Origin: Polaromonas sp.
GTDB lineage: Bacteria; Pseudomonadota; Gammaproteobacteria; Burkholderiales; Burkholderiaceae_C
DNA length: 64,000 nt
Direction of reading: 5' to 3'
Assembly (NCBI GenBank): GCA_030655515.1
Contig: JAURVI010000037.1
Span: 1 to 64,000 of the forward strand
The translations under genes and the position numbers were made by a program. Positions 1-64,000 of this stretch are shown in pieces. Positions within the stretch are counted from its first letter, which is position 1; the number at the start of each line of letters is the position of its first letter. Below the pieces are notes generated by a model that was given only the letters and a program-made list of their open reading frames with translations, had not been told where the DNA came from and searched no databases.

Positions 1-24
1 CGACAACCCTGCGAAAATCCCCGT

Positions 25-471
25 ATGAACTTCCAGAAAATCCTTGTTCCGATGGCCGGTGTCGCCGTGGTGGTGCTGGCCTACCGCAGTTATGGCTGGG
101 CCGGTGTCGCGGCCGCGGCCGGTGCGCTCGTGATGTGGGTCATGCTGCACTTCACCCGCATGCTGCAGGTGCTCAAACGCGCCGCGAACCGGCCTATCGG
201 TTATGTGGACAGCGCCGTCATGCTCAATGCCAAGCTCAAGCCCGGCTTCACCTTGCTGCATGTGGTGGCCATGACCCGCTCGCTTGGTGAGCTGCTCTCG
301 CCCAAAGATGAACAGCCTGAAGTGTTCCGCTGGAGCGATGCTTCCGGTTCGTCGGTGACCTGCACTTTTGCCGACGGCAAGCTCAGCCATCATGCGCTTT
401 TTCGTCCCGCTGCGTCTGACTTGGACGCCGTTCCGGCGGCCGATTCCGGTGCCGCACCGCCCACCCCGTAA
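25..471 (+). CDS. Small membrane protein of unknown function
   Basis: A 148-residue protein I do not recognise. The N-terminal third carries two closely spaced hydrophobic stretches, roughly residues 5-20 and 24-45, which look like a membrane hairpin. The rest is soluble, with a Pro/Ala-rich tail. It lies upstream of ilvE in the same direction with a 90-base gap. It starts at the first ATG after the window edge. Codon use (G/C at third positions) fits the neighbouring real genes, so I take it as coding. No function is proposed. Confidence 0.65.
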   Translation: MNFQKILVPMAGVAVVVLAYRSYGWAGVAAAAGALVMWVMLHFTRMLQVLKRAANRPIGYVDSAVMLNAKLKPGFTLLHVVAMTRSLGELLSPKDEQPEVFRWSDASGSSVTCTFADGKLSHHALFRPAASDLDAVPAADSGAAPPTP

Positions 472-561
472 AATCAACCGTTCAGGTTTTGTAGGGGGTG
501 GCTGTTTTCTGCGGTCAGGCCTCCGATTCTTATTAACAGACATTAACAGAGGATTCGCACC

Positions 562-1500
562 ATGCCCCCAATAGCCCCCTCCATGGAAGACCGCGACGGC
601 AAGATCTGGATGGATGGCCAGATGGTGGATTGGCGAGACGCCAAAATCCACGTGCTGACCCACACGCTGCACTATGGCTGCGGCGCATTCGAGGGCGTGC
701 GCGCCTACAATACGACCAGCGGCACGGCGATTTTCCGGCTCGAAGAACACACCGAACGCCTGTTCAACAGCGCCAAGATACTGCGCATGAAAATTCCTTT
801 CAGCCAGCAGGAAGTCAAGGAGGCCCAAAAAGCCGTGGTGCGCGAAAACAAGCTGGAGTCCTGCTACGTGCGCCCGCTGACCTGGATCGGCTCGCAAAAA
901 CTCGGCGTCAGCCCCAAGGGCAACACCATTCACCTGATGATCGCCGCCTGGGCCTGGGGCGCTTATCTGGGCGAAGATGGCATGAAGCGCGGCATTCGCG
1001 TCAAGACCTCCAGCTACACCCGCCACCACGTCAACATCACCATGACGCAAGCCAAGTCGGTGAGCAACTACACCAACTCCATTCTGGCCAACATGGAAGC
1101 GCTGGACGACGGCTACGACGAAGCCCTGCTGCTCGACGCCTCGGGTTTCGTCAGCGAAGGCGCGGGCGAAAACATTTTTGTGGTCAAGGACGGCGTGGTC
1201 TACACGCCCGACCTGTCGGCCGGCGCCCTCAATGGCGTCACGCGCAACACGGTCCTGCACATCTGCAAGGACCTGGGCCTGGAGCTGGTGCAAAAGCGCA
1301 TCACGCGCGACGAGGTCTACATCGCCGACGAAGCCTTCTTCACCGGCACGGCCGCTGAAGTCACACCGATTCGGGAGCTGGACCGCCTCGAAATCGGCGC
1401 CGGCTCGCGCGGGCCCATCACCGAAAAAATCCAAAGCGCGTTTTTTGACATCGTCAATGGACGCAATCCGAAGTATGCGCATTGGCTGGCCAAGGTTTGA
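562..1500 (+). CDS. ilvE: Branched-chain amino acid aminotransferase
   Basis: PLP-dependent fold-type IV transaminase that interconverts branched-chain 2-oxo acids and Leu, Ile or Val using glutamate, in the cytoplasm. The 312 residues are normal for bacterial IlvE. The class IV signature is visible: HYGCGAFEGVRAY near residues 37-49, the probable PLP lysine K165 in TQAKSVSNY, and the SEGAGENIF segment. The start is supported by an AGAGGA ribosome site eight bases upstream. Just before it the 9-mer ATTAACAGA occurs twice in direct repeat (532-540 and 542-550), the second copy running into the ribosome site. The zinc-finger gene follows after two bases, suggesting one transcript. Confidence 0.95.
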   Translation: MPPIAPSMEDRDGKIWMDGQMVDWRDAKIHVLTHTLHYGCGAFEGVRAYNTTSGTAIFRLEEHTERLFNSAKILRMKIPFSQQEVKEAQKAVVRENKLESCYVRPLTWIGSQKLGVSPKGNTIHLMIAAWAWGAYLGEDGMKRGIRVKTSSYTRHHVNITMTQAKSVSNYTNSILANMEALDDGYDEALLLDASGFVSEGAGENIFVVKDGVVYTPDLSAGALNGVTRNTVLHICKDLGLELVQKRITRDEVYIADEAFFTGTAAEVTPIRELDRLEIGAGSRGPITEKIQSAFFDIVNGRNPKYAHWLAKV

Positions 1501-1502
1501 TC

Positions 1503-1712
1503 ATGAGCACATCGTTCACCGTTGAACTGCTGGCCAAAGACCTCAATGCGCAGGGCGGCGTGTTCTGCCCCAGCCCCAAGGCCGACATGAAACTCTGGAA
1601 CAGCCACCCCAAGGTTTATCTGGACGTGGCGCACACCGGAGAAGCCAAATGCCCGTATTGCGGCACGACGTACAGGCTCCAGGCCGGTGAGCACGTTGCG
1701 GCCCACCACTGA
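1503..1712 (+). CDS. CHCC-type zinc-finger protein
   Basis: A 69-residue protein of the zf-CHCC family, related to the zinc-binding end of the NDUFS6 subunit of complex I. The visible signature is an N-terminal cysteine (VFCP), a histidine before KVYLDV, and the CPYCGTTYRL knuckle near the C terminus, which together can bind one zinc. An upstream extension is possible, but ATG 1503 lies two bases after the ilvE stop and fits translational coupling. In beta-proteobacteria such a protein often follows ilvE. Its exact role is unknown. Confidence 0.85.
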   Translation: MSTSFTVELLAKDLNAQGGVFCPSPKADMKLWNSHPKVYLDVAHTGEAKCPYCGTTYRLQAGEHVAAHH

Positions 1713-1752
1713 GAATCTTGCCCAATCGGGGCAGGTAGCGTAAATTCGAGGC

Positions 1753-2685
1753 ATGTATCAATCAACAGCGCCTTTGCTCCTGCCGCAGGACGACATTGCG
1801 CATGTTGAAGCCTTGGAGCCACTGCGGCTGACGCGCTCGGCGTTGTTTGAAGGTCATGCGCTGACGGTGTTGCAGGCCTTGCCCAGTGAGTCGGTGCGCT
1901 GCGTGATTACTTCGTCGCCGTACTGGGGCTTGCGTGATTACGGGATCAAGGGACAGATTGGTCTGGAACCGTCGCTACCTCAATTTCTAAACCAGTTGAC
2001 CCGTATCTTTTCCGAGGTCAAGCGCGTGCTGACTCCCGATGGGACGCTGTGGCTCAATATTGGCGACAGTTACACCAGCGGCAATCGGGGTTATCGGGCT
2101 GCGGGCAAGAAGAATCTGGCGAGAGCCATGAACACGCGGCCCCCGACACCGGACGGGCTCAAGCCCAAGGACTTGATCGGGGTGCCGTGGCGCCTTGCCT
2201 TTGCCTTGCAGGACGATGGCTGGTTCTTGCGCAGCGACGTGGTGTGGAACAAGCCCAATGCCATGCCTGAAAGCGTGAAGGACCGGCCGATACGCTCGCA
2301 TGAGTATCTTTTCATGCTCACGAAGTCAGAGCGCTATCACTACAACCATGAGGCAGTCAAAGAGCCGACCGACGATGGTACGGGCAAGCGCAACCGACGA
2401 ACGGTCTGGAACGTCAACACCAAAGCTTTTAGCGGCGCGCACTTTGCGACTTTCCCGCCCGAGTTGATCCGCCCATGTGTTCTGGCCAGCACGGAGCCGG
2501 GGGACTTTGTTCTGGATCCTTTTTTTGGCTCAGGCACGGTTGGGCTGGTGAGCCAGGAGGAAAACCGGCAATACATCGGGATTGAACTGAACCCCGACTA
2601 TGTCCGCATAGCCGCATCCAGGCTGCACGGGCTTCGTAGCAACGTGCTGCGATTGATGGTCAATGGCTTTAGGGCTTGTCCGTAA
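1753..2685 (+). CDS. Solitary DNA methyltransferase (beta-group, N4-C/N6-A)
   Basis: SAM-dependent amino-methyltransferase of 310 residues. Motif IV comes first, TSSPYWGLRDYG at residues 53-64, and the SAM-binding motif I last, DPFFGSGT at 255-262 followed by IGIELNPDY. That order is the beta-class permutation. Motif IV reads SSPY where SPPY (N4-cytosine enzymes) is usual. The target-recognition part is probably the basic middle segment, residues 105-225. No restriction endonuclease gene lies beside it, so it may be an orphan regulatory or anti-restriction methylase. The target base and sequence cannot be read from the gene. Confidence 0.88.
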   Translation: MYQSTAPLLLPQDDIAHVEALEPLRLTRSALFEGHALTVLQALPSESVRCVITSSPYWGLRDYGIKGQIGLEPSLPQFLNQLTRIFSEVKRVLTPDGTLWLNIGDSYTSGNRGYRAAGKKNLARAMNTRPPTPDGLKPKDLIGVPWRLAFALQDDGWFLRSDVVWNKPNAMPESVKDRPIRSHEYLFMLTKSERYHYNHEAVKEPTDDGTGKRNRRTVWNVNTKAFSGAHFATFPPELIRPCVLASTEPGDFVLDPFFGSGTVGLVSQEENRQYIGIELNPDYVRIAASRLHGLRSNVLRLMVNGFRACP

Positions 2686-2704
2686 ATAATTGGGGTTTGC
2701 TCAA

Positions 2705-2905
2705 ATGGATGTTCGGGATGGGATGCAAGGCGCGAAATCAAGGCTGGTGGCCTCACAGCAATCTCCGACGACGCATCGTTTCTTCACACTCTCGGAGCTG
2801 ATGGAAACGACGTCAAAGGCGCGCATTGATTTTGTGGCTTCCATCGTGGCGTTGGCGGGCATCAAAACCAAATCAAAACCCCCAGCGCGCACAAAAAAAT
2901 CCTGA
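2705..2905 (+). CDS. Small ORF coupled to waaF, unknown
   Basis: A 66-residue reading frame filling the space between the methyltransferase and waaF. The longest version starts at TTG 2690; ATG 2705 is used here. Its stop overlaps the waaF start in a TGATG arrangement, as in translational coupling. The second half (TLSELMETTSKARIDFVASI) looks helical and the end is very basic. No family is recognised. It could be genuine, a remnant, or chance. Confidence 0.35.
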   Translation: MDVRDGMQGAKSRLVASQQSPTTHRFFTLSELMETTSKARIDFVASIVALAGIKTKSKPPARTKKS

Positions 2906-3921
2906 TGTCAGCGGGTCATTCAAGTCAAAGCCTCATCATCGCCCCCCAGTGGATTGGCGACGCAGTGATGACCGAGCCGCTGCTGCGGCACCTGCATGCG
3001 CGTGGTGAGCAGCTCACGGTCGGCGCCCTGCCCTGGGTCGCACCGGTGTACCGTGCGATGCCGCAGGTGCATGAGGTGATCGAATTCCCGTTTGCACACG
3101 GCGGCCTGCAATTAAAGGCGCGCCGCACACTGGCCAAGCGGATCGAAGGCCGGTTCGACACCGCTTATGTTCTGCCTAACTCGCTTAAAAGCGCCTTGCT
3201 GCCTTTGTTGGCCGGCATTCCCAAACGTGTCGGCTACCTCGGTGAAGCGCGCGTCGGGTTGCTGACGCACCGCCTGAAAAATCCGCCGAAAAACCAGCGC
3301 CCGCCGATGGTCGCGTTTTATTCGGCGCTCAGCGGCGAGGTGAATCTGGCCGCAGACCGGCCGCAACTGCACCTGCCTGCGTCCGCCGTGGCGCAGGCGC
3401 TGGCCGAATTGGGCCTGCAGCACGGCGCGTACCACGTGTTTGCACCCGGCGCCGAATACGGGCCGGCCAAACGCTGGCCCGCGGGGCATTTTTCAGAACT
3501 GGCCAAAAGCCTGGCGCTGCCGGTTGTGTTGCTGGGCTCCGGCAAGGAAGCGGCGCTGTGCGAAGAGATCGCCGCGCCGGTCAACGCCGCCCAGCCCGGC
3601 AAGTGCCTCAGCTTCGCAGGCAAAACCACGCTGGTGCAGGCGCTTTGCGCGATTGCCGCCGCCAAAAGCGTGGTCAGCAACGACTCGGGCCTGATGCATG
3701 TGGCCGCGGCCTTGGGTGTGCCGCAGGTGGCCATTTTCGGTTCGTCCAGCCCGCTGCATACACCGCCGCTGAACGCACAGGCCACGGTGCTGTGGTTAAA
3801 GCACGATGCGACCTACCAGCCGCCGCTGGACTGCGCCCCGTGCTTTGCGCGCGAATGCCCGCTCGGCCACACCCGCTGCCTGAACGACATCAGCGCGGCA
3901 CGGGTGCTGCGGGCGCTTTAA
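2905..3921 (+). CDS. waaF: Lipopolysaccharide heptosyltransferase II
   Basis: GT9-family enzyme that adds the second L-glycero-D-manno-heptose to the inner core of lipopolysaccharide at the inner face of the cytoplasmic membrane. Its 338 residues are the usual length. Family features seen are the N-terminal LIIAPQWIGDAVM strand-loop (residues 9-21), the FAPGAEYGPAKRWPAGHF donor-binding region, and SNDSGLMHVAAALGVPQVAIFGSSSP towards the C terminus. The start is the ATG that overlaps the preceding stop; no good ribosome site is visible, which fits coupled translation. It is the last gene before the IS66/CRISPR scar. Confidence 0.93.
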   Translation: MSAGHSSQSLIIAPQWIGDAVMTEPLLRHLHARGEQLTVGALPWVAPVYRAMPQVHEVIEFPFAHGGLQLKARRTLAKRIEGRFDTAYVLPNSLKSALLPLLAGIPKRVGYLGEARVGLLTHRLKNPPKNQRPPMVAFYSALSGEVNLAADRPQLHLPASAVAQALAELGLQHGAYHVFAPGAEYGPAKRWPAGHFSELAKSLALPVVLLGSGKEAALCEEIAAPVNAAQPGKCLSFAGKTTLVQALCAIAAAKSVVSNDSGLMHVAAALGVPQVAIFGSSSPLHTPPLNAQATVLWLKHDATYQPPLDCAPCFARECPLGHTRCLNDISAARVLRAL

Positions 3922-4112
3922 GAAACCCTGCATGGCTTGCGGCGGAGAGCCTATCCGCAGAGTTGATCAAGGTTCCTGTTCAGCTTGAGGCCTACGATGT
4001 ACTCTTGGGTTCATCATCGCGATGGCCGCAAGTCCTGCTTTGAGCTTTGTACCTTCGCCCGGAACACACCTGATCCATGAATGACTTCAGCCCCTCAGAC
4101 CTCAAGACCATC
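3922..4112. other. Non-coding stretch before IS66 scar
   Basis: The 191 bases between the waaF stop and the inferred IS66 end. I see no convincing gene, terminator or repeat in it. A reading frame starting at 4077 runs into the IS66 remnant and is not supported. Confidence 0.4.
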
Positions 4113-4443
4113 GTAAGCGTCTGGCCGTGGCATCTTGAGTTGACTCAGTCATCGCCTCAGCATTGCGTCCATGGCGAACATGGTTCAAGCGGTGTGCATG
4201 GTGGCGAAGGCGATGGCAGCTCGTTGGCTGAGCGTCTGCGCGCTCGCCGTATTGATTGCCGGGCGAACGGCGAGCTTGTCGATGCGGCGCGGATGCGCCG
4301 GCGGCCTCGCTTCAGCCAGCGGGCTTCCACTGGTGGGGCAGCAACTCCTCGATGCGGCTATTCAACTGCGTCGGCAGTCGCGTGAGCACATCCTTCAGGT
4401 AGGCCCACGGCTCATGCCCGTTGAGCTTGGCCGATTGCAGCAA
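4113..4443 (-). mobile_element. IS66-family remnant (tnpC end and terminal repeat)
   Basis: The outer end begins GTAAGCGTCTGGCC at 4113, matching the GTAAGCG start common to IS66-family inverted repeats. Inward, on the minus strand, follows the last 43 codons of a TnpC-type transposase (4312-4443). About 200 bases of non-coding end sequence lie between the repeat and the tnpC stop, longer than in a compact IS66 element, so some of it may be foreign. The rest of the element is absent: the homology stops abruptly where a type I-F CRISPR repeat begins at 4444. No opposite end was found in the window. Confidence 0.7.
4312..4443 (-). pseudogene. tnpC: tnpC transposase C-terminal fragment (IS66)
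   Basis: Read on the minus strand this gives 43 residues and a stop at 4314-4312. It contains LLQSAKLNGHEPWAYLKDVL and then LTRLPTQLNSRIEELLPHQW, the characteristic C-terminal tail of IS66 DDE transposases (IS66_C region). The catalytic core is missing, so it cannot be active. The reading frame continues into the neighbouring CRISPR repeat only by chance. Confidence 0.8.
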
Positions 4444-4531
4444 GTTCACTGCCGCATAGGCAGCTCAGAAATATTCCATGTAGCATGGCCTGGCTTGAAT
4501 CGAGTTCACTGCCGCACAGACTATCCCCAAA
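4444..4531 (+). CRISPR. Decayed type I-F CRISPR: repeat, spacer, partial repeat
   Basis: Positions 4444-4471 hold a 28-base unit that starts GTTCACTGCCGCATAGGCAG and ends CTCAGAAA. It matches the type I-F (Cas6f/Csy4) repeat, including the CTGCCGCATAGGCAG stem. A 32-base spacer (4472-4503) follows, then a second unit at 4504 that keeps the first 16 bases (GTTCACTGCCGCACAG) and then diverges, as terminal repeats do. The 28 + 32 = 60-base period is exactly that of I-F arrays. No cas genes lie in the window, so this is a relic or an orphan mini-array. The unit abuts the IS66 fragment without a gap. Confidence 0.72.
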
Positions 4532-4580
4532 ACGGGGGAGGTCGGCGCTTTTCAGTTGACCTTCCTGTGTCAGGGTTTTT

Positions 4581-5780
4581 TCACGCGTTTTGATCTGCCA
4601 CGGGTAATTCAACAATGAAGGAGGCGCCCCCGCCGGGGCGGGCTTCGCACCGAACCGTGCCGCCGTGGCGCTCGGTGATGGATTTGACCAGCGCCAGCCC
4701 CAGCCCTACGCCGCCTTCATGTTCGCTGGCGCCACGCAGGCGGTAAAAAGGCTCAAAAATGCGCTCGCGCTGGTCGGGCGGAACCCCCGGCCCGCGGTCA
4801 TTGACGCGAATCACCGCACGCTGCTGCGCGCCGGTGCCTGTTTGCGCCAGCGTCAGGCTGATTTCACCGCTGCTGTAGCGCCTGGCGTTTTCCAGCAGAT
4901 TGCGAATCAGCCGGCGCAGCAGGCGCGCCGAGCCTTGCACCGTCAGGCTGTGGCCACTGACGGCGATGCCGAGTTCGGCTTGCAATTGTGCGTTGACACG
5001 CGAGCATTCCTCTGCGGCCAGCCCTGTCAGGTCCAGTGTTTCAAAAGGCTCGGCATCGGTCTGTTTGGCATCGAGGCGGCTGGCCAGCAGGATCTCATCA
5101 ATCAATTGATCGAGCTCGCTGATACTGCGGGAAATTTCAATCCACTGGGGTGATGCTGCGTCCGCATTCATCAGCTCCAGACTCATGCGAATTCGTGCGA
5201 GGGGCGAGCGCAACTCGTGCGAGGCGTTGGCCAGCAGCGATTTATGCAACGCCATCAAGGTTTCTATTCGCTCGGCAGCATGGTTAAAGCGTCTGGCCAG
5301 AAAAGCCACTTCGTCACGGCCCTCGACATCAACTCGCGCCGACAAATCACCCGCGCCCCAGCGCTCCACGCCACGCTGCAAGGCCTCGAGCCGCAAGGTC
5401 AGGCGACGCATGACCGGGTAGGCGCCCAGCGCCACCGCCAGCCCCACCAGCCCCAGTATCCAGCCAAAACCAAAAGGGGGCCGGTTCCAGGGGTTTCCAG
5501 GCGGCCGCTTGGGCCGGGGCAGCACCAGGTTCAGGGCCTGGCCGTCTCTGGTCACGACATCGAACTCAAGGCCGTCGCCGAGTTTGCGGCCCGGCTTGGT
5601 TTGCGCCGTGCCGATGACTTCGCCAGACTGGTTGTAAACCAGGACTTCGCGTATCGGCAATTGAGGAGCGTCGGTGCTGAGCCGCCATGCCGCGCCCACG
5701 AGAAAGGTCAGGACGACCACGGTAGCCACCACGGCCAGCCAGATGCGTACATACAGATGCGAGGTAAAACGCGTCCACAT
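4581..5780 (-). CDS. Sensor histidine kinase (EnvZ/CpxA-like)
   Basis: A 399-residue inner-membrane sensor of the HAMP type. Membrane segments lie near residues 12-31 and 104-124 with a short periplasmic domain of about 70 residues between them. HAMP follows (about 125-178), then HisKA with the phospho-acceptor H188 in ANASHELRSPLARIRMSL. The ATPase domain has an N box (NLLENARRYSSG), G1 (NDRGPGVPP) and G2 (GVGLGLALV). It starts eight bases after its response regulator, with which it surely forms one operon. The short periplasmic loop and LARIRMSLEL H-box resemble CpxA/RstB kinases, suggesting an envelope or pH/stress signal, which is inference. Confidence 0.92.
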   Translation of the reverse strand: MWTRFTSHLYVRIWLAVVATVVVLTFLVGAAWRLSTDAPQLPIREVLVYNQSGEVIGTAQTKPGRKLGDGLEFDVVTRDGQALNLVLPRPKRPPGNPWNRPPFGFGWILGLVGLAVALGAYPVMRRLTLRLEALQRGVERWGAGDLSARVDVEGRDEVAFLARRFNHAAERIETLMALHKSLLANASHELRSPLARIRMSLELMNADAASPQWIEISRSISELDQLIDEILLASRLDAKQTDAEPFETLDLTGLAAEECSRVNAQLQAELGIAVSGHSLTVQGSARLLRRLIRNLLENARRYSSGEISLTLAQTGTGAQQRAVIRVNDRGPGVPPDQRERIFEPFYRLRGASEHEGGVGLGLALVKSITERHGGTVRCEARPGGGASFIVELPVADQNA

Positions 5781-5788
5781 GCCCGTCG

Positions 5789-6508
5789 TCAGTCCTGTTG
5801 TTTGGCAAAAACATAGCCCACGCCGCGCACCGTGAGAATGCGTTTGGGGTTTTTGGCGTCGAGCTCGATGGCGCTGCGGATGCGGCCCATGTGGACGTCA
5901 ATGGAACGGTCGAAGGCCTCCAGCTCGCGGCCGCGCACGGCCTCCATGATCTGGTCCCGGCTGAGCACGCGGCCGGCCCGCTCGGCCAGCGCCACCAGCA
6001 GGTCGAACTGGTAGGACGTCAGTTCGCAGGTTCGACCGGAGACCGACACGACGCGCGCATCGCGGTCAATCTCGAGCGATCCGAAGCGCATGGTTTGCTG
6101 GCTGCCAGTCGTACTGACGGCCTCGCCGCCGCGGCGCAGCACCGCACGAATCCGCGCCAGCAGCTCGCGCGGTTCAAAAGGCTTGGGCAGGTAATCGTCG
6201 GCGCCGATCTCCAGTCCCACGATTCTGTCCATCGGGTCGCCCTTGGCGGTCAGCATCAGCACGGCGGTGCGGGCCAGTCCGCTGTTGGCGCCGCCCAGGC
6301 CCTTGATGCGCCGGCACACTTCCAGGCCGTCCATGTCGGGCAGCATCAAATCGAGAATCACGAGGTCGGGCTTGCAGGCCGCCAGGGCCTCCAGGCCCTT
6401 GCCACCATCGGTCGCATGGGTAAAACCGTAGCCCGACTGGCGCAGGTATTCACCGACCATGGTCGCCAGGCGGCTGTCGTCCTCGATCATCAAAAGTTGC
6501 TGTGTCAT
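5789..6508 (-). CDS. OmpR-family response regulator
   Basis: A 239-residue transcription factor. The receiver domain (about residues 4-125) has acidic pocket E9/D10/D11, phospho-acceptor D53 in LVILDLMLPDMDG, and the conserved lysine in ADDYLPKPFEPRELL. A winged-helix DNA-binding domain (about 140-235) ends with DRSIDVHMGRIRSAIE and TVRGVGYVFA. It is the first gene of the pair, immediately upstream of the kinase, and is phosphorylated by it. A direct repeat of GTAAA about 165 bases upstream (6673-6687) could be its own binding site. Confidence 0.95.
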   Translation of the reverse strand: MTQQLLMIEDDSRLATMVGEYLRQSGYGFTHATDGGKGLEALAACKPDLVILDLMLPDMDGLEVCRRIKGLGGANSGLARTAVLMLTAKGDPMDRIVGLEIGADDYLPKPFEPRELLARIRAVLRRGGEAVSTTGSQQTMRFGSLEIDRDARVVSVSGRTCELTSYQFDLLVALAERAGRVLSRDQIMEAVRGRELEAFDRSIDVHMGRIRSAIELDAKNPKRILTVRGVGYVFAKQQD

Positions 6509-6672
6509 GGGTTGGCTCGCGGGCGGCTGGGGGGATGCCGCTCAGTGTAGCCACTGGCCTGCGCGATGCCGCTGGCCGGTGCGCTTGAGCGATGCTCGCT
6601 CATGGGGGTTCCTTCGTCAATGACCAAGGAACGCATGGTGTGCCCGCCGCAACAACTCGCGTTAAAGCGGCT

Positions 6673-6687
6673 GTAAAGTTAGGTAAA
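6673..6687. promoter_or_regulatory. CpxR-like box upstream of the two-component operon
   Basis: The sequence GTAAAGTTAGGTAAA has two GTAAA half-sites separated by five bases, the spacing known for CpxR boxes. A looser GTTAAA lies 12 bases before it (6661-6666). It sits in the 249-base gap between the response regulator start and the end of ampG. Autoregulation by the adjacent OmpR-family regulator is inferred from position and the kinase's resemblance to CpxA. Confidence 0.4.
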
Positions 6688-6757
6688 CCGTTTCTGCACT
6701 CCGTGGCAGGGCGGTGTCGCCATGGCGAGGTGATGGGTGGCCGTCTGCAGCCGTGCA

Positions 6758-8104
6758 TCAAGGGCCGGGTGGCGATTCCATGCGTGAAGCCAGCCAGACC
6801 AGCAGCAACACCGGCAGGCCGAGCAGCGCCGTGGCGGTAAAGAAATGGCTGTAGCCGAACGCATCCACATAACTGCCGGAATAACCGGCCAGGAACTTGG
6901 GCAGCAGCAGCATCATGGAGCTGAACAGCGCGTACTGGGTGGCCGAGTAACTGATGTTGGTCAGGCTCGACAGGTAGGCGATGAAGGCGGCCGAGGCAAT
7001 GCCGCTGGACAGGTTGTCGGCCGAGATCACGAGGATCAGCGCCGTCACGTCATGGCCGCGCGTGCTTAAACCGGCGAACAGCAGATTGCTGACGGCGCTG
7101 AGCACGGCGCCCAGCATCAGCACCCGCATCACGCCGAAACGCATGGCCAGCGCGCCGCCGACAAAGGCGCCGGCCAGCGTCATGGCGACGCCGTAGATCT
7201 TGGTCACAGCGGCCACCTCGTCCTTGGTGTAGCCCATGTCCACGTAGAACGGATTGGCCATGATGCCCATGACCACGTCGCTGATGCGGTAGACGGCGAT
7301 CAGCGAGAGGATCAGTGCGGCCTGCCATTGGTAGCGGCGGATGAAATCGGCAAACGGGTCAATGACGGCTCCCCGCAGCCATTCACCGAGGTTTTTGGCC
7401 GGCGGCAGCTCGTGGCGGGCCGGTTCGGGCGAGAGCAGCACGGTGAGTGTGCCCAGCAGCATACTGGCAGCCATCACCAGGTAGGCGGTCTGCCAGGCGC
7501 CGTTCTGGTAGCCGGCGGCGCCGACGGCCGGGGCGGCGACTTCGGCGCGCGCCGCAATCCAGAGCACACCGGCGCCGGCCCAGATCATCGCCAGGCGGTA
7601 GCCGGTCTGGTAGGCCGCCGCCAGCGCGGCTTGCCGTTCGGCCCCGGCGGATTCGATGCGAAAGGCGTCCAGGGCAATGTCCTGCGTGGCCGAACCGAAG
7701 GCCACCGCCAGCGCGCACCACACCACCGGCTCCAGCGCCAGGCGCGGGTCGTTGAAAGCCATGCCGGCCAGACCGGCCATGATGGCGAGTTGAGAGAGCA
7801 GCAGCCAACTGCGGCGCAGGCCGAGCCAGCGCGTCAGCCCCGGAATCGGCAGCCGGTCCACCAGCGGTGCCCAGGCCCATTTGAAGGCATAGGCCAGGCC
7901 GACCCAGCTCAGGTAGCCGATGGTGCTGCGGTCGATGCCGGCCTCGCGCAGGCGAAAACTCAGCGTGCCCAGCACCAGCAGCAGCGGCAGGCCGGCCGAA
8001 AAGCCCAGCGCCAGCATGCGCAGGCTGGGGGCTTCGAGGTAGACCTTGAGCGTGGTGGCCCAGGAGGGCTTGAGTTCGGGGGGGGCGGCAGCACTTGGGG
8101 TCAT
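6758..8104 (-). CDS. ampG: AmpG-type muropeptide permease (MFS)
   Basis: A 448-residue major-facilitator protein with about 12 membrane helices. It imports GlcNAc-anhydro-MurNAc peptides released by cell-wall turnover for recycling. AmpG family features are LEAPSLRMLALGFSAGLPL near the N terminus, the YLSWVGLAYAFKWAWAPLVD segment, and SATQDIALDAFRIE in helix four to five. The ATG at 8104 follows no strong ribosome site. In many proteobacteria AmpG influences beta-lactamase induction, but no ampC/ampR genes are here. The gene stands alone, convergent with nothing and separated from the regulator pair by 249 bases. Confidence 0.9.
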   Translation of the reverse strand: MTPSAAAPPELKPSWATTLKVYLEAPSLRMLALGFSAGLPLLLVLGTLSFRLREAGIDRSTIGYLSWVGLAYAFKWAWAPLVDRLPIPGLTRWLGLRRSWLLLSQLAIMAGLAGMAFNDPRLALEPVVWCALAVAFGSATQDIALDAFRIESAGAERQAALAAAYQTGYRLAMIWAGAGVLWIAARAEVAAPAVGAAGYQNGAWQTAYLVMAASMLLGTLTVLLSPEPARHELPPAKNLGEWLRGAVIDPFADFIRRYQWQAALILSLIAVYRISDVVMGIMANPFYVDMGYTKDEVAAVTKIYGVAMTLAGAFVGGALAMRFGVMRVLMLGAVLSAVSNLLFAGLSTRGHDVTALILVISADNLSSGIASAAFIAYLSSLTNISYSATQYALFSSMMLLLPKFLAGYSGSYVDAFGYSHFFTATALLGLPVLLLVWLASRMESPPGP

Positions 8105-8482
8105 GCGGGAATAATACGCTGTGCTTCTTTGTAAAAATGAGAACGCGCCGGTATCGCAGTTGGTGGTTCGGGCCCGGCGATCTGGGCTAGGGACAATACT
8201 GTTCGCTTAACCGTTCGGGCTGAGCTTGTCGAAGCCTGTTTGCACTGTGACGACCCTTCGACAGGCTCAGGGCGAACGGGGTTGTAGCGCTTAAATGAAC
8301 AGCATTGGGGCCAGGGAGTGGCAAGCTGCGGCGTAGAGTTGCCCGATGTGCGCTTTGACCGTTTCCCCCGGGGTCATGTTCTAATGGTTTGCCATGAAAA
8401 CCCCGCCTCATCCCGTTTGGCGCCTTCCTTCCTCGGCGGTGGCCCGGTCCGTGCCGCCGGCCTGCGCCAAAGGACGGGCGGC
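8105..8482. other. Intergenic region holding one 114-bp element
   Basis: The 378 bases between ampG and the Hpt gene. They contain the first 114-bp miniature element with its 10-bp flanks (8184-8317). The remaining 165 bases before the Hpt start include a 30-codon frame (8394-8486) that overlaps the Hpt start in an ATGA arrangement. It might be a leader, but I see no support beyond position. Confidence 0.5.
8194..8307 (+). mobile_element. 114-bp palindromic miniature element, copy 1
   Basis: Starts CAATACTGTTCGCTTAA and ends TTAAATGAACAGCATTG, which are imperfect inverted repeats of each other. Inside is a long hairpin whose arms contain GTTCGGGCTGAGCTTGTCGA and its near complement. It is flanked by GGGCTAGGGA (8184-8193) and GGGCCAGGGA (8308-8317), a 10-bp target duplication with one mismatch. 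It has the same length and order as the copies at 43838, 44762 and 62807. It encodes nothing, so it would need a transposase from elsewhere. Confidence 0.8.
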
Positions 8483-8824
8483 ATGAGCACCCCCCAGCAG
8501 GATTTCCAGAAGTTTCTCGATTTGCAGCGGTCTGACTACGCGCGCGCCTTGCCGGAGAAAATGGCGCAAGTCCATGCCCTCTGGCGCGCGGTGACGGCAG
8601 GCGGCGAAGCGGCGCAACCGCTGACCGAGCTGGAGCGCCTGGGCCATACGCTGGCGGGCACGGCCGGAACCCTGGGTTTTCACGAAGTGGGGCGGGCCGC
8701 CAAGGCGCTGGAGCTGCTGCTGCAACAGGTCGGCCCAGCCGGCCCGGCGTTGGCGCCGGCACAACGCTCGGCCATCGGCTCGACCATTGCTGCGTTGCAG
8801 GCCAGCCTGCCCCCCGTAAACTAG
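8483..8824 (+). CDS. Histidine phosphotransfer (Hpt) domain protein
   Basis: A 113-residue cytoplasmic Hpt protein that relays phosphate between receiver domains. The phospho-accepting histidine is in RLGHTLAGTAGTLGF, matching the HxLKGxAxxxG Hpt signature. The start is ATG 8483 (MSTPQQDFQKF); the longer upstream frame is not needed. A hybrid kinase without its own Hpt domain lies downstream (9037) and a free receiver protein after that (11920), so the three probably form a split phosphorelay. The stop codon TAG is supplied by the first bases of an inverted-repeat element (8821-8987), so the native C terminus may have been a little different. Confidence 0.82.
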   Translation: MSTPQQDFQKFLDLQRSDYARALPEKMAQVHALWRAVTAGGEAAQPLTELERLGHTLAGTAGTLGFHEVGRAAKALELLLQQVGPAGPALAPAQRSAIGSTIAALQASLPPVN

Positions 8825-8987
8825 CAGTCCGTTTCGCCAAAATGCTGACATGAAATCGCGTCTTTTTGCGCCATACGTCGTTGCCCGGTCTTGCCAGACG
8901 TCCAGTCTGGCTGCGCCTGTGCGCCTGGCCTGGCGCAAAAATCCATCAATTTCATTCTGTAAGCCTTTTGGCGAAACGGACTGCTAG
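8821..8987. repeat. CTAG-bounded inverted-repeat element E1 (167 bp)
   Basis: Two 22-base arms, 8821-8842 (starts CTAGCAGTCCGTTTCGCC) and 8966-8987, are perfect reverse complements; weaker pairing extends inward to about 40 bases. The interior includes CGCGTCTTTTTGCGCCAT and GCAAAAATCCATC. Element E2 at 42871-43036 has the same interior motifs but different arms. It is placed at the very end of the Hpt gene and separates it from the kinase. It may be a miniature transposon using a CTAG target, or a transcribed hairpin. Confidence 0.7.
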
Positions 8988-9036
8988 CGCCTGTTGCCGC
9001 GTGGACTGAACCCTTCATTTCCCGGAATGACTCACC

Positions 9037-11919
9037 ATGCACCATTCAACTACTGTCAGGATCAACCTCGCACTCGGTACCGGGGTGGTGCTCGTGCTGC
9101 TGGTGGCGGTGGGCGCTTACAGAACCATCAATGCCTTGATTGATGATGCGCAGCGCGTGACCCATGCGCAACAGAGTTTTGTTTTGCTCGAGAAGGTAGG
9201 CAGCAGCTTGAAAGCCGCGGAATCCGCGCAGCGAAAATTCCTGCTGGCGCCGGACGACCAGGACCTGCAAGACTATGAACAGGCCCGGGCCAAGGTGGGG
9301 TTTGCGATGGGCCGGCTTAACGCCGAGGACGATCTGGAGAGCAGTGAAAAACACTTGCCGGCGCTCGCGGGCTCGATTGCAAAGCGCCTGGACATGCTGG
9401 ACCGTGCGGTGGAAATCCGGCGGCGTGACGGGCTGGCGGCCGCCATTGCGATGGTGGACAGCGATCTGAACCGCCAGATCAAGGAGGAAATAGACACGCT
9501 GTCTGACACGCTGGTCAACAGCAAGGTGCGGGGTTTGCGGGAATCCCAAACTGCCAGCGCAAGCAGTGCGCGGGCCGCTGTGCTGCTTATCGCCGCTGGG
9601 GGGCTGCTGACCCTGGTGCTGATGGTGGGGGTGCTGTTTTCCCTGAACCTCTACCGGTCGGAGCGCCGGCGCGTCGAAGACCAGTTGCGCGGCAGCGAGG
9701 CCCTGAGCCGGGCGGTGACCGACAGCATGGCCGAGGGGGTGATTACCTCCTCGGACGACGGCCGGATCACCGAGGTGAACCGGGCCGCCCTGCAACTGTT
9801 TGGTTACCGGCGCGATGAACTGGTCGGGCGCCATGTGACGCAGTTGATGCCCGAGCGCTACCGCGGCGAGTTCGAGTTGCTGCTCGATGACTTGCGCGCG
9901 CGGACGGGCGGCTTCAAAGAGGCCGGCCGCGAGGTGCTCGCCATGCGCGGTGACGGCTCCGAGTTTCCGGTCACCGTGTCTTTTGGGGATGTGGTCGTCG
10001 CCGGCAAACGCCTGTTCTCCGCCATCATTCGCGACATCACCGAAAGCACACGTATCGCGCATGCGTTGCGCACCAGCGAAGCCCAGTTGCGGCAGATTAC
10101 CGATGCGGTTCCGGCGCTGATTGCCTACGTCGATCGCGACAGGCGCTTTATCTTTCACAACAACGCTTTTCAACAAGTGCTTGGCCTGACGACCGAGCAG
10201 ATCAACGGAAAAACCATGCGGGAGGTGGTAGGCGATGCGCTGTATGAGAGCGTGATCCCAAAGATCGATCAAGTCCTGGCCGGCCAGACGGTCACTTACG
10301 AGCGAGCCCAGGGGACCACCATTTTTGGAGGGCGTGACTACGCAATCACTTATGTCCCGCAGCATGGCACGGACGAGCAGCAGGGCCGGGTGACCGGCTT
10401 CTTCGTGATGGCCATTGACATCACCGAAGTGAAGCGCATGGACCGCATGAAAAGCGAGTTCGTCTCCACCGTGAGCCACGAGCTGCGCACACCGTTGACA
10501 TCGATTCGCGGATCGCTCGGGCTGATTGCCGGCGGCGTTGCCGGCGTACTTCCCGATGCGGTCAAGAACCTGGTGGACATTGCCAAGAGTAACTGCGAAC
10601 GCCTGATTCGACTGATCAACGACATTCTGGACATCGAAAAAATCGAATCGGGCCAGATGCGCCTGGCGCTTCAGGTGGTGGCGTTTCAGCCCCTGCTGCA
10701 GCAGGCGCTGGCGGTCAACCAAGGCTTTGCCGGGCAGCATGGCGTGACCCTGCGCCTGCAGGCGCCCGATGCGGCGGTGCTGGTCAACATCGACACAGAC
10801 CGAATCATCCAGGTGCTGACCAACCTGCTGTCCAATGCGGTGAAATTTTCCCCGCGCTCCGCAACGGTGGAGATCACGCTATCAACAAACGGGGAACGGG
10901 TGCGGGTCGAGGTTCGCGATCACGGGTCCGGCATACCGGACGAATTCCGTCAGCGCATCTTCCAGAAATTTTCGCAGGCCGACTCTTCCGACTCGCGTTT
11001 GAAGGGAGGCACCGGTCTGGGCCTGAACATCTCGAAAGCGATTGTGGAAAAGCTCGGCGGCAGCATCGGGTTCAGCAGCGCGCCGGGCGGGGGCACTATT
11101 TTCTTTTTCGAGTTGCCGCAATTCAAAGAGCTACCGGCCACGGCCGCGGTCAACCCGGCAGGGCCCAGGCCGCACGTCCTCGTCTGCGAGGATGATCAGG
11201 ACGTCGCGCGGCTGATCGGCATGATGCTGGGGAAGGCCGGCTTTGACGCCGACCTGGTATACAGCGGCAAACAGGCGCTGGCGCATCTGGCCGCCCGGCC
11301 CTATGCGGCGATGACGGTAGACCTGAATCTGCCTGAACAAGATGGCGTCGCGCTGATCACGGCGGTGCGACGCGAGGCGCGTACCGCCAATTTACCCATC
11401 GTGGTGATTTCGGTGACCGCGGAGGAAGGCCGTATCCGTTGCCACAACCAATCGCTCTCGGTGTCCGACTGGCTCGCCAAACCGATCGATGAAAGCTTGC
11501 TGATCCGCAGCCTGCGCGGCGCGATCAAGAGCATGGCCGCCGGCCGGCCGCGCATCCTGCATGTCGAGGATGATGTGGACATCCAGCGCATCGCAGCCGC
11601 CATCACCCAGAAATTTGCAACCTTCGAGTTCGCGGCAACGTTGCCGGAGGCCAGGGCGCGGTTGCAGGAGCATCAATTCGACCTCATTTTGCTGGATCTG
11701 GCGCTGCCGGGGGGCTCCGGCTGGGATTTGTTTGCCGACATCGAGGTCCTGCAGCCCCGGCCGCCGGTGGTGGTCTTCTCGGCAAGTGATGTCAAGGTGG
11801 CCGAGAATCGCGGTGCCGCGGCCATTCTTGTGAAAGCCCAGACGACCAATGACCAACTGCTGGCAACCATTCAACGTGTGCTCAAAACCAACCCAACTAC
11901 CGACCGCAAGGATCATTGA
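9037..11919 (+). CDS. Hybrid sensor kinase: CHASE3-PAS-PAS-HisKA-HATPase-REC-REC
   Basis: A 960-residue membrane sensor. A helix at about 10-28 and another at 180-203 bound a CHASE3-like helical periplasmic domain. Two PAS domains follow (about 215-330 and 345-465). HisKA has the phospho-histidine in STVSHELRTPLTSIRGSL, and the ATPase domain has DHGSGIPDEF and GTGLGLNIS. Two receiver domains end the protein: the first has CEDDQD and a D in TVDLNLPEQDG, the second VEDDVD and LLDLALPGGSG. There is no Hpt domain inside; one is encoded just upstream. The next gene, a lone receiver, starts at the base after the stop. The input signal is unknown. Confidence 0.92.
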   Translation: MHHSTTVRINLALGTGVVLVLLVAVGAYRTINALIDDAQRVTHAQQSFVLLEKVGSSLKAAESAQRKFLLAPDDQDLQDYEQARAKVGFAMGRLNAEDDLESSEKHLPALAGSIAKRLDMLDRAVEIRRRDGLAAAIAMVDSDLNRQIKEEIDTLSDTLVNSKVRGLRESQTASASSARAAVLLIAAGGLLTLVLMVGVLFSLNLYRSERRRVEDQLRGSEALSRAVTDSMAEGVITSSDDGRITEVNRAALQLFGYRRDELVGRHVTQLMPERYRGEFELLLDDLRARTGGFKEAGREVLAMRGDGSEFPVTVSFGDVVVAGKRLFSAIIRDITESTRIAHALRTSEAQLRQITDAVPALIAYVDRDRRFIFHNNAFQQVLGLTTEQINGKTMREVVGDALYESVIPKIDQVLAGQTVTYERAQGTTIFGGRDYAITYVPQHGTDEQQGRVTGFFVMAIDITEVKRMDRMKSEFVSTVSHELRTPLTSIRGSLGLIAGGVAGVLPDAVKNLVDIAKSNCERLIRLINDILDIEKIESGQMRLALQVVAFQPLLQQALAVNQGFAGQHGVTLRLQAPDAAVLVNIDTDRIIQVLTNLLSNAVKFSPRSATVEITLSTNGERVRVEVRDHGSGIPDEFRQRIFQKFSQADSSDSRLKGGTGLGLNISKAIVEKLGGSIGFSSAPGGGTIFFFELPQFKELPATAAVNPAGPRPHVLVCEDDQDVARLIGMMLGKAGFDADLVYSGKQALAHLAARPYAAMTVDLNLPEQDGVALITAVRREARTANLPIVVISVTAEEGRIRCHNQSLSVSDWLAKPIDESLLIRSLRGAIKSMAAGRPRILHVEDDVDIQRIAAAITQKFATFEFAATLPEARARLQEHQFDLILLDLALPGGSGWDLFADIEVLQPRPPVVVFSASDVKVAENRGAAAILVKAQTTNDQLLATIQRVLKTNPTTDRKDH

Positions 11920-12309
11920 ATGCCCAAACCACTTGTCCGTATTCTTTATGTCGAAGACGAGCCCGATATCCGGGCTGTCGCCCAGATGGCGCTGGAGGCC
12001 GTTGGCGGTTTCATCGTGACCGCCTGCGCCTCCGGCAGCGAGGCGCTGGCGGCCGCGCCCACTGCGGCAGCCGACTTGTTGCTGCTTGACGTCATGATGC
12101 CGGGCATGGACGGCCCCAGCACCCTGAAGGCCTTGCGCGAACTGGCGGCCACGGCCGGCACGCCGGTGATTTTCATGACCGCGAAGGTGCAGGCCACGGA
12201 AATTGCGCAATACCGGGCGCTGGGCGCAATCGACGTGATCCACAAGCCTTTTGACCCGATGGCGCTGTCGGCCCAGATCGGAGCGATCTGGGCGTCGATT
12301 GGCGATTGA
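11920..12309 (+). CDS. Single-domain response regulator
   Basis: A 129-residue CheY-like receiver without output domain. Acidic residues in YVEDEPD, phospho-acceptor aspartate in [13 protein letters not shown], threonine in IFMTAK and lysine in [11 protein letters not shown] are all present, so it should be phosphorylated. It starts directly at the end of the hybrid kinase gene and is surely co-transcribed. With the Hpt protein (8483) it makes up a multi-step relay whose final target is not evident here. A small hairpin with a T run follows at 12366. Confidence 0.92.
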
Positions 12310-12365
12310 TCCCGCCTTCGATATTTCCGGGGTGTCTACCAGTCTTTCTCGTGGGCTTGCGCTTG

Positions 12366-12383
12366 CGCCTCTGAAGGCGTTTT
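12366..12383 (+). terminator. Small intrinsic terminator after the phosphorelay genes
   Basis: CGCCT-CTGA-AGGCG hairpin followed by TTTT, placed 57 bases after the receiver gene and before the MFS gene. The stem is only five base pairs plus a possible wobble, so termination may be weak. Confidence 0.4.
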
Positions 12384-12413
12384 GAACCTTGTCTCTTCAG
12401 GAACAATAAGCCC

Positions 12414-14033
12414 ATGCCCCATTCCAGCCCGCCGGACTCGCCCGCTGCCCGGTTCCCTGCCGCCGAACCCGCGTCGCTGTCGGCGTGGGCGCCGCTGCGT
12501 GTACCGGTCTTTCGGATGTTGTGGGGCACCTGGCTGGCCGCCAACTTCTGCATGTGGACGAACGATGTGGCGGCCGCGTGGCTGATGACCTCGCTGACCA
12601 CCTCGCCGATCTGGGTCGCGCTGGTCCAGTCCGCCTCCACCCTGCCGGTTTTCTTGCTGGGGCTGCCCAGCGGCGCGCTGGCCGATATTCTGGATCGGCG
12701 GCGCTACTTCATCATCACCCAGTTCTGGGTGGCCGCCGTGGCGCTGATCATGTGCGTGACCTTGCTGATGGGTGCGATGACCGCGCCCCTGTTGCTGGCG
12801 CTGACCTTTGCCAACGGCGTCGGTCTGGCGATGCGCTGGCCGGTGTTCGCCGCCATCGTGCCGGAACTGGTGCCGCGGGCGCAGTTGCCCGCCGCGCTGG
12901 CGCTCAACGCGGTGTCGATGAATGCGTCGCGCATTATCGGTCCGCTGGTTGCCGGCGCGCTGATCGCCAGCGCGGGCAGTGTTTATGTGTTCGTCCTGAA
13001 CGCGGTGTTGTCGCTGCTATCGGGCTTTGTGATCATGCGCTGGCGTCGCGAGCATGTGCCCAGCCCGCTGGGGCGCGAGCGCCTGATCAGCGCGATGCGG
13101 GTGGGCGTGCAGTTCGTGCGCCAGTCCGCACGCCTGCGCGCGGTGCTGCTTCGTATTGCGCTGTTTTTCTTTCACTCCACCGCCTTGCTGGCTTTGCTGC
13201 CGCTGGTGGCCCGCGGGTTGCAGGGCGGTGCCGGAACCTTCACGCTGCTGCTGGCCTCGATGGGATGCGGCGCCATCCTGATCGCCTTTTTCCTGCAGCG
13301 CCTGCGCCGATCCCTGCCGCGCGATGCGCTGGTGCTGGGCGGCGTGCTGCTGCAATCGGTGGCCACTGCCATTGTCGCCCTGGCGCCGAATGTCTACGTC
13401 GCTTCACTCGCCATGCTTCTGGCCGGTGCGGCGTGGATCACCACGGCCAACATCTTGAGCGTGTCGGCCCAGTTGGCGCTGCCCGACTGGGTGCGGGCGC
13501 GCGGCATGTCGATATTCCAGATGGCGGTCATGGGCGCCAGCGCCGCCGGCGCGGCGGTCTGGGGGCAGGTGGCCACCCTGACCAGCGTGCCGACCAGCAT
13601 GCTGGTGGCGGCGTTGACCGGCACGGCGGCCATTTTGGCCACGCAGTGGCTGCTGCGGGACCGCAGCATTGAAGAGGACCTGACGCCATCGCGTGAGCTC
13701 AAGGCGCCGAGCGCCGCCGCGCCGCCGCTGACGGGCCAGGTCCGGGTGACGATCCAATACCAAATCGACCCGGCCCGGGCCGCGGATTTTCGCGCCCTGA
13801 TGCAGGAAAGCCGGCGCAGCCGCCTGCGCCAGGGGGCGCTGGCTTGGGAGCTGCTGCGCGATATTTCAGACCCGGGACGCTATTTCGAGCAGATCACCGA
13901 TGAATCGTGGACCGAACACCTGCGCCGCTTTGACCGCGTGACAGCGGCAGACGTTGCGCTGCGGGACCGCAAGCTGGCCTTTCACCTGGGCGAGACGCCG
14001 CCCGTCATCACGCGCTGCGTGCTGGAGGACTAA
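12414..14033 (+). CDS. MFS exporter with C-terminal monooxygenase-like domain
   Basis: A 539-residue transporter of the MFS_3/EntS type. Residues about 25-420 give 10-12 membrane helices with the loop motif GALADILDRRRYF between helices two and three. After a linker, residues about 440-535 form a soluble domain (VRVTIQYQIDPARAADFRAL...YFEQITDESWTEHLRRFDR) resembling the antibiotic-biosynthesis-monooxygenase ferredoxin-like fold, a known extension in this family. The substrate is unknown; family members export siderophores or drugs. It lies between the phosphorelay and the sigma-54 promoter of the next cluster. Confidence 0.85.
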   Translation: MPHSSPPDSPAARFPAAEPASLSAWAPLRVPVFRMLWGTWLAANFCMWTNDVAAAWLMTSLTTSPIWVALVQSASTLPVFLLGLPSGALADILDRRRYFIITQFWVAAVALIMCVTLLMGAMTAPLLLALTFANGVGLAMRWPVFAAIVPELVPRAQLPAALALNAVSMNASRIIGPLVAGALIASAGSVYVFVLNAVLSLLSGFVIMRWRREHVPSPLGRERLISAMRVGVQFVRQSARLRAVLLRIALFFFHSTALLALLPLVARGLQGGAGTFTLLLASMGCGAILIAFFLQRLRRSLPRDALVLGGVLLQSVATAIVALAPNVYVASLAMLLAGAAWITTANILSVSAQLALPDWVRARGMSIFQMAVMGASAAGAAVWGQVATLTSVPTSMLVAALTGTAAILATQWLLRDRSIEEDLTPSRELKAPSAAAPPLTGQVRVTIQYQIDPARAADFRALMQESRRSRLRQGALAWELLRDISDPGRYFEQITDESWTEHLRRFDRVTAADVALRDRKLAFHLGETPPVITRCVLED

Positions 14034-14091
14034 GGGCTCAAACCAACGGCATCTGCCCAGGGGGTGGGGGCTGCGAGCGGAAGGGAATACT

Positions 14092-14108
14092 TGGCACGCA
14101 CCTTGCAT
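14092..14108 (+). promoter_or_regulatory. Sigma-54 promoter of the nitrogen cluster
   Basis: TGGCACGCACCTTGCAT matches the sigma-54 consensus TGGCAC-N5-TTGCW at every conserved base. The invariant GG (14093-14094) and GC (14105-14106) are ten bases apart, as required. Transcription should start near 14118, some 37 bases before the allophanate hydrolase start at 14155. Sigma-54 with NtrC controls nitrogen-scavenging genes, which fits the downstream functions. No clear NtrC site was recognised upstream. Confidence 0.75.
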
Positions 14109-14113
14109 CTCAT

Positions 14114-14125
14114 CTTGTACACAAG
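14114..14125. promoter_or_regulatory. Palindrome at the predicted start site, possible GntR operator
   Basis: CTTGTACACAAG has five-base inverted arms (CTTGT/ACAAG) and covers the predicted +1 of the sigma-54 promoter. FCD-type GntR regulators often bind palindromes such as TTGTATACAA. One is encoded at the far end of this cluster (21203-21946). Repression by that protein is inference from position and symmetry. Confidence 0.4.
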
Positions 14126-14154
14126 TATGGATGCTTCAAATTGGTGCAACCCTC

Positions 14155-15903
14155 ATGATCTCTGATCTGGCCGGCAAACTGCAAAAGTCCGCAGGCGGCG
14201 GGGCGGGTGGCCGCGGCGCGGATCTGGCGCGCCAGGCCTGGATCAGCAAGCCGGCGCAAGCCATCCGGACCGCAGGCGAAGCCAGGCCGGGTCCGCTGTC
14301 CGGGCTGGCCTTTGCCGTCAAGGACAACATCGATGTCGAAGGATTGCCGACCACCGCGGCCTGCCCGGCCTTTGCCTACACGCCGCCAGCCCATGCCCCG
14401 GTTGTGCAAAAACTGCTCGATGCTGGTGCATCCCTGCTGGGAAAAACCAATCTTGACCAATTTGCCTGCGGACTGAACGGAACGCGTTCGCCTTTCGGGG
14501 TGGTCCCCAATGCCATCGACCCGGCTTATGTGTCGGGCGGCTCCAGCGCCGGTTCGGCTTATGTGGTCGCGACGGGCCAGGCAGACTTCGCGCTCGGGAC
14601 CGACACCGCCGGCTCCGGCCGTGTGCCGGCCGGACTGAACAATATTGTCGGCCTGAAACCGTCGCGCGGTTTGATCAGTACACGCGGCGTGGTGCCGGCG
14701 GCGCAGAGCGTGGACTGCGTTTCCATCTTCGCGCGCACCGTGGGCATGGCCGTCAAGGTGCTGGAAAGCGCCCGGGGCCATGACCCGCTGGACCCCTATT
14801 CGCGCAAGCTGTCCCTGGCCAGCCGGCCTTTTGCGAACGCCTTCCGCTTCGGCGTGCCATCGACACCGGTGTTTTGTGGCGACAGCGCCGCTGAAGCGGC
14901 CTTTGAGGAGGCGGTGACCAGGCTCAAAGCCATGGGAGGCGTGGCGGTAGCCATCGACTTCAGTCCGCTGGCCCAGGTGGCGGCCCTGTTGTATGAAAGT
15001 GCGCTGGTGGCCGAACGTTATGCCGCCATCCGCACCTTCTTTGATGCGCATGAGGGCGAGGTGATCGAGCCGGTGCGCAGCATCATCGCTGCCGGTCGCC
15101 AATACAGTGCCGCAGACCTCTACGAGGTGCAGGTTCGGCTCAAGTTGCTGGGGCAGCAGGCCGATGCGATGTGGGAACAGATCGACCTGTTGCTGGTGCC
15201 GACCGCGCCGACGCATTACACGATTGCGCAAATGCAGCAGGACCCGGTGGCGCTGAACCGCAACCTGGGCGTCTATACCAACTTCGTCAATCTGCTGGAC
15301 TACGCCGCATTGTCGGTGCCCAGTTCCATGCGCAAGGACGGGCTGCCTTTTGGCATCACGCTGATCGCTCCCTGCGGCAGCGACTGGCAACTGGCGGAGC
15401 TGGGGCAGCGCTACCACCACCTGAGCGGGCTGACGCAGGGCGCGACGGGTTTGCCCTTGCCCGCCATGAGCCGCATCGCCGGAATCCACAGTCAAACCAC
15501 CGTCCAAGTGGCGGTGGTGGGTGCGCATCTGTCGGGCATGCCGCTCAACGGGCAGTTGACCGAGCGTGGCGCCCGGCTGATCGGCCCCGGCCAAACGGCA
15601 CCGCACTACAGACTGTACGCCTTGCCGGGAAGCACACCGCCCAAGCCCGGGTTGCTGCGGGTGGCCGCGAACCAGGGTGCGCGCATTGCGCTCGAAATTT
15701 GGGACATGCCTGTTGCTCAATACGGCTCTTTTGTCGCGATGATCCCGGCGCCCCTGGGCATAGGCACGCTAGAGCTGGCCGACGCCAGCACCGTACAGGG
15801 TTTTGTCTGCGAGGCGCAGGCGCTTCAGGGCGCGCAGGACATCTCGCATCTGGGCGGATGGCGTGCCTACATCGCATCGCACAAGGCCTCGGCTACCTCT
15901 TGA
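14155..15903 (+). CDS. atzF: Allophanate hydrolase
   Basis: Cytoplasmic amidase that hydrolyses allophanate (urea-1-carboxylate) to ammonia and CO2, the last step of urea-amidolyase and cyanurate degradation. The 582 residues are the usual length. The N-terminal amidase-signature domain has the Ser-cisSer-Lys triad: K56 (AFAVKDN), S130 (SGGSSAGS) and S154 (DTAGSGRVPAG). The C-terminal part (about 440-582) has the allophanate-hydrolase domain with the VVGAHLSGMPLNGQL segment. ATG 14155 is chosen; ATG 14131 in the same frame is possible. It is the first gene after the sigma-54 promoter, ahead of an ABC transporter and AtzG/E/H-like genes. Confidence 0.92.
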   Translation: MISDLAGKLQKSAGGGAGGRGADLARQAWISKPAQAIRTAGEARPGPLSGLAFAVKDNIDVEGLPTTAACPAFAYTPPAHAPVVQKLLDAGASLLGKTNLDQFACGLNGTRSPFGVVPNAIDPAYVSGGSSAGSAYVVATGQADFALGTDTAGSGRVPAGLNNIVGLKPSRGLISTRGVVPAAQSVDCVSIFARTVGMAVKVLESARGHDPLDPYSRKLSLASRPFANAFRFGVPSTPVFCGDSAAEAAFEEAVTRLKAMGGVAVAIDFSPLAQVAALLYESALVAERYAAIRTFFDAHEGEVIEPVRSIIAAGRQYSAADLYEVQVRLKLLGQQADAMWEQIDLLLVPTAPTHYTIAQMQQDPVALNRNLGVYTNFVNLLDYAALSVPSSMRKDGLPFGITLIAPCGSDWQLAELGQRYHHLSGLTQGATGLPLPAMSRIAGIHSQTTVQVAVVGAHLSGMPLNGQLTERGARLIGPGQTAPHYRLYALPGSTPPKPGLLRVAANQGARIALEIWDMPVAQYGSFVAMIPAPLGIGTLELADASTVQGFVCEAQALQGAQDISHLGGWRAYIASHKASATS

Positions 15904-15953
15904 AAATTTCACCGACTTCGTCCATCAACCCTTTCACACCCCAGGAGTTTTTC

Positions 15954-16961
15954 ATGAATACACCAAGCATCCCATCCTCCCCTGCGGCATCGCGCAGAAA
16001 AATCCTGCAAACCGGCGCAGCGGTGCTCGGCGCTTTGGGCATGCCCGCCATCGTGCGCGCCCAAGCCGGAACCAAAATCCGCGTCGGCTACTGGCCCATC
16101 GCCGCAGGCCTGCCCTTTTATGCCGCCGTCGAACTGGGCTACTTCAGGGAAGCGGGTCTGAATGTGGAGGTGCTCAAGTTCGCCGGCGCACAGCAGATCA
16201 TGGAGGGCATGCTGTCCGACCGCTGCGACGCCAGCGCCAACGGCACCGGCTCGGCCAACATCGCCATCGGTGAAATCGCCGCGCCAGGCACCTTCAAGAT
16301 TTTCTGCGCGAACCCCAGCAATGTGAAAAATGTGCTCGACGAAGTGATTGTTCCGGTGGGCAGCAGCGCCAAAACCATGGCCGACCTGAAAGGCAAACGC
16401 ATCGGCTCCGGCCCCGGCATCCAGAACGTCACACTCGCCAAGACCGTGCTGGAACGCGGCGGTGCGACCGGCGCCACGGTGGTCGAGTTGCCGATTGGCC
16501 AGCACGTGGCCGCGCTGGCGGCGGGCCAGCTCGACGGCGCCTACACGCTGGAGCCCACCGGCACCATCGGCCGCCTCAACGGCACCACCCGCGTGCTCGA
16601 AGCCGGCGTGATCGCCCGCTACGTGCTGGGCGATCCGATGGCGCCCTGGTTCGGCGGCTCGGCCTCGCTGACGTCCAGCTTCATCAAGAAGCACCCTGAA
16701 GAGGCGAAAAAATTCATCACCGCCTACGGCAAGGGCGTGAGCTACGTGCGCAGCAAGTCCGCCGAAGCCCGGCAGTACCTCAAGGGCTACACCGCCATCG
16801 AGGGTGCGCTGACCAGCGAAGTGCCGCTGGCGGCCTACACCCTGTACAACGAGTTCACGCCGGACGACGTCGCGCACTTCCAGAAGTTCTTCGATCTGTT
16901 CTTCGAGAAGGGCATTTTCTCTTCGCGGCTGATGGTCGATTCGATGCTCTACAAGGGCTGA
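15954..16961 (+). CDS. ABC transporter substrate-binding protein (NitT/TauT type)
   Basis: Periplasmic binding protein of 335 residues in the NMT1/THI5-like, SsuA/TauA superfamily. The N terminus has a Tat-like signal (SRRKILQTGAAVLGA, cut near VRAQA at about residue 36), then TKIRVGYWPIAAGLPFYAA, typical of the ligand-binding lobe. The start has an upstream CAGGAG ribosome site. It lies 50 bases after the allophanate hydrolase and five before the permease. Members bind nitrate, taurine, pyrimidines or aromatic sulfonates; here the context argues for a nitrogen-rich carboxylate or urea-like ligand, which is inference. Confidence 0.9.
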   Translation: MNTPSIPSSPAASRRKILQTGAAVLGALGMPAIVRAQAGTKIRVGYWPIAAGLPFYAAVELGYFREAGLNVEVLKFAGAQQIMEGMLSDRCDASANGTGSANIAIGEIAAPGTFKIFCANPSNVKNVLDEVIVPVGSSAKTMADLKGKRIGSGPGIQNVTLAKTVLERGGATGATVVELPIGQHVAALAAGQLDGAYTLEPTGTIGRLNGTTRVLEAGVIARYVLGDPMAPWFGGSASLTSSFIKKHPEEAKKFITAYGKGVSYVRSKSAEARQYLKGYTAIEGALTSEVPLAAYTLYNEFTPDDVAHFQKFFDLFFEKGIFSSRLMVDSMLYKG

Positions 16962-16966
16962 GGGCG

Positions 16967-17812
16967 ATGGACGACGCCACCCCTTCCATCACGGCGGTTC
17001 AGCAGGGCAAGCCCTGGGCGCCGCCGGCCACCTCGCCGGTGGCGGGTGCGCCCCGCAAGCCGGGCTGGGGCAAGGCCCTGCCTTTCATCGGTCCGGTGGC
17101 CCTCTTCATCGTGTGGGATCTGGTGGTGCGCTTCGGCTTCATCAAGGCCATCCTGCTGCCGCTGCCGACGGATGCGCTGGGCACGCTGCTCAGCGGCCTG
17201 GCCGGCGGCCCGCTGCTCAAGGACTTCGGTGTGACGGTGTGGCGCACGGTCCAGGCCTTCATGGTGGCTGCCGTGGTGGGCATGCCGCTGGGCGTGTTGC
17301 TCGGCAGCTCTGAAAAGGCCTACCGCAGCGTGGAGTTCCTGATCGACTTCTTCCGCTCCACACCTTCGTCCGCCCTGATCCCGCTGTTCCTGATGATCTT
17401 CGGCGTGTCGGACATCAACAAGGTGGCCATCGCCGCCTTCGGCGCCCTGCTCATCGTGGTGTTCAACAGCGCCTACGGCGTGATCAATGCACGCAAACAG
17501 CGCGTCATGGCGGCGCGCGTCATGGGCGCTTCGCGCTGGCAGGTGTTCAAGGACGTGCTGATCTGGGAAAGCCTGCAGCCGAGTTTTGTCGGCCTGCGTT
17601 CAGCCGTGTCGATGGCGCTGGTGATCGTGATCGTCGCCGAGATGTTCATCGGCGCTGACAGCGGCCTGGGCAACCGCATCATCAATTCGCAGCAGGTCAT
17701 GAACGTGCGCGACATGTATGCCTCCATCCTTGCGGCCGGTGCGCTGGGTTATGCACTCAATATTCTGTTTTTGGTGGTCGAACGCCGCATCGTTCACTGG
17801 AGTGGGAGATGA
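16967..17812 (+). CDS. ABC transporter permease (NitT/TauT type)
   Basis: Inner-membrane permease of 281 residues with about six helices and the BPD_transp_1 domain. The EAA loop that contacts the ATPase is visible as ARVMGASRWQVFKDVLIWES. A Pro/Ala-rich cytoplasmic tail of about 35 residues precedes the first helix. It is in the same operon as the binding protein (five-base gap). The next gene, the ATPase, is separated by 157 bases occupied by a GC-rich family repeat, an unusual gap within such an operon. Confidence 0.92.
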   Translation: MDDATPSITAVQQGKPWAPPATSPVAGAPRKPGWGKALPFIGPVALFIVWDLVVRFGFIKAILLPLPTDALGTLLSGLAGGPLLKDFGVTVWRTVQAFMVAAVVGMPLGVLLGSSEKAYRSVEFLIDFFRSTPSSALIPLFLMIFGVSDINKVAIAAFGALLIVVFNSAYGVINARKQRVMAARVMGASRWQVFKDVLIWESLQPSFVGLRSAVSMALVIVIVAEMFIGADSGLGNRIINSQQVMNVRDMYASILAAGALGYALNILFLVVERRIVHWSGR

Positions 17813-17815
17813 GGC

Positions 17816-17937
17816 CCCCACGGTCGCTCACTGCGTGCGGCTCCCTGCCCCCCGGGGGGGCCGCTGCGCCTGCGGCCCGGCAAAGCCGGTTCCGCGGCCC
17901 CGGCTTGAAGGTGGGAGACCTAAGGTCGCTCACTGCT
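17816..17937. repeat. GC-rich family repeat between permease and ATPase genes
   Basis: Begins CCCCACGGTCGCTCACTGCG and runs through GGGGGGCCGCTGCGCCTGCG to GGCTTGAA (17909), followed by a partial second unit with GGTCGCTCACTGC. The same unit occurs three times in tandem at 32106-32400 and inverted at 55961-56053. It can fold into strong hairpins. It splits an ABC operon, so it may tune expression of the ATPase or be inert. Confidence 0.75.
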
Positions 17938-17969
17938 CTGTTTACCCATGGACCTCACTGGAGTGCGTC

Positions 17970-18791
17970 ATGACTGAAGTTCTCGACGCCCCGGTCTTCG
18001 CCGATGTGCCCGTGCCTGAGTTCAAGCCCGGCCCGGCCGGCACCCACATCACCATCCGCGGGCTGACCAAATATTTCGCGGGCTGGCCGCTGTACGAAGA
18101 CTTCAACCTCGACATCCCGAAACACAAGATCGTTTCGGTGTTCGGGCCCAACGGTTGCGGCAAGTCCACGCTGATCAACATGATCGCCGGGCTGGTGCCC
18201 ATCGACGCGGGTGAAATCCTGTTCGACGGCAAGTCGCTCAAGGATACCAAGATCGGCTACGTGTTCCAGAACTACCGCGAAGCCCTGTTCCCCTGGATGC
18301 GCACCATTGACAACATCGCCTACCCGCTCAAGCTGGCGGGCCAATCCAAGGCCGAGGTGGACCGGCGCATGGCCGAACTGGTCGCGTCGTTCGACGTGAA
18401 GTTCGACCTCAAGCGTTACCCCTATGAACTCTCGGGCGGGCAGCAGCAGACGGCTTCGATCATGCGCGCGCTGGCGCCGAACCCCGAGGTGCTGTTCCTC
18501 GATGAGCCGTTCTCGGCGCTCGATTTCGAGATGACTTTGTTCATCCGCGAGAAGCTGCAGGAGGTCTTCATGCAGACCGGCACCACCATGCTTTTGGTTT
18601 CGCACGACCTGGAGGAAGCGGTGTACCTGGCCGACCAGGTGCTGCTGCTGACGAAACGGCCAACGAAAGTGGCCGAGATTCTGCCCTATGGCGACGCCCG
18701 GCCGCGCACCGTGGAAACGCTGTCGGAGCCCGGATTCATCGCCACCAAGAAACGCAGTCTGGAAATCTTCCAGCGCGAGGTGAGGCGCTGA
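17970..18791 (+). CDS. ABC transporter ATP-binding protein (NitT/TauT type)
   Basis: Cytoplasmic ATPase of 273 residues energising the transporter. Walker A is GPNGCGKST, the signature motif LSGGQQQTASIMRAL, Walker B VLFLDEPFSALD, and the switch histidine is in LLVSHDLEEA. A GTG-free start at ATG 17970 with upstream GGAGTG ribosome site was chosen. The Q-loop region reads GYVFQNYREALFPWM, as in SsuB/TauB-like subunits. Three bases separate its stop from the AtzG-like gene, tying the transporter to the amidase. Confidence 0.94.
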   Translation: MTEVLDAPVFADVPVPEFKPGPAGTHITIRGLTKYFAGWPLYEDFNLDIPKHKIVSVFGPNGCGKSTLINMIAGLVPIDAGEILFDGKSLKDTKIGYVFQNYREALFPWMRTIDNIAYPLKLAGQSKAEVDRRMAELVASFDVKFDLKRYPYELSGGQQQTASIMRALAPNPEVLFLDEPFSALDFEMTLFIREKLQEVFMQTGTTMLLVSHDLEEAVYLADQVLLLTKRPTKVAEILPYGDARPRTVETLSEPGFIATKKRSLEIFQREVRR

Positions 18792-18794
18792 CCC

Positions 18795-19016
18795 ATGACC
18801 GACGTCGAAGTCCTGAACTACGTGAAAGCCAGTGCCGTGGCACTGGGCCTTTCCCTGGATGAGGCCCGGGCGCAGCGCGTGGCCATGCATCTGGCGCGCA
18901 CGGCGACCCTGGCACAGCAGTTGGAGACCCTGTCGCTCGAGGTCAGCGATGAACCGTCCGAAATTTACTGTCCACGCCCGTTTCATCCCTCGCCGGATGG
19001 ACGCAAGACGCGATGA
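18795..19016 (+). CDS. atzG: AtzG-like small subunit (DUF4089)
   Basis: A 73-residue protein with one helical bundle, of the DUF4089/AtzG family. In the Pseudomonas cyanurate pathway AtzG forms a GatCA-like heterocomplex with AtzE and is needed for stable amidase. The sequence MTDVEVLNYVKASAVALGLSL and the C-terminal EPSEIYCPRPF fit this role. Its stop overlaps the AtzE-like start by four bases (ATGA), as expected for subunits made in equal amounts. Confidence 0.82.
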   Translation: MTDVEVLNYVKASAVALGLSLDEARAQRVAMHLARTATLAQQLETLSLEVSDEPSEIYCPRPFHPSPDGRKTR

Positions 19017-20386
19017 AAACAAACGTGTCACGCAGCGCGGGCCTGGTGCGGGCGATTGCCACCGGTGAGATCAGCGCCGTGGAAGCACTGGAGGCCAGCA
19101 TCGCGCGCATCGAGGCCACTGACGGTCGGGTCAATGCCTTCACGGGCAAGAGCTATGAACGGGCGCGGCGCGAAGCCGGCGCTGTCGATGCGATGCGCGC
19201 GCGCGGCGGCATTTTGCCGCCGCTGGCGGGCTTGCCCTATGCGGTGAAGAATTTGTTTGACATCGAAGGCGAAGTCACGCTCGCCGGCTCGAAGATCAAC
19301 CGCGGCCGTGCGCCCGCGAAAGCGGATGCGTTCCTCGTGCAGCGGCTCAAAGCGGCCGGCGCCGTGCTGGTGGGCTCGCTCAACATGGATGAGTACGCCT
19401 ACGGCTTCACCACTGAAAACAGCCATTACGGTCCCTGCCATAACCCGCACGACCTGAACCGCATCGCGGGCGGCTCCTCGGGCGGCTCCGGCGCGGCGGT
19501 GGCCGCGCAGCAGGTACCGCTGGCTCTGGGTTCGGACACCAATGGCTCCATCCGTGTGCCCGCCTCGCTGTGCGGCGTCTGGGGACTCAAGCCCACGTTG
19601 GGACGCCTGTCGCGGCGGGGAACCTATCCCTTTGTTCACAGCCTGGATCACCTCGGGCCTCTGGCCGACAGCGTCGAGGGCCTGGCGCTGGCCTATGACG
19701 TGCTGCAAAGCCCTGACCCTTTGGATCCGGGTTGCCATGCGTTGCAGGTGCAGCCGGTGGGCAGCAGTCTTCGGCTCGGCGTTGAGGGCCTGCGGGTCGG
19801 CCTGCTGGGCGGCTATTTTCATGAAAACGCGACACCGCCCGCCCGCGAGGTGGTGATGACCGCGGCCAAGGCATTGGGCGCGGCCGATTGGGTCGAGTGG
19901 CCCGATCCGGCGCTGGCGCGCGCCGCGGCCTTCATCATCAGTGCCAGCGAGGGAGGCGCGCTGCATCTGGATGACCTGCGCATGCGGCCTGACGATTTCG
20001 AACCGCTGTCGGTGGACCGCTTCATCGCCGGTGCGCTCCAGCCCGGTGCCTGGTATGTGCGAGCCCAGCGCTTTCGCCGCCTCTACCGCGACAAGGTCAA
20101 TGCGCTGTTCAGGAATTGGGATGTTCTGCTGGCGCCGGCCACGCCGGTCAGCGCACCGCTGATCGGCACCGAATGGCTGGACATCAACGGCCAGCAACAC
20201 CCCTGCCGTCCGGCCATGGGCCTGCTGACCCAGCCGGTTTCCTTTGCCGGTTGCCCGGTGGTGACAGCGCCGATGTGGCCGGCGGGCACCGGCGGTTTGC
20301 CGATCGGCGTGCAGCTCATCGCGGCACCGTGGCGCGAAGACCTGGCCTTCAGGGCTGCGCAGGTGCTTGGCAGTGCAGGCCCGTGA
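19013..20386 (+). CDS. atzE: AtzE-like amidase (1-carboxybiuret hydrolase type)
   Basis: Amidase-signature enzyme of 457 residues. The catalytic triad is visible: K79 (YAVKNLFD), S155 in GGSSGGS and S179 in [11 protein letters not shown], with the 24-residue spacing between the serines found in GatA and FAAH. The AtzG-like partner is encoded upstream with overlapping codons, and AtzH- and AtzF-like genes share the cluster. AtzE converts 1-carboxybiuret to urea-1,3-dicarboxylate with release of ammonia. Whether this homologue uses that substrate is unknown since no cyanuric acid hydrolase gene is nearby. Confidence 0.85.
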
Positions 20387-20390
20387 ATCC

Positions 20391-20777
20391 ATGAAGCCAA
20401 CACTTGCCATCAACCTCCCCGACGTGCTAGCCGAAGTGCTCGCCGTGTGCGAGCGCTATGAACAGGCGCTGGTGGGCAACGACGTGGCCGTGCTTGACGA
20501 GCTGTTCTGGCGCAGTCCGCACACACTGCGTTACGGCGCTACCGAAGACCTGTACGGCTACGACGCCATTTGCGCCTTTCGCGCGGCGCGCCCCGCGCAG
20601 GGGCTGGCACGCACGGTGCTGAAAAACGTCGTCACCACGTATGGCCGCGACTTTGCGACCTGCAATCTTGAATTCCAGCGCGCTGGCGGCAGCAAGACTG
20701 GCCGCCAGAGCCAGACCTGGATGCGCACGCCCGAAGGTTGGCGTGTGGTTTGCGCCCATGTGAGCTTGCTTGCATGA
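20391..20777 (+). CDS. atzH: AtzH-like protein (SnoaL-like, DUF3225)
   Basis: A 128-residue protein of the NTF2/SnoaL fold, DUF3225 branch. The pattern [20 protein letters not shown] followed by [20 protein letters not shown] matches AtzH. In the cyanurate pathway AtzH decarboxylates urea-1,3-dicarboxylate to allophanate, the substrate of AtzF, so the order AtzG-AtzE-AtzH plus AtzF makes a complete late route. The start is ATG 20391, four bases after the amidase stop. That this protein acts in the same way is inferred from the cluster. Confidence 0.8.
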
Positions 20778-20838
20778 ATCCCGCTTTCACTTTCAGTTTC
20801 CCGCAGTACTTCTTCAACTTCATCTACGGGGAGCCACG

Positions 20839-21240
20839 ATGATCCCCAAAAACTTCAACCGTCGTGATTCGCTCAAATCGCTTGCCGCCCTGGGCGCCGC
20901 CGGCACGCTGGGCGCGTTCAGCGAATTCGCGCTTGCGCAGAAACCCATCACCGTGGGCGTGATCTACGTCGGCCCGCACGACGACTATGGCTACAACCAG
21001 GCCCGGGCCGAGCTCAAAAAGATGCCCGGCGTCAAGGTGGAGGAAGAAGAGAACGTGCCCGAAACCGCCGCTGTGCAGAAAACCATGACCGGCATGATTG
21101 CGCAGGCCGGCGCATCGCTGGTGTTCCCCACCTCGTTTGGCTGCTTCGACCCGCACCAGCGGCCAGTTCCTGCCTGCGCTGCAACGCTGCTAGAGTTCCC
21201 CCATGCACACCGCCGCCCGCCGCCCCACTTCCCCTGTTGA
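20839..21240 (+). pseudogene. Truncated BMP-family ABC substrate-binding protein
   Basis: The first 100 or so residues match the N terminus of Med/BMP-family lipoprotein-like binding proteins: a Tat-type leader (NRRDSLKSLAALGAAG), then ITVGVIYVGPHDDYGYNQA and VPETAAVQKTMTGMI. Homology ends at about 21150 after FPTSFGCFDPH, where the normal protein continues for over 200 residues. The rest of the frame (RPVPACAATLLEF...) is unrelated and runs into the GntR start. The permease and ATPase genes that normally go with a BMP protein are missing, so a deletion has fused this gene to the regulator's upstream region. Confidence 0.8.
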
Positions 21241-21946
21241 TGCGCCCTTCCACCGTTCGCGGGCCGACGAAGTCTACGATCAGCTCAAGCGCGATGTTTC
21301 CGAATTCAAGCTCGTGCCGGGCGACCGTTTTACCGAAACCGAAATCAGCGGGCGGCTGGGCGTGTCACGCACGCCGGTTCGCCAGGCGCTGTTTCGCATG
21401 CAGCATGAAGGTTTTGTCGAGGTGCTGTTTCGCAGCGGCTGGCGCGTGCTGCCCTTTGACTTCAACCAGTTCGAAGAGCTGTATGACTTGCGCATGGTGC
21501 TGGAAACGACCGCGGCCCACCGTTTGTGCGAAGGCATGCTGAAGGTCAACCCGGCGCTGCTGGACGATTTGGCCGCGATCTGGCTGATCAGCCCCGAGCA
21601 GCGCAGCAGCGACACCATGCAGGTGGCGCAATGGGACGAGGCCTTTCACTGCGCGCTGGTGGCGGCGGCCGGCAATGCCGAAATGGCGCGCGTGCATCGC
21701 GACGTGACCGAGCGCATCCGTGTGATCCGCCGGCTCGATTTCACCAAGCAGCCGCGTATTGACGCCACCTACGAAGAGCACGCCAAGATACTCAAGGCCA
21801 TCCAGCGCAAACGCGGCGATCAGGCGGCCCTGCTGCTGCGCGCGCACATCCAGGCCAGCCAGACCGAGGTGCGCAAGATCACCTTGCACCAGGTACATCT
21901 GGCGCGCCAGCTCGGCGCGCTGACCTCAAGGCCGAAAAATTTATAA
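21203..21946 (+). CDS. GntR/FCD-family transcriptional regulator
   Basis: A 247-residue DNA-binding protein. The winged helix-turn-helix (about residues 20-85) contains YDQLKRDVSEFKLVPGDRFT and the recognition helix GVSRTPVRQALFRM. The C-terminal FCD ligand domain (about 95-225) keeps acidic and histidine residues likely to hold a metal (DEAFHCAL, YEEHAKIL). It closes the nitrogen cluster and probably senses its substrate. The palindrome at 14114-14125 is a candidate operator. The start overlaps the tail of the truncated BMP frame. Confidence 0.9.
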   Translation: MHTAARRPTSPVDAPFHRSRADEVYDQLKRDVSEFKLVPGDRFTETEISGRLGVSRTPVRQALFRMQHEGFVEVLFRSGWRVLPFDFNQFEELYDLRMVLETTAAHRLCEGMLKVNPALLDDLAAIWLISPEQRSSDTMQVAQWDEAFHCALVAAAGNAEMARVHRDVTERIRVIRRLDFTKQPRIDATYEEHAKILKAIQRKRGDQAALLLRAHIQASQTEVRKITLHQVHLARQLGALTSRPKNL

Positions 21947-22019
21947 AAAGTGGCTGTGGCCCTTGGATGACAGGCGCAAACAGTTGCGGTTTCCAGGTTC
22001 AATGGATGATGGCGATGCC

Positions 22020-22886
22020 CTACAGCGCCAGGTTGTAGTCCACGGTGATCGGGGCATGATCGGAAAAGCGCCGGGTTTTGTAAATCGTTTCGCTCTGGGC
22101 CAGCGCCGCCACTGCCGGCGTCGCCAGATGGTAGTCGAGCCGCCAGCCCACGTTTTTGGCGTACGCTTGGCCGCGGTTGCTCCACCAGGTGTAGGCGTCG
22201 TCGGTGGTGGTGGGCTGCAGCTTGCGGTAGACATCGACCATGCCGCCCCCCCGGAGCGATGGGCCCGTGGCTTGGGTTAACTCGTCGGCCGCTTCGTTGG
22301 CCAGTTCGGCATCGCGCAGCAACGCGGTCATCCAGGCCCGCTCTTCCGGCAGAAAGCCGCTGTTCTTGCGGTTGCCCTTGAAGTTTTTCAGGTCGATTTC
22401 CTGGTGCGCGATGTTGATGTCGCCGCACAGCACGAAGTCGCGCGTTTCCTTCAGGGCCGCCAGGCGCGGGTAGAACTCGGCCAGAAAGCGGAATTTGGCG
22501 GCTTGGCGCTCTTCACCCGAGGAGCCGCTGGGGAAGTAGCAACTGATGATGGACAGCTTGGGCACCTGCCTGCGGCCCGGGCGGTCAAAGCGCAGCTCGA
22601 CGTAACGGCCCTCGGCATCGAATTCGGTCGAGCCGTAACCCGTGATGACGTCGCTGGGCGCATGGCGTGTGTAGATCGCCACGCCGGAATACCCTTTCTT
22701 CTCGGCAAAATGAAAGTGGCCCTTCAAGCCGGCGATTTCCTCGAAGCGGCCGCTCACGTCGGCTGCCTGGGCCTTGAGTTCCTGCACGCAAATACAATCC
22801 GGTTGAGTCTGGGCCACCCACGCTTGCAGCCCTTTGGCGGTGGCGGAACGAATGCCGTTCAGGTTCAGGCTGGTTAATTTGAACAA
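22020..22886 (-). CDS. xthA: Exodeoxyribonuclease III
   Basis: DNA repair nuclease and AP endonuclease of 288 residues. Typical motifs are LNLNGIRSA at the N terminus, CVQELKAQ (metal-binding Glu), GDINIAHQEIDLKN (Asp/Asn pair) and SDHAPITVDY at the C terminus (catalytic Asp-His). The start is a TTG at 22886 giving LFKLTSLNLNG. It is preceded by GGAGAT at the right distance, and no ATG fits except one that would invade pyrE. The pyrE ATG on the other strand is only 11 bases away, so the two ribosome sites face each other and overlap the opposite start. Confidence 0.92.
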   Translation of the reverse strand: MFKLTSLNLNGIRSATAKGLQAWVAQTQPDCICVQELKAQAADVSGRFEEIAGLKGHFHFAEKKGYSGVAIYTRHAPSDVITGYGSTEFDAEGRYVELRFDRPGRRQVPKLSIISCYFPSGSSGEERQAAKFRFLAEFYPRLAALKETRDFVLCGDINIAHQEIDLKNFKGNRKNSGFLPEERAWMTALLRDAELANEAADELTQATGPSLRGGGMVDVYRKLQPTTTDDAYTWWSNRGQAYAKNVGWRLDYHLATPAVAALAQSETIYKTRRFSDHAPITVDYNLAL

Positions 22887-22897
22887 GGATATCTCCA

Positions 22898-23662
22898 ATG
22901 AGCACCCCAACGGTCACGCCAGGGCAGGCCAGTAACAACCGTCAAACAGCCGAGGGCAAGGCGTTGGCGCTGGAATTCGTGCAGTTCGCCATCGAATCCG
23001 GCGTGCTGCGTTTCGGCGATTTCAAGACCAAGGCCGGGCGCATCAGCCCTTATTTTTTCAATGCGGGTTTGTTTGACGACGGCGCCAAGCTGGGCCGCCT
23101 GGCGCAATTTTATGCGCGCGGCCTGCTGCTCGAAGAGAAAAACAGCGGCCTGCAGTTCGACATGATTTTTGGCCCGGCCTACAAGGGCATTCCGCTGGCG
23201 GCGGCGGTTGCGGTGGAACTGGCGCGGCTGGGCCGCAACCTGCCGTTTGCCTACAACCGCAAGGAAGCCAAAGACCACGGCGAGGGCGGTACGCTGGTCG
23301 GAGCACCGCTCAAGGGGCGGGTGCTGATCGTGGACGACGTGATCTCGGCCGGCACCGCGACACGCGAGTCGATTGCCATCATCCGGGCGGCGGGCGCCGT
23401 GCCTCATGCGTTGGTCATTGCGCTGGACCGCCAGGAAAAGGCGACCGAAAACGGTGTGGACGTGAATTACAGCGCCGTGCAATTTGTCACAAAACAGTTG
23501 GGGTTGCAGGTTGTCGCCATTGCCCGTTTGACCGACTTGCTGCACTATCTGGCTGAGGCCGGCAAAGGGCCGCAAGGCGGACCGGAGCCTTCCGAAGGGA
23601 ATTCGCTTCCGGCTTATTACCAGCGAGTGCTGGAATACCGACAATGCTACGGCGTCGATTAA
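22898..23662 (+). CDS. pyrE: Orotate phosphoribosyltransferase
   Basis: Enzyme of UMP synthesis that joins orotate and PRPP to give OMP. It has 254 residues, slightly longer than many because of an N-terminal tail and a Gly/Pro-rich loop near residues 225-235. The PRPP loop GRVLIVDDVISAGTA and the FDMIFGPAYKGIPLA strand are clear. AAGGA at 22885-22889 is the ribosome site. It is divergent from xthA with almost no spacer, so its promoter must lie inside the xthA coding sequence. Confidence 0.95.
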   Translation: MSTPTVTPGQASNNRQTAEGKALALEFVQFAIESGVLRFGDFKTKAGRISPYFFNAGLFDDGAKLGRLAQFYARGLLLEEKNSGLQFDMIFGPAYKGIPLAAAVAVELARLGRNLPFAYNRKEAKDHGEGGTLVGAPLKGRVLIVDDVISAGTATRESIAIIRAAGAVPHALVIALDRQEKATENGVDVNYSAVQFVTKQLGLQVVAIARLTDLLHYLAEAGKGPQGGPEPSEGNSLPAYYQRVLEYRQCYGVD

Positions 23663-23682
23663 GGACTTCATTGTTATTGCAA

Positions 23683-24354
23683 ATGCACGTGCGACGAGTG
23701 GGGGCTGTGGGCTTGACCGCGCTGGCGGTTTGCCTGGTTGGCGTCGCTTCAGCGCAGCAGAGCATTTACACCTGTGTCGATGGCGCGGGACGGAAAATCA
23801 CCGCCGACCGTCCGATTGCCGAATGCATTGACCGCACCCAGCGGGAAATCAATCCCTCGGGCACCGTCAAACGTGTCGTCGGCCCCTCGCTCACCGCGCG
23901 AGAGCGGGCCGCCAGGGAAGAAAAAGAAAAAGCCGCCGCCGAAGTGCGGGTTCGCGAAGCCGAGGCAAAACGCCGCGACCGGGCCTTGCTGCTGCGTTAC
24001 CCGCGCCGGGCGGTGCATGACAAAGAGCGCGCCGAGGCACTGGGCCAGATTGACGAAGTGATCAAGACCGCCAGCAAACGGGAGGCCGAACTGGCCGAGC
24101 AACGCAAAGCCATCAACACCGATTTGGAGTTTTACAAGTCCGACCCGGCCAAGGCGCCGGCATCACTGAAACGCCGGCTGGAAGAAAACGACAGCAGCGT
24201 GGCCGTGCAAAAACGCTTTATCGCGGATCAGGAGATGGAGAAAAAAAGGGTCAACCTGCGTTTCGACGAAGAGCTGCTCAAGCTCAATCAGCTTTGGGCC
24301 CTGGCCGGTGAGGTGCCGGCCAAAGCGTCGCCACCTGCCGCCGCGAAAAAGTAG
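23683..24354 (+). CDS. DUF4124-domain exported protein
   Basis: A secreted or periplasmic protein of about 223 residues. ATG 23683 gives a good signal peptide (VGAVGLTALAVCLVGVASA, cut before QQ); the longer start at 23644 overlaps pyrE and is less likely. The DUF4124 segment follows (IYTCVDGAGRKITADRPIAEC), then a long charged helical region (about 95-200), probably coiled coil, rich in Glu, Lys and Arg. Function unknown; such proteins occur widely in Burkholderiales downstream of housekeeping genes. Confidence 0.82.
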   Translation: MHVRRVGAVGLTALAVCLVGVASAQQSIYTCVDGAGRKITADRPIAECIDRTQREINPSGTVKRVVGPSLTARERAAREEKEKAAAEVRVREAEAKRRDRALLLRYPRRAVHDKERAEALGQIDEVIKTASKREAELAEQRKAINTDLEFYKSDPAKAPASLKRRLEENDSSVAVQKRFIADQEMEKKRVNLRFDEELLKLNQLWALAGEVPAKASPPAAAKK

Positions 24355-24437
24355 TTTGCTTTTTTGGAAAACCAAGGCTGTGCCCCTTGGTTGATGGTCG
24401 CAGGAGGCGATGCGTTTGGCCGCAATCCCGTTCCGTG

Positions 24438-25949
24438 TCAGCCCAGTTTTTTCTTCAGCAGCGCATTGACCTGCGCCGGGTTGGCCTTGCCTTGGGTGGC
24501 CTTCATGGCCTGGCCGACCAGCGCGTTGAACGCTTTGGTATTGCCGGCGCGGACTTCCTCGACGTTCTTGGCATTGGCGGCCAGCACGTCGGCTATGATT
24601 TTTTCCAGTTCACCGGTGTCGCTCATCTGCTCTAAGCCAAGACTTCTAATAACCTCAATCACACTAGTGGTCGTGTCGAAACTCCCACCATTCATTGTCG
24701 GGGCGGGTAATGTTATTGCCGCATACCCGGTGTTGATGCCTTTCCAAAGCGAGTCAAACAACTTTTTTGCAACGCTGTTGTCGAAAAGCCCTTCGGAAAG
24801 AGGCTTTAGCATCCAGGCCAGATGATCCGCGGAAACCGGGGATGCCGTGATGTCTGAGTCTTGATTCTTGAGGCGTCGTGCGATCTCGCCGGTGATCCAG
24901 TTGCTTGCGAGTTTTGGTGCGGCGCCGGCCGCAACGGCGTTCTCGAAGTAGGCTGCCGTGGCCTTGCTTTGCGTCAACTGGCCGGCATCGTACTCGGGCA
25001 AGCCGTAGTTCCTCACAAAACGCGCGGCCATCACCCGCGGCAACTCCGTCATCTCCGAGCGCACCTGCTCCACCCACTCGCGCGAAATCACCAGCGGCGG
25101 CAGATCCGGGTCCGGGAAGTAGCGGTAGTCCGCCGCGTCTTCCTTGGTCCGCATGGCCCGCGTTTCGCCGGTGTCCGGGTCAAACAGCACGGTGGCCTGC
25201 TGGATCGTGTGGCCGTCTTCGATCTGTCCGATCTGCCAGCGGATCTCGTAGTCCATCGCCTGCTGCATGAACTTGAAGCTGTTCAGGTTTTTGATTTCGC
25301 GCCGTGTGCCGAGTGGCTCGCCGGGCTTGCGCACCGACACGTTGGCATCGCACCTGAAGCTGCCTTCCTGCATGTTGCCGTCGCAAATGCCGATCCAGGT
25401 CACGATCTTGTGCAGCTCTTTGGCGTAGGCGACAGCCTCGGCGGACGAACGCATGTCGGGCTCGGTGACGATTTCCAGCAGCGGTGTGCCGGCGCGGTTC
25501 AAATCGATGCCGCTCATGCCGATGAAGTCTTCATGCAGCGACTTGCCGGCATCTTCTTCGAGGTGCGCGCGCACCAGGCGCACGGACTTTTTCTCGCCCT
25601 CCAGAAAGAACTCAACGCTGCCCCCCTGCACCACCGGAATCTCGAACTGGCTGATCTGGTAGCCCTTGGGCAGGTCCGGGTAGAAATAATTCTTGCGCGC
25701 AAACACGCTGCTCTCGGCAATGTGCGCATTGACCGCCAGGCCGAACTCGATGGCGCGCTGCACCGCGCCCTTGTTCATCACCGGCAGCGCGCCGGGCAGC
25801 GCAAAGTCCACCGCGGAGGCCTGCGTGTTCGGCTCGGCGCCAAACGCGGTGGAGGCACGGCTGAAGATTTTCGACTGCGTGGTGAGCTGCGTGTGAGTTT
25901 CCAAGCCGATCACGACTTCGTAGCCGTTTACTAATAAGTTAGCAGTCAT
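24438..25949 (-). CDS. gatB: Asp/Glu-tRNA(Asn/Gln) amidotransferase subunit B
   Basis: The tRNA-binding and kinase-like subunit of GatCAB, which converts misacylated Asp-tRNA(Asn) or Glu-tRNA(Gln) to the amides. It has 503 residues. The N-terminal cradle has [13 protein letters not shown] and the metal-site region; the YqeY-like tail ends [21 protein letters not shown] 25949 is chosen because GGAGG lies ten bases upstream. Between about 24630 and 24790 the DNA becomes AT-richer and the protein carries some 20 residues ([20 protein letters not shown]) not expected in GatB, before [14 protein letters not shown]. An HNH-nuclease insert separates it from gatA. Confidence 0.93.
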
Positions 25950-25979
25950 GTTTGCCACGCCTCCCTTCGCATAAAGAGG

Positions 25980-26198
25980 TCAAAAAAATTCGGGCGGGAT
26001 GGATGTTTGCGTTTTATGGCTGCACTCCAAACAATCTCGAATGGCGTCTTGAACTGCATCAAACCAATGAATACGCTCATGAATTGGATCGACAAGAAGA
26101 CGCAGCTCCGATTTGGTTAACTTTCTATCCAAAGTTTCTACGGCGACTGTTTGAACATCTTCCACCGTCAAAGAGAAAATAATAGTATCGGATTTCAT
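25980..26198 (-). CDS. Small conserved protein linked to the HNH gene
   Basis: A 72-residue acidic protein with no recognised domain. The N-terminal part (FSLTVEDVQTVAVETLDRKL, then TKSELRLLVDPIHERI and WFDAVQDAI) looks like a compact helical protein, and similar small proteins occur next to mobile genes. It follows the HNH gene by eight bases on the same strand and shares its low GC content, so it probably arrived with it. The opposing frame at 25952-26182 is a shadow. Confidence 0.6.
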   Translation of the reverse strand: MKSDTIIFSLTVEDVQTVAVETLDRKLTKSELRLLVDPIHERIHWFDAVQDAIRDCLECSHKTQTSIPPEFF

Positions 26199-26206
26199 AA
26201 TTTAGA

Positions 26207-27142
26207 TCACACCTGATTGAAGAAGACATGCTCCCGATGCCAAAGCAGAGCAGCCTGATGCGGATGAAGGTTCTTATTCGATGGCAATTTCATCCGAACA
26301 TTTCCTGCTGAATAACTTCTGATGCAGTCAGAACCTTGCATTTTTCCAAAAAGTGGCGGCAAAGACCTTATCTTTGGCGAAACTTGAATAGTGAAATCGT
26401 CTTGCAGCGACAGCCAGCCAACATCAAAAGCCCAGTGGTGGATGTGGCACAGTGAAAGGCCATTCCAAATGTCGTCCCTGCCCATTGAACTGTGAGGAAC
26501 AATGTGAGCGGCTTCAGCCTCCCAAATCGAGGTATGGGGCGTAGAAATTTTCATTCCACAGAATGCACAACCGCAATCATATGCCTGGAGCACTGCTTGA
26601 CGAAACCCTCTGGCCCTAATTGTCGATTCCCTCAGTGTTTTGGTGTTTGCCTTTGAGTCGTCAAAAGGACTATAGATTTTAGGTCTCGAAGCTTCAGTGA
26701 TTTGCTTGGCAAGTTTTTGTACTTCAAAAGATTTTGTAGGCAGTAAATTTTTTTGCTTTAAAGGAATCTCCAATAGTCGGAGAGATTGATCGAAACCGCT
26801 TTCGGTGAGCATCCATTCTCGTTTGCCCGTGATCTTCTGCGTTGCGGAGGGGCGAGAGATCAAACCTTTTTCTGCTAGCGAAGCGGCTGCTCGGAAAAGC
26901 AACCGATGCCAAAGCAGCGACTTTTTAATTCTGTTTTCCTTGCGATAAATGGTTTCTAGAGCAGCGGCTCGCTGGGTTTGATTTAAACCGAATTCTTCGG
27001 CGATTTCTTCAACAATCTGCGCACCGGCGCCGAATTCCACGATCACGCCGTCGTGTCGAAATAGTGCTTTCAGTAAAGCCTGCTCGACCTCGTCGCGCGC
27101 CGGCATTTCCAGCACGTCGAGCATTTTCCCTTCATAGCTCAT
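26207..27142 (-). CDS. HNH endonuclease with Mrr-like N-terminal domain
   Basis: A 311-residue putative restriction-type nuclease. Residues about 10-115 look like a winged-helix Mrr N-terminal domain (EQALLKALFRHDGVIVEFGAG...SLAEKGLISRPSATQKI). The C-terminal half holds an HNH fold: CAFCGMKIS (zinc pair), EAAHIVPHSSMG (catalytic His), NGLSLCHIHHWAFDVG (Asn and last His). Domain order points to a modification-dependent or stand-alone restriction enzyme rather than a homing enzyme, but this is inference. AT content is well above the neighbours except for the first 25 codons. It sits inside the gatCAB gene group, a sign of recent insertion. Confidence 0.75.
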   Translation of the reverse strand: MSYEGKMLDVLEMPARDEVEQALLKALFRHDGVIVEFGAGAQIVEEIAEEFGLNQTQRAAALETIYRKENRIKKSLLWHRLLFRAAASLAEKGLISRPSATQKITGKREWMLTESGFDQSLRLLEIPLKQKNLLPTKSFEVQKLAKQITEASRPKIYSPFDDSKANTKTLRESTIRARGFRQAVLQAYDCGCAFCGMKISTPHTSIWEAEAAHIVPHSSMGRDDIWNGLSLCHIHHWAFDVGWLSLQDDFTIQVSPKIRSLPPLFGKMQGSDCIRSYSAGNVRMKLPSNKNLHPHQAALLWHREHVFFNQV

Positions 27143-27305
27143 CGCTTGGTCCTTGTTGAAATAGCAAGGAGTGTGGGCGGCGGTCCCGATGACCAGTTTT
27201 TTTCTTGTTGATGCCGAGCCTTTTTAGCAATCTCGGCGCAATCGCCCGAACGAACCGTACCACTGGCACGCTGCAACCGGTAAGCAGACAAAGGCGGATT
27301 CATTT

Positions 27306-28802
27306 TCAAATTCCGGAAGGTTTGCGGGTGTGCCAGTCGGTCGCCAGTTGAAACCGGTGCGCTGCGCCCAGCAACTGCGCTTCCCGGAAATAGTTGCCGA
27401 TTAACTGCAGGCCCACCGGCATGCCGTGCGCGCCAAAACCGGCCGGCACGCTCATGCCGGGCAGGCCCGCCAGACTGCTCGACAGCGTGTAGATGTCGGC
27501 CAGGTAGTTGGCCACCGGGTCGTCGGATTTTTCACCGATTTTCCAGGCCACGGTCGGGGACACCGGACCGGCAATGATGTCGCACTGCGTGAAGGCTTTC
27601 TGGAAATCCTCGGCAATCAGCCGGCGGATTTTCTGCGCCTTCAGGTAATACGCGTCGTAGTAACCGTGCGACAGCACATAGGTGCCGATCATGATGCGGC
27701 GCGTGACTTCGTCGCCAAAACCTTCGGAGCGCGACTTCTTGTACATGTCGGTCAGGTCGGTGTAGTGCGCGGCGCGGTGGCCGTAACGGACGCCGTCAAA
27801 ACGGCTCAAGTTGCTGCTGGCTTCCGCGGGTGCAATCACGTAGTACACCGGGATCGACAGCTCGGTCAGCGGCAGGCTCACGTCCACCAGCGTTGCGCCC
27901 AGCTTCTCCAGCTCGGCCAGCGCACTGCGCACGGCCTTGAGCACATCGGCGGAGCAGCCGGCGCCAAAAAACTGCGCGGGCAAGCCGATTCGCAAACCTT
28001 TGAGTGGCGCCGCTTTGGTTCCGCTTGCGCCTGCGCTTGTCAAATCAGCCGCGTAATCGACCGCCGGCAGGTCCAGCGAGGTCGAATCGCGGTCCGGGTC
28101 CGGTCCGGCCATGCTTGACAACAGCAACGCGCAGTCCTCGGCGCTGCGCGCCATCGGCCCGGCCTGGTCCAGGCTGGAGGCAAAGGCCACCATGCCGTAG
28201 CGCGAGCAGCGGCCATAGGTCGGCTTGATGCCGGTGATGCCGGTCAGCGACGCGGGCTGGCGAATCGAGCCGCCGGTGTCGGTGCCGGTCGCTGCCGGCA
28301 GCAGCCGGGCCGCGACCGCCGCCGCCGAGCCGCCCGACGAGCCGCCCGGTACACGGGTGATGTCCCAGGGGTTTTGCACCGGCTTGTAGGCGCTGTTGTC
28401 GTTGCCCGAGCCCATCGCGAACTCGTCGCAGTTGAGCTTGCCCAGCGTCACCATGCCGGCGCTAGCGAGCCTGCTGACCACCGTGGCGTCAAACGGGCTG
28501 CGGTAGTTTTCCAGCATTTTCGAGCCGGCGGTTGTCGGAAAGTCGCGCGTGACAAAAATATCCTTGTGCGCCAGCGGCACGCCCAGCAGCGGCGCGCGCT
28601 CGCCGGCGGCCAGCCGCACATCGGCGGCCCGGGCCTGCGCCAGCGAGACGTCGGCGTTGGTCGCCAGGAAGGCGCCCAGGCTGTCCTGCTGCGCGATGCG
28701 TGCGAGGAAGTGCTGGGTGACTTCCACACTGGAAACTTCACGGGCGGCCAGCCTGGCGGCCAGTTGGGCGACGCTGAGGTCGTGCAGATCGGTTTTCATC
28801 AT
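27306..28802 (-). CDS. gatA: Asp/Glu-tRNA(Asn/Gln) amidotransferase subunit A
   Basis: Amidase subunit of GatCAB that frees ammonia from glutamine. It has 498 residues. The amidase signature is present: lysine in [20 protein letters not shown] and the serine in [12 protein letters not shown]. The C-terminal part has [13 protein letters not shown] and [13 protein letters not shown]. Two adjacent ATGs (28802 and 28799) are possible starts; either overlaps the gatC stop, so the subunits are translationally coupled. The usual partner gatB is displaced by the HNH insert. Confidence 0.96.
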
Positions 28803-29098
28803 TCGATCACTTTAGGAACAAGGAACAGCCCGCGCTCGACGGCCGGGGCGCTGACCTGGCTGGCTTCGCGCTGGTTGGTTTCGGTCACGAGGTCTTCGCG
28901 CAGGCGCAAGGCCACCTGGCCCAGCACGGCCGCGGGGTGCGCGAGCGGCTCCACGCTGTCGGTGTTGACCGCGTCCATCTGCGCCACAAGGGCAAAAAAA
29001 CCGTTGAGCTGGCGGAGCGTGCGTTCGGCCTCGTCCGGGCGCAGCTCAAGCCGGGCCAGGTTGGCGACGCGTGCGATGTCTTGGGGTGTCAATGCCAT
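28799..29098 (-). CDS. gatC: Asp/Glu-tRNA(Asn/Gln) amidotransferase subunit C
   Basis: A 99-residue belt subunit that wraps around GatA and steadies the GatA-GatB contact. The sequence [19 protein letters not shown] is typical, and the C terminus LFLVPKVIE is the standard end. ATG 29098 is favoured over the longer start at 29113. It is the first gene of the gat operon and is divergent from mreB with a 255-base intergenic space that must carry both promoters. Confidence 0.94.
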
Positions 29099-29302
29099 GG
29101 GGGTGAAACTCAAGCTGAAACCAGGTGTAAAGATGAAATAATGAGCCGGATGCTGACCCGCGCTTCACAGGGGATGCGGTATTATCCCGCCTTTGGTGTG
29201 AAATCAGGGTCGGATGCGCGCTTTAGGTCTCATTTGCGCTCTGGAATCAAGGTGTTGCCCAATTCGTCCTCCCATTTCAGCCATCTCATCGAGTCATCAT
29301 AA

Positions 29303-30397
<1,095 letters not shown>

Positions 30398-30457
30398 GCG
30401 CGGGATGCTCTGTTGCGCGCCAGTGTCCGGAGCCGGTGACACGTTTGACAGCACATC

Positions 30458-31378
30458 ATGCCCTTAGGAACCCTCGACAGAACGCCTCCTCCCTTTTTCA
30501 GGCAAGGGCCGTCGGCCTTGTCCAAGCTGATGTTTTTCAGCGCGCTGGCCTTGTTTTTAATGGTCGCCGACCTGCGGTTTCATATCACCCAACCCCTCCG
30601 GGCCGTGGTCGCCACCGCACTGTACCCGGTGCAGTGGCTGGCCTTGCAGCCGGTCCGCGCGGTGCAGAACGGCGGCGGCTATTTCACCGCGCTCAGGCAG
30701 GCCCAGGCCAGCGAAGAGAAGGTCCGGACACAACTGGCGGCGCAGTCGCTGCGGGCCAGCCAGGTCGAGCAGTTGGCGCTTGAAAATACGCGACTGCGAA
30801 AATTGCTGGGTTTGCGCGAGCAAAGGGCCATCGCCGGCCTGGCGGCCCAGGTGCTGTACGACGCGCCCGACCCCTACACCCGCAAAGTCATTATTGACAA
30901 AGGCCTGGCCCAGGGCGTCGAGCTCGGCTCGCCGGTTCTTGACGAATCCGGTGTGCTGGGCCAGGTCACCCGCGTCCATCCGCTGGTCAGTGAGGTGACG
31001 CTGGTGATCGACCGCGAGCTGGCCATTCCGGTGCTCAATACCCGTACCGGCGCGCGCAGTGTGGCCTATGGGGAGCCGACGGCTTATGGCGGCGGGCTGG
31101 AGCTGCGCTTCATGGGCAGCAATTCGGATGTGCGGCAGGGCGACCTGCTGACGACCAGCGGTGTCGACGGCGTCTACCCGCCGGGCCTGCCGGTCGCGAA
31201 AATCGACAAGATAGAGCGCCGCGCCGAGTCGGCGTTTGCCAGAATTCATTGCACGCCGCAGGCGCTGGTCACCGGGGCCCTCCATGTCATCGTGGTCAAG
31301 CCGGTGTCGGCGCAAATTCCGCAGCGCCCGGCCGACGAGCCCGCGCCCGGGCCGGTCAAGAAAGGAGTGCCGAAATGA
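30458..31378 (+). CDS. mreC: Rod-shape-determining protein MreC
   Basis: Bitopic inner-membrane protein of 306 residues that links MreB to PBP2 in the elongasome. After a short cytoplasmic tail there is one membrane helix (about residues 27-45), then a coiled coil (about 70-115, EEKVRTQLAAQSLRASQVEQ) and the two beta-barrel domains (VIIDKGLAQGVELGSPVLDE; TTSGVDGVYPPGLPVAKI). The C terminus is Pro-rich. It lies 60 bases after mreB. The next gene, mreD, is unusually 205 bases away because of repeats. Confidence 0.94.
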   Translation: MPLGTLDRTPPPFFRQGPSALSKLMFFSALALFLMVADLRFHITQPLRAVVATALYPVQWLALQPVRAVQNGGGYFTALRQAQASEEKVRTQLAAQSLRASQVEQLALENTRLRKLLGLREQRAIAGLAAQVLYDAPDPYTRKVIIDKGLAQGVELGSPVLDESGVLGQVTRVHPLVSEVTLVIDRELAIPVLNTRTGARSVAYGEPTAYGGGLELRFMGSNSDVRQGDLLTTSGVDGVYPPGLPVAKIDKIERRAESAFARIHCTPQALVTGALHVIVVKPVSAQIPQRPADEPAPGPVKKGVPK

Positions 31379-31392
31379 AGGGCGTGAGCGCG

Positions 31393-31578
31393 ATGCAATT
31401 TTCCGCCGGGCCGCCCCCAGGAAAATTAGCCCCCATTTCCAGTGAAAGGGGCAGCGCACCGCCGAAGGCACACGCAGCGACAAGCGTGGGGGCCGCCGAA
31501 CGCAGCGACGGGCCGCCCCGTGCAAGTTCAGCCCCCTTGGGGGGCAGCGCAGTACGCGAAGCGACAAGCGTGGGGGCC
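31393..31578. repeat. GC-rich repeat pair between mreC and mreD
   Basis: Two related units that both end GCGACAAGCGTGGGGGCC (to 31494 and 31578), with intervening GGGGCAGCGC and CCCCCTTGGGGGGCAGCGC stretches. They belong to the same broad class of palindromic GC-rich repeats as the units at 17816, 32106 and 55961 (shared GTGGGGGCC end), but in a different version. They do not encode a protein I can support. Confidence 0.65.
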
Positions 31579-31583
31579 ATTCC

Positions 31584-32102
31584 ATGATCATGCCCTCCGG
31601 CCAGCAGTTGCTGCTGCCGGTCAACCCGGTTTTTATCTGGGCCAGCCTGATCGCGGCCCTGCTGCTGAACATGCTGCCCCTGGGGCGCGTGCCCTGGATG
31701 CCGGATTTCCTGGTGCTGGTGCTGGTGTTCTGGAACGTGCATCAGCCGCAGCGCGTGGGCATCGGCCTGGCCTTTCTGTTCGGCTTGGGCATGGACGTGC
31801 ATCAGTCGTCCTTGCTCGGGCAGCACGCGCTGGCCTACACCGCCCTGAGCTTTTTCGCTACCATGATCCACCGCCGGCTGCTCTGGTTCTCCGTGCCTTC
31901 CCAGGCGCTGCAGGTCATGCCGCTGTTTGTCGCAGCGCACGGTGTGGAACTGCTCATTCGGATGGTCAGCGGCGGCATTTTTCCGGGCTGGTCGCTGCTG
32001 TTGGCGCCGTTGGCCGAGTCCATGCTGTGGCCGGTGGTCAGCGTGCTGCTGCTGGCACCGCAGCGCCGGGCGCCCGATCCTGACCTGAACCGGCCGTTGT
32101 GA
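31584..32102 (+). CDS. mreD: Rod-shape-determining protein MreD
   Basis: Integral membrane protein of 172 residues with five to six helices, an MreC partner in the cell-elongation complex. Features are NPVFIWASLIAALLLNMLPL at the N terminus, FLVLVLVFWNVHQPQRVGI, and GLGMDVHQSSLLGQHALAY in the middle, which are conserved in MreD. The start ATG 31584 follows the repeat block directly; a second ATG six bases later is possible. Confidence 0.93.
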   Translation: MIMPSGQQLLLPVNPVFIWASLIAALLLNMLPLGRVPWMPDFLVLVLVFWNVHQPQRVGIGLAFLFGLGMDVHQSSLLGQHALAYTALSFFATMIHRRLLWFSVPSQALQVMPLFVAAHGVELLIRMVSGGIFPGWSLLLAPLAESMLWPVVSVLLLAPQRRAPDPDLNRPL

Positions 32103-32105
32103 CGC

Positions 32106-32400
32106 CCCCACGGTCGTTCACTTCGTGTAACTCCCTGCCCCCCGAGGGGGCCGCTGCGCCTGCGGCCCGGCGAAGCCGGTTCCGCGGCCCCGGCTTGAAA
32201 ATGGGAGCCCCACGGTCGTTCACTTCGTGTAACTCCCTGCCCCCCGAGGGGGCCGCTGCGCCTGCGGCCCGGCGAAGCCGGTTCCGCGGCCCCTGCTTGA
32301 AAATGGGCGCCCCACGGTCGTTCACTTCGTGTGCTCCCTGCCCGCCGAGGGGGCCGCTGCGCCTGCGGCCCGGCGAAGCCGTTTCCGCGGCTGAAGTCGG
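32106..32400. repeat. Three tandem 102-bp GC-rich repeats between mreD and mrdA
   Basis: Units begin CCCCACGGTCGTTCACTTCG at 32106, 32208 and 32310, exactly 102 bases apart. Each runs through CCGAGGGGGCCGCTGCGCCT and CGAAGCCGGTTCCGCGG. The first two are nearly identical; the third has several changes and a shortened end. Each unit holds inverted segments that can form strong stems. Single units occur at 17816 and, inverted, at 55961. The array fills the whole gap from the mreD stop to the mrdA leader. Confidence 0.85.
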
Positions 32401-32457
32401 CCTGGAGATGGAGTGCACTTTGCAAATCGGGGCACTTTTTGACAACCGCCGAGTCGC

Positions 32458-34554
32458 ATGGCCATGACTGAACTCAGAAACGTCGAAGCCGACCTGTCCC
32501 GCTTCCGCGCGCGTGTGCTGGTGGCCAGTCTGGCTGTGTTGTGTGCCTTCCTGCTGGTTGCCGCCCGGCTGGTCTACCTGCAGGTGGTCCGGCACGACGA
32601 CCTCAATGAGCAGGCCGAAAGCAACCGCACCGCGGTGGTGCCCATCGTGCCCAACCGCGGCCTGATTCTGGACCGCAACGGCATCGTGCTGGCGACCAAC
32701 TACTCGGCCTACACGCTGGAAATCACGCCGTCCAAAGTCGGCGATCTGGATGAAACCATCGAGGCCCTGGGGCGCCTGGTGGAGATTGCGCCGCGCGACA
32801 AGCGCCGCTTCAAGAAGCTGCGCGAAGAGTCCAGGAGTTTCGAGTCGCTGCCCATCCGCACCCGCCTGAGCGACGAGGAGGTGGCCCGATTCGCTGCCCA
32901 GCGCTTTCGTTTCCCGGGTGTCGACATCCGGGCGCGCCTGTTTCGCAGCTACCCGCATGGCGAGGTGGCCAGCCATGTGGTGGGCTACATCGGGCGCATC
33001 AACCAGGCAGAAAAGGAACGGATAGAAGAAAACGACGAAGAAGGCAACTACCGCGGCACCGACTACATCGGAAAACTCGGCGTGGAGCAGAGTTTCGAGC
33101 AGCAGTTGCACGGCAACACCGGCGTCGAGCAGGTGGAAACCTCGGCCGGCGGCCGGGCGGTGCGCAAGCTGGCCAGCAGCCCGGCCACGCCGGGCACCAC
33201 GGTGATGTTGTCGATCGACATCAAACTCCAAAAACTGGTGGAAGACCTGTTTGGCGAGCGGCGCGGCGCGCTGGTCGCGCTGGACCCGAAAACCGGCGAG
33301 GTGCTGGCTTTTGTCAGCATGCCCACCTTCGATCCCAACCTGTTTGTCGACGGCATTGACAGCGAAAGCTGGCAGGCACTGAACGAGTCGATTGACAAGC
33401 CGCTGCTGAACCGGGCGCTGCGCGGCACCTACCCGCCCGGCTCCACCTACAAACCCTTCATGGCGATGGCGGCGCTGGAGACCGGCAAGCGCCAGCCCGG
33501 CAGCATCACCAACGATACCGGCTCCTGGATGTTTGGCGGCCACCAGTTCCGCAGCCACGGGGCCGCGCTCGGCCCGATGGACATGTACCAGAGCATCGTC
33601 AAGTCCAGCAATGTCTATTACTACGCGCTGGCCAACGACCTCGGCGTGGACGCCATGCATGATTTCATGAAACCGCTGGGCTTTGGCCAGTTGACCGGCA
33701 TCGACATCAACGGCGAGGTGCGCGGCGTGTTGCCCAGCCAGGCCTGGAAACGCAACACCTACAAGAAAGCGGAGCAACAGAAATGGTACTCTGGAGAAAC
33801 CATCTCGCTGGGCATCGGCCAGGGCTACAACGCCTTCACGATGCTGCAACTGGCGCAGGCGACGGCGGTGCTGGCCAACCATGGCATCAAGCACAAACCC
33901 CGGTTGGTGATCGCGACCCAGGACCCGATGTCGCGTGCCAGCCAGCGCATCCCTGCCGATGAGCCGGAGGATCTGGGCTACAAGCCGGAAAACCTTGCCG
34001 TGGTGCGCAAGGCGCTGGTGGGTGTGACGCAAGAGGGCACGTCGGCGCGGGCGTTTGCCGGGGCCGCTTACCTGAGCGGCGGAAAGACCGGCACGGCCCA
34101 GGCGGTGGGCGTCGGCCAGAAAGACAAGTACGATGCCCGCAAGCTGGAGGAGCACCAGCGTGACCATGCGTTGTACATGGCGTTTGCCCCGGCGGACAAT
34201 CCGGCCATTGCGCTGGCCGTGGTGGTGGAAAATGCCGGCTTTGGCGCCGCCCATGCCGCGCCTATTGCACGGCGCGTGTTCGACTACGTTCTGCTGGGGC
34301 AGTACCCCAGCGAGGAAGACATGGCCGCCATGCAAAAAGGTTTGGCCGGCGCGCCGATTGGCAAGCCGCGTGCGGCGGCTGAAATGGCCGGACTGCCGGC
34401 ACCGCCGCCGGCGGCAGGCGTTCAAGCGGCCGAAGCGATCGGGAGTGCAACGGCCCTGCGCGAGCAAACGCCCGGTTCCCGGCCCCGCGGCAGGCAGGTT
34501 CGAGACCTTATTTCAGAAAAGCGTCAAACCCTGTTTTCAGAATCAGGGCGCTGA
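32458..34554 (+). CDS. mrdA: Penicillin-binding protein 2 (elongasome transpeptidase)
   Basis: Class B PBP of 698 residues, the DD-transpeptidase of lateral wall synthesis. One membrane helix (about 20-42) is followed by the pedestal domain (about 60-240). The transpeptidase has all three motifs: serine in GSTYKP, SSN in KSSNVYYYAL, and KTGT in SGGKTGTAQ. It is about 60 residues longer at the C terminus than E. coli PBP2, with an Ala/Pro-rich tail. The tail's last 47 bases overlap the end of the convergent TauE-like gene. The start may be ATG 32458 or 32464. Confidence 0.95.
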   Translation: MAMTELRNVEADLSRFRARVLVASLAVLCAFLLVAARLVYLQVVRHDDLNEQAESNRTAVVPIVPNRGLILDRNGIVLATNYSAYTLEITPSKVGDLDETIEALGRLVEIAPRDKRRFKKLREESRSFESLPIRTRLSDEEVARFAAQRFRFPGVDIRARLFRSYPHGEVASHVVGYIGRINQAEKERIEENDEEGNYRGTDYIGKLGVEQSFEQQLHGNTGVEQVETSAGGRAVRKLASSPATPGTTVMLSIDIKLQKLVEDLFGERRGALVALDPKTGEVLAFVSMPTFDPNLFVDGIDSESWQALNESIDKPLLNRALRGTYPPGSTYKPFMAMAALETGKRQPGSITNDTGSWMFGGHQFRSHGAALGPMDMYQSIVKSSNVYYYALANDLGVDAMHDFMKPLGFGQLTGIDINGEVRGVLPSQAWKRNTYKKAEQQKWYSGETISLGIGQGYNAFTMLQLAQATAVLANHGIKHKPRLVIATQDPMSRASQRIPADEPEDLGYKPENLAVVRKALVGVTQEGTSARAFAGAAYLSGGKTGTAQAVGVGQKDKYDARKLEEHQRDHALYMAFAPADNPAIALAVVVENAGFGAAHAAPIARRVFDYVLLGQYPSEEDMAAMQKGLAGAPIGKPRAAAEMAGLPAPPPAAGVQAAEAIGSATALREQTPGSRPRGRQVRDLISEKRQTLFSESGR

Positions 34555-35266
34555 CCACCCCGATAAACACGACGCGTACAAAACCCGCGCCATGCTTGAG
34601 GGCCAGGCGGGTGCCCAGCAGGCTGCCGGCCACATTGGCCAGCGCCAGGGTCAGCGCAAAGTGCCACCAGACATGGCCTTTGTAGGCAAACAGCAGCAGC
34701 GCTGCCAGGTTGGTGGCGGTGTTGAGCAGCTTGGCCGACGCCGAGGCGTTCAAAAAATCGTAGCCCAACCAGTACACGAACAGGAAAACGAAAAAGCTGC
34801 CCGTGCCGGGGCCAAAAAAGCCATCGTAAAAGCCCAGCACCAGTCCAATGCAACAGGCTGCCGCCGTTTCGGCATGGCCCGTGAAGCGCGGCGTGTGGCG
34901 GCGGCCCAGCTCTTTCCTGACCAGGGTGTAGAGCAACACCGCCATCAGGACAAAGGGCAGGACTTTTCGCAAAAAGCCGGGTGAGATCAGGGTCACCAGC
35001 CAGGCCCCGCCGAAAGAGCCGACAAAGCCGGCCAGCGCGGCGGGCAAGAGGGCGGCCCAGCGCATCTCGACGTGCCTGGCGTATTGCACCGCCGCCGCCG
35101 CCGTGCCCCAGATGGCGGCGCCTTTGTTCACACCCAACAAGGTGGCCGGTTGCGTGGCGGGGAAGACGGCAAACAGCGCCGGCAGCAGAATCAGTCCGCC
35201 ACCGCCGATGATCGAATCCACAAAACCGGCCAGCAGCGAGGCGCACGACAGGATCAGTAATTCCAT
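34508..35266 (-). CDS. TauE/SafE-family (TSUP) permease
   Basis: An inner-membrane protein of 252 residues with about eight helices and two-fold pseudo-symmetry. The paired motifs are SLLAGFVDSIIGGGGLILLPAL at the N terminus and GFYDGFFGPGTGSFF in the second half. Family members move sulfite, sulfoacetate or other organosulfur anions; the substrate here cannot be named. ATG 35266 is taken (MELLILS); longer frames upstream include a terminator. It is convergent with, and overlaps, mrdA. Confidence 0.88.
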   Translation of the reverse strand: MELLILSCASLLAGFVDSIIGGGGLILLPALFAVFPATQPATLLGVNKGAAIWGTAAAAVQYARHVEMRWAALLPAALAGFVGSFGGAWLVTLISPGFLRKVLPFVLMAVLLYTLVRKELGRRHTPRFTGHAETAAACCIGLVLGFYDGFFGPGTGSFFVFLFVYWLGYDFLNASASAKLLNTATNLAALLLFAYKGHVWWHFALTLALANVAGSLLGTRLALKHGAGFVRVVFIGVVSALILKTGFDAFLK

Positions 35267-35335
35267 GGTCCGATTCTCGCATCGGGGTTTGGGCAGGTGC
35301 CGCATGCACCGATCTGGAGCGACACGACAGCGACC

Positions 35336-35365
35336 AAAAAAAAGCGCCGGACTTACCGGCGCTTT
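35336..35365 (-). terminator. Intrinsic terminator on the minus strand
   Basis: AAAGCGCCGG-ACTTA-CCGGCGCTTT is a perfect 10-bp stem (35341-35350 with 35356-35365). The A run at 35336-35343 becomes a U tract when read on the minus strand. It lies after the hybrid kinase gene (ends 35596) and before the TauE-like gene, so it should end transcripts coming from the kinase side. The 230 bases between kinase and hairpin hold no supported gene; a small minus-strand RNA ending here is possible but untested. Confidence 0.8.
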
Positions 35366-35595
35366 GCAAAAACATCGCGTGGAATGCAACTACTTTTCTA
35401 GCTTTAACATGCTCTGTTTGTCTCCTCGGCCCTCTGCGAGCTACTTGGCTCGTATGCAGGTCAGCCAATGTAGGCTGCGCACGGGCTTAGTGCATTAGGA
35501 GTTTCCCTTCCCCGGCTGACGCGCCGCATGATGGGAAAGTCCTGCGCAGATATTCTGTCTGCCGCGGTTTTGCCGGACGCAGAGGGCCGGGCGCC

Positions 35596-37869
35596 TCAGC
35601 GGGCGTTCTGCCCCAGCGTGAAGTCGAACCGGGCGCCTTCACCCGGTGCCGAGGTCGCCCAGATCCGCCCGCCGTGGCGCGTGACGATCCTGCGCGCGGT
35701 CGCCAGGCCGATGCCGACGCCGGCAAACTCGCCCGGCGAGTGCAAGCGCTGAAAGGGGCCAAACAGTTTGTCGGCATACGCCATGTCGAAGCCGGCACCG
35801 GTGTCCTTGACGAAAAAAATCATGTCGCCGTCGGGGCCTGCTTCAGCGCCCACGCTGATCTCGGCGCTGGCCTGCCGGGAGGTGAACTTCCACGCATTGC
35901 CCAGCAAAATGTTCAAAAGCAGCAGAATCAGTCCGGCGTCGGCCTGCGCGGCCAGAGGCTCCTGCACATGCAGATGCACCACGCGTTCGGGGTTTCGCCG
36001 CTGCAGCGTTTTCAGCACCTTGCCGGCCATCGCACCCAGATCCACCTGCTCGCGCCTGATGTGGGTGCGCGACAGTTGCGCCAGCGCCAGCAGGTTGTCG
36101 GTGCGCGCATCCATCTGGCTGACACCGGCGCGGATGCGGCTAAGGTAGTGTTTGCCGCGCTCGCTGACGCCTGCGGCAAGCTCTCTTTCAAGCAGGCTGG
36201 TCAGCCCGTTGATGGCGATGAAGGGTTGCCGCAGATCGTGGGCCAGCGAATACGAGAAGGCCTGCAGTTCCTCGTTGGCCGCAGTGAGTTCGGCGGTGCG
36301 CCGCTCCACGCGGCTCTCCAGCTCGGCGTTGAGCCGCATGATTTGTTGTTCGGCGAGTTTTCGCTCGGTGATGTCGCGCAGGATCACGCTGACCTGCATG
36401 TCGCCGTTGCTGCTGACGTGTCGCGAAGACGACACCTCCACCGAAAAGCGCGTGCCGTCGCCGCGCACGCAGCGCAGCTCGCCGCGGCCGCCGGTCTGCC
36501 CGAGCATGGCCGCGACGCGCGAATCGGCCGGATCCACCAGGCCGGCGATGCCGACTGCCCTGATCTGCTGCTCGCTCATCCGGAGCATGGTGCAGGCCGC
36601 GGGGTTGGCCGACACCACCGTGCCGTCCGCCAGGCCCTGGATGAAGCCGTCCAGGCTGGTTTCAAAGACCAGCCGAAAGCGTTCTTCGCTGATGCGCAGC
36701 GTGTCTTCGGCGGCCAGCAGGCTGCGGTAGCGGCGCGCCCGGCTTTGCGCCGCCGCGATCAGCGCGGCGGGCTCCACCGGTTTGATGATGAAGTCGTCCC
36801 CGCCCTGCTTCAGCGCCTGCGCCTGCTGGTCCAGGCTGGTTTCGGTCGACAGAAAAACAATTGGAATCCGGACAAACGCCTGTTGCTGGCGAATCAATGC
36901 GGCCAGCTCGATGCCGTTGCATTGCGGCATGTGGATGTCGCAGGTGATCAGGTCAGGCTGAAAATCGATCAGCGGCGCCATGACCTGGCTGGGGTCGGTG
37001 ACGATGGCGGTTTCAATGCCCGCCGACTGCAGCACGCCGGCATACACAGCGGCCAGTGTTTCGTCGTCCTCCACAATCAGCACCCGGTAGGGCCGCGCCG
37101 GCTCGCCGGACGTGACGCGGTCAAGCAGGGTGACCAGTGCGCGCAGATCCAGCGGCTGCGGAAAATAACCGATGGCACCGGCGCGAACCGCCTCCAGACG
37201 GGCTTGAAAACCGCTGTCGCCCGACATGAAGATCACCGGAATCGCGGCCAGCCTCTCGGGCGCTTGCGTGGCCATTGCGTGCAGCGCCAGCAGCGGGTCT
37301 GCAGAAAACGCGATGTTGGCCAGGATCGCCGCAGGCCGGTCCTGCGCTGGCGGGACGGGGTGGTCAAAAACGCGGCTCTGGTAGCCGGATCGGCCCAACT
37401 GGGCCGCCAGCTCGCTGGCCGCCTGCTGATCCGACTCCACGATGTAAACGAGCCGCGCTGGCCGGGTGCCCAGGAGGGGTGCGTCGTCACGCGCCGTCGT
37501 GTCGGCCGCCGGGGCGGCCTGTGTGGCAAGGCGTTGGCCGGCCGACGCCAGCGCGGCTTGCAAGGCCCGCAGGCCAGCGTCCAATGCACCACGCACGGCC
37601 TCGTTCGGAGGTCGCCGCGCGGCAATATCAATGCCGGAGAGGATTTTTTCGATTCCCGCTGCCGCGTCGCTGACGGCTGGAAAGCCAAAGGTTCCGCCGG
37701 AGCCGGCCAGCTTGTGGGCCTGCGCCAGCGCTGAAACCGCGGCCTCGGTGTTGCCAGTGCTGCCGATCTGCCGCAGCGCCGCTTCCAGCGCGGCTATTTT
37801 TTCCGGCAGCGTCGAAACATACCGTTGGCGCTGCGCTTGCATGTAAAGAGCGAGGCTGGTGTGCGGCAT
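35596..37869 (-). CDS. Histidine kinase: Hpt-REC-REC-PAS-HisKA-HATPase
   Basis: A soluble sensor kinase of 757 residues with an unusual order. An N-terminal Hpt domain has the histidine in QAHKLAGSGGTFGFP. A degenerate receiver (about 130-250) and a full receiver (about 260-380; VEDDETL, LITCDIHMPQCNG, FIIKPVEPAAL) follow. Then come a PAS domain (about 395-510), HisKA with SYSLAHDLRQPFIAINGL and an ATPase domain (NAWKF, DTGAGFDM, GVGIGLATA). ATG 37869 (MPHTSLAL) is preferred to the longer frame. Carrying Hpt and REC before the kinase suggests it receives phosphate as well as giving it. No membrane segment or partner gene is adjacent. Confidence 0.88.
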   Translation of the reverse strand: MPHTSLALYMQAQRQRYVSTLPEKIAALEAALRQIGSTGNTEAAVSALAQAHKLAGSGGTFGFPAVSDAAAGIEKILSGIDIAARRPPNEAVRGALDAGLRALQAALASAGQRLATQAAPAADTTARDDAPLLGTRPARLVYIVESDQQAASELAAQLGRSGYQSRVFDHPVPPAQDRPAAILANIAFSADPLLALHAMATQAPERLAAIPVIFMSGDSGFQARLEAVRAGAIGYFPQPLDLRALVTLLDRVTSGEPARPYRVLIVEDDETLAAVYAGVLQSAGIETAIVTDPSQVMAPLIDFQPDLITCDIHMPQCNGIELAALIRQQQAFVRIPIVFLSTETSLDQQAQALKQGGDDFIIKPVEPAALIAAAQSRARRYRSLLAAEDTLRISEERFRLVFETSLDGFIQGLADGTVVSANPAACTMLRMSEQQIRAVGIAGLVDPADSRVAAMLGQTGGRGELRCVRGDGTRFSVEVSSSRHVSSNGDMQVSVILRDITERKLAEQQIMRLNAELESRVERRTAELTAANEELQAFSYSLAHDLRQPFIAINGLTSLLERELAAGVSERGKHYLSRIRAGVSQMDARTDNLLALAQLSRTHIRREQVDLGAMAGKVLKTLQRRNPERVVHLHVQEPLAAQADAGLILLLLNILLGNAWKFTSRQASAEISVGAEAGPDGDMIFFVKDTGAGFDMAYADKLFGPFQRLHSPGEFAGVGIGLATARRIVTRHGGRIWATSAPGEGARFDFTLGQNAR

Positions 37870-37943
37870 CACGGTGGTCTGTGGCTTGTGGCGTCTTGGG
37901 TTTGCGCAATTATCGGCTCGCCGGGACGCGGCGCGGTCTTCTG

Positions 37944-39611
37944 TCAAACCCCGTCCCGTAGCCACTGGGCGGCCTTCTCGGCAATCATCAGCGTGGGTGA
38001 GTTGGTGTTGCCACTGGTAATCAGGGGCATCACGCCAGCGTCAATCACGCGCAAACCGCCAATGCCGCGTACCCGCAGGTGCGAGTCAACCACGGCCATG
38101 GGGTCATCGGCCCGGCCCATTTTAGTGGTGCCCACCGGGTGGAAGATGGTGGTGGCGATGTCGCCGGCCAGCCGCGCCAGGTCTTCATCACTTTGAAACT
38201 GCGCACCGGGGCGAAATTCTTCCGGCTGGTAGCGGGCCAACGCACGCTGGCTGACGATGCGGCGCGTGACGCGCAATGAGTCGGCAGCGACCTGGCGGTC
38301 TTGCGGGGTGCTGAGGTAGTTGGGCGTGATCGCCGGCGCATCTTCAAAACAACCGGTTTTGATCCGGACCGAGCCCCGGCTCGTGGGGTTGAGGTTGCAC
38401 ACGCTGGCCGTGAAGGCGTTGAAGCTGTGCAGCGGCTCGCCAAAGGCATCGAGCGACAGCGGCTGCACGTGGTACTCGATGTTGGGCCAGGGCTGGTCCG
38501 GCGAGCTGCGCGTGAACGCCCCGAGCTGCGACGGCGCCATGCTCATGGGCCCGGTCTGCCGGAACGCGTATTCAAGGCCGATCTTCGCCTTGCCCCAGAG
38601 CGAGCTGCTCATCGTGTTGAGCGTGAAGTTTTTGGCCGCATCGCTCCTGACCTTGTAGACCGAGCGGATCTGCAGATGATCCTGCAGGTTGGCGCCCACG
38701 CCGGGCAAATCGACCACAACCGGGAGGCCATGGCGCTTTAGCAGTTCTGCCGGACCGATGCCCGACAGTTGCAGGATTTGCGGCGATCCTATGCTGCCGG
38801 CGCTCAGGATGACTTCGCCCAATTTCCCGAGGTTTTTGCCCGAGTCGCGCGTGGCAAAGGCCCGGATGCGTTCCTGGCCGGTCCAGACCTCGACGCCGGT
38901 GCAACGCTGGCTGCCGTCGTCCTGGCGTTCGATGACAAGTTTGCAGACCTGCGCGCGGGTCCATATTTCGAAGTTGGGGCGGGCAAAACAGGTGGGGCGC
39001 AAAAACGCCTTGGCCGTGTTCCAGCGCCAGCCGTTTTTCTGGTTGACTTCAAAGTAGCCCACACCTTCGTTGTCGCCGCGGTTGAAGTCGTCGGTGGCCG
39101 GGATGCCTGCTTGCTGTGCGGCCTTGGCAAATGCCTCCAGAATGTCCCAGCGAAGCCGCTGCTTGTCGACCCGCCACTCCCCGCCCGCGCCATGCAGCGC
39201 ATCGGCGCCTTTGTAGTGATCTTCGTGCCGCTTGAAGTGGGGCAGCGCATGGTACCAGCACCAGGCAGGGTCGCCTGTCAGTTGCGCCCACTGGTCGTAG
39301 TCGCGCGCCTGGCCGCGCATGTAAATCATGCCGTTGATGCTGGAGCAGCCGCCCAGCGTCTTGCCACGTGGGTAGCGCAGTGTGCGGCCGTTCAGGCCGG
39401 CGTCGGGCTCGGTGTTGTAGAGCCAGTCAGTGCGCGGGTTGCCGATGCAGTGCAGGTAGCCGACCGGGATATGAATCCAGTGGTAGTCGTCCTTGCGGCC
39501 GGCCTCGATGAGCAACACGCGTTTGGACGCGTCGGCACTGAGCCGGTTGGCCAGCAGGCAGCCGGCGGTTCCACCCCCGACGATGATGTAGTCAAAGATG
39601 TTTTCGCTCAT
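37944..39611 (-). CDS. GMC-family FAD oxidoreductase (choline dehydrogenase-like)
   Basis: A 555-residue flavoprotein that oxidises an alcohol. The FAD Rossmann motif is IIVGGGTAGCLLANRLS at the N terminus. GMC signature 1 (YPRGKTLGGCSSINGMIYMR) and signature 2 (GSIGSPQILQLSGIGP) are present, and the catalytic histidines lie in HPVGTTKMG and near GNTNSPTLM. The substrate may be choline or a longer alcohol; no betaine genes are close. It is preceded, with overlapping codons, by a short frame that repeats its own first codons (39608-39727). Confidence 0.9.
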   Translation of the reverse strand: MSENIFDYIIVGGGTAGCLLANRLSADASKRVLLIEAGRKDDYHWIHIPVGYLHCIGNPRTDWLYNTEPDAGLNGRTLRYPRGKTLGGCSSINGMIYMRGQARDYDQWAQLTGDPAWCWYHALPHFKRHEDHYKGADALHGAGGEWRVDKQRLRWDILEAFAKAAQQAGIPATDDFNRGDNEGVGYFEVNQKNGWRWNTAKAFLRPTCFARPNFEIWTRAQVCKLVIERQDDGSQRCTGVEVWTGQERIRAFATRDSGKNLGKLGEVILSAGSIGSPQILQLSGIGPAELLKRHGLPVVVDLPGVGANLQDHLQIRSVYKVRSDAAKNFTLNTMSSSLWGKAKIGLEYAFRQTGPMSMAPSQLGAFTRSSPDQPWPNIEYHVQPLSLDAFGEPLHSFNAFTASVCNLNPTSRGSVRIKTGCFEDAPAITPNYLSTPQDRQVAADSLRVTRRIVSQRALARYQPEEFRPGAQFQSDEDLARLAGDIATTIFHPVGTTKMGRADDPMAVVDSHLRVRGIGGLRVIDAGVMPLITSGNTNSPTLMIAEKAAQWLRDGV

Positions 39612-39727
39612 GGGTGGAACGCATCCTTTGCGCCGGGTCGATCCCCAGCCTGGGCTGGGGCCCCTCGCCCTGCGTCTCCAAGGCGTCCACCCCCGACGAT
39701 GATGAGGTCAAAGGTGTTGTTGTTCAT
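39608..39727 (-). pseudogene. Duplicate N-terminus of a GMC oxidoreductase
   Basis: A 39-codon frame starting MNNNTFDLIIVGGG, closely matching the start of the GMC gene that follows (MSENIFDYIIVGGG); the stretch TCATCATCGTCGGGGGTGGA is identical in both. After GGG the frame becomes unrelated. It stops at TGA overlapping the next ATG (ATGA). It looks like the remains of a tandem paralogue lost by deletion, now acting as a coupled leader. Confidence 0.55.
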
Positions 39728-39990
39728 TTTGCGGCCACGACCATCGTTTTCATCGTCCTATTTGGGTGACTCATCCTTTTGATTATCGGACCCATTGCCT
39801 GCGGGGTGTGGATTAACGGACTGCCGCAGCTTGCGCGACAGGACGCTGACGTAGTGGTTTGGAGGCAAATACTGTCACTGTCGCCGTGAAGTCCGCTGCT
39901 GGATTAATATGCTTCAGACAGGGACCACGCGGCATGGCCTCAGCCCTGTTCTGCCGAATGTCCCCAAACTGTGTTGCACCGATCAAAAAA
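39728..39990. other. Intergenic region between GMC and MCE transporter genes
   Basis: The 263 bases between the divergent gene groups should hold both promoters. I see no clear sigma-70 hexamers, repeat or RNA gene in it. Confidence 0.35.
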
Positions 39991-41148
39991 ATGCCATCAC
40001 CGGAGGAACGCGTTGCGAGCGAGTCGGCTCCACATATTGACCAGCAAGACACGCCGGAGGGGGCGTGTTACGCGGCGCTGGGTCCCTGGACCGCCGCCGA
40101 GTTGACGGTTCAGCCGGTTTGGGACGCGCTGGCAACCCGCCTGAAGGCGCTGGGTGCTTCGGCCTCCAGTGGGGCGGTGCGGTGGGATCTGCGCCGGATC
40201 GACCGGCTGGACCATCTGGGCGCGCAGGTGCTGTGGAACCACTGGGGCCGCCGGTGGCCCGAAAAACTGGAGGTCCAACCCGCGCAGCGCGCCGTGCTGG
40301 AGCGGGTGGCCGAGTTCAGTGTGGACCGGCCGGCGATGCCGCCCCCCGGCTTCAGGCCGTCGTTCCTGGCCCTGGGCGAAGGGCTGCTGAAAATTGCGGG
40401 TCACAGCGCGGGGCTGATCGCCCTGGTGGGCCGGCTGCTGCTGAATTTGATCAAGCTGGCCAGGCGCCCGCGTGACGGGCCATGGCGCGACCTGTCCGGC
40501 CATCTGTACCATATCGGCGCCACCGCCTTGCCGATTACCGCATTGGTCGGTTTTTTGATCGGCGTGGTGCTGGCCTACCTGATCTCGCGGCAGTTGCGCC
40601 AGTATGGCGCGGACGCCTTCATCGTCAACATTTTGGGCATTTCTCTGGTTCGCGAACTCGGGCCGGTGCTGGCCGCCATCCTGATTGCCGGGCGTTCCGG
40701 TTCCGCCATCACCGCGCAGATCGGCGTGATGCGGGTGACCGAAGAGCTGGACGCGATGCGGGTGATGGGCATTGCCCACAGCTTCCGGCTGGTGATGCCG
40801 CGGGCGCTGGCGCTGGCCATCGTGATGCCGCTGATCAGCGTGTGGACGACCGTGGCCGCGCTGCTGGGCGGCATGCTGGCGGCTGACCTGACGATGGGCG
40901 TCACGCCGTCCTTTTTCATCAATGCCTTGCCCGAAGCCGTGGATGCCGCCAACCTCACGCTGGCCAGCGCCAAGTCGGTCGTGTTTGGCGTGCTGATCGC
41001 GCTGATCGGCTGCCACTTCGGCCTGCGCGTCAAACCCAACACCGAAAGCCTGGGCCAGGGCACCACGGCGTCCGTGGTCACTTCGATCACAGTGGTGATC
41101 CTGGTCGATGCGCTGTTCGCGGTGCTGTTCAAGAATGTCGGAATCTAG
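39991..41148 (+). CDS. mlaE: MlaE-type permease with N-terminal STAS-like domain
   Basis: A 385-residue inner-membrane permease of the MCE/Mla lipid transport class. Residues about 20-110 resemble a STAS domain (VRWDLRRIDRLDHLGAQVLW), which in E. coli is the separate MlaB. The rest (about 130-385) is the MlaE fold with five to six helices and the conserved VRELGPVLAAILIAGRSGSA and ITAQIGVMRVTEELDAMRVM stretches. ATG 39991 is chosen; the frame could start earlier. The ATPase gene starts at the base after its stop. Confidence 0.88.
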   Translation: MPSPEERVASESAPHIDQQDTPEGACYAALGPWTAAELTVQPVWDALATRLKALGASASSGAVRWDLRRIDRLDHLGAQVLWNHWGRRWPEKLEVQPAQRAVLERVAEFSVDRPAMPPPGFRPSFLALGEGLLKIAGHSAGLIALVGRLLLNLIKLARRPRDGPWRDLSGHLYHIGATALPITALVGFLIGVVLAYLISRQLRQYGADAFIVNILGISLVRELGPVLAAILIAGRSGSAITAQIGVMRVTEELDAMRVMGIAHSFRLVMPRALALAIVMPLISVWTTVAALLGGMLAADLTMGVTPSFFINALPEAVDAANLTLASAKSVVFGVLIALIGCHFGLRVKPNTESLGQGTTASVVTSITVVILVDALFAVLFKNVGI

Positions 41149-41937
41149 ATGACTGACCCCATCGTCGATATCCGCCAGCTTTCAACCGTGTTCAGCAATG
41201 GCGGCAAGCAGTCCGTCATTCACAAAGACCTGGACCTGCGCATCCAGCGCGGCGAATTCATGTCGGTGGTCGGTGGTTCGGGCTCCGGCAAAACCGTGTT
41301 GCTGCGGCAGATGCTGGGGCTGGAGCAACCCACGCAAGGCGAGATCACCGTGCTGGGCAAACCGGCGGCCGAGCTTGGCAAGACAGGCGCGGCCCGGCGC
41401 GTCGGCATGTTGTTCCAGCACGGCGCGCTGTTTTCGGCCTTCACGGTGCTGGAGAACATTGCCTTTCCCTTGCGCGAACTCAAGACGCTGCCGAGCACGC
41501 TGATTCATGAGGCGGCCATGGTCAAGCTGCAGATGGTCGGGCTGGCGCCCGAACATGCCGACAAGATGCCCAGCGACCTGTCCGGCGGCATGGTCAAACG
41601 CGTGTCGCTGGCCCGGGCCCTGATCATGGACCCGCCGCTGCTGCTGCTCGACGAGCCGACCGCCGGGCTGGACCCGGAGAGCGCCGACAGTTTTTGCGCG
41701 CTGCTGCGCTCCTTGCACCGTGACATGGAACTCACGGTGGTGATGGTCACACACGACCTGGACACCTTGTTCGAATTGAGCACGCGCATTACCGTGCTGG
41801 CTGACCAGAAAGTCATTGTCAGCGGCCCGCCCAAAGAAGTCATTGCTTTTTCGCACCCCTTTATCCGTAACTTTTTCCTCGGCCAACGGGGCCAGCGCGC
41901 GATGGCCTTGCTGCCCGAAGACCCCGTTGCCGTATGA
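41149..41937 (+). CDS. mlaF: MlaF-type ABC ATPase
   Basis: A 262-residue ATPase that drives phospholipid movement through the MlaE-like permease. Walker A is GGSGSGKTVLL, signature LSGGMVKRVSLARAL, Walker B LLLLDEPTAGLD, and the H loop VMVTHDLDTL. The C terminus is short and lacks the long tail of E. coli MlaF. It is directly downstream of the permease and 36 bases before the MCE protein, all in one operon. Confidence 0.93.
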   Translation: MTDPIVDIRQLSTVFSNGGKQSVIHKDLDLRIQRGEFMSVVGGSGSGKTVLLRQMLGLEQPTQGEITVLGKPAAELGKTGAARRVGMLFQHGALFSAFTVLENIAFPLRELKTLPSTLIHEAAMVKLQMVGLAPEHADKMPSDLSGGMVKRVSLARALIMDPPLLLLDEPTAGLDPESADSFCALLRSLHRDMELTVVMVTHDLDTLFELSTRITVLADQKVIVSGPPKEVIAFSHPFIRNFFLGQRGQRAMALLPEDPVAV

Positions 41938-41973
41938 ACATGTGCGCGGCCTCACTTTTTCAGGAGTATCGAG

Positions 41974-42855
41974 ATGGAAAACAAAGCCCATGCCCTGGCC
42001 GCCGGTGTTTTTGTGCTGGTCGTCACCGCGCTGCTGGCGCTGCTGGCGGTCTGGCTGACGCGCGACAACGGTGTGCGCAACTTGTATGAGCTGTCCACGC
42101 GCGAGACCATCCCCAACCTGCAGCCGCAGGCGCAGGTGCGCTTTCGCGGCGTACCGGTCGGCAAGGTGGCGTCCATCGGGTTTGACCACAAGATCAAGGG
42201 CAATGTGCTGATTCGCATCGGGGTCGAAGCGGGCACACCGTTGACCACATCCACCGTGGCCCGCATCAGCTCGCAGGGCATCACCGGGCTGGGCTTCATC
42301 CAGCTCGAAGACGAGGGGGGATCGGCCGAGCGCCTGGTGCCCAACGACGACGACCCGCCGCGCATACCGCTCAAGCCCGGCCTGCTGGACAAGCTGCTCA
42401 AGCAGAGCGAAGTCATTTTCGACCAGGTCGCGCAGGCCAGCACCAAGCTGAACCAGTGGCTCGGCAAAGAGAACCAGCAGGCGCTGGCCGGCACCATCGC
42501 GCAAATCGGCCAGGCCGCCGACCGGTTCGACAAGCTCGCGCTGAAGCTTGATCCCTTCGTCGCGACGTTGCCGGCCCTGGGCCGTGAGGCCGGCGTCACG
42601 ATGCGCTCACTGAAGTCTGCCGCCGCCGAGGTGTCCATGGCCGCCACTGGCGTGGGCGCCACGGCGGAGACCTTCAGCGCAGCGACCTTGCCCCGGCTCG
42701 GCGATGTCGCCGTAGAAACCGCCCGCGCGATGCGCCAGCTCAGGCGCACCGTGAATGCCGTGGACGACAACCCGCAATCGCTGATTTTTGGCAATGGCCC
42801 ACCCACGCCCGGCCCGGGCGAGCCAGGCTTTGCCGCGCCTGGAGGAAATAAATGA
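41974..42855 (+). CDS. mlaD: MCE-domain protein (MlaD-like)
   Basis: A 293-residue inner-membrane-anchored periplasmic protein. One N-terminal helix (about residues 8-28) precedes a single MCE domain (about 38-120, NLQPQAQVRFRGVPVGKVAS), then a long helical tail (about 140-260) likely to build a tunnel-like bundle. MCE proteins form hexameric rings that carry lipids across the periplasm. This gene set (permease, ATPase, MCE, auxiliary lipoprotein) lacks MlaC, like the PqiC-associated MCE systems. Confidence 0.92.
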   Translation: MENKAHALAAGVFVLVVTALLALLAVWLTRDNGVRNLYELSTRETIPNLQPQAQVRFRGVPVGKVASIGFDHKIKGNVLIRIGVEAGTPLTTSTVARISSQGITGLGFIQLEDEGGSAERLVPNDDDPPRIPLKPGLLDKLLKQSEVIFDQVAQASTKLNQWLGKENQQALAGTIAQIGQAADRFDKLALKLDPFVATLPALGREAGVTMRSLKSAAAEVSMAATGVGATAETFSAATLPRLGDVAVETARAMRQLRRTVNAVDDNPQSLIFGNGPPTPGPGEPGFAAPGGNK

Positions 42856-42870
42856 TCCGCACCCCCATCT

Positions 42871-43036
42871 CTAGTGCAGTGTTGCACGCTATCTGGAACA
42901 TAAAAACGCGTCTTTTGCGCCATGGCGGCGTTGCAAATCCGCGCGATACCTGCGGGTATCGCTGTGGTTTGCGCCTTGCCCCGACCCAAAATCCATCGTT
43001 TTTATTTGTTCCATCAAGCGTGCAACACTGCACCAG
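42871..43036. repeat. CTAG-bounded inverted-repeat element E2 (166 bp)
   Basis: Arms 42871-42890 (CTAGTGCAGTGTTGCACGCT) and 43017-43036 are reverse complements with one mismatch; weaker pairing runs to about 40 bases inward. The interior has CGCGTCTTTTGCGCCAT and CAAAATCCATC, as in E1 (8821-8987), although the arms are unrelated to those of E1. The element sits between the mlaD stop and the coding part of the lipoprotein gene and displaces that gene's 5' end. Confidence 0.7.
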
Positions 43037-43715
43037 TGCAGCGGCTGCCCGCGCTCGTTCCATAAGGGCAGGGAGCCGTTTTTATTTTTATCTGGTGTGC
43101 GCGACCGCACTGCTGCTCGGGGCCTGTTCCGCGCTGCCGGACAAGCCGCTGCGCGCCGCCCTGTACGACTTTGGCCCCGGCCCCTCGGGCACGCAGTCCG
43201 CGCCGCGGCAGTCCGCATTGCCGCCGCTGGCGCTGGCCGACATTTCAACCCCCGGCGGCGTGCTGGACAACCAGGCGGTGCTGTACCGGCTGGCCTACGC
43301 CAATGCGCAGCAGTTGCGGCCATATTCGCAGGCGCGCTGGAGCATGCCGCCGGCGCAACTGGTGCGCCAGCGGCTGCGCGAGACGCTCAGTGTCAACCGT
43401 GCCGTGCTCAATGCCGGCGAAGGCCCGGCCTTGAACCGCGGCGCCAACCAGGGCGTCTTGCCGCGGGTGCTGCAACTGGAGCTGGAGGAGTTCAGCCACC
43501 TGTTCGAGTCGCCCGACGGCAGTGTCGGCCTGATCCGGCTGCGCGCCACCCTGGTGGCGCCCACGCCCAGCGGCGAAAAACTGCTGGCCCAGCGCAACAT
43601 CACGGTGCAACGCCCGGCCCCCAGCGCCGATGCCGCCGGCGGGGTGCGTGCGCTGACCGCGGCGACCGACGCCGCGATTGAAGAAATTGCCTTATGGCTG
43701 CAGCAAGTTCCTTAA
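43020..43715 (+). CDS. ABC-transport auxiliary lipoprotein (PqiC-like)
   Basis: A probable outer-membrane lipoprotein completing the MCE system. The lipobox LLLGAC follows a short hydrophobic run (FYFYLVCATALLLGAC). The mature part (about 195 residues) has the ABC_trans_aux pattern (LYDFGPGPSG...VLYRLAYANAQQLRPYSQARW). An open frame continues back to ATG 42852, but that stretch is element E2. GTG 43020, at the element's edge, is the nearest plausible start and lacks a ribosome site. The native start was probably lost or moved by the insertion. Confidence 0.75.
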   Translation: MQHCTSAAAARARSIRAGSRFYFYLVCATALLLGACSALPDKPLRAALYDFGPGPSGTQSAPRQSALPPLALADISTPGGVLDNQAVLYRLAYANAQQLRPYSQARWSMPPAQLVRQRLRETLSVNRAVLNAGEGPALNRGANQGVLPRVLQLELEEFSHLFESPDGSVGLIRLRATLVAPTPSGEKLLAQRNITVQRPAPSADAAGGVRALTAATDAAIEEIALWLQQVP

Positions 43716-43837
43716 GGGATGACCCGCACGATGGCGGTGCAGCAGCGTTACGAAGCCAATACCCGGCGGGCCATCGATGCCGGCGTGTTCGGTGCGCCCG
43801 GTTATGTGATCGCCGGCGAAATTTTCTGGGCCAGTGC

Positions 43838-43951
43838 CAATGCTGTTCATTGAAGCGCCTCAACCCCGTTCGCCCTGAGCCTGTCGAAGGGTCGTCACAG
43901 TGCAAACAGGCTTCGACAAGCTCAGCCCGAACGGTTAAGCGAACAGTATTG
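43838..43951 (-). mobile_element. 114-bp palindromic miniature element, copy 2
   Basis: Inverted relative to copies 1 and 3. It starts CAATGCTGTTCATTGAAGCG and ends GAACAGTATTG on the plus strand. It is flanked by GGGCCAGTGC (43828-43837) and GGGCTAGTGC (43952-43961), a 10-bp duplication with one transition at its centre. The right flank belongs to the hairpin E3, so this copy jumped into E3, which had itself entered the isomerase gene. Confidence 0.8.
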
Positions 43952-43954
43952 GGG

Positions 43955-43993
43955 CTAGTGCAGTGTTGCATGCTGGATGGAACACTGCATCAG
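43955..43993. repeat. Short inverted-repeat element E3 (39 bp)
   Basis: CTAGTGCAGTGTTGCATGCT, then GGATGG, then AACACTGCATCAG. The ends pair, and the first 30 bases match the arm of E2, so it looks like an E2-type element that lost its interior. It interrupts the isomerase remnant and has been hit by the 114-bp element. Confidence 0.6.
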
Positions 43994-44065
43994 GACAAGC
44001 TCGACTTTGTTGAACGAAAACTCAAGGTCGGGTAAATTGCAACTTGAACAAGGAGACTGACCATC

Positions 44066-44758
44066 ATGGGTAAATTCATCGACCTCACATCGGCAGACGG
44101 TTTTGTGTTTCCGGCCTACGTGGCCGAGCCGGCCGGCAAAGCCAAGGCGGCCGTGGTCGTGCTGCAGGAGATCTTCGGCGTCAACTCGCACATTCGCTCG
44201 GTCGCCGACGGCTACGCGGCGGCCGGTTACCTGGCGGTGGCGCCGTCCACCTTCCACCGCATCCAGCCCGGCGTTGACCTGGGTTACACAGAGGCCGACG
44301 TGAACGCCGGTTTCGGTCTGAAGACGGCCGTCGAGGCGCTGCCGCCGCCGGGCATTCTGCAGGATATTCAGACCGCAATCAAGCATGCCGCGCAAAGCAC
44401 CGGTGGCGGCAAGGTCGGCATCGTCGGTTATTGCTGGGGCGGCTTGCTGACCTGGCGTGCCGCTTGCCTCCTGTCCGACCTGGCGGCAGCCGTCCCGTAT
44501 TACGGCGGCGGCATGACGACAGGCGAGGAGCCAAAGCGCAAGCCGGCCTGTCCGGTGATGGCGCACTTCGGCGACCAGGACCACTGGATTGCGCTGGACA
44601 CGGTGGAGGCCTTCAAGAAAGCGCAGCCCGGCGTGCAGGTGCATGTCTATGAAGCCGACCACGGCTTCAACTGCGATCGGCGCGGCGCCTACAACGAGGC
44701 GGCGGCCATGCTGGCCAAAGAGCGCACACTGGCGTTTTTTGCCAAACACCTCGGCTAA
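44066..44758 (+). CDS. Dienelactone hydrolase family protein
   Basis: Alpha/beta hydrolase of 230 residues. The nucleophile cysteine lies in VGIVGYCWGGLL, the catalytic aspartate near FGDQDHWI and the histidine in YEADHGFNCD, giving the Cys-Asp-His triad of dienelactone hydrolases. The typical substrate is a lactone from chloro- or hydroxymuconate breakdown, but many homologues have other esters as substrate and no catechol genes are near. AAGGAGA is the ribosome site. The gene lies between two 114-bp elements in opposite orientation (43838 and 44762). Confidence 0.9.
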   Translation: MGKFIDLTSADGFVFPAYVAEPAGKAKAAVVVLQEIFGVNSHIRSVADGYAAAGYLAVAPSTFHRIQPGVDLGYTEADVNAGFGLKTAVEALPPPGILQDIQTAIKHAAQSTGGGKVGIVGYCWGGLLTWRAACLLSDLAAAVPYYGGGMTTGEEPKRKPACPVMAHFGDQDHWIALDTVEAFKKAQPGVQVHVYEADHGFNCDRRGAYNEAAAMLAKERTLAFFAKHLG

Positions 44759-44761
44759 GCC

Positions 44762-44875
44762 CAATACTGTTCGCTTAACCGTTCGGGCTGAGCTTGTCGA
44801 AGCCTGTTTGCACTGTGACGACCCTTCGACAGGCTCAGGGCGAACGGGGTTGTAGCGCTTAAATGAACAGCATTG
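44762..44875 (+). mobile_element. 114-bp palindromic miniature element, copy 3
   Basis: The cleanest copy. It is flanked by a perfect 10-bp direct duplication CGGCTAAGCC (44752-44761 and 44876-44885), the first of which includes the dienelactone hydrolase stop codon. Ends CAATACTGTTCGCTTAA and TTAAATGAACAGCATTG are inverted repeats with few mismatches. It sits three bases after the stop, where it could also act as a transcript-ending hairpin. Confidence 0.85.
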
Positions 44876-45080
44876 CGGCTAAGCCATGTTCGTCGTTCTG
44901 GGGTACAAGCGTTTTCAGTCTGCACCCAGGCCGCTGACTGCACCGGCCCGGCGGTGCAGCGCGTTGGTGATCCAGTGCTGGGGGAATAAGTCTTGCGTCA
45001 TGACGTACGTGTGAAGAGTTGGCCGGAGGCACAGTTATCCTGGTGCCAGACCGTGATAAGTCGATCTCTGTCGGTTGCGC

Positions 45081-46247
45081 TCAAATTTCATGAGAGGTCA
45101 AAAAAATCTGTGCCCGTCGATCCGTTGGACGGCGCCCTGTGTTGATGAAATCGGTAAGCGACTGCGTCACCGCATCCACATCAAACCCCAGCGTTCGCAG
45201 GCTGGCTGGAATATTGCTGCTGCGCACCACGGACCGGGCGTAACCCTCGATGAAGGTCTGTTCGATGACGTGCATGCTCCCCAGCTCATAGAACGCTGCC
45301 ATGCCCCGGATATAGTCACTCTTGTTGACATCAGAAAATGAAAACGGCAAAAGGCCATGGACAAGCAGGGGCGCGTTGGCGGCCAGGCGTGAGGTGCGCT
45401 TGTTCCCGTTGGCAAAGGCCTGCAGATAGGGAATGCGCGTCAAGAGGTACAGCGCGGCATTGATGGCGGGCAGCGTGTTTGCCGTCGCGATGACTTTGTC
45501 AAGTGCCTTGGCGATGTAGCCGGTGCCGGGCCGAAACGGTGGGATATAGGCCGAAGCACCCAGACTCACGTCTTCAAACTCCCTGGGCTTGCCTCGTTGG
45601 TGCGCGGGCAAAAAGTGATCCGAGTCGGCGACTTCAGCCAGGTTGTGATCGTCCGTCAGCAGGGCATGCATCGCGCATACATTCTCAACCGTGAGCGCCC
45701 GGTTCGCCCACAGGTATTCAGCCGCCCTTTTGTGGTTGAGCACCAGAACGGCGTCGGCGGTCGGTTTGTCCTTGTTGCGTTGCCCGTAGCCGATCAGGGC
45801 TTCGGTGTCCAGGGCGGAATAGGTGCCTCCTTCAAGAACTGAAGACCCCCACGACAGATCAATCAAAAAGATCGCCAGAAAGCGTCGGTCCATGGGGTTG
45901 GCTATGGCCTGGATTTGCGTGCAGCGAAGGGCTCTTTCAGGATCGATGTTGGGAAGCGTCTCAAGCAGTGCTTCGTTGAAAGGAGCGGCTGGCCGCTGCT
46001 GCCAGGGGATGCTGAAATAGGCGTCTATATCGGCCCGGGTGAACGGTGAGGTGCAGACGTACCGCGTTGTGCGTCCGGCGCCTGCCGTCTTGATGGTGCC
46101 GTTGCCGACCAGCGCAGCCAGTCGCCTGTTCAGCGTCGAACGGCTGAGCTTCGGGAAAAATTTTTCAAGATTTTGTGGGGTGATCCCCGCCGGCCCGGCT
46201 GCGCCAATCTGGGCAAGAACTTCTGAAGGGTCGACGGTCGGAGGCAT
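45081..46247 (-). CDS. Fic-family protein with altered active-site motif
   Basis: A 388-residue protein. An N-terminal winged helix (about 8-65) is followed by a Fic_N-like region and the Fic core. The auto-inhibitory motif S-x-x-x-E-G is seen at residues 135-140 (SSVLEGG). The Fic active loop normally reads HPFx[D/E]GN[G/K]R; here residues 276-284 read QAFANGNKR, so the catalytic histidine is glutamine. The change is found in a sub-family and may mean lost or altered AMP-transfer. The 150 bases upstream are AT-rich, suggesting acquisition. It stands alone, with no antitoxin gene seen. Confidence 0.82.
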   Translation of the reverse strand: MPPTVDPSEVLAQIGAAGPAGITPQNLEKFFPKLSRSTLNRRLAALVGNGTIKTAGAGRTTRYVCTSPFTRADIDAYFSIPWQQRPAAPFNEALLETLPNIDPERALRCTQIQAIANPMDRRFLAIFLIDLSWGSSVLEGGTYSALDTEALIGYGQRNKDKPTADAVLVLNHKRAAEYLWANRALTVENVCAMHALLTDDHNLAEVADSDHFLPAHQRGKPREFEDVSLGASAYIPPFRPGTGYIAKALDKVIATANTLPAINAALYLLTRIPYLQAFANGNKRTSRLAANAPLLVHGLLPFSFSDVNKSDYIRGMAAFYELGSMHVIEQTFIEGYARSVVRSSNIPASLRTLGFDVDAVTQSLTDFINTGRRPTDRRAQIFLTSHEI

Positions 46248-46398
46248 GGTGATAAGAAATAAATTCTATAAGCTATTGAATACTAATGAATTTTTTAAAT
46301 CTTGTCACAAAAATATGCGAATCCGTCTTTCTTGCCACCCGCTCACGAAAGGGTGTGAAGGCATTCCTGGTCGGCTATTGGCTATTGCTTGCGCTGCG

Positions 46399-47511
46399 CT
46401 AACGCCCGCTTCTGGTCAGATAACGTTTGCGCCAGAACAGCAGGGCCAGCGCGACCGCTATCAGGCCCATGGTCGCCATGGCCCACCAGAAACCGCCTTG
46501 CAGGTGAATCAGCGGGAGGAACTCGAAGTTCATGCCGAAGATGCCGGCAATCAGGTTCAGGGGCATAAAAATCGCGGTCAGCACCGTGAGCGTGCGCATG
46601 ATGTCGTTGGTGCGGTTGCCCTGCGCGTTGAAGTGCATCTGCACCGCGGTCTCGGCATTTTGCTCCAGGCGCCGCACATGATGCACCACGCGCTCGATGT
46701 GCTCGAGCACATCGCGGCTGCGTACATGGAGCAACTCCTGTTCGCGCTGGCGGGCCGGCGTGTCGGCATCCGGCCAGGTTTTCAGGGCCTCGATCCAGTC
46801 CTGCACGGCCGAGCGCTGGTCTTCGCAGACCTGATCGAGCTGATGCAGCGACAGCCGGGCATCGAGCAGCGCCCCCCAGTTGTTGAAGCGCGTGCGCGGG
46901 TTGAGCAGCTCGGCCTGCCAGTGGTCGAGCTGGCGCGTGAGTTCGCGGCGCAAGTCCAGGTAGCCGTCCACCATGTGGTTCACGATGCGCAGCATCAGGT
47001 CGGCCGGGCTGGCGGGCAGGCGCATGCCGGTCGGGTGCGGCGCCGCGGAGGCAACGCTGAGCAGCTTGGCGGCATAGGCCTCGCGCACCGCGCAATCGGC
47101 CGGGTGGACGGTCAGCAGCACATGGTCGAACACGGCAAAACCCACGGGGCTGGTGTCGATGCGTTTGAGGATGGGCGGCCCGCTGCGTCTGGGCGGCCGG
47201 CGCGGCGACTCGGCAGGCGGCTCAGCGGCCTCGGCACTGCCCGCTGCCAGACGGCGGAACACCAGCACGTCGTATTGCGAGGTGTAGTCGTAGTGCGAGG
47301 GCAGTTGGTTGTTGAGCAGATCGGAGATGTGAAGATCCACCAGTTGCATGCCGCACAACTGCTGCAGGCCGACCTGGATGTCGGCCTGCAGCACTTCAAA
47401 CTCGCGCCGTCCGCAGGCAATCCAGACAAAACCCTGGGCCGGCGGCTGGGTCGGCAGGGTGTCGGTTTCCGTGATGCGCTGGGTGCCCGGCGTGATGTTG
47501 AAGATACGCAT
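46399..47511 (-). CDS. corA: CorA-family magnesium/divalent cation transporter
   Basis: A 370-residue pentameric channel protein. A large N-terminal cytoplasmic domain (about 1-300) is followed by two membrane helices at the end. The selectivity motif GMN is present in GIFGMNFEFLPLIHLQGGFW, which stands in for the usual MPEL loop. Length and the RKRYL basic end match CorA or ZntB-like proteins; magnesium is the default assignment. ATG 47511 starts the protein cleanly and no partner gene adjoins. Confidence 0.88.
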   Translation of the reverse strand: MRIFNITPGTQRITETDTLPTQPPAQGFVWIACGRREFEVLQADIQVGLQQLCGMQLVDLHISDLLNNQLPSHYDYTSQYDVLVFRRLAAGSAEAAEPPAESPRRPPRRSGPPILKRIDTSPVGFAVFDHVLLTVHPADCAVREAYAAKLLSVASAAPHPTGMRLPASPADLMLRIVNHMVDGYLDLRRELTRQLDHWQAELLNPRTRFNNWGALLDARLSLHQLDQVCEDQRSAVQDWIEALKTWPDADTPARQREQELLHVRSRDVLEHIERVVHHVRRLEQNAETAVQMHFNAQGNRTNDIMRTLTVLTAIFMPLNLIAGIFGMNFEFLPLIHLQGGFWWAMATMGLIAVALALLFWRKRYLTRSGR

Positions 47512-47591
47512 TTTCTACCCTGCAATGATTGATAAAAATAGGCGCCCAGACCTTTCGGAGGTTGCTCAACGAGATATGGACGGTGGTCGGC

Positions 47592-48671
<1,080 letters not shown>

Positions 48672-48754
48672 TCAAGGCAGCGCTGGACAAGCGCCTCGGG
48701 CGTGACGTTGCGCTGAAGCCTTTTGAGGCCGTCTCTGGCGCAGAGGCAGGCGGT

Positions 48755-49498
48755 TCAGGCGCCAGACGTCGGTGCAAACAAGTCTACCCGGTCGGTGATG
48801 ATGCCGTCGGTGCCCAGATCGATCAGGCGCCGGGCCGCCGATTCGTCGTTGACGGTGTAGCTCAAGGCGCGAAACCCGGCGCTTTGGGTCTGCAGCACGC
48901 TGGCGCGGTCCCACAGGGCGTGATCGCAAACCACGGCCACGCAATCGAGGGTCAGCGCTGTTTCCAGCCAGTCCGGCCCTAAGCTGTCGAGCAGCAGGCC
49001 GCGCGGCAACCATGGCTGCGCGGCTCTGGCGGCTTGCAGCGCATCGGGCTGAAACGAGGTCAGCAGCGGCGGCACGGCGGCGCCTTCCCAAAGGCGTGCC
49101 GCAGCGTCGGCCACCGCGTTGCCGGTTTGCGCTTCCAGTCCGGGGGTCGGTTTGATTTCGATGTTCAGAAAGTAGCCGTTGCGCTGGCAATACCGCGCGA
49201 CGTTGTCAAGACTGGCCAGCGGCTCGCCAGCGTAGGCGCGCGAGTGCCAACTGCCCGCGTCGAGCCGCGACAGCGCTTCCCAGGGCAAGTCGCCGCCGAT
49301 GCCATGGCCGCTGGTTGTGCGTTCCAGACTTGTGTCGTGCATCAGAAAGGGCACACCATCGGCGCTCAACTTCACATCGCATTCGAACATGCGGTAGCCG
49401 TGAGCGGCACCCAGGCGAAATGCCGCTAAAGTGTTCTCGGGCGCCAGCTTGCCGGCGCCGCGGTGGGCGATCCAGCGGGGGTAGGGCCAGGGCGTCAT
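48755..49498 (-). CDS. ugpQ: Glycerophosphodiester phosphodiesterase
   Basis: A 247-residue TIM-barrel enzyme that splits glycerophosphodiesters into glycerol-3-phosphate and an alcohol. Catalytic histidines and acids lie in IAHRGAGKLAPENTL, FECDVKLSADG and FLMHD. No signal peptide is seen, so it should be cytoplasmic like UgpQ. ATG 49498 fits family length; a longer frame begins at 49558. The ugp transporter genes are not in the window. Confidence 0.92.
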   Translation of the reverse strand: MTPWPYPRWIAHRGAGKLAPENTLAAFRLGAAHGYRMFECDVKLSADGVPFLMHDTSLERTTSGHGIGGDLPWEALSRLDAGSWHSRAYAGEPLASLDNVARYCQRNGYFLNIEIKPTPGLEAQTGNAVADAAARLWEGAAVPPLLTSFQPDALQAARAAQPWLPRGLLLDSLGPDWLETALTLDCVAVVCDHALWDRASVLQTQSAGFRALSYTVNDESAARRLIDLGTDGIITDRVDLFAPTSGA

Positions 49499-49726
49499 CA
49501 GGCAGCGACTCTTCGTCGTGAAAGCGGCGACCCTGTCCGGGAAACGGTTTTTCATCAAAACTCCTGAGTTGAACTGCTATCCAGGTGTGACAATCCCGGT
49601 TTAACAAGCGGGCGCTCCAAGGGAACGCCGGACGCCCCCGGCGCGACCATGCTGCACTGCGGTAACATAGGCTCGCAGCGCCCGACAGCACCGTACGCCT
49701 GTTGACAAAGGCTGAATTTTCTCACG

Positions 49727-52700
49727 ATGAATGCCCCCACCACCTTCAAAGAACTGAACGTTTTCGCCGGCGACGCCCATGGGCAAGCCCGCATTCGCGA
49801 GATTCCCTACAACTACACCTCGTTTTCCGACCGCGAAGTCGTGATTCGGCTGCTTGGCGAACGCGCCTGGGATTTGCTGAACCTGCTGCGCGATGAGCGT
49901 CGCACCGGCCGTTCGGCCCGCATGTTGTACGAAGTGCTGGGCGATGTCTGGGTGGTGCAGCGCAACCCCTATTTGCAAGATGATCTGCTGGACAACCCGA
50001 AACGCCGAAAACTGCTCGTAGAGGCCTTGCAGCACCGTCTCGGCGAAGTCGCAAAACGCCGTACCCCCGAGACCGACGTGCAACGGGACGCCATCGTCGG
50101 CGAACTGCTTGAAACAGCGCGCACCGCCGTCAGCCGCTTTTCCGCCTCGTTCGAGGAAATGGCCGAGCTGCGCCGCCAGACCGCGCGCAAGCTGGGCAAG
50201 TTCACGCGCAAGGACAACATCAAATTCGACGGGCTGTCGCGCGTCTCGCACGTGACCGATGCGACCGACTGGCGCGTCGAATACCCCTTCGTGGTGCTGA
50301 CGCCGGACACCGAGGTCGAAATGGCCGGCCTGGTCAAGGGCTGTATTGAACTGGGGCTGACGATCATTCCCCGCGGCGGCGGCACCGGCTACACCGGCGG
50401 CGCGATTCCGCTGAGCTGGAAGTCGGTGGTCATCAACACCGAAAAACTGGAGACCATGACCGGCGTGGAAATGGTGTCGCTGCCCGGTCTTGCACAGCCT
50501 GTGGCAACGGTGTGGACCGAAGCCGGCGTGGTGACCCAGCGCGTGGCCGATGCGGCGGAACGCGGCGGCTTTGTGTTCGCCGTCGATCCGACCTCGGCTG
50601 AAGCGTCCTGCATTGGCGGCAACATCGCGATGAACGCCGGCGGGAAAAAAGCGGTGCTGTGGGGCACGGCGCTGGACAACCTCGCCTCCTGGCGCATGGT
50701 GACGCCCGATGCCCAGTGGCTGGAAGTCACGCGCCTGAACCACAACCTCGGCAAGATCCACGACGCCGAGACGGCCAGTTTCGAGCTGAAGTATTTCGAA
50801 GCCGACGGCAAGATGCCGGTACGCACCGAGCGTCTCGATATTCCCGGAAAAACCTTCCGCAAAGAGGGCCTGGGCAAGGACGTGACCGACAAGTTCCTCA
50901 GCGGCCTGCCCGGCATTCAAAAAGAAGGCTGCGACGGCCTGATCACCAGCGCGCGCTGGATCGTGCATCGCATGCCGGCGCACACGCGCACCGTCTGCCT
51001 GGAGTTTTTCGGCAATGCCAGGGACGCCGTGCCCAGCATCGTCGAGATCAAGGACTTCATGTTTGCCGAGCAAAAGCGCGGCGGCGCGATTCTGACGGGC
51101 CTGGAACATCTGGACGACCGCTACCTGAAGGCGGTCGGTTATACGACCAAATCGAAAAAGCATGGTGGTTTGCCGAAAATGGTGCTGGTGGGCGACATTG
51201 CCGGAGACGATGCCGATGCGGTGGCGCGTGCGACCTCGGAAGTGGTGAGGATTGCCAACTCGCGCCAGGGAGAAGGTTTTATCGCCATCAGCCCGGACGC
51301 GCGCAAGAAATTCTGGCTAGACCGCAAGCGCACCGCGGCGATTTCCAGGCATACCAATGCTTTCAAGATCAACGAAGACGTGGTGATTCCGCTGCCGCGC
51401 ATGGCCGAGTACACCGACGGCATAGAGCGCATCAACATCGAGCTGAGCCTGGTCAACAAGATCAAACTCTGCGATGCGCTGGAGTCCTTTTTTCTCAAAG
51501 GCAATTTGCCCCTGGGCAAGTCGGACGATGCCGGCGAGATTGCGTCGGCCGAGCTGCTGGAAGACCGGGTCGGCCAGGCGCTTGCGCTGGTCACCGAGGT
51601 TCGCTCCTTGTGGTCGGGCTGGCTGCACAACATCGATACGCTGTTTCCGCAGTTGCAGGACCATAGTCTGCGCGCCAGTTGGAAAACCCAGCTCCGGGTC
51701 CGGCTGCAAACGATTTTTACCGGTGCGGCGTTTGTGCCGATTCTCGATCAGTGCAATGCCATTCACAAGCGCGTGCTCAAGGGCCGGGTCTGGGCCGCCC
51801 TGCACATGCATGCCGGCGACGGCAATGTGCATACCAATCTGCCGGTCAACAGCGACGACTACGAAATGCTGCAAACCGCGCACCAGGCGGTCGCGCGCAT
51901 CATGGTGCTGGCGCGTTCGCTCGACGGCGTGATCTCCGGTGAACACGGCATTGGCATCACCAAACTCGATTTCCTGACGACCGAAGAGCTGCAGCCGTTC
52001 ACCGACTACAAGCACCGGGTCGATCCGCAAGGCCGTTTCAACAAAGGCAAGCTGCTCCGGGACGCGCGTTTTCCGGCGGGCCTGACCAACGCCTACACGC
52101 CCAGCTTTGGCCTGATGGGCCACGAATCGCTGATCATGCAGCAGTCGGACATTGGCGCGATTGCCGGCAGCATCAAGGATTGCCTGCGCTGCGGCAAGTG
52201 CAAACCGGTGTGCGCCACCCATGTGCCGCGCGCCAACCTGCTCTACAGCCCGCGCAACAAGATTCTGGCGACCTCGCTGCTGATCGAAGCCTTTTTGTAC
52301 GAAGAGCAGACGCGGCGCGGCATCTCTATCCGCCACTGGGAAGAGTTTGAGGATGTGGCCGACCATTGCACGGTCTGCCACAAGTGCCTGAGCCCGTGCC
52401 CGGTGGACATCGATTTTGGCGATGTGTCCATGAACATGCGCAACCTGCTGCGCAAGATGGGTCAGAAGTCTTTCCGCCCCGGCAATGCGGCAGCCATGTT
52501 TTTCCTGAACGCGACCAGCCCGCAAACCATCAAATTCATGCGCAGTGCGATGGTGGACATCGGCTTCAAGGTCCAGCGTGCCGCCAACGATGTCTTGCGG
52601 ACGCTGACCAGAAAGCAGACGGCCAAACCGCCTGCAACGGTAGGCCGGGCGCCGGTGAAAGAGCAGGTCATCCACTTCATCAACAAGAAAATGCCGGGTG

Positions 52701-53593
52701 GTTTGCCGAAGAAAACCGCACGCGCGCTGCTCGATATCGAAGACCAGGACTACGTTCCCATCATCCGCAACCCGAAAACCACCACGTCGGAAACCGAAGC
52801 GGTGTTTTATTTTCCCGGTTGCGGTTCAGAGCGCCTGTTTTCGCAAGTGGGCCTGGCCACCCAGGCCATGCTGTGGCACGCCGGTGTGCAAACCGTGCTG
52901 CCGCCGGGTTATCTGTGCTGCGGCTATCCGCAGCGCGGCAGCGGCCAGTTCGACAAGGCCGAAAAAATCATCACCGACAACCGCGTGCTGTTTCACCGCG
53001 TGGCCAATACGCTGAACTACCTGGACATCAAGACGGTGGTGGTCAGTTGCGGCACCTGCTACGATCAGTTGCAGGGCTATGAATTCGACAAGATATTTCC
53101 GGGCTGCCGCATCATCGACATTCACGAGTATCTGCTCGAAAAGGGCATCACGTTGCACGCGAGCCAGGGTTACCTGTACCACGACCCCTGCCACAGCCCG
53201 ATGAAGCTGCAGGAACCGATGAAAACCGTCAAGGCCCTGCTGGGTGACCAGGTGCTGGAGAGCAAGCGCTGCTGCGGCGAATCGGGCACGCTGGGCGTGA
53301 CGCGCCCGGACATCTCCACGCAAATCCGCTTTCGCAAGGAAGAAGAGCTGCAACAGGACGAGGCCAGATTGCGGGCCAGCGGCGCGGTGGGCGGCACCGG
53401 CAATGTCAAGATTCTGACCAGTTGCCCCAGTTGCCTGCAGGGCCTGTCACGCTTCGGCAACGACTTGCAAAACGGCTTGCTGGAGGCCGACTACATCGTC
53501 GTCGAAATGGCCAACCGGATTCTGGGCAAGGAGTGGCTGCCCGCTTATGTGGCCGCGGCCAACCACGGCGGCATTGAGCGGGTGCTGGTTTAG
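49727..53593 (+). CDS. Large FAD/4Fe-4S oxidoreductase (DUF3683, D-lactate/glycolate oxidase-like)
   Basis: A 1288-residue multidomain protein. A DUF3683 region (about 1-150) is followed by an FAD_binding_4 domain (about 180-340, [19 protein letters not shown]), FAD-oxidase C domain (about 430-790, [13 protein letters not shown]), two [4Fe-4S] motifs ([16 protein letters not shown] near 820; [15 protein letters not shown] near 885) and two CCG domains ([19 protein letters not shown]). This fuses in one chain what Glc/Dld systems split among subunits. It probably oxidises a 2-hydroxy acid and passes electrons to quinone through the Fe-S and CCG parts. The substrate is not determined. Confidence 0.9.
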
Positions 53594-53630
53594 TGCCCGC
53601 TCATATTTTTTCAGGAAACGATTGACCACC

Positions 53631-54044
53631 ATGGCAGGTCTTCAGCCCGGCACACCGAATCCCACGGCACTGACTGTGCATACCCGGTCGCGGGTCCTGG
53701 AAATTGCGTTTGCAGACGGCGCCGAGTTCAAAATTCCCTTTGAGCTGATGCGCGTTTATTCGCCGTCGGCCGAAGTCCAGGGCCATGGTCCGGGCCAGGA
53801 GGTGCTGCAGACCGGCAAGCGCGAGGTCAACGTGGTCGAACTGGAGCCTGTCGGCAACTATGCCGTCAAGCCGGTTTTCTCGGACGGCCATGAGAGCGGC
53901 ATCTTTTCGTGGAACTACCTTTACTTCCTGGGTTCCGAGCAGGCGCGTTTGTGGGCCGAGTACGTGCAGCGCCTGGAGGCAGCCGGCATGCAGCGCGACG
54001 CGCCCATGGCCGCGGCCGCCGGCCACGCTTGCAGCAGCCATTGA
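53631..54044 (+). CDS. DUF971 (gamma-butyrobetaine hydroxylase-like N-domain) protein
   Basis: A 137-residue protein of the DUF971 family, which resembles the N-terminal domain of gamma-butyrobetaine hydroxylase and often sits with ubiquinone or Fe-S genes. Visible are VLEIAFADGAEFKIPFELMRVYSPSAEV and GNYAVKPVFSDGHESGIFSW, and a C-terminal Cys/His end (GHACSSH). ATG 53631 follows AGGAAAC and is 38 bases after the oxidoreductase. Its place next to ubiE supports a link to quinone or Fe-S biology, which is inference. Confidence 0.88.
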   Translation: MAGLQPGTPNPTALTVHTRSRVLEIAFADGAEFKIPFELMRVYSPSAEVQGHGPGQEVLQTGKREVNVVELEPVGNYAVKPVFSDGHESGIFSWNYLYFLGSEQARLWAEYVQRLEAAGMQRDAPMAAAAGHACSSH

Positions 54045-54055
54045 CGCCTGTCGGA

Positions 54056-54132
54056 AACACCTGCCAGTCCGCCATCAACTTCATAGCCTCATAGCTGCTT
54101 GCGCCGTGTTGCCAGCGGCGGGTGTTGTTTTT
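54056..54132 (+). terminator. Possible terminator before ubiE
   Basis: AACACCTGCC (54056-54065) can pair fully, with one G-U, with GGCGGGTGTT (54117-54126), followed by GTTTTTC. The loop is about 50 bases, which weakens the call. Confidence 0.3.
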
Positions 54133-54212
54133 CAACATAAAGAGGGGGCAATGCCCCACGCAAGGACAGGGTTGTCGCCTGAATTGTCGGCTTTCACCCC
54201 TAGCATTGGCTT

Positions 54213-54944
54213 ATGACAAGCACCCACTTCGGATTTGAATCCGTCGACGAGAAGGACAAGGCGCGCCGCGTGCGCGGCGTGTTCGACTCCGTCGCGCCGA
54301 AGTACGACGTGATGAACGACCTGATGTCCATGGGTTTGCACCGCGTCTGGAAGGCCTACACGGTGATGGTGGCCGACGTCAGGCCCGGCCAGCGCGTGCT
54401 GGACATTGCCGGCGGCACCGGCGACCTGGCGCTGGCCTTTGCGCCCAAAGTGGGCAGCAGCGGCTGTGTCATGCACACCGATATCAACGAGGCGATGCTG
54501 CGGGAAGGCCGGAACCGGCTGCTCGATGCCGGGATGGTCGTGCCGACAACGGTCTGCGATGCCGAACACCTGCCGTTTGCCGACGCCGGTTTTGACCTGG
54601 TGACCGTGGCCTTCGGTTTGCGCAACATGACGCACAAAGACCGGGCCCTGCAGGAGATGAACCGCGTGCTCAAGCCGGGCGGCAAACTGCTCGTGCTCGA
54701 GTTTTCCAAAATTGCCAAGCCGCTGGAAAAAGCCTACGACTGGTATTCGTTCAAGGTCTTGCCCAAACTGGGCAAGCTGGTGGCCAATGACGACACCAGT
54801 TACCGGTATCTGGCGGAGTCCATCCGCATGCATCCCGGCCAGGAAGAGCTAAAGACCCTGATGCACAAAGGTGGTTTCGACCATGTGGACTATCACAACC
54901 TGACCGGCGGGGTCGTGGCATTGCATGTTGGAATCAAGTGTTGA
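54213..54944 (+). CDS. ubiE: Ubiquinone/menaquinone C-methyltransferase UbiE
   Basis: SAM-dependent methylase of 243 residues acting on the benzoquinol ring in ubiquinone synthesis. The N terminus [20 protein letters not shown] is diagnostic, the SAM site is [16 protein letters not shown], and the end [12 protein letters not shown] is typical. The genes following it are a Tim44-like protein, ubiJ and ubiB, the common order in this bacterial group. Start ATG 54213 is standard. Confidence 0.96.
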
Positions 54945-54980
54945 ATTTATCAAGTGTCGACTTTAATTAGAGGAAACGAT

Positions 54981-55931
54981 ATGAAACTTTGGTCTGCGAT
55001 TTTGGCGGCTGCATTGACCGCCACCCTGCTCATGACCGGTTCGCCTGCCGACGCGAAACGCCTGGGCGGCGGCGGCTCCGTCGGGAAGCAATCGTCCAAT
55101 GTGACGCAGCGCCAGGCGGCCCCGCCAGCCGCGCCGGCGGCACCGGCTGCGCAGACCCCCAAAAAACCATGGGGCGCGATGCTCGGTGGCCTGGCCGCTG
55201 GCCTAGGCCTGGCCTGGCTGGCCTCCTCGCTCGGCCTGGGCGGTGCGTTCGGCCAGATCATCATGTTTGCACTGCTGGCCCTGGTGGTGATGGTGGTGGG
55301 CGGCTTCATCATTCGCAAGCTCAAAGGCGGCAGCGGCAACGGCCAGAGTCCGGCGCCGTATGCGCTGCAGGGGGCGGGCAGTGCAACAACCCCGCGCGAT
55401 TACAACCCCGACCATGTCGGCAACGATGCATCGGCCCGCCCTTGGGAGCGCGGCAGCATGGCATTCGACGCCAACAAGCCAGACGCCGGCACAGCGGCCA
55501 GCGGCTCGCTGATCGGTTCCTCGCTGATCGGTTCGCAGTCCTGGGGTGTGCCTGCCGGGTTTGACGCCGAGGGCTTTCTGAAGGCCTGCAAGACCAACTT
55601 CGTGACTCTGCAGGACGCCTGGGATCGCTCGGACGTGGGCAGCCTGCGCGCCATGATGACCGACGAGATGCTGGAGCAGATCAAGGCCCAGTTGGCTGAC
55701 CGCGAATTGCACACCGGGGGCGTGACCAATAAAACCGATGTCGTCATGCTCGACGCCAAGCTGCTGGGCATCGAAGAACTCAGCGATGTTTACATGGCCA
55801 GCGTGGAGTTTTCCGGCATGATCCGCGAAGACGCCTCGGCCGGCCCCAGCCCCTTCCGTGAAGTGTGGAACATGACCAAGCCGCGCAACGGTGGTGGCTG
55901 GCTGGTGGCGGGCGTCCAAGCCTTGCAATAA
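54981..55931 (+). CDS. Tim44-like domain protein
   Basis: A 316-residue exported membrane protein. An N-terminal signal (about 1-25), a Pro/Ala-rich linker and a hydrophobic helix pair (about 65-105) are followed by a soluble Tim44-like domain (about 195-315, GFDAEGFLKACKTNFVTLQD). ATG 54981 with a GGAAACG ribosome site is used. Proteins of this kind are frequent between ubiE and ubiJ in Burkholderiales, but their role is unknown. Confidence 0.85.
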   Translation: MKLWSAILAAALTATLLMTGSPADAKRLGGGGSVGKQSSNVTQRQAAPPAAPAAPAAQTPKKPWGAMLGGLAAGLGLAWLASSLGLGGAFGQIIMFALLALVVMVVGGFIIRKLKGGSGNGQSPAPYALQGAGSATTPRDYNPDHVGNDASARPWERGSMAFDANKPDAGTAASGSLIGSSLIGSQSWGVPAGFDAEGFLKACKTNFVTLQDAWDRSDVGSLRAMMTDEMLEQIKAQLADRELHTGGVTNKTDVVMLDAKLLGIEELSDVYMASVEFSGMIREDASAGPSPFREVWNMTKPRNGGGWLVAGVQALQ

Positions 55932-55960
55932 GCTGCGAGCGCAAAGGACTGTCTTTACAA

Positions 55961-56053
55961 GCAGGGGCCGCGGAACCGGCTTCGCCGGGCCGCAGGCGCA
56001 GCGGCCCCCTCGGGGGGGCAGGGAGCTACACGAAGTGAGCGACCGTGGGGGCC
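55961..56053. repeat. Inverted single copy of the 102-bp GC-rich repeat
   Basis: Reads GGGGCCGCGGAACCGGCTTC, then GCGGCCCCCTCGGGGGGGCA, then GCTACACGAAGTGAGCGACC and GTGGGGGCC. It is the reverse complement of the units at 32106-32400. It lies between the Tim44-like gene and ubiJ and ends just before the ubiJ leader, where it can form strong stems. Confidence 0.8.
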
Positions 56054-56080
56054 ATATTTATGCTGCAAAATCGGGGACGT

Positions 56081-56653
56081 ATGAATACCGCGCCCCCATT
56101 TTCTTTTTTGCAGTCCTTCGCCAGCCGTTTTCAGCCACCCGTCTGGGTCGTTGATGAAGGGCAGCAGAAAATTGTCCTGCTGCTGAACCATGTGCTCATG
56201 CAGGAAAAAGAAGCGCAAAACCGCCTTTTGCGCAAAAAGGGCAGCGTCGTTCATGTTCGCTGGGGCTTGTTCGCATTGGATCTGGTCATCACGCCAGCGG
56301 GGTTGGCAGACCGTGCCTTGTCTGTCGCCAAGCCGGACCTGTTGCTGACCATCGCTACCGAATCACCGGTGGAGGTGCTGCAGTCGATGTTGACCGGCAA
56401 AGCGCCGCCGGTCAACATCGAAGGCGATGTCCAACTGGCCGCCGAGCTGGGTTGGCTGGCCGACAACTTGCGCTGGGATGTGGAAGAAGACCTGTCGCGC
56501 CTGATCGGGGACGTGCCGGCCCACATGCTCGCCACGGCGGCGCGCCGGACGCTGGCGGGTTTGCGGCAGCTTCTGGCTCCGGTGCCGCCCGTCCCAGCAT
56601 CCGCGTCGCCACCCGTGCCGACGGGGACGGAGCCGCCAAAGGCTGTCTCATGA
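56081..56653 (+). CDS. ubiJ: Ubiquinone biosynthesis accessory factor UbiJ
   Basis: A 190-residue SCP2-fold lipid-binding protein that scaffolds the aerobic Ubi complex. The SCP2 region (about 20-115) includes [16 protein letters not shown] and the C-terminal helices read [23 protein letters not shown] 56081 starts [10 protein letters not shown]; starts at 56045 and 56060 run back towards the repeat. The stop overlaps the ubiB start (ATGA), and the ubiE-ubiJ-ubiB order supports the call. Confidence 0.85.
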
Positions 56654-58203
56654 CCCGGCTCTTCAGGGGAATTTTCATCGTCTGGACGGTGCTGCGTTTC
56701 GGTCTTGACGAACTGGTTCTGTCCAGCTTTCAGCAGCCCTGGCTGCGCAGGCTGACCCGCGTCGTGTCGGTCGGCCGCAACCTGAAAGCCCCGCGCGGCG
56801 AGCGCCTGCGCGAAGCCCTCGAAAGCCTGGGGCCGATTTTTGTCAAATTTGGCCAGGTCATGTCGACCCGCCGTGACTTGCTGCCCATCGACATCGCCAA
56901 CGAACTGGCGAAGCTGCAGGATCGGGTGCCGCCGTTTGACTCGGCCGTGGCCATAGCCATCATTGAAAAAGCCTTCGGCCGGACTATCAGCCAGATTTTT
57001 GCGACCTTTGAGCGCGAACCCGTGGCCAGCGCCTCGATTGCGCAGGTTCACTTTGCCACGCTGCCCGATGGCCGCGAAGTTGCGGTCAAGGTGCTGCGAC
57101 CCGACATGCTGCCGGCCATTGAAAAAGACCTGGCCTTGATGCGCATGATGGCCGGCTGGGTCGAAGGCCTGTCGGCCGATGGCAAGCGCCTCAAGCCGCG
57201 CGAAGTGGTGGCCGAGTTCGACAAATACCTGCATGACGAGCTGGACTTGCTGCGCGAAGCCGCCAACGCGGCCCAGTTGCGCCGCAACATGCAAGGCCTC
57301 AATCTGGTGCTGATTCCGGAGATGATCTGGGACTTCTGCATGCCCGACGTGCTGGTGATGCAGCGCATGGACGGCGTTCCCATCAGCCAGACCCAGCGCT
57401 TGCGCGATGCCGGCGTGGACATGAAAAAACTGGCACGCGACGGTGTCACCCTCTTTTTCACCCAGGTCTTCAGGGATGGCTTTTTCCATGCCGACATGCA
57501 TCCCGGCAACATCCAGGTCAGCCTGGCGAGTGCCACCTTCGGGCGCTATATTTCGCTGGACTTCGGCATCGTCGGCACGCTCACCGAGGTCGACAAGGAG
57601 TACCTGGCGCAGAATTTCAGCGCGTTTTTTCAGCGTGACTACAAACGGGTCGCCGAGCTGCATATCGAGTCCGGCTGGGTGCCTGCGAGCACGCGGGTGG
57701 ACGAGCTCGAAGCCGCGATACGCGCTTGCTGCGAACCCTATTTCGACCGGCCGCTCAAGGAGATTTCTCTCGGCATGGTGCTGCTGCGCCTGTTTCAGAC
57801 TTCGCGCCGCTTCCATGTGAATATCCAGCCGCAACTGGTGCTGCTGCAAAAAACCCTGCTCAACATCGAGGGCCTGGGCCGTGAGCTCGATCCCGATCTG
57901 GACTTGTGGAGCACGGCCAAGCCTTTTCTCGAAAAGTGGATGCTGGAGCAGGTCGGCCCCGAAAAACTGCTGGCGCAGCTCAAGGCCGAGGCGCCGACTT
58001 ACGCCAAGCTGCTGCCCGCTCTGCCGCGCCTGCTGCAGCAGTACCTGAAAAACCAGGCCGGCGGCAACCGCCGCGAACTTCAGGAGTTGCTGCAGGAACA
58101 GCGGCGCACCAACAAGCTGCTGCAAAGCCTGATCTACGGTGGCCTGGGTTTTGCGCTGGGCTTGCTGACCATGCAGTGGGTGCTGCGAATCCGCCTTTTT
58201 TGA
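56650..58203 (+). CDS. ubiB: Ubiquinone biosynthesis kinase-like protein UbiB
   Basis: An atypical kinase/ATPase of 517 residues needed for ubiquinone synthesis. The KxGQ motif is in [16 protein letters not shown], followed by the A-rich nucleotide loop [19 protein letters not shown] (ion-pair lysine), and [10 protein letters not shown] and LDFGIVG (metal-binding Asn and Asp). Two C-terminal hydrophobic segments anchor it in the membrane. The start overlaps ubiJ by four bases. Confidence 0.95.
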
Positions 58204-58247
58204 AAACGGAAATATGAGGATAATCACGCATTCTTGAGGAGGCCGTT

Positions 58248-59693
58248 GTGCTTTTAACCCTGGTTTTTGCCTATCTTCTGGTTACGATCATCATCGGTTT
58301 GTACGCCGCCAGGCGCGTCAAGAACACCACGGACTACGCCATTGCAGGGCGCAATCTGCCGCTGATCATGATCGTGACCACGACTTTTGCGACCTGGTTC
58401 GGGTCGGAGACGGTGCTGGGCATCCCCGCCAAGTTCGTCAGCAACGGCCTGGGCGGTGTGGTGGAAGACCCTTTCGGCGCCGGCGCCTGTCTGATTCTGG
58501 TGGGCCTGTTTTTTGCCGGCAAGCTGTACAAAATGTCCTTGCTGACCATCAGCGACTACTACCGCGAGCGGTTTGGCCGCAGCACCGAGGTGGTTTGTTC
58601 CCTCATCATCATGATCAGCTACCTGGGCTGGGTCGCGGCGCAGGTGACGGCGCTCGGGCTGGTGTTCAACATCCTGTCGGGCGGGGCCATCAGTACGACG
58701 GCCGGCATGCTGATAGGCACCGCCTCGGTGCTGGCTTACACGCTGTTTGGCGGCATGTGGTCGGTGGCCGTCACCGACTTTATCCAGATGATCGTGCTGG
58801 TCGCGGGGCTGGCCGTGCTGGCCGTGTTTGCCGGCAATCTGGCCGGCGGCGCCGACAAGGTGGTTGCGCTGGCCACCAGCCGGGAGCTGTTCAAGTTCTG
58901 GCCCGAACCGAACTTTCGGGACCTGGTGTTTTTCCTGGCCGCGGCCATCACCATGATGTTCGGCTCGATTCCGCAACAAGACGTTTTTCAGCGCGTGATG
59001 TCGGCCAACAGCCGCAGCGCAGCCACCAGGGGGCCGGTCATCGGCGGTGTTTTCTACATCCTGTTTGCCTTTGTCCCGATGTTTCTGGTCGCCAGCGCCC
59101 TGATCATCATGCCCGAGCAGACCGCCACCTTGCTCAAGGAAGACCCGCAAAAAATCCTGCCGACGCTGGTGCTGAAAAAAATGCCCTTCGTGATGCAGGT
59201 GCTGTTTTTTGGCGCCTTGCTGTCCGCCATCAAATCCACCGCGTCGGCGACCCTGCTGGCGCCCAGCGTGACTTTTGTGGAGAACATCTGGCGCCAGTTC
59301 AAGCCCAGGATGAGCGACAAGCATGAGCTCAAACTGATGCGTGCCACGGTCCTGGTGTTCAGCGGGTTGGTGCTCGGCTACGCCATATCGATGCAGGGCA
59401 CGTCGATTTACGAGATGGTCTCGGGGGCCTACCAGGTGCCACTGGTCGGCGCTTTTGTGCCGCTGGTGGCCGGTCTGTACTGGAAAAAAGCCAGTACCCA
59501 GGGCGCGATTTTCTCGGTGGTTTGCGGCATGGCGACCTGGCTGCTTTTTACCTTTACCGCGCTGGGCCAGCAGTTTCCGGCCCAGTTGGCCGGGGTGCTG
59601 GCGGCAACGGTGGGCATGCTGGTCGGCTCCCTGGCCCCCCAGTTCATTGAAAACAGCCACGGCAGCCACCATCGGCTGTCCACCGAAGGCTGA
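58248..59693 (+). CDS. Sodium:solute symporter (SSF family)
   Basis: A 481-residue membrane protein with about 13 helices. Family signs are YAIAGRNLPLIMIVTTTFATWFGSETVL split over helices one and two, GGMWSVAVTDFIQMIVLVAG, and SSF signature-like QQDVFQRVMSANS. The start is GTG 58248 with a strong GAGGAGG ribosome site. Substrate not predictable. It is 44 bases from ubiB and may be read from the same promoter. Confidence 0.88.
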   Translation: MLLTLVFAYLLVTIIIGLYAARRVKNTTDYAIAGRNLPLIMIVTTTFATWFGSETVLGIPAKFVSNGLGGVVEDPFGAGACLILVGLFFAGKLYKMSLLTISDYYRERFGRSTEVVCSLIIMISYLGWVAAQVTALGLVFNILSGGAISTTAGMLIGTASVLAYTLFGGMWSVAVTDFIQMIVLVAGLAVLAVFAGNLAGGADKVVALATSRELFKFWPEPNFRDLVFFLAAAITMMFGSIPQQDVFQRVMSANSRSAATRGPVIGGVFYILFAFVPMFLVASALIIMPEQTATLLKEDPQKILPTLVLKKMPFVMQVLFFGALLSAIKSTASATLLAPSVTFVENIWRQFKPRMSDKHELKLMRATVLVFSGLVLGYAISMQGTSIYEMVSGAYQVPLVGAFVPLVAGLYWKKASTQGAIFSVVCGMATWLLFTFTALGQQFPAQLAGVLAATVGMLVGSLAPQFIENSHGSHHRLSTEG

Positions 59694-59702
59694 CCCTGCG
59701 CC

Positions 59703-59764
59703 TATAATTGGAGGTTTTGCATCCTGTGGGCCACTTCAGGATAAAACATCTGCGACAAAACCTC
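59703..59764 (+). promoter_or_regulatory. Promoter and palindromic leader of the fmdB-aspS genes
   Basis: A perfect TATAAT lies at 59703-59708. Directly after it a perfect inverted repeat GAGGTTTTG (59711-59719) and CAAAACCTC (59756-59764) encloses a smaller one (ATCCTG...CAGGAT). The outer arm ends seven bases before the FmdB start. No Shine-Dalgarno is seen at the usual place. A clear -35 box is lacking. It may be a hairpin leader or operator; function unproved. Confidence 0.45.
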
Positions 59765-59771
59765 TAGAACC

Positions 59772-60095
59772 ATGCCAATCTACGCTTACAAGTGCGAGTC
59801 CTGCGGGCATAGCAAGGACGTTTTGCAAAAAATGTCCGATGCGCCCCTGACGGGCTGCCCCCAGTGCGGCGCGCCCGCTTTCAAAAAACAGCTCACTGCA
59901 GCCGGTTTCCAGCTCAAGGGTTCGGGCTGGTATGTGACTGATTTCCGCGGCGGCGGCAGCGCTGCGGCGGTTCCTCCGGTGGCCGGAGCCGAGGCCCCGG
60001 CCGCCGCCGCGGCGGCGGACAGCAAGCCGGCGGCGACACCGGCCCCCGCGGCCACACCAACACCGGCGGGCGGCGCCGTCTCCAAGGCGAGCTGA
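59772..60095 (+). CDS. FmdB-type zinc-ribbon protein
   Basis: A 107-residue protein with a zinc ribbon of four cysteines (KCESCGHSKDV and GCPQCGAP), followed by the GSGWYVTDFRGGG segment characteristic of FmdB-like regulators. The C-terminal 45 residues are an Ala/Pro-rich linker. Its stop overlaps the next start by one base, giving an operon with the DUF502 gene and aspS, a conserved layout in beta-proteobacteria. Confidence 0.9.
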   Translation: MPIYAYKCESCGHSKDVLQKMSDAPLTGCPQCGAPAFKKQLTAAGFQLKGSGWYVTDFRGGGSAAAVPPVAGAEAPAAAAAADSKPAATPAPAATPTPAGGAVSKAS

Positions 60096-60715
60096 TGGCC
60101 GCCGTACGCCGCTGGCTGTTGGCCGGGCTGCTGGTGCTGGTGCCGCTGGCCATCACCGCGTGGCTGCTGAACTGGATCATCGGAACGCTGGATCAGACGC
60201 TGCAAATCCTCCCGGGCACCTGGCACCCCGACAAATTGCTGGGTTTTCACATCCCGGGCTTCGGTGTTTTACTGGCCTTGGCCATCGTGCTGTCGATCGG
60301 CGCCATTGCCAGCAATTTTTTCGGCAAAAAACTGGTGCGCTGGTGGGATGCGCTGCTCAGCCGAATTCCCATCGTCCGGTCGATCTACTCCAGTGTCAAG
60401 CAGGTGTCGGACACGCTTTTTTCGGAAAACGGCAATGCTTTTCGCAAGGCGCTGCTGGTGCAGTGGCCGCGCGAAGGCGTCTGGACCATCGCGTTTCAGA
60501 CCGGCATGCCGGGCGGCGATGTCGTCAACCACTTGCAGGGCGAGTACCTGAGCGTCTACGTTCCGACGACGCCCAATCCCACCGGCGGCTACTTTGTCAT
60601 GCTCAAAAAAGCAGACTGCGTCGAGCTCAAAATGAGCGTGGATGAGGCTTTGACCTATGTGATTTCCATGGGTGTCGTGGCGCCCGGCAGCGCCGCCAAC
60701 TACAAACCGAAGTAA
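60095..60715 (+). CDS. DUF502 membrane protein
   Basis: A 206-residue protein with two N-terminal membrane helices (about 8-30 and 50-72) and a soluble tail containing [19 protein letters not shown] and [15 protein letters not shown], which mark the DUF502 family. Function unknown. It overlaps fmdB by one base and precedes aspS by 34 bases. Confidence 0.9.
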
Positions 60716-60749
60716 CCAAGTACGGCAACCCGGAAATATCGAAATATTT

Positions 60750-62558
60750 ATGTCCTCCCAAATGCGTTCCCATTATTGCGGTCTGGTGACCGAAGCCCTG
60801 ATGGGTCAAACCGTCAGCCTGTGCGGCTGGGTCAATCGCCGGCGCGACCACGGCGGCGTGATTTTCATCGACCTGCGCGACCGCGAGGGTTATGTGCAGG
60901 TGGTGTGCGACCCGGACCGGGCCGACATGTTCAAGACGGCCGAAGGTGTGCGCAATGAGTTTTGCGTGCAGATCGAGGGGCTGGTTCGTGCGCGGCCTGA
61001 AGGCACGGTCAATGAAGCGCTGAAAAGCGGCAAGATTGAAGTCTTGTGCCACGCGCTGACGGTGCTCAACCCCAGCGTGACGCCGCCATTCCAGCTCGAT
61101 GACGACAACCTGTCGGAGACCACGCGCCTGACCCACCGCGTGCTGGACCTGCGCCGCCCCTATATGCAGAACAACCTGATGCTGCGCTACCGCGTGGCGA
61201 TGGAAACGCGCAAGTTCCTCGACGCCAACGGCTTCATCGACATCGAAACACCGATGCTGACCAAGAGCACGCCCGAAGGCGCGCGCGACTACCTGGTGCC
61301 CAGCCGCGTCAACGAAGGGCAGTTTTTTGCGCTGCCGCAAAGCCCGCAACTGTTCAAGCAGTTGCTGATGGTGGCCGGGTTTGATCGCTACTACCAGATC
61401 ACCAAGTGTTTTCGCGACGAAGACCTGCGCGCGGACCGCCAGCCCGAATTCACGCAGATCGATATTGAAACGTCCTTCATGGGTGAGCAGGACATCCGCG
61501 ACCTGTTCCAGGGCATGATCAGCAGCATCTTCAAGACCGTGCTGGCCACCGACCTCGGCGAGTTTCCGGTCATGGCCTATGCCGACGCGATGCACCGCTA
61601 CGGGTCGGACAAGCCGGACCTGCGCGTCAACCTCGAGTTCACCGAACTGACCGATGTCATGGCCGACGTGGACTTCAAGGTCTTCAGCGCGCCCGCCACC
61701 ACGCCGGGCGGCCGCGTGGTGGCGCTGCGCATACCCGGCGGCTCCGAGATGAGCCGCGGCGAGATTGACGGCTACACCGAATTCGTCAAGATTTACGGCG
61801 CCAAGGGCCTGGCCTGGATCAAGGTGAACGACATTGCCAAGGGGCGCGAGGGCTTGCAAAGCCCGATCATCAAGAACATTCACGATGCCGCGATGGCTGA
61901 AATTCTGAAACGCACGGGCGCGCAAAATGGCGATCTGATTTTCTTTGGCGCCGACAAGGCCAAAATCGTCAACGACAGCATCGGCGCGCTGCGCCTGAAG
62001 GTGGGCCTGAGCGCGTTCGGCAAGAAGGCCGGTCTGTTCACGGCCGGCTGGAAGCCGCTGTGGGTGGTTGACTTTCCGATGTTCGAATTCGATGAAGAAG
62101 GCCAGCGCTGGAGTGCGGTGCATCACCCGTTCACGGCGCCCAAGGACGGCCACGAAGACTGGATGGACACCGATCCGGGCAAGTGCATTTCCAAGGCCTA
62201 CGACATGGTGCTCAACGGCTGGGAACTCGGCGGCGGCTCGGTGCGGATTCACCGTGCCGAGGTGCAGAGCAAGGTCTTCAATGCCCTGAAGATTGGTCCT
62301 GAAGAGGCGCAGCAGAAGTTCGGCTTCCTGCTCGACGCGCTACAGTACGGCGCGCCGCCGCACGGCGGCCTGGCCTTTGGCCTGGACCGCATCGTCACCA
62401 TGATGACGGGCGCCGAGTCGATCCGCGACGTGATTGCCTTCCCCAAGACCCAGCGCGCGCAATGCCTGCTGACACACGCGCCCAGCCCGGTTGATGAAAA
62501 GCAACTGCGCGAACTGCACATCCGCTTGCGCAATGCGGATCTGGTCAAGGTATCCTAA
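60750..62558 (+). CDS. aspS: Aspartyl-tRNA synthetase
   Basis: Class IIb synthetase of 602 residues of the bacterial type. The OB-fold anticodon domain ([20 protein letters not shown]) is followed by class II motif 2 ([18 protein letters not shown]), a GAD insertion domain (about 285-420) and motif 3 ([10 protein letters not shown]). In organisms with GatCAB such an enzyme can be non-discriminating, giving Asp-tRNA(Asn) for the amidotransferase in this window. ATG 60750 starts [11 protein letters not shown]; a second ATG lies four codons in. An intrinsic terminator follows. Confidence 0.96.
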
Positions 62559-62578
62559 ACAGGGGTTGAGGCAAAATG

Positions 62579-62605
62579 AAAGGGCGCTGGTTCAGCGTCC
62601 TTTTT
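62579..62605 (+). terminator. Intrinsic terminator after aspS
   Basis: AAAGGGCGCTG-GTT-CAGCGTCCTTT forms an 11-bp stem with one G-U pair, with the T run 62601-62605. It lies 20 bases after the aspS stop. Confidence 0.8.
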
Positions 62606-62620
62606 GTTTCAGGATTCAAC

Positions 62621-62695
62621 ATGGCAATTCCTCAACTCGGCCTCTTGCAACGTATCGATGACCTCAAAGAGGTCTGGGAACATGAAAACTGTTGA
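62621..62695 (+). pseudogene. N-terminal fragment resembling DUF4268-type protein
   Basis: A 24-residue frame, MAIPQLGLLQRIDDLKEVWE then HENC and stop. The pattern recalls the start of DUF4268/nuclease-like accessory proteins (LREVWK-EA-DFTPWL), but is cut after the first 22 residues. Low-confidence remnant in a decayed patch. Confidence 0.3.
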
Positions 62696-62700
62696 CGTGG

Positions 62701-62796
62701 ATGCGCGAGCGGCTGGAGAAATTTCATGCCACTTTTTCCAAACGAGCACGGGAACTGGCGGGGGTTTCTGGGGAGCAAGCCAGTCTAAATGATTGA
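62701..62796 (+). other. Short basic frame, probable gene scrap
   Basis: A 31-codon frame (MRERLEKFHATFSKRARELA then GVSGEQASLND). Its stop is directly followed by the target duplication of the 114-bp element (62797). No family recognised; it may be the tail of a lost gene. Confidence 0.25.
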
Positions 62797-62806
62797 TGGC
62801 TAAAAC

Positions 62807-62920
62807 CAATGCTGTTCATTGAAGCGCTACAACCCCGTTCGCCCTGAGCCTGTCGAAGGGTCGTCACAGTGCAAACAGGCTTCGACAAGCTCAGCCCGAA
62901 CGGTTAAGCGAACAGTATTG
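62807..62920 (-). mobile_element. 114-bp palindromic miniature element, copy 4
   Basis: Inverted orientation like copy 2 and starting CAATGCTGTTCATTGAAGCG. The flanks TGGCTAAAAC (62797-62806 and 62921-62930) are a perfect 10-bp direct duplication. It lies in the decayed patch between aspS and nudB. Confidence 0.85.
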
Positions 62921-62957
62921 TGGCTAAAACGGTCAATTAGCAAAATCGGAGTGGTTC

Positions 62958-63104
62958 ATGCAAGTTACTGCCACGGAAGCCAAAAACCGTTTCGGCTACA
63001 TCTGCGCTCAGGCTTGGCGCAGTTTGATGTCTATGCCAATACGCAGCCGGCTTCGCGCCAGCGAGGTCAGCGCTGCCCTGGATGCGGTCATCAGTGGCTT
63101 CTGA
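62958..63104 (+). pseudogene. Phd/YefM-type antitoxin fragment
   Basis: A 48-codon frame whose first 15 residues, MQVTATEAKNRFGYI, match the N terminus of type II Phd/YefM antitoxins. The remainder (CAQAWRSLMSMPIRSRLRAS and EVSAALDAVISGF) does not keep the family pattern, so a frameshift or deletion is likely. No toxin gene follows; nudB begins inside its end. It is a relic of a toxin-antitoxin module. Confidence 0.5.
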
Positions 63105-63552
63105 AGCGCGCCCCTTCAAGATTCCCGAGTCGGTCCTGGTGATCATTCACACGCCGATGCTGGAAGTGTTGCTGATCGAGCGCGCCGATCATCCCGGTTT
63201 CTGGCAAGGCGTCACCGGCTCCAAGGATGCGGTGGACGAGCCGCTGCTGCAAACCGCTGTGCGCGAGGTGCTGGAAGAAACCGGTATTTCAGCCAGACCG
63301 CAGGATTTGCGCGACTGGGCGATCTCCAATGTTTACGAAATCTACCCGGTTTGGCGTCACCGCTATGCTCCCGGCGTGACCCGCAACACCGAGCATGTGT
63401 TCAGTCTGTGCGTGCCGCCTGGCACGGCTGTCAGGCTCAATGCCCGCGAACATGTGGCCTGCCAGTGGCTGCCTTGCCTGGCGGCGGCCGACCGGTGCTT
63501 TTCCCCCTCCAATGCCGAAGCTGTGCTGATGCTGCCACAATTCGTGCCATAA
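63082..63552 (+). CDS. nudB: Dihydroneopterin triphosphate pyrophosphatase (Nudix)
   Basis: A 156-residue Nudix hydrolase that removes pyrophosphate from dihydroneopterin triphosphate in folate synthesis. The Nudix box is GSKDAVDEPLLQTAVREVLEE followed by TGI, with RE-x2-EE intact. VYEIYPVWRHRYAPGVTRNTEHVFSL is typical of NudB. Its place after aspS is conserved. The start is uncertain since the region upstream is decayed; later in-frame starts are possible. Confidence 0.9.
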   Translation: MRSSVASEARPFKIPESVLVIIHTPMLEVLLIERADHPGFWQGVTGSKDAVDEPLLQTAVREVLEETGISARPQDLRDWAISNVYEIYPVWRHRYAPGVTRNTEHVFSLCVPPGTAVRLNAREHVACQWLPCLAAADRCFSPSNAEAVLMLPQFVP

Positions 63553-63631
63553 AGGCAGAGGCTGCTGCGCCGCAGGCATGACGGCGAATCAGCGCAGAGT
63601 CCGGTCCTTCCACGAAGAACATTGGAGCGCC

Positions 63632-64000
63632 ATGCCTTCGCTTAAAAACCATCAGGCACTGCGACTGCTGCAGGGGGGGCAGGCGCTTTTCCCGGCGTTG
63701 ATCCGGGCGGTCGACGAGGCCACTGCCTGGGTCCAGCTCGAAACCTATATTTTCAATGTGCATGGGCTGGGTGCGGATGTCGCCGAGGCCCTGGCGCGCG
63801 CGGCCCGGCGCGGGGTGCTGGTTCAGGTTCTGGTGGACGGCATAGGTGCCGGCAGCATCAGCGCCGAATGGCAGGCAAAGTTTGCCGATGCCGGTGTGCA
63901 ATGGCGGATTTACGAGCCGCTTGGCCGTGGCAGGTTTGCGGCGCTGGGTTTGCTGGTTCCCGAGCGCTGGCACCGGCTGCACCGCAAGCTGTGTGTTGTC
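63632..64000 (+). CDS. clsB: Cardiolipin synthase B-like phospholipase D protein, partial
   Basis: The first 123 residues of a PLD-superfamily enzyme, cut by the window end. It begins MPSLKNHQALRLLQGGQALF (an in-frame ATG also lies at 63578) and has VQLETYIFNVHGLGADVAEA and the start of the first HKD motif, HRKLCVV. ClsB condenses phosphatidylglycerol or phosphatidylethanolamine units to cardiolipin. The endonuclease gene often found between nudB and clsB in this group is absent. Confidence 0.85.
   Translation, partial: MPSLKNHQALRLLQGGQALFPALIRAVDEATAWVQLETYIFNVHGLGADVAEALARAARRGVLVQVLVDGIGAGSISAEWQAKFADAGVQWRIYEPLGRGRFAALGLLVPERWHRLHRKLCVV

What the first reader, a model, noticed from the sequence alone, without database searches (positions are those of the whole stretch)
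44752..44885. A 114-bp palindromic miniature transposon family with 10-bp target duplications
Four copies (8194-8307, 43838-43951, 44762-44875, 62807-62920) are each exactly 114 bp, with CAATRCTGTTC inverted ends and a hairpin interior. Every copy is flanked by a 10-bp direct repeat (two perfect, two with one mismatch). The core hairpin (GTTCGCCCTGAGCCTGTCGA type) resembles a palindrome scattered in many genomes and usually treated as an inert repeat. The target duplications show that here it moves as a unit. No transposase is in the window.
Basis: partly seen in the sequence, partly recalled or inferred. Interest (0 to 1): 0.8.

Follow-up and report, generated by a model that had tools for sequence, protein, structure and literature searches.

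The report
Mini-transposon carrying a widespread hairpin repeat
A 114-base piece of DNA with no genes of its own has been copied to about 30 places in this bacterium, most likely by borrowed transposition machinery of a known type (IS4), and it carries inside it a hairpin repeat that is also scattered, on its own, through other bacterial genomes.

Summary
The window's four copies are exactly 114 bp with 10-bp direct repeats. The draft genome (probably Polaromonas) holds 31 full copies; 28 of 31 have a 10-bp duplication at 9/10 or better, against 3 of 930 mismatched flank pairings, and 26 of 31 centre on YTAR. By its ends and duplication length it is a MITE of the IS4 family, IS4 subgroup. Intact 1.45-1.57-kb IS4 elements with CAATACTGTTC at both ends and 10-bp duplications exist in other genera of the family (7 of 30 loci examined). 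No such transposase was found in this incomplete genome. Elsewhere it stands alone without adjacent duplications (20 of 20 loci), as a REPIN-like pair of units with co-varying stems. A second MITE family in this genome (119 bp, 4-bp duplications) carries the same kind of core, and four hybrids join one end of each family, one with a perfect 10-bp duplication. In relatives the same ends carry other interiors. Ordinary in kind, unusual in its modular build.

The parts
44762..44875 (+). MITE copy, 114 bp, identical to the 8194 copy; target duplication CGGCTAAGCC at 44752-44761 and 44876-44885
   Evidence: the duplication holds the stop codon of the dienelactone hydrolase gene 44066-44758
43838..43951 (-). 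MITE copy, 114 bp; duplication GGGCCAGTGC (43828-43837) / GGGCTAGTGC (43952-43961), 9/10
   Evidence: interrupts the 3' end of a gene that is uninterrupted in the 9 of 9 relatives printed
8194..8307 (+). MITE copy, 114 bp; duplication GGGCTAGGGA (8184-8193) / GGGCCAGGGA (8308-8317), 9/10
62807..62920 (-). MITE copy, 114 bp; duplication TGGCTAAAAC (62797-62806) / (62921-62930), 10/10
   Evidence: lies between the aspS-like gene (ends 62558) and the NUDIX gene (starts 63082); 0 of 21 relatives with both neighbours aligned carry these ends or core there
44762..44778 (+). Left end CAATACTGTTCGCTTAA of the 44762 copy
   Evidence: sequence; compared with IS4-subgroup ends
44779..44847 (+). Cargo core CCGTTCG...CGAACGG: two inverted hairpin units (GTTCG starts at 44781 on +, 44845 on -) with a spacer
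   Evidence: sequence; unit positions
44848..44875 (-). Right end region; the outermost 11 bases read CAATGCTGTTC on the - strand
   Evidence: sequence

Best explanation
The 114-bp element is a non-autonomous MITE of the IS4 family, IS4 subgroup, with ends like those of ISBvi1-like elements. Inferred mechanism: a DDE transposase of that subgroup, supplied in trans by an element lost from or not assembled in this genome, binds the CAATRCTGTTC ends, moves the unit and joins it across a 10-bp staggered cut preferring a YTAR centre, which leaves the 10-bp duplications. The interior is cargo: a REPIN-like pair of inverted hairpin units, carried here both by this MITE and by a second MITE family. 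Because both families share the core and favour YTAR, recombination in the core is the likeliest source of hybrids with one end of each. Shown: copies, ends, duplications, absence at orthologous places in other species, intact IS elements with the same ends, shared core, hybrids. Inferred: the trans-acting transposase, its chemistry, and recombination as the source of the hybrids.
For: 31 copies, 28 with a duplication of 9/10 or better, YTAR at positions 4-7 in 26 of 31. Ends fit the published IS4-subgroup signature -AATR--------WTW with 10-13-bp repeats (PMC2266710): fully for the left end and the ATTTAA form of the right end, one base off for its ATTGAA form. Of 30 PF13006 loci examined, 7 hold a complete element with CAATACTGTTC at both ends and a 10-bp duplication; the 10 complete elements found all carry Y-2-R-3-E-6-K. 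Two Cupriavidus elements, one annotated ISBvi1-like, have duplications CGGCTAGACA and ACTTTAAGCC, both YTAR-centred. The same ends bound other interiors in relatives. Core in two families and in hybrids.
Against: No PF13006 gene in this genome, and none complete in the genus: 2 of 87 genomes match, with fragments or pieces at contig ends. Sequence shared with the IS elements is limited to the ends. The three 1.56-kb IS elements, whose ends are closest to the MITE's left end, have no YTAR centre. The Cupriavidus right end begins AAATACTG, not CAATACTG. Three of four hybrids lack a 10-bp duplication.
Confidence: 0.8

Rival explanations
1. The moving unit is the hairpin core itself, a REPIN spread by a Y1 (RAYT-type) transposase; the CAAT ends are incidental.
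For: The core is a REPIN-like inverted pair with co-varying stems, is frequent without the ends, and 13 of 13 core-rich genomes searched have a PF01797 Y1 transposase.
Against: The duplications abut the CAAT ends, not the core; elements with the same ends and 10-bp duplications but other interiors exist; 0 of 18 Y1 loci has a core unit within the stretch held, about 1.5 kb each side. Core-free genomes were not searched for Y1, so 13 of 13 has no control.
Confidence: 0.05
2. The copies were moved by some other transposase, for example the IS701-family gene on contig C34 or an unrelated family with a 10-bp stagger.
For: The IS701 gene is the only PF01609 transposase in the assembled genome.
Against: IS701 gives 4-bp duplications (PMC2266710 Table 1) and that copy's outer sequence (TCTTACTGTGTCACAA) is unlike CAATRCTGTTC. 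IS elements with the MITE's own ends and duplication length are IS4-type.
Confidence: 0.07
3. The hybrids come from transposition or replication errors, or from draft assembly, rather than from recombination between cores.
For: Draft of 52 contigs with near-identical repeats; several second-family copies lie at contig ends. L034, L037 and L038 have no 10-bp duplication.
Against: L033 joins one end of each family and has an exact 10-bp duplication, and L036 (core inverted) and L035 (77 bp) also have exact duplications, which a chance misjoin would not give. L037's flanks fit a second-family insertion into a first-family duplication followed by core-core deletion (inference).
Confidence: 0.25

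Closest known systems
IS4 family, IS4 subgroup (E. coli IS4; ISBvi1-like elements of Cupriavidus)
   Same: Terminal sequence class (-AATR--------WTW), 10-bp duplications, and for the ISBvi1-like elements the CAATACTGTTC end and a YTAR-centred target
   Different: No transposase, 114 bp instead of about 1.45 kb; interior unrelated to the IS beyond the ends
REPINs / REP doublets (PMC3116915: abstract and passages seen; PMC3733652: passages seen)
   Same: The core: inverted pair of short hairpin units with a spacer and compensatory stem changes
   Different: Outer bases CCGTTCG, not the GTAG or CGTC tags; no unit beside a Y1 transposase in 18 of 18 loci; here it rides inside MITEs with DDE-type ends
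MITEs reported from Polaromonas sp. JS666 (cited for that genus in the review PMC10969869, passages seen; the paper itself is not held)
   Same: Same genus; a genome that I recall as JS666 by its contig lengths (G064) has elements with these ends and other interiors
   Different: Unknown: the original description could not be read

Membership tests
MITE of the IS4 family, IS4 subgroup | Ends -AATR--------WTW (PMC2266710 Table 1) | tested here: met
   CAATACTGTTCGCTTAA and CAATGCTGTTCATTTAA fit; the CAATGCTGTTCATTGAA form misses one of the WTW bases
MITE of the IS4 family, IS4 subgroup | 10-13-bp target duplication | tested here: met
   10 bp at 9/10 or better in 28 of 31 copies
MITE of the IS4 family, IS4 subgroup | Short, without a transposase, sharing ends with an intact IS of the family | tested here: met
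   Intact IS4-type elements with CAATACTGTTC ends in other genera; none found complete in this genome or genus
MITE of the IS4 family, IS4 subgroup | Moved in trans by that transposase | not testable with these tools
   needs a transposition assay
REPIN (core only) | Inverted doublet of hairpin units with compensatory changes | tested here: met
   31 distinct units: 86.5% of cells paired against 68.0 in shuffles, covariation score 0.486 against 0.185 (0 of 500 shuffles); the count of pairs changed on both sides (3) is not unusual, 136 of 500
REPIN (core only) | GTAG (or CGTC) tag at one end of the unit | tested here: not met
   20 of 20 stand-alone cores are bounded by CCGTTCG...CGAACGG; tags from PMC3733652 passages
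REPIN (core only) | Units beside a RAYT gene | tested here: not met
   0 of 18 PF01797 loci from 13 genomes
Second family as an IS5-type MITE | 4-bp YTAR duplication outside GG...CC ends (IS5 assignment recalled) | tested here: inconclusive
   Exact 4-bp duplication in 8 of 13 complete copies; 3 of 13 right ends lack the CC; no IS with these ends was found in the loci held

The most novel reading that the evidence does not exclude
A free-standing, REPIN-like hairpin repeat found in 53 of 141 genera sampled in one bacterial family acts as an exchangeable core for MITEs: two MITE families with different transposase ends in one genome carry it, each is copied by its own transposase, and the core is the hub at which new end combinations arise, including a hybrid that itself gave a 10-bp duplication. 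This would be a route by which an apparently inert palindrome changes its way of spreading and by which new MITE families are born.
Probability: 0.4. Interest if true: 0.62.

Novelty: new variant of a known kind. Interest (0 to 1): 0.47.

Why it matters
MITEs are usually seen as worn-down copies of one IS. Here ends and interior have separate histories, so a widespread hairpin repeat of unknown origin can be seen riding two different transposition systems in one genome. That gives a concrete, testable case for how MITE families form and how palindromic repeats spread.

Tried and rejected
Stop-codon targeting. The YTAR target overlaps TAA/TAG, and the 44762 copy sits in its neighbour's stop codon. 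But 14 of 31 sites have a frame of at least 100 codons ending in the duplication against 38.6% of 44 control YTAR sites in the window (at 150 codons: 11 of 31 against 22.7%); too small a difference, and the copy test allowed TGA while the control did not. Dropped.

Autonomous element in the genus. The end pattern in 87 genomes led to short elements wherever I found a partner end; 30 PF01609 loci of 16 relatives, out of a capped listing, showed no matching pair; the lone end at C27:8748 was looked at only in a short stretch and not pursued. In the window, Rfam reported no family at the MITE copies. The phage collection gave no match; 18 plasmid records matched, none over 80% of the query.

Literature. 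Strings of the core: none or only chance matches by their titles (listing). MITE with Polaromonas, IS4-family MITEs, modular MITEs, IS4 subgroups, ISBvi1 and REP/RAYT: I saw the listings, and in them no title or abstract start describing this element; most papers were not opened. Opened: PMC2266710 (passages and one section), PMC10969869, PMC3733652, PMC3116915 (passages).

Rows dropped before counts. The 31 copies leave out six variant copies (L033-L038) and three lone cores (L039-L041). The 30 elements are those I picked from 40 fetched loci as having two recognisable ends; some with weak ends (such as L110, L121, L132) were picked because of their duplication. 20 of these 30 have 8/10 or better, 10 of 30 do not (counted). 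The aspS-NUDIX comparison counts 21 of 28 loci. The 20 stand-alone cores were chosen by me from the capped list as inverted pairs.

Full report
Observation. The four copies are as described: 114 bp, CAATRCTGTTC inverted ends, 10-bp direct repeats, two perfect and two with one mismatch. The genome in which the window lies is a draft of 52 contigs, 2.65 Mb, about 85% complete, and holds many more. I fetched them with flanks. Of 31 copies with both ends and both flanks, 21 have an exact 10-bp duplication, 7 one mismatch, 1 three mismatches and 2 six mismatches. Flanks from different copies reach 9/10 in 3 of 930 pairings and 10/10 in none. YTAR stands at positions 4-7 of at least one flank copy in 26 of 31. 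The repeat is copy-specific, as a target duplication must be.

Organism. The nine best relatives of the neighbouring dienelactone hydrolase in named genomes are all titled Polaromonas (74-85% identity), so the window is probably from a Polaromonas metagenome-assembled genome. Handle G064 has contigs of 5,200,264 and 338,007 bases, which I recall as Polaromonas sp. JS666.

Absence in relatives. After the hydrolase gene (44762 copy), 15 of 15 relatives printed, of 80 loci returned, have no element in the 110 bases shown. At 43838 the interrupted gene is continuous in the 9 of 9 relatives printed; next to this copy the window also has another short repeat, so the site is not clean. Between aspS and the NUDIX gene (62807 copy), 21 of 28 loci had both neighbours aligned; 0 of 21 hold these ends or core, with gaps of 58-228 bases against 554 in the window, which has other extra DNA there too. 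These are other species: single-copy flanks are seen, strain-level empty sites are not. The 8194 copy was not compared.

What moves it. The ends recalled E. coli IS4, whose ends I then read as TAATGCCGATCAGTTAAG and TAATGCCAGTCAGTTAAG. PF13006, the IS4 N-terminal domain, matches 28 of 399 genomes of the family. Of 30 loci examined, 7 hold a complete 1.45-1.57-kb element with CAATACTGTTC at both ends and a 10-bp duplication; an eighth starts CAATACTCCTAG. The scan demanded an exact flanking repeat of 10-13 bases and two ends alike in at least 11 of 20 bases, so those are by construction; the letters of the ends were not demanded. The 10 complete elements found all carry Y-2-R-3-E-6-K, and the transposase of L184 scores 270 bits for the NCBIfam IS4 model (cut-off 115). 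A 77.8%-identical transposase in Cupriavidus sp. USMAA2-4 is annotated ISBvi1-like; its 1,455-bp element and that of C. metallidurans CH34 start CAATACTGTTCAGATA at the left end and AAATACTGTTCAGATA at the right, with duplications CGGCTAGACA and ACTTTAAGCC. YTAR is central in 4 of the 7 elements and in both Cupriavidus ones, but not in the three 1.56-kb ones. The subgroup's published features are ends -AATR--------WTW and 10-13-bp repeats (PMC2266710, passages and section 6). The mobiliser itself was not found in this genome, nor complete in the genus.

The interior is cargo. In the genus, 36 of 87 genomes match the 17-base end with at most one mismatch; the reversed control pattern has 7 hits in all. 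I picked 30 elements from 40 fetched loci: they are 92-219 bp, 20 of 30 have duplications of 8/10 or better, and interiors differ. The script flagged the same hairpin in 14 of 30; by eye 8 of 30 have another palindrome (GGATCCATGGAT type) and two more a decayed hairpin. Conversely, 55 of 150 genomes of the family hold the hairpin unit, up to 167 times in one; the reversed control pattern has 12 hits. In 20 of 20 stand-alone pairs from 8 other-genus genomes the core ends at CCGTTCG...CGAACGG; 5 of 20 have some exact repeat of 7 or more bases within 60 bases, none abutting the core on both sides. The unit is GTTC-GNNNT-GAGCYTGTCGA-ANNNY and its stem co-varies over 31 distinct sequences: 86.5% of cells paired against 68.0 in shuffles, covariation score 0.486 against 0.185 +/- 0.029, 0 of 500 shuffles as high; the number of pairs changed on both sides (3) is not unusual, 136 of 500. 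The collecting pattern fixed the loop and the first stem base only. Related sequences can exceed such shuffles without structure, so this is support, not proof. The build resembles REPINs, but 0 of 18 Y1-transposase loci in 13 core-rich genomes has a unit in the stretch held. What spreads the stand-alone core is unknown.

A second MITE family and hybrids. The same genome has a second repeat with the same kind of core: 119 bp, ends GGCAATGCTGAATAAGTC and GGCTACGCTGAATAAGTC, exact 4-bp duplications in 8 of 13 complete copies. Of 122 units in the genome, 61 lie in 31 first-family copies, 10 in six variants, 32 in 18 second-family loci and 6 in three lone cores; 13 were not placed. Four variants join one end of each family across the core: L033 (105 bp, exact 10-bp duplication CAGTTAACCC), and L034, L037 and L038 (2/10 each, no 10-bp duplication). 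L036 has the core inverted and L035 is a 77-bp internal deletion; both have exact duplications. L037 can be read as a second-family insertion into the CTAA of a first-family duplication followed by deletion between cores; that is inference.

Verdict. It fits the IS4 subgroup by the features that sequence can test. The less ordinary part is modular: separate histories of ends and core, one core in two MITE families, and end-swapping hybrids. The listings of my literature searches show no description of it, but most listed papers were not opened and the Polaromonas JS666 paper, cited by a review for MITEs in that genus (PMC10969869, passages), is not held, so priority is open.

Noticed in passing
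window 4444-4531: Two CRISPR-type repeats (GTTCACTGCCGCAYAG...) 60 bases apart; the first reaches Rfam CRISPR-DR4, the second is decayed. Looks like a remnant array; cas genes were not looked for.
   Followed up: partly
window 42859-43048: Another inverted repeat, arms of 48 bases 77% complementary and 94 bases apart, ending GTGCAGTGTTGCA; a shorter sequence of the same type adjoins the 43838 MITE at 43958-43993 and the flank of copy L012. Possibly a further small mobile palindrome.
   Followed up: partly
L107 3751-4017 and L117 518-838: Two elements in tandem sharing three copies of one 10-bp target (GGGTTAGAGT, GGTCAGGTCT): one element seems to have inserted into the duplication of another.
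   Followed up: no
L068 59-1468 (contig C34): IS701-family transposase gene, 469 aa; second-family MITE copies L069 and L075 are followed by the same outer sequence (CTTACTGTGTCACAA), so they lie beside an IS701 end.
   Followed up: partly
window 62921-63081: Right of the 62807 copy a short frame begins MQVTATEAKNRFG, which looks like the start of a Phd/YefM-type antitoxin (by eye; no family search run).
   Followed up: no
window 45081-46247: Fic/DOC-domain protein (PF02661) facing the 44762 MITE copy.
   Followed up: no
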